From Nitrospirae bacterium CG2_30_53_67 (GTDB lineage Bacteria > CG2-30-53-67): a stretch of 11,938 nt of DNA. Below are positions 1 to 11,938 of the stretch, one piece after another. The DNA is taken from positions 1 through 11,938 of the forward strand of contig MNYV01000068.1 in NCBI GenBank assembly GCA_001873285.1, in the 5' to 3' direction. Each line of letters starts with the position of its first letter. Position 1 is the stretch's first letter. The position numbers and the translations under genes were made by a program. The notes under the pieces are model-generated. The model was not told the DNA's origin. It saw only the letters and a list, made by a program, of their open reading frames with translations, and ran no database searches.

Positions 1-167
1 TCTGGGGTCATCCGCCCGCTCAGATTGAGAATCTCGATCCCCACCACTGTACCTTCCGCGTTGAAATCCAGAACCACGCCAGGCTGTACCTCTTCCGATT
101 CAACGATGGAAGCTTCATCCAATCGGAAATAGAGTGCGTCATTTTCTTTATCCACTTTTAACCTCAT
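1..167 (-). CDS. DUF2283 family small protein (3' end outside window)
   Basis: Reading leftward from an ATG at 167, 55 codons are visible before the window ends. The protein begins MRLKVDKENDALYFRL and continues through a V-x-P-G-V-V-L-D-F stretch (about residues 27-35) to VVGIEILNLS (41-50). This D-A-L-Y-x-R-L ... G-V-V-L-D ... V-G-I-E-I-L pattern is typical of DUF2283, a family of about 65-70 residues, so only the last few residues should be missing. The start is fixed by an excellent Shine-Dalgarno AAGGAGG about 6-7 bases upstream. DUF2283 proteins have no established biochemical function and often sit in small two-gene toxin-antitoxin-like units (frequently with DUF4258); no such partner is visible here. 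It lies 44 bases downstream of the DUF2442 gene on the same strand and could be cotranscribed, although an attC-like sequence separates them. Confidence 0.85.
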   Translation of the reverse strand, partial: MRLKVDKENDALYFRLDEASIVESEEVQPGVVLDFNAEGTVVGIEILNLSGRMTP

Positions 168-209
168 GATTTCCTCCTTGCTCGACGGTCAAAGAACGCC
201 GTAACCACT

Positions 210-255
210 TTCTAACGGGAGGCTACTCGCCGTCTCGTTGAATGGCTTGTTAGAT
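210..255 (-). other. attC-like recombination site (degenerate, tentative)
   Basis: On the minus strand this stretch opens with ATCTAAC (an exact RYYYAAC match) and closes with GTTAGAA (GTTRRRY except the last base). These form an inverted pair about 46 bases apart, end to end. The interior starts AAGCCATTCAACGAGACGGC, which resembles the left half of integron attC sites, but a matching right half is not seen and 46 bases is shorter than usual attC sites. A second core-like GTTAGAC occurs on the same strand at 815-809, beyond the other end of the DUF4160/DUF2442 pair. The arrangement core - genes - inverse core - core is what a gene cassette would show. No integrase is in the window, so this may be a remnant or a coincidence. 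Confidence 0.35.
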
Positions 256-529
256 GCTTCTTTATTATTTTTGATTTTAGAGGGTATCTCTCAGGATTTT
301 CGAGGTTGTCAATTTCTAAATCAACATCCAAGTCAGGCCAGTATAAATGATAGCCATGAAGCAATTGAACATTCTGTATGGAATTTAATGTCTGGTCTTT
401 AAAATAAGGGTAATCCTTATAACTCAAAAAGTATTCCTTTTCTTTTTCTTTTACAAAGAGCCAAATTCCAAAGGGTGTTATATTTTCAACGCTTATTGAA
501 ATGCCTTTGCCATGCTTTAATGATTTCAT
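212..529 (-). CDS. DUF2442 family protein
   Basis: This is a 105-residue protein with a DUF2442-like core. It has a beta-rich N-terminal half (SISVENITPFGIWLFV, 11-26) and the characteristic H-L-Y-W-P-D-L-D-V-D-L-E-I motif at about 61-73, corresponding to the family's W-P-x-L-D-x-D pattern. I chose the ATG at 529, preceded by GAGG at suitable spacing; a TTG at 547 in frame is possible but less likely. It overlaps the upstream DUF4160 gene by 44 bases, a standard pairing, and the two probably form one transcriptional unit. DUF2442 proteins are small, often partnered with DUF4160 and suspected to act as antitoxin or DNA-binding components; their biochemistry is not established. Unusually, the last 14 residues (92-105, basic and R-rich) are encoded by the attC-like segment and the stop TAG lies inside its GTTAG core, so the native C-terminus may have been replaced. 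Confidence 0.85.
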   Translation of the reverse strand: MKSLKHGKGISISVENITPFGIWLFVKEKEKEYFLSYKDYPYFKDQTLNSIQNVQLLHGYHLYWPDLDVDLEIDNLENPERYPLKSKIIKKHLTSHSTRRRVASR

Positions 530-728
530 TTTTATGCGCCTCAACAATTTTTTGAATTTCGTTCAGCTTTCTCGGGTTCAATCCATGAGATATAGCTAAT
601 GATATTATGGGTTCTATCCAAAATTTAGCTTCTCCATCCTCACATGTTACATGGATATGGATTCTATCCTCTTCGTTTAAAAGGAAATAAAATCTATACC
701 CTTTTTCCCTGAAAATTGAAGGACTCAT
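486..728 (-). CDS. DUF4160 family protein
   Basis: This 80-residue protein opens MSPSIFREKGYRFYF, contains I-H-I-H-V (23-27) and G-E-A-K-F-W-I-E-P (32-40), and ends with a helical LNEIQKIVEAHKNEIIKAW stretch. These are the landmarks of DUF4160 (FRE-GYRFYF, H-x-H-V, GEAKFW, a C-terminal helix around E-x-W/A-W), and the length is normal. The ATG start matches the family N-terminus although its ribosome binding site is weak. DUF4160 genes usually stand immediately upstream of DUF2442, as here, in units regarded as toxin-antitoxin-like; no activity is established, and which member would be toxic is not known from this sequence. AT content is higher than in glgB next door, consistent with separate acquisition. 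A sigma70-like promoter lies about 40-70 bases upstream. Confidence 0.88.
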   Translation of the reverse strand: MSPSIFREKGYRFYFLLNEEDRIHIHVTCEDGEAKFWIEPIISLAISHGLNPRKLNEIQKIVEAHKNEIIKAWQRHFNKR

Positions 729-768
729 ACCAGTTTTATTTTTTTATCAATTGGTTAAGATAAGTCAA

Positions 769-797
769 ATGGTATACTATGCATATACTTGTGTCAA
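769..797 (-). promoter_or_regulatory. Putative sigma70 promoter of the DUF4160-DUF2442 unit
   Basis: On the minus strand a perfect -35 TTGACA (797-792) is followed after 17 bases by TACCAT (774-769; 4 of 6 consensus positions). The predicted start point would give a 5' leader of roughly 35 bases before the ATG at 728. The promoter lies within the stretch bounded by the two GTTAGA core-like sequences, so the unit could carry its own promoter. Confidence 0.5.
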
Positions 798-808
798 TTT
801 AAAAGAAT

Positions 809-815
809 GTCTAAC
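809..815 (-). other. GTTAGAC core-site-like sequence upstream of DUF4160
   Basis: The minus strand reads GTTAGAC, an exact fit to the GTTRRRY integron core, preceded by a GC-rich palindromic stretch (GGCGCC-A-GGCGCC, 819-831). No complete attC could be recognised on its far side. A seven-base motif alone is weak evidence; its value comes only from its position opposite the attC-like site at 210-255. Confidence 0.25.
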
Positions 816-904
816 AGGGCGCCTGGCGCCGAGATGCAAATCTGACCGTACGTTCGGCTGATTGTCTTCTTCGATTTGTCATAGAAAAAATACCGTCTCT
901 TTTC

Positions 905-3130
905 CTACGCCGGTTTGAAAAAGACCGCCCCGAGGGGAGGGATCACGATCTCGATGGAACAAGGTTTGCCGTGCCACGGGATCGGCTCGGAGCGGACCCC
1001 GCCCCCGTTTCCCAGGTTGCTCCCGCCGTAGAGGCCGGACTCGCTGTTGAAGATCTCACGGTAATAACGGTGTTCCGGCACCCCCACCCGGTAGGACCAC
1101 CGCGCCACGGGTGTGAAATTGCACACCACCACGATATAGTCATGCCGGTCTCTGGCGAGTCGGATGAACGATACGATGCTGTTTTCCGTGTCATGCAGAT
1201 CAATCCACTCAAATCCGTGGTGGTCAAAGTCGACCTGGTGAAGGGCCGGCTCCCGGACGTAGAGTCCGTTGAGGTCCCGGACGTAGTTCTGCAGGCGCTT
1301 GTGCTCCATGAAGCCGGACAAATGCCAGTCCAGACTCTGATCGTACCTCCATTCGTCCCACTGACCGAACTCTCCGCCCATGAACAGAAGCTTCTTCCCC
1401 GGATGGCCGTACATGAACCCGTAGTAGAGTCTGAGATTGGCCATCTTCTGCCAGACGTCGCCCGGCATTTTACTGAGCATCGACCGTTTCCCGTGGACCA
1501 CCTCGTCGTGGGAGAGGACCAGCACGAAGTTTTCGGTGAAGGCATACAGGAGCCCGAAGGTAAGGTTGTTCTGGTGGTATTTGCGGTGGACCGGATCCCT
1601 GGAAATATACGTGAGGGTGTCGTTCATCCACCCCATGTTCCACTTCAGATCGAAGCCCAGACCGCCGAGGTAGACCGGCCTCGACACCGCGGGCCAGGCC
1701 GTGGACTCCTCCGCTATGGTGAGGATCCCCGGATAGTACTGGTGAACGACCTCATTGAATTTTTTCAGAAAGCCGATGGCCTCCAGATTCTCATTTCCCC
1801 CGAATTCATTCGGAATCCACTCCCCCGGCTTCCTCGAATAGTCCAGGTAGATCATGGAGGCGACGGCATCAACCCTCAGGCCGTCGATATGGTACTTCTC
1901 AAACCAGAACAGGGCATTGGAGATGAGAAAGTTTCTCACCTCGTTTCGACCGTAATTGAAAATCAGGGTCCCCCAGTCTCGGTGCTCCCCCCGGCGCCGG
2001 TCCTGGTGCTCATAGAGACAGGTCCCGTCAAAGAAGCCGAGCCCATGCCCGTCCTTGGGAAAATGTGCCGGCACCCAGTCGAGAATCACACCGATTCCGC
2101 TCTGATGGCACTGGTCGACAAAATACATGAAGTCATCCGGGCTGCCATGCCGGCTGGTCGGCGCAAAATATCCGATGGCCTGATATCCCCAGGAGGCGTC
2201 GAGCGGGTGTTCGTTGACGGGGAGGAGTTCAAGATGGGTATAGCCCATCTCCTTGGCATAGGGAACCAGCATCCGGGCCAGTTCCCGATAGGTCAGCATA
2301 CGGTTATCTTCTTCCGGTTTCCTCGCCCACGAACCGAGGTGAACCTCGTAGATCGCGATGGGTGATTCGAACCAGTTGGTCTGCGGCCGCTTCTCCATCC
2401 AGTCCTCGTCCTTCCACGGGTGTTTTCTGATATCACAGACGATGGAGGCGCTCTTGGGCCTCTGCTCGAAACGGAACCCGTAAGGATCGGCCTTGACCGT
2501 CTCGAAGTTCTTATACTTCGACCGGACAAAAAACTTGTAGATCTCCCCCTCGCCGAGGCCGGGGATAAAGATCTCCCAGATGCCTGATGAGTTGAGAAAA
2601 CGCATCGGATGCCTTCGGTTGTCCCAGCGGTTGAAGTCCCCGATCAGACTGACGTAGGTTGCGTTGGGCGCCCAGACGGCGAAATGTACGCCTCGAACCC
2701 CGTTCCGTTCGGTGGTGTGGGCGCCGAGTTTCTCATACTTCTGGTAATGGCTCCCTTCGCCGATCAGATAGAGATCGTAGTCCGTGAGCACCTGTCCGAA
2801 GGAGTAAGGGTCCTTGAACTCCAACGTCTCCCCTTCCGGGGTTTCCACCCTGAACCTGTAGGGGAAGATCCGGCTCCTGAAATATCGGGCAAGGAAAAAT
2901 CCCAGGGGATCGATCTTCGCCATGGGATGGCGCACGCCTGTCTCTTCCTCAACCACCCAGGCCTTCGCCGCCTCCGGAAGGAAGGCCGTGACCTCGATGC
3001 TCTGCTGCGCTTCCACCCCAATGAGGCGCATCCCGAGCACGGAAAAGGGATCCCCATGCCGGCCCTGGGTAATCAGCGCCAGATCATTTTCCCATGGAAT
3101 ATGGGGTGGATCCACACGTTGCTGCTTCAC
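905..3130 (-). CDS. glgB: 1,4-alpha-glucan (glycogen) branching enzyme, GH13
   Basis: A 741-residue GlgB (EC 2.4.1.18) that cuts alpha-1,4 glucan chains and rejoins the fragment through an alpha-1,6 bond in cytoplasmic glycogen synthesis. It has the long-form layout: N-terminal N1 module (about 10-125), CBM48 (about 140-230), GH13 TIM barrel (about 255-620) and C-terminal beta domain (640-741). The catalytic triad is visible: nucleophile Asp421 in GLRVDAVASM, acid/base Glu474 in TIAEES, and Asp542 in LSHDEVVHGK. DWVPAHFP (351-358) and ELLPVNEHP (301-309) are further family signatures. The start is GTG at 3130, supported by GGGAG four bases upstream; the stop is TAG at 905-907. No other glycogen genes are adjacent, so it appears as a single-gene unit with its own promoter. 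Length is normal and no key residue is missing. Long plus-strand open frames inside it are shadows of its codon structure. Confidence 0.97.
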   Translation of the reverse strand: MKQQRVDPPHIPWENDLALITQGRHGDPFSVLGMRLIGVEAQQSIEVTAFLPEAAKAWVVEEETGVRHPMAKIDPLGFFLARYFRSRIFPYRFRVETPEGETLEFKDPYSFGQVLTDYDLYLIGEGSHYQKYEKLGAHTTERNGVRGVHFAVWAPNATYVSLIGDFNRWDNRRHPMRFLNSSGIWEIFIPGLGEGEIYKFFVRSKYKNFETVKADPYGFRFEQRPKSASIVCDIRKHPWKDEDWMEKRPQTNWFESPIAIYEVHLGSWARKPEEDNRMLTYRELARMLVPYAKEMGYTHLELLPVNEHPLDASWGYQAIGYFAPTSRHGSPDDFMYFVDQCHQSGIGVILDWVPAHFPKDGHGLGFFDGTCLYEHQDRRRGEHRDWGTLIFNYGRNEVRNFLISNALFWFEKYHIDGLRVDAVASMIYLDYSRKPGEWIPNEFGGNENLEAIGFLKKFNEVVHQYYPGILTIAEESTAWPAVSRPVYLGGLGFDLKWNMGWMNDTLTYISRDPVHRKYHQNNLTFGLLYAFTENFVLVLSHDEVVHGKRSMLSKMPGDVWQKMANLRLYYGFMYGHPGKKLLFMGGEFGQWDEWRYDQSLDWHLSGFMEHKRLQNYVRDLNGLYVREPALHQVDFDHHGFEWIDLHDTENSIVSFIRLARDRHDYIVVVCNFTPVARWSYRVGVPEHRYYREIFNSESGLYGGSNLGNGGGVRSEPIPWHGKPCSIEIVIPPLGAVFFKPA

Positions 3131-3142
3131 TTGTCTCCCTTA

Positions 3143-3174
3143 GTGGCCCTATTCGTAAATACGGTGGCATTCGA
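3143..3174. repeat. Half copy of the palindromic element, in the glgB leader
   Basis: This stretch matches the left terminus of the element at 3357-3517 with one mismatch over about 32 bases (GTGGCCCTATTCGTAAATAC, then GG-GGCATTCGA). It is flanked by TTA on the plus strand and stops at the point where the full copies continue into their inner hairpin arm. It lies between the predicted glgB transcription start (about 3177) and the glgB Shine-Dalgarno, so most of the glgB leader consists of this terminus. Confidence 0.8.
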
Positions 3175-3183
3175 ATTGCCGAG

Positions 3184-3212
3184 ATGATACAACAAACCAT
3201 GTTTTTTTTCAA
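3184..3212 (-). promoter_or_regulatory. Putative sigma70 promoter of glgB
   Basis: The minus strand shows TTGAAA (3212-3207), a 17-base spacer beginning with an A-tract, and TATCAT (3189-3184), each close to the -35 and -10 consensus (5 of 6 at -10). The predicted start at about 3177 gives a leader of roughly 47 bases. It is the best promoter match upstream of glgB. Confidence 0.55.
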
Positions 3213-3318
3213 GTGTGAATTGCTCTCTTTGCTGGGACAGAAGAATCTTCCCTCACCGGACGCCATGGGAGAAAGGTTCGCTCATTTCTATCGCGGGATT
3301 TGGTTTTGATATGAAGAC

Positions 3319-3347
3319 TTGATCTTTTCCAAGGTTTCGGATAAATT
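3319..3347 (+). promoter_or_regulatory. Weak candidate promoter for the DUF302 gene
   Basis: TTGATC (3319-3324), 17 bases, then TAAATT (3342-3347): four of six matches in each box. If used, transcription would start at the edge of the repeat element at 3357-3517, placing the whole hairpin in the leader of the DUF302 mRNA. Nothing better was found between the element and the gene, but the match is modest. Confidence 0.25.
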
Positions 3348-3356
3348 AAGAATTAA

Positions 3357-3517
3357 GTGGCCCTATTCGTAAATACGGTCGCATTCGAGGGTCGTAGGGC
3401 GGCCTCATCTGCGTTCCGCTCCTTGCGGCGTACCAGAGGGTACGCCTCAGTCGCGCGCCTTGATAAGACCGCCCTACGACCCTCTCGGTACGTTACCATA
3501 TTTACGAACAGGACCAC
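3357..3517. repeat. Palindromic MITE-like element, full copy 1 (161 bp)
   Basis: The ends are imperfect inverted repeats of about 22 bases (GTGGYCCTRTTCGTAAATAY consensus), directly flanked by TAA on both sides (3354-3356 and 3518-3520). Inside is a long hairpin: GAGGGTCGTAGGGCGG (3386-3401) pairs with CCGCCCTACGACCCTC, and the middle holds a perfect 8-bp stem GGCGTACC-AGAG-GGTACGCC. No coding sequence is evident. Defined termini, short flanking repeats and several copies within 4 kb suggest a non-autonomous transposable element; a 3-base TWA duplication would fit mobilisation by an IS5-type (TNA-target) transposase, but none is in the window. A REP/BIME-type extragenic element is the alternative. 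Confidence 0.85.
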
Positions 3518-3559
3518 TAAACCGTTCATACCTTGATTTCATCTAAAAAGGAGACGACC

Positions 3560-3958
3560 ATGAGCCGGAAATCAGACTATGGCATTCAAAAAATACTCCC
3601 GTGCAGTTATGAGGAGGCCTTACCCAGGGTTAAAGAGGCCCTTTCCAAGCAGGGTTTTGGAGTCTTGACTGAAATTGATGTCCGGGCCGTTTTAAAGAAG
3701 AAGCTGGATATTGATTTTAACAAATATGTCATCCTGGGCGCCTGCAATCCCGCCATGGCCCATCAAACCCTCCAGGAAGAAATAGAGATCGGCCTTCTAC
3801 TCCCGTGCAATGTCATTGTTTATGAAAATGACATGAAACAGACCGTGGTTTCTGCAATCGATCCGGTAAAGATGCTTGAAATCGTAGAGAACCGGAATCT
3901 GACCCCGAATGCCGAAAAAGTCAAGCTCATGCTTGAGAAAGTCATATCATCACTATAG
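3560..3958 (+). CDS. DUF302 domain protein
   Basis: This 132-residue cytoplasmic protein is covered almost entirely by a DUF302 domain: S-Y-E-E-A-L-P-R-V-K-E-A-L near the N-terminus, G-F-G-V-L-T-E-I-D-V (32-41), Y-V-I-L-G-A-C-N-P-A-M-A-H-Q-T-L (56-71), I-G-L-L-L-P-C-N-V-I-V-Y-E (76-88) and D-P-V-K-M-L (101-106). The order and spacing match stand-alone DUF302 proteins. The ATG at 3560 is chosen because AAGGAGACGACC precedes it; an in-frame start at 3533 would add nine residues without a better ribosome binding site. DUF302 proteins are common in bacteria and archaea and form small alpha/beta folds, but no activity is established. Cys62 and Cys83 fall in conserved segments, although a redox or metal role is only a guess. 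It stands alone: a repeat element lies upstream and 246 bases separate it from the EF-G gene. Confidence 0.88.
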   Translation: MSRKSDYGIQKILPCSYEEALPRVKEALSKQGFGVLTEIDVRAVLKKKLDIDFNKYVILGACNPAMAHQTLQEEIEIGLLLPCNVIVYENDMKQTVVSAIDPVKMLEIVENRNLTPNAEKVKLMLEKVISSL

Positions 3959-3988
3959 ATCAAATCAAAATCGAATCAAAATTTTTAA

Positions 3989-4019
3989 TTGACATTTGTA
4001 TTTATTTATATTAATTTAT
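3989..4019 (+). promoter_or_regulatory. Candidate promoter region of the EF-G gene
   Basis: A perfect -35 hexamer TTGACA (3989-3994) is followed by a very AT-rich stretch with several imperfect -10 candidates; TAATTT at 4012-4017 has a 17-base spacer. The rest of the 246-base gap (3959-4204) is AT-rich and shows no clear terminator, repeat or riboswitch. A leader of about 180 bases would result. Confidence 0.35.
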
Positions 4020-4204
4020 TAGGATATTGAAAAATATGGAGTGATTTTCTGTTTTGGTATTGAGCCGTTTCCCTTCGAACAAAGGATGCCTCGAAATATC
4101 TTCCGGATTTTTCAGTAGACAACTTTAAAAATCAAGATGCCGCTATTTCAAAAGAGGATTTTTTCACTTTTCAGGAGATGTTTTAAAAACAAGAGGTAGA
4201 TAAC

Positions 4205-6289
4205 ATGACCAGTACGGATTCAAAGAAACTTCGAAACATCGGTATCAGCGCCCACATAGACTCGGGTAAGACAACCCTGACCGAGAGGATTTTATATTAT
4301 ACAAACCGAATCCATGCGATACACGACGTCAAAGGCAAAGACGGCGTAGGAGCGACCATGGACTTCATGGAATTGGAAAGGGAGCGCGGCATCACCATCA
4401 CTTCCGCGGCCACGCACTGCACGTGGAAAGACTCCTTCATCAACATCATTGATACCCCCGGACATGTTGATTTTACGATTGAAGTGGAACGCTCCCTCAG
4501 GGTGCTGGACGGCGCCATTCTCGTCCTTTGCGCCGTAGGGGGCGTACAATCCCAGACATTGACCGTGGACCGCCAGATGCGGCGTTATCATATCCCCCGC
4601 ATCGCCTTCATCAACAAGTGCGACCGGTCCGGCGCCAACCCTGAACGGGTGATCCAGCAGCTTAAAGAGAAATTAAATCATACGCCCGTAGCCATTCAGA
4701 TTCCCATCGGACTTGAAGCCGATCTCAAAGGAGTGGTGGACCTGGTGGCCATGAAGGCCTGCTATTTTGACGGGGCCAATGGAGAAAATCTCCGTATTGA
4801 AGATATTCCCGAAGAACTCAAGGACAAGGCCGAGGCAGAGCGCGAGAAGATGCTGGATACGGTTTCACTCTTTTCGGATGAGCTGACCGAAGCTCTTCTG
4901 GAAGGACATGTCACGGAAGAAATCATCCATGATGCCATCAGAAAAGGGACCCTCTCTCTTTCGATGATCCCGGTCTGTGTGGGTTCCGCGTATAAAAACA
5001 AGGGGGTTCAAACCCTGCTCGATGCCGTTACACGCTACCTTCCGAGTCCGGAAGACATGAACTATACGGTTCTGGACCTGGATCAGGATGAGAAGGAAAT
5101 CCCGCTGATCCAATCACCGGATGAGGCGGCCGTGGCTCTGGCTTTCAAGATCGAGGACGGCCGGTACGGACAGTTGACCTACATCCGCCTATACCAGGGC
5201 AGGATCGCAAAAGGAGACACCTTATATAACAGCCGCAACGGAAAGAAGTTCAAGGTCGGCCGGTTGATCCGCATGCATGCGGACAAAATGGAGGATATTG
5301 ATCTGGCCTCTTGCGGCGAGATTGTCGCCCTGTTCGGAATTGACTGCGCATCCGGCGACACCTTTACCGCAGACGGCATGAACTATGCTCTATCTTCCAT
5401 GCATGTCCCTGATCCCGTGATCAGTCTGATGGTGACTCCTAAGGATAATCAATCACAGGAGAACATGTCCAAGGCCCTGAACCGTTTCTGCAAAGAGGAT
5501 CCCACTTTCAGAAGCCGCGTGGACCCCGAAAGCAATGAGACGGTCATCTCCGGGATGGGAGAACTTCACCTCGATGTCTACATCGAACGCATGAAGCGTG
5601 AATACCATGTGGAGGTGGAAACCGGCATGCCTCAGGTGGCATACAGAGAGACCATCACGTGCAGGGCCGATTTCAATTACACGCACAAGAAACAGACAGG
5701 CGGCGCCGGGCAGTATGGCCGCGTGGCCGGATACATAGAGCCCTATCCTGACGAAGACTACCATTTCGAGAACCAAATCACCGGAGGGGCCATTCCCAAG
5801 GAATTCATTCCGTCCTGTGACAAGGGTTTTCAGGCATGCCTGAAACAGGGTAAACTGATCGGTTTTCCGATCACCCGGATTCAGGCCGTCATCAATGACG
5901 GATCCTCACACGCCGTAGACTCCTCGGACATTGCTTTCCAGCAGGCGGCCATCGGCGCTTTCCGTGAAGCCTATGCCAAGGCCAAACCGATCATCCTGGA
6001 ACCGGTCATGAAGGTCGTGGTGGAGGGGCCTTCCGAATTTCAGGGCTCCATTCTGGCGACACTGAACCAGCGCCGAGGCATCATCTCCTCAGCCACAGAG
6101 AACGGAGTCTTTTCGATCATTGAATCCGAGGTCCCCCTCTCCGAGATGTTCGGTTACTCCACGGTACTCCGGTCCGCCACACAAGGGAAGGCCGAATTCA
6201 CCATGGAGTTCGCCAGATACAAACCCGTTCCCCAGAGCCTTGCCGGGGAACTGATCAAAGAATTTTCATCTCAGAGAAAAACGGCATAG
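4205..6289 (+). CDS. fusA: Elongation factor G, mitochondrial EFG1/spdEFG1 type
   Basis: A 694-residue translational GTPase that moves tRNA and mRNA through the ribosome after peptide bond formation. G motifs: AHIDSGKTT (16-24), RGITI (61-65, switch I Thr64), DTPGH (83-87), NKCD (137-140) and GSAYKN (260-265). Domain II spans about 305-390, III about 405-480, IV about 481-600 with tip loop [10 protein letters not shown] (566-575, His569 at the position of the E. coli EF-G tip histidine), and V about 600-690. Full length, nothing missing. Ser20 in the P-loop (Ala in ordinary EF-G), the [23 protein letters not shown] region and [13 protein letters not shown] resemble mitochondrial EFG1 and the spdEFG1 group. 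In that group translocation and ribosome recycling are split between two EF-G paralogues, so an spdEFG2 partner is expected elsewhere. AGAGGT precedes the ATG by about eight bases. No rpsL, rpsG or tuf neighbours, so it is outside the classical str operon. Confidence 0.95.
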
Positions 6290-6306
6290 ATTCCCCTGTA
6301 TATTTG

Positions 6307-6315
6307 TGCTATACT
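6307..6315 (+). promoter_or_regulatory. Possible extended -10 promoter before the ATPase gene
   Basis: TGC followed by TATACT (6310-6315) fits the extended -10 pattern TGn-TATAAT with one mismatch. No convincing -35 is visible upstream, as expected for extended -10 promoters. It could give the downstream ATPase gene its own transcript; otherwise that gene, 88 bases after the EF-G stop with no terminator between, would be read through from the EF-G gene. Confidence 0.35.
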
Positions 6316-6377
6316 TTCTCACCAGTTTCTTTTTCCTTCCTTCACATGCCGGGAAGGTCCGGAAAGGAACGGGGAAA

Positions 6378-7088
6378 ATGCTGAAACAGGAGTTTATCTT
6401 GAAAAGTCCGATACGAATCCTGCAGAAAGCCACCCAAGGGGGATTGGATAAGGGAAATCTGGGTGTCTTCATGGCCCGGCCAGGGGTGGGAAAGACCGCC
6501 TGCCTGGTTCACGTCGCCCTGGATTGTCTTTTTAAAAAACAGAAGGTGGCCCATATCGGCATTGGAGAGTCCGTAGAGAAGATCCAGCTCTGGTATTCAG
6601 AGATCTTGTCGGATCTCTGCAAAACCTTCGACATGAAGGACCCTAAAAAACTCCATGAGGAAATCGAACAAAACCGGTTGATTCTTTCCTATGCGCCGGC
6701 GGCTTTCACGGTGAAAAAACTTGCGCAGGATCTGAAAGAGCTCGCGGAACAGGGCGGCGTGGCGCCGGAGGTCCTTTTAATAGACGGTTTTGATTTTCGA
6801 AACCTTGATTCCGGATGGGACACCCTTGCCGCATTTAAATACCTGGCTGCGGAACGGCGCATGGAAATCTGGTTCTCTGCTCAAACTGAACGTGATGCAA
6901 ACATGGACGGCCATGGAGCCATCCCTGCTCCGTGCCGTGACGTGGAAAACTTTTTTTCAGTCATTCTTTTTCTGGAGCCGACCGGCGACACCATCCACCT
7001 GAAACTCCTAAAGGACCATGATCACCCGATCAATCTGAAACTCCCTCTCAAACTCAACCCCAACACGCTTCTGCTGCTGGACGAATAA
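6378..7088 (+). CDS. RecA/KaiC/DnaB-fold P-loop ATPase of unknown role
   Basis: A 236-residue predicted cytoplasmic ATPase with a RecA-like core. Walker A ARPGVGKT spans residues 33-40, preceded by K-G-N-L-G-V-F-M as in KaiC/RadA/DnaB ATPases. A Walker B-like strand EVLLIDGFDF lies at 131-140, and WFSAQTER (165-172) fits the strand and polar sensor that follow. The C-terminus (L-K-L-L-K-D-H-D-H at about 208-216) resembles the substrate-facing end of KaiC-like domains. There is no zinc ribbon, second ATPase domain or transmembrane segment, so it is neither a complete RadA nor DnaB. I do not recognise a specific function. The start at 6378 is chosen because GGGG and AAGGA precede it and the conserved fold begins soon after; a longer frame from 6306 would add 24 poorly supported residues. 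It lies 88 bases downstream of the EF-G gene, same strand, and converges on the DUF4388 gene. Confidence 0.8.
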   Translation: MLKQEFILKSPIRILQKATQGGLDKGNLGVFMARPGVGKTACLVHVALDCLFKKQKVAHIGIGESVEKIQLWYSEILSDLCKTFDMKDPKKLHEEIEQNRLILSYAPAAFTVKKLAQDLKELAEQGGVAPEVLLIDGFDFRNLDSGWDTLAAFKYLAAERRMEIWFSAQTERDANMDGHGAIPAPCRDVENFFSVILFLEPTGDTIHLKLLKDHDHPINLKLPLKLNPNTLLLLDE

Positions 7089-7107
7089 AAAAAGCCCGGA
7101 ACCGGGC
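7086..7107 (-). terminator. Rho-independent terminator for leftward transcription
   Basis: On the minus strand GCCCGG-TT-CCGGGC (7107-7094) is followed directly by a run of seven T residues (7093-7087). The stem is short with a tight loop but the T-tract is excellent. The plus strand has only CGTTTG after the stem, so termination of the rightward ATPase transcript would be weaker. The natural client is the DUF4388 gene ending at 7436; two repeat elements now separate it from this terminator. Confidence 0.6.
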
Positions 7108-7146
7108 CGTTTGCCCCCGGTACAGGCCTCCTTCTCGCCCTGCTAA

Positions 7147-7256
7147 GTGGTCCTGTTCGTAAATAGGGTGACGTACCGACTTGTACTCGGTTTATCGGTA
7201 GAGGGTCGTAGGGCGGTCTCATCAAGACGAGCGACCGTATTTACGAATAAGGCCAC
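7147..7256. repeat. Palindromic MITE-like element, shortened copy (110 bp)
   Basis: It has both termini of the family (left GTGGTCCTGTTCGTAAATAG, right ending TTCGTAAATACGGTC on the opposite strand) and TAA on each side (7144-7146 and 7257-7259). Only one inner arm, AGAGGGTCGTAGGGCGG (7199-7215), is kept; the central hairpin and the other arm are missing and an unrelated 20-odd bases (about 7179-7199) replace part of it. It is therefore an internally deleted derivative that cannot form the full hairpin. Confidence 0.8.
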
Positions 7257-7259
7257 TAA

Positions 7260-7422
7260 GTGGTCCTGTTCGTAAATATGGTAACGTACCGAGAGTGCCG
7301 TAGGGCGGCCTCATCAAGGCGCGCGACTGAGACGTACCCCCTGCGGTACGTCGCAAGGAGCGGAACGCAGAGGAGGCCGCCCTACGGCACTCGAATGCGG
7401 CCGTATTTACGAATAGGACCAC
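7260..7422. repeat. Palindromic MITE-like element, full copy 2 (163 bp, inverted)
   Basis: This is the reverse complement of the family layout at 3357-3517, with roughly 90 percent identity by eye. It is flanked by TAA at 7257-7259 (shared with the shortened neighbour) and 7423-7425. Arms GAGTGCCGTAGGGCGGCC and GGCCGCCCTACGGCACTC pair perfectly, and the central stem GACGTACC/GGTACGTC is intact. Differences from copy 1 in the stems come in complementary pairs. It lies 13 bases beyond the DUF4388 stop codon, so leftward mRNA would carry the hairpin in its 3' leader. Confidence 0.85.
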
Positions 7423-7435
7423 TAAGCCTCTGAAT

Positions 7436-7891
7436 CTAATCCTGTGCCATTCTTTCGATGATATCCGTCAGCGTCACATGAATGTCATCACTTGGTATGA
7501 TCTCTTTTTCATGGAAACTGAAATAGACGTTTCTCCATGTGCTGAAATCCTGAATCGCCGCAAAAATTTGTTCCCTCACCATACTTTGAATACAGTCCGG
7601 CTCCACCCTTCCCGTTTCGACAAAGATCTTCCCCAATCTTCTGTTTATGGATTCATTCTTTTGTTTTGCAAGAGAAGCGGCCACATCTTCCCGGGTCAGG
7701 AATCCTTTCTGGATCAGCAGGTCTCCCAAAGGGGTGGACGACGGCGCATCCGAATCAACGATGTTGCCATTCAGAAACCGCAGGGTCCCCCTCCCCTTTT
7801 CCGCCTCCAACGTCAATTCACCGGTTTTCTTCTGCAAGGAGGTAATCAAGAGAATGTCTTCCAGCGTATACCCATCTGCAAAATGAGCCAT
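7436..7891 (-). CDS. DUF4388 domain protein with helical repeat tail
   Basis: A 151-residue soluble protein. Residues 1-50 match the DUF4388 (PATAN-like) N-terminus: L-E-D-I-L-L-I-T-S-L-Q-K-K-T-G-E-L-T-L (10-28), then R-G-T-L-R-F-L-N-G-N-I-V-D-S (34-47), the family's x-I-y-F-x-x-G-x-I-V-x-A pattern. Residues 54-120 hold two related helical segments, PLGDLLIQKGFLTREDVAAS and RLGKIFVETGRVEPDCIQSM, resembling the paired motifs before GspE/PilB ATPase domains. FSTWRNVYFSF (116-126) returns to the DUF4388 C-terminal strand, so the helical pair may be an insertion. DUF4388 is widespread in deltaproteobacteria, often fused to signalling or gliding-related modules; its ligand is unknown. ATG at 7891 has a strong GGGAGGG a few bases upstream. 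A near-consensus promoter precedes it and it is divergent from smc. Confidence 0.82.
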   Translation of the reverse strand: MAHFADGYTLEDILLITSLQKKTGELTLEAEKGRGTLRFLNGNIVDSDAPSSTPLGDLLIQKGFLTREDVAASLAKQKNESINRRLGKIFVETGRVEPDCIQSMVREQIFAAIQDFSTWRNVYFSFHEKEIIPSDDIHVTLTDIIERMAQD

Positions 7892-7930
7892 GTGACCCTC
7901 CCATGCTGTTTTTCAATCTTTTATGTTTTT

Positions 7931-7959
7931 ATTATTTCATTGTTCCCATTGGATGTCAA
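7931..7959 (-). promoter_or_regulatory. Near-consensus sigma70 promoter of the DUF4388 gene
   Basis: Minus strand: TTGACA (7959-7954), exactly 17 bases, AATAAT (7936-7931; five of six). The start point would lie near 7924, giving a leader of about 33 bases to the ATG at 7891. This is the strongest promoter match in the window and points away from smc. For smc itself, the remaining 7960-8131 is AT-rich and no promoter stands out on the plus strand. Confidence 0.7.
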
Positions 7960-8131
7960 TTTTTTCTTTCAAAACAATGACAATATTACACTTTAATAAA
8001 ATGATCCGCATCAGGTCTATATCTTGTGGTCAATAATCAATGGCTTCATTTTATTGTATTTTTTTTATTTTTTTTCTTTACACCAAGGGCCTTTTATGAT
8101 AAATATTCTGAAACATTTCAGGAGAAGGCCC

Positions 8132-11100
8132 ATGCGATTCAAAACTATCGAAATGATTGGATTTAAATCTTTCCCCGACCGGACCAAAGTCGTATTCCAG
8201 CCCGGAATCACCTCAATTGTCGGGCCTAACGGATGCGGGAAGAGCAATATTTCCGATGCCATCCGGTGGGTCTTGGGCGAACAAAGCGCCAAACAGATCC
8301 GAGGCGAACGCATGGAAGACGTGATTTTCAACGGGACCCGATCCCGCGCCCCCATGGGCATGGCGGAGGTCACGCTGGTCGTCACCGATCTGGGCGCCGG
8401 CATCTCCTCGGATTTTGCCGCCTTTGATGAGATCCAGATCACCCGCCGGTACTACCGTTCGGGTGAAAGCGAATACCTGATCAACAGGATTCCGTGCAGA
8501 CTGGCCGATATTCGTGAACTCTTTATGGATACCGGCATGGGCGCCAAGGCCTATACCATTATCGGTCAGGGGAACATTTCCGCAGTTTTGAACGCAAAAC
8601 CCAAGGACAGGCGGTTCCTCTTTGAAGAGGCCGCCGGAATTTCCAAATACAAGGCCCGCAAGGATGAAGCCCTGCGCAAGCTCGATCGCACACGGGAAAA
8701 CCTCTCCCGTGTAAGGGATATCATCGCGGAAGTCAACCAACAGAGAAACTCCCTGAACCGTCAGGCCAAAAAGGCGGAACGATACAAGACGTACAAAGAC
8801 GAGATCAAGGAGATCGACCTCCATCTCTCTTCCCTCGAGTATGCCGCGATGTCCGGGGAATGGAAGGAATTGGAAGAGACCTATCAGAACCATAAAAAAA
8901 GAGAAACGGAACTCCTTGCCGGATCTTCCTCTAAAGAGACGCACATTGAAGAGCTCGAACTCGAGGTCCTGGACAGGGAAAAACGCATCACCGAACTGCA
9001 GGACGAGAACCGCCTTATCGAATCCGATATTTCCAGATGTGAAAACCGCATCGAGGTCCTCTCGGCAGAGACGTCGCACCTGAGCAGTCTTGCAGAGGGA
9101 TCCAACCGTGAGATCCTGCGTCTGCAGGAAGAGATCGCCAAAAATCAGTCGGCCACAGCCATGCTCGATGAAGAATACGCCTCCATCTCCGGAGAAACCG
9201 AGGAAAAGAAACATCGGCTTGCGGAACAGGAAACGGAGTTAAGCGGTCTGACCTCAGATCAACAGCAGGAAGAGTCGGAGCTGGAAACGGGAAAAGGGAG
9301 ACGTTCGGATCTGATGCAGCAGATCGGGATCCAGAAGAGCCGGATCGAAAACCTGGTCCAGCAGAAGGAATCCATCCTAAAAGTCGCCGGCGGCTATGAT
9401 ACAAACCGTATGGAGCTCACGGCCCGTCTTTCAGAGACCCGGAAACTTCTGTCGGAGAAGATGCAGCAGCTCTCTGATCTCCGAAAAACCATGGATGAGA
9501 TTCGTACCGAGCATGATTCCATCCATACGGTTCTCGATCAAAAACAAGAGGCATTGACAGCCGTCCAGGAACGGTTTTCTCTCCTCCGGGAACAGATCGG
9601 GCAGGAAAGTTCCCGCTTCGGCGCCCTGGTTGAACTCCAGGAAAACCTGGAAGGATATGACGATGGAATCCGATCCTTGCTGCACCGGAAGACGGACGGC
9701 GATGAATCGGGATCCCTCCCTGAAATTCATATTCTGGTCTCTGAAATCTTTGAGACCGATCCCATGTACGAGACGGCCATAGAATCGGCGATCAACAACC
9801 GTTACCAAAGCCTCGTCATCAACAGCCCTGAAGATTCCATCAAGGCCGTGGAATATCTGAAGAAGAATGACATCGGCAGGGGATCCTTTATTCCTCTTCA
9901 CCCAAAGAATCGGAAGATGGATCCTTTTATCATGAGAGACGGAACCGGCGTGGTCGGCGAGGCCCTGAACCTGGTACAGTACAATCCCCAATATGCCGGT
10001 GTCGCAGAATACCTCCTGGGGGATGTCGTGGTCGTGGAATCCTTGGAGCAGGCCATGGCGCTCTACCGCTCAAACGGTTTTCATCGCACGCTGGTGACTT
10101 TGAACGGCGACGTGCTGGATCCGTCCGGCATGGTGGAAGGGGGGTCGAGGAAAAAGAATACCAGCGGTTTCATCCGAAGAAAAAGGGAGATACGTGAACT
10201 CTCCATATCCATGGATGCCCTGAGGGATCAGCTTGCCCAGGCAGAGGAGCAGAGGGAATCTCTCTCCCGTGAGATCGGGAAGACCAAACAGGAGCTCGGC
10301 GGCATAGATGCCAGACTCTCGACCATCGAGGCGGAGAGAGTTGTTCTGGAAAAACAGGCCTCGACCCTGGAAGGGAATGCCGCCCATCTCTCCCAACAGA
10401 TCGAGGGCCTCTCACACGAAAACCAAAACCGTTCATCGGATCTTCTCATGCTGGAAGAAAGTATGGCTTCAAGCCTTCATGAACTCCGCGGGATGGAAAC
10501 GGATCTCGAAGAGAAGAACGCATGGATCGCCGCCTGCGCCGAGAGGGTCCAAACCCTGCGGGAACGGGTTGACCAGGGAAGAAGGACCATCACTGAAGGA
10601 CGTATCCACCTGGCGTCTCTCATGGAGAGACATGCCTCTCTTCTCTCACATATCGAAAAAAATCACGACAACCTGAGCAATCTGAACGCCCTGATTGACG
10701 CCCGGCTGCATGAGATTGAAGAGTCCAAGGGGAGGATCCTTCAGGCTGAAGAAGAAAAGACACGGACAGAGACCACGATCCATTCCCTGATCGAACGAAA
10801 GGAAGCGCTGCACAGCAGAGTCACCCAGGAGCAGGAGGCCTTCGAATCCAAGCGGGGAAACCTTCAGGAAGAACAAAAGGAATTAAAGGAACTCCGCCGG
10901 AATATGGAAAACCTCAACCGCCTTATCAATGACCTGGAAGTCAGGCGTACGGAACTATCCATCAGGATGGAGCACCTCCAGTCGATGATCAAGGAAAGAT
11001 ACCAGGTTTCAATCCAGGAGGTCTTGCCGAGGTTTCAGGATCGTGAGATCGACAAACAGACTTCTGAGGAACACCTCGCTGAATTGAATCGTAAGATCGA

Positions 11101-11725
11101 ACAGATGGGCCCCGTAAACATTTTGGCCATCGAGGAATACCATGCCCTTCAGAAGCGGTTTGACTTTCTCACGGCTCAAGAGGCGGATCTCCAGGAATCC
11201 GTGGAGAGCCTCATGACCGCCATCCGCAAGATCAATCATACATCCAGGGAGCGTTTTGAGGAAGCCTTTGACGCCATCAATGAGAAATTCAAGACCGCCT
11301 TCACGGAACTTTTCAACGGGGGTTATGCAGAGCTGAAACTCGAGGAAGGTGAAGACACCCTTGAAGCCGGTGTGGAAATCATTGTTCAGCCTCCCGGGAA
11401 AAAACTCCAACACCTCTCCCTCCTTTCCGGAGGCGAGAAGGCCCTCACGGTCGTGGCCCTGATCTTTGCCGGTTTTCTGGTCAAACCGAGTCCCTTCTGT
11501 CTCCTCGACGAGGTGGATGCCCCTCTTGATGATGCCAATGTCCTGCGCTACAATCAGATGCTGAGCAAAATGTCCATGAACACCCAGTTTATCGCCATCA
11601 CCCACAACAAGAACTCCATGGAGTTTGCAAGCTCCTTGTACGGCATCACCATGCAGGAACCCGGTGTTTCCAAGATGGTCTCTGTCCGCTTCAACGATAA
11701 CCATGAGGCCAGGATGAGCGCATAG
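8132..11725 (+). CDS. smc: Chromosome segregation ATPase SMC
   Basis: A 1197-residue bacterial SMC, the ATP-driven DNA-loop-extruding subunit of the SMC-ScpAB condensin that compacts and segregates the chromosome. N-terminal head: Walker A GPNGCGKSN (31-39), Q-loop near 147 in GQGNISAVL, and FLFEEAAGISKYKARKDEA. Two long coiled-coil arms (about 170-510 and 680-1040) flank a hinge (about 515-675; ETAIESAINNRYQSLVI, then GMVEGGSRKK). C-terminal head: signature LSGGEK (1098-1103), Walker B FCLLDE (1122-1127, catalytic Glu1127), D-loop DAPLDDAN, and the THNKNSM switch region. All ATPase elements are present and length is typical. ATG at 8132 follows AGGAG by seven bases and begins MRFKTIEMIGFKSF, the usual SMC N-terminus; a frame extending back to 8024 adds only AT-rich hydrophobic residues. 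No ftsY, scpA or scpB adjoins it here. Confidence 0.98.
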   Translation: MRFKTIEMIGFKSFPDRTKVVFQPGITSIVGPNGCGKSNISDAIRWVLGEQSAKQIRGERMEDVIFNGTRSRAPMGMAEVTLVVTDLGAGISSDFAAFDEIQITRRYYRSGESEYLINRIPCRLADIRELFMDTGMGAKAYTIIGQGNISAVLNAKPKDRRFLFEEAAGISKYKARKDEALRKLDRTRENLSRVRDIIAEVNQQRNSLNRQAKKAERYKTYKDEIKEIDLHLSSLEYAAMSGEWKELEETYQNHKKRETELLAGSSSKETHIEELELEVLDREKRITELQDENRLIESDISRCENRIEVLSAETSHLSSLAEGSNREILRLQEEIAKNQSATAMLDEEYASISGETEEKKHRLAEQETELSGLTSDQQQEESELETGKGRRSDLMQQIGIQKSRIENLVQQKESILKVAGGYDTNRMELTARLSETRKLLSEKMQQLSDLRKTMDEIRTEHDSIHTVLDQKQEALTAVQERFSLLREQIGQESSRFGALVELQENLEGYDDGIRSLLHRKTDGDESGSLPEIHILVSEIFETDPMYETAIESAINNRYQSLVINSPEDSIKAVEYLKKNDIGRGSFIPLHPKNRKMDPFIMRDGTGVVGEALNLVQYNPQYAGVAEYLLGDVVVVESLEQAMALYRSNGFHRTLVTLNGDVLDPSGMVEGGSRKKNTSGFIRRKREIRELSISMDALRDQLAQAEEQRESLSREIGKTKQELGGIDARLSTIEAERVVLEKQASTLEGNAAHLSQQIEGLSHENQNRSSDLLMLEESMASSLHELRGMETDLEEKNAWIAACAERVQTLRERVDQGRRTITEGRIHLASLMERHASLLSHIEKNHDNLSNLNALIDARLHEIEESKGRILQAEEEKTRTETTIHSLIERKEALHSRVTQEQEAFESKRGNLQEEQKELKELRRNMENLNRLINDLEVRRTELSIRMEHLQSMIKERYQVSIQEVLPRFQDREIDKQTSEEHLAELNRKIEQMGPVNILAIEEYHALQKRFDFLTAQEADLQESVESLMTAIRKINHTSRERFEEAFDAINEKFKTAFTELFNGGYAELKLEEGEDTLEAGVEIIVQPPGKKLQHLSLLSGGEKALTVVALIFAGFLVKPSPFCLLDEVDAPLDDANVLRYNQMLSKMSMNTQFIAITHNKNSMEFASSLYGITMQEPGVSKMVSVRFNDNHEARMSA

Positions 11726-11780
11726 TCCATTCCTGATCATCACTTTTTAAGAATAATAGATCATCTCCAAAAGAGTGGGT

Positions 11781-11914
11781 GAAAACATCAGGGTTCAAGG
11801 GGTCAAGGATTCCAGGGTTCAAGTGGAGTGCTGAAAAGATCAGGGGTCAAGGAGTCAAGGGTCCCAGGGGTCAAGTGGAGTGCAAAAAAACATCAGAGGT
11901 CAAGGGCTCCAGTG
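11781..11914. repeat. Minisatellite, about 2.6 units of 51-52 bases
   Basis: Unit 1 (11781-11832) and unit 2 (11833-11883) align along their length, each reading GAAAA-ATCAGG..TCAAGG..TC..AGTGGAGTGC; a third, shortened unit runs 11884-11914. Within each unit GGGTCAAGG/GGGTTCAAG recurs at 9-10-base intervals, so there is a short period inside the long one. It begins 56 bases after the smc stop. No open frame or terminator is evident in 11726-11938. GGGGTCAAG-rich arrays of this kind are familiar between genes in deltaproteobacterial genomes. Confidence 0.75.
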
Positions 11915-11938
11915 TTTTTCTCTGGATATTTTGCTTAT

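Follow-up and report, generated by a model that had tools for sequence, protein, structure and literature searches.

A palindromic MITE family of one uncultured bacterial family, with an excess of paired arm changes and signs of arm-to-arm copying

Repeats in the window

The window analyzed here, 11,938 nucleotides of contig MNYV01000068.1 from Nitrospirae bacterium CG2_30_53_67, carries several copies of a short palindromic repeat. Copy A is a full-length element of 161 bp (GTGGCCC...GGACCAC; positions 3357–3517, plus strand; RNA-model match 3356–3518), delimited by its terminal inverted repeats (TIRs), its target duplication and its fold, and flanked by a TAA duplication, read from the sequence, at 3354–3356 and 3518–3520. 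Copy B, full-length at 163 bp, lies in the opposite orientation (7260–7422, minus strand; RNA-model match 7259–7423), next to copy C, a short, internally deleted element of 110 bp recognized by an RNA-model match at 7146–7257 and by its target duplication (7147–7256, minus strand). Copies C and B stand in tandem (7144–7425) with one TAA in common at 7257–7259 and with outer TAA duplications at 7144–7146 and 7423–7425, so that the target duplication of one probably served as the insertion site for the other. The 32-bp solo left end of a decayed copy is found upstream of glgB (3143–3174, plus strand), with a 97% match to query positions 4–36 at 3142–3174. The first-pass annotation had assigned its observation to 3386–7395, a span that covers unrelated genes; the elements themselves occupy only the four intervals of copies A, B and C and the solo end.

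Copy A forms a single imperfect hairpin along its whole length, within which the inner stem is built from a left arm at 3387–3409 and a right arm at 3462–3484 (both plus strand), recognized as an inverted repeat and from the haplotypes of the family, with arm-homogenization sites at 3390 and 3392 and their partners at 3479 and 3481. RNA folding of 3353–3521 gave −89.7 kcal/mol on the plus strand (z −9.6) and −116.8 kcal/mol on the minus strand (z −14.5), and none of the shuffled controls of this interval folds as well on either strand. Each of copies A and B forms a single hairpin that is far more stable than the folds of shuffled controls. Elsewhere in the window, adjacent genes for DUF4160 and DUF2442 (Pfam) are found at 212–728 on the minus strand, a pairing which we take to be common and toxin–antitoxin-like, and direct repeats of about 52 bp, rich in ATCAGGGGTCAAGG, lie behind the smc gene at 11773–11912.

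A MITE family inserted at C-TWA-G

To describe the family, a covariance model was built from 37 copies and searched against genomes. In the genome of origin (2.36 Mb) it gave 147 matches counting both strands, corresponding to about 75 places (about 70 to 75 copies); this copy number is a lower bound, since the element core is cut off at the ends of several contigs (for example G000 C138:1 and C6:1; G005 C8:1 and the end of C43) and the repeat thus breaks the assembly. The family is present in all six genomes of one GTDB family, namely its own and five relatives (three genera including its own), and the model found no matches in two class-mate genomes. Across the 41 genomes searched it is confined to this one uncultured bacterial family, with the exception of two weak matches in one distant genome. 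From the six genomes, 115 copies with both ends were extracted, 96 of which are full-length and were used for covariation; the sequence sampled comprises the surroundings of these copies and of candidate loci.

The element starts with GTGGYCCTRTTCGTAAATAYGGT and ends with an imperfect inverse of it, and its TIRs of 23–30 bp are conserved across the 115 copies. Its length is mostly 161–165 bp, with internally longer or shorter variants of roughly 48–225 bp, and it is noncoding, with no open reading frame. The target duplication is a 3-bp TWA, concordant in 66 copies (TTA/TTA in 42, TAA/TAA in 24) and discordant in 1, and the bases outside it are mostly C and G, which gives C-TWA-G as the target. 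Only 1 of the 99 copies with both neighbors called lies within a gene, the others being intergenic; the neighboring genes are co-directional (41 plus, 31 minus), convergent (13) or divergent (13). In 27 of the 115 copies the junction between element and flank (C-TAA-G or C-TTAG) coincides with the stop codon of an adjacent gene, and gene 3' ends are closer to the element than 5' ends (median 38 vs. 95 bp). A general role as intrinsic terminator was rejected, as the stem is not followed by a T-run. In genus g2, seven copies (L143, L147, L148, L151, L167, L168, and L084, from genomes G002 and G004) share flanks whose conservation reaches far past the element ends (left AGCCCGGATATTGCATGAG..., right TTGAAATATTTCAATATGTCTTCAGCCAG...); here the repeat therefore sits inside a larger repeat, itself amplified. 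Syntenic spacers without the element were found in the congener G001, but these are filled with other sequence and offer no clean empty site.

With TIRs, a target duplication, small size, many copies, no transposase gene and an intergenic position, these repeats are a MITE family, that is, non-autonomous DNA transposons. Bacterial MITEs such as Correia/NEMIS, ERIC and Nezha are likewise intergenic elements of 100–200 bp with TIRs, a target duplication, no transposase and a predicted long stem-loop transcript (PMC2229807, PMC10969869). Unlike these, the present family combines the TIR GTGGYCCTRTTCGTAAATAYGGT with a C-TWA-G target, has no match among the Rfam covariance models and belongs to one bacterial family; no named family matching this TIR and target was found here. 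No earlier description of the family was found in the literature searched, although its kind, the bacterial MITE, is known.

An autonomous parent with the same TIRs is usual for MITEs, if not strictly defining. Staggered-cut transposases of the DDE type, as in the IS5-type (IS1031 group) and PIF/Harbinger transposons, make 3-bp TWA/TNA duplications, and a 3-bp T(W)A target duplication is a trait of both groups, which the element shares; such a transposase is therefore implied by its TWA duplication. Unlike in those groups, the corresponding domains DDE_Tnp_4 and DDE_Tnp_1_2 (PF13359, PF13586) are absent from all six genomes, and the DDE_Tnp_1 genes lack the element TIR: it is missing at all eight DDE_Tnp_1 (PF01609) loci, and no TIR pair surrounds a transposase in 20 loci with unpaired TIRs, absences that count as weak evidence in such fragmented genomes. 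The element would then be moved in trans by a transposase cutting with a 3-bp stagger, none having been found in the six genomes.

Paired changes between the arms

Aligned in the same orientation, copies A (3356–3518, plus) and B (7259–7423, minus) are separated by 12 substitutions and, in the terminal loop, by a single 2-nt indel. Six of the 12 are partners in the stem and give three pairs, at alignment columns 35/128, 37/126, and 73/92. This agrees with the first-pass annotation, which had noted six paired changes among roughly a dozen differences and a central loop free to change in length, and which had quoted the arm sequences of both copies correctly: GAGGGTCG at 3387–3394 with CGACCCTC at 3477–3484 in copy A, and GAGTGCCG/CGGCACTC in copy B. 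Its reading of the outer arm as two paired changes needs to be revised, however: both arms do differ as quoted, but not by pair-for-pair replacement. The ancestral outer arm is mismatched, GAGTGCCG/CGACCCTC, as in most copies in all six genomes; at columns 35,37|126,128 this mismatched state, TC/AC, is seen in 62 of 88 copies and in all six genomes. Copies A and B carry opposite derived repairs of it, each rewriting two bases together. The GT/AC state, with the left arm rewritten, arose in three or more backgrounds, and TC/GA, with the right arm rewritten, in two; single-step intermediates of both repairs are nearly absent. At pair 73/92, sister copies show A.C on the plus strand, equivalent to G.U on the minus strand, as a passing state.

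Across the 96 full-length copies we counted 28 double changes from one Watson–Crick pair to another. Under a phylogenetic null, in which the substitutions of each branch were redistributed over columns by column rate, 4.0±2.1 doubles are expected, with a maximum of 12 among 200 simulations, and sliding the partner by 1–3 columns leaves 1–5 doubles compared with the 28 in true register. Cells changed on both sides number 135 vs. 58±5 when the 3' letters are shuffled, a value not equalled in any of 500 shuffles, and on all five measures every one of 500 column shuffles falls short of what is observed. A smaller set of 88 copies gave 20 doubles where 3.2–4.2 are expected. The excess of paired changes is thus real, and it withstands null models of the kind called for in the first-pass annotation. 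The parsimony tree behind these counts is imperfect and the copies are mosaic. The RNAalifold model folds poorly on the plus strand because A.C mismatches are not paired there, and the minus-strand register was used instead; as this register itself favors minus-strand wobbles, a strand-neutral register was adopted for the strand asymmetry, which weakens there from 17:4 to 17:6 sites.

Several footprints accompany these paired changes. Neighboring mismatches were restored jointly on the same arm 11 times (2.0±1.6 expected, maximum 7 in 60 simulations). Terminal branches hold 24 of the 28 doubles, which are thus mostly private to single insertions, and strictly private compensated pairs comprise 12 Watson–Crick against 2 mismatched combinations. 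All 12 contain at least one letter that is unique, at its column, among the sampled copies, and 7 of them are of transversion types, unable to pass via G.U. The compensated fraction, 7 of 40 transversions and 5 of 20 transitions, reveals no enrichment for transitions, and strictly private wobbles have no strand bias (8 vs. 7). Same-arm repair of several bases, repair in both directions, and the lack of a bias toward the wobble path are marks expected of template switching.

Origin of the matched arms

Two-way repairs of several bases, transversions, private pairs and the lack of a recent strand bias together point to copying from one arm to the other. We think that the family is probably a MITE moved in trans by a transposase with a 3-bp stagger, with arms kept matched mainly through such arm-to-arm copying; as judged from its footprints in the sequences, the copying step is the most likely source of the paired changes. 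The whole element being an imperfect palindrome, a mutation would strike one arm, and DNA synthesis would occasionally copy the opposite arm, by template switching on an extruded hairpin or by an equivalent conversion within the element, rewriting, from left to right arm or the reverse, one or several adjacent bases in a single step. The outcome would resemble compensatory substitution without selection on the folded product. Arm homogenization by template switching is an established type of mutation in Escherichia coli and eukaryotes (PMC7202029, PMC8604942), and has been proposed to maintain RNA hairpins (PMC8794818). Quasipalindrome-associated or template-switch mutation, as presented in the same three sources, likewise homogenizes several bases of inverted-repeat arms; these precedents come from a reporter gene or from rRNA and microRNA phylogenies, whereas here the process would be read from dispersed MITE copies. 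Literature on covariation in MITEs or on template switching in transposon arms yielded general precedents only. An observation that speaks against arm copying is that the older wobble pairs are uneven between the strands, which a strand-neutral copying process does not predict.

This unevenness is an argument for selection on a folded RNA or single-stranded DNA of the minus strand, with single mutations compensated often through G.U, a possible explanation to which we give a minor share of the probability. In all but two of the 115 copies (113) the more stable fold is that of the minus strand (mean −99.8 vs. −84.9 kcal/mol), wobble-dominated sites on the strand-neutral register number 17 on the minus and 6 on the plus strand (p=0.035), wobble events number 126 and 75 but are not independent (event sign test 30 to 17, p=0.08), and the intermediate at pair 73/92 is the one that G.U on the minus strand would supply. 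Hairpins of bacterial MITEs are also known to act in transcripts, as when Correia/NEMIS elements are cut by RNase III (PMC2229807, PMC10969869). Against this, most of the energy asymmetry goes back to a single ancestral state that the copies inherited, and strictly private wobbles are so evenly split that the minus-strand bias must be old and not ongoing. The orientation of the element does not follow the direction of the genes (41 vs. 31 co-directional, 13 convergent, 13 divergent), and in a test of transcription direction the numbers of wobble types among the co-directional classes were suggestive, with no significant difference. Compensation is not enriched for transitions, the element has no Rfam match, and with compensation mostly private to dispersed insertions, every one of them would need to be under selection in its own right. 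The first-pass annotation had proposed selection on, or a copying mechanism through, a folded single-stranded form: a copying process via folded DNA fits best, and selection on the fold is not the best-supported cause. We consider it doubtful that the family carries a functional RNA or single-stranded DNA in the form of its minus-strand hairpin, arm copying then doing no more than provide the paired variants.

About equally doubtful is the view that gene conversion between copies and subfamily mosaicism alone made the paired pattern, with neither a process within the element nor selection. The blocks CTCATCTGCG/CGGATCAAAG and CCTTGATG/CGGAGATG are indeed shuffled among backgrounds, and as the copies are mosaic such conversion may contribute alongside arm copying; but each of the 12 private compensated pairs holds at least one private letter, and therefore none of the sampled copies could have donated that arm.

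Transposition of a folded single-stranded intermediate, as in REPIN/RAYT or IS200/IS605-like systems, would also select for pairing, and is in our judgment very improbable. The whole element does form a hairpin, and all six genomes encode Y1_Tnp (HUH) proteins, with two to five matches per genome and several of more than 300 aa in an open frame. However, a true 3-bp target duplication, concordant at 66:1, largely refutes it, since single-strand insertion by HUH enzymes is not known to make one, and the eight Y1_Tnp loci checked are not flanked by the element and contain no element TIR, save one nearby solo end at position 1319 of locus L255. REPINs are likewise short hairpin elements in which compensatory changes on both arms are common, so that changes of this kind in bacterial hairpin elements were already reported (PMC3116915); unlike in REPIN/RAYT systems, the present element has a target duplication, a linked RAYT is absent and Y1_Tnp is present but unlinked. 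Chance or an assembly artifact is scarcely credible: the assemblies are fragmented, those of two or more relatives probably being metagenome bins, and repeats are prone to misassembly, with several contigs ending in the element, yet the phylogenetic, slid-register and shuffle nulls are all exceeded, the pattern recurs across six assemblies and private letters cannot stem from chimeric joining of sampled copies.

If selection on the minus strand were at work after all, it would be reflected in the wobble bias that the whole family has retained in three genera. Covariation is widely taken as proof of a functional RNA fold. In this family, some 100 dispersed copies of one long imperfect palindrome exhibit strong and significant covariation together with the marks of arm-to-arm copying, which calls for caution when covariation tests are applied to mobile inverted repeats. 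The family also constitutes a natural data set for measuring how frequently the arms of palindromes are homogenized in bacteria.
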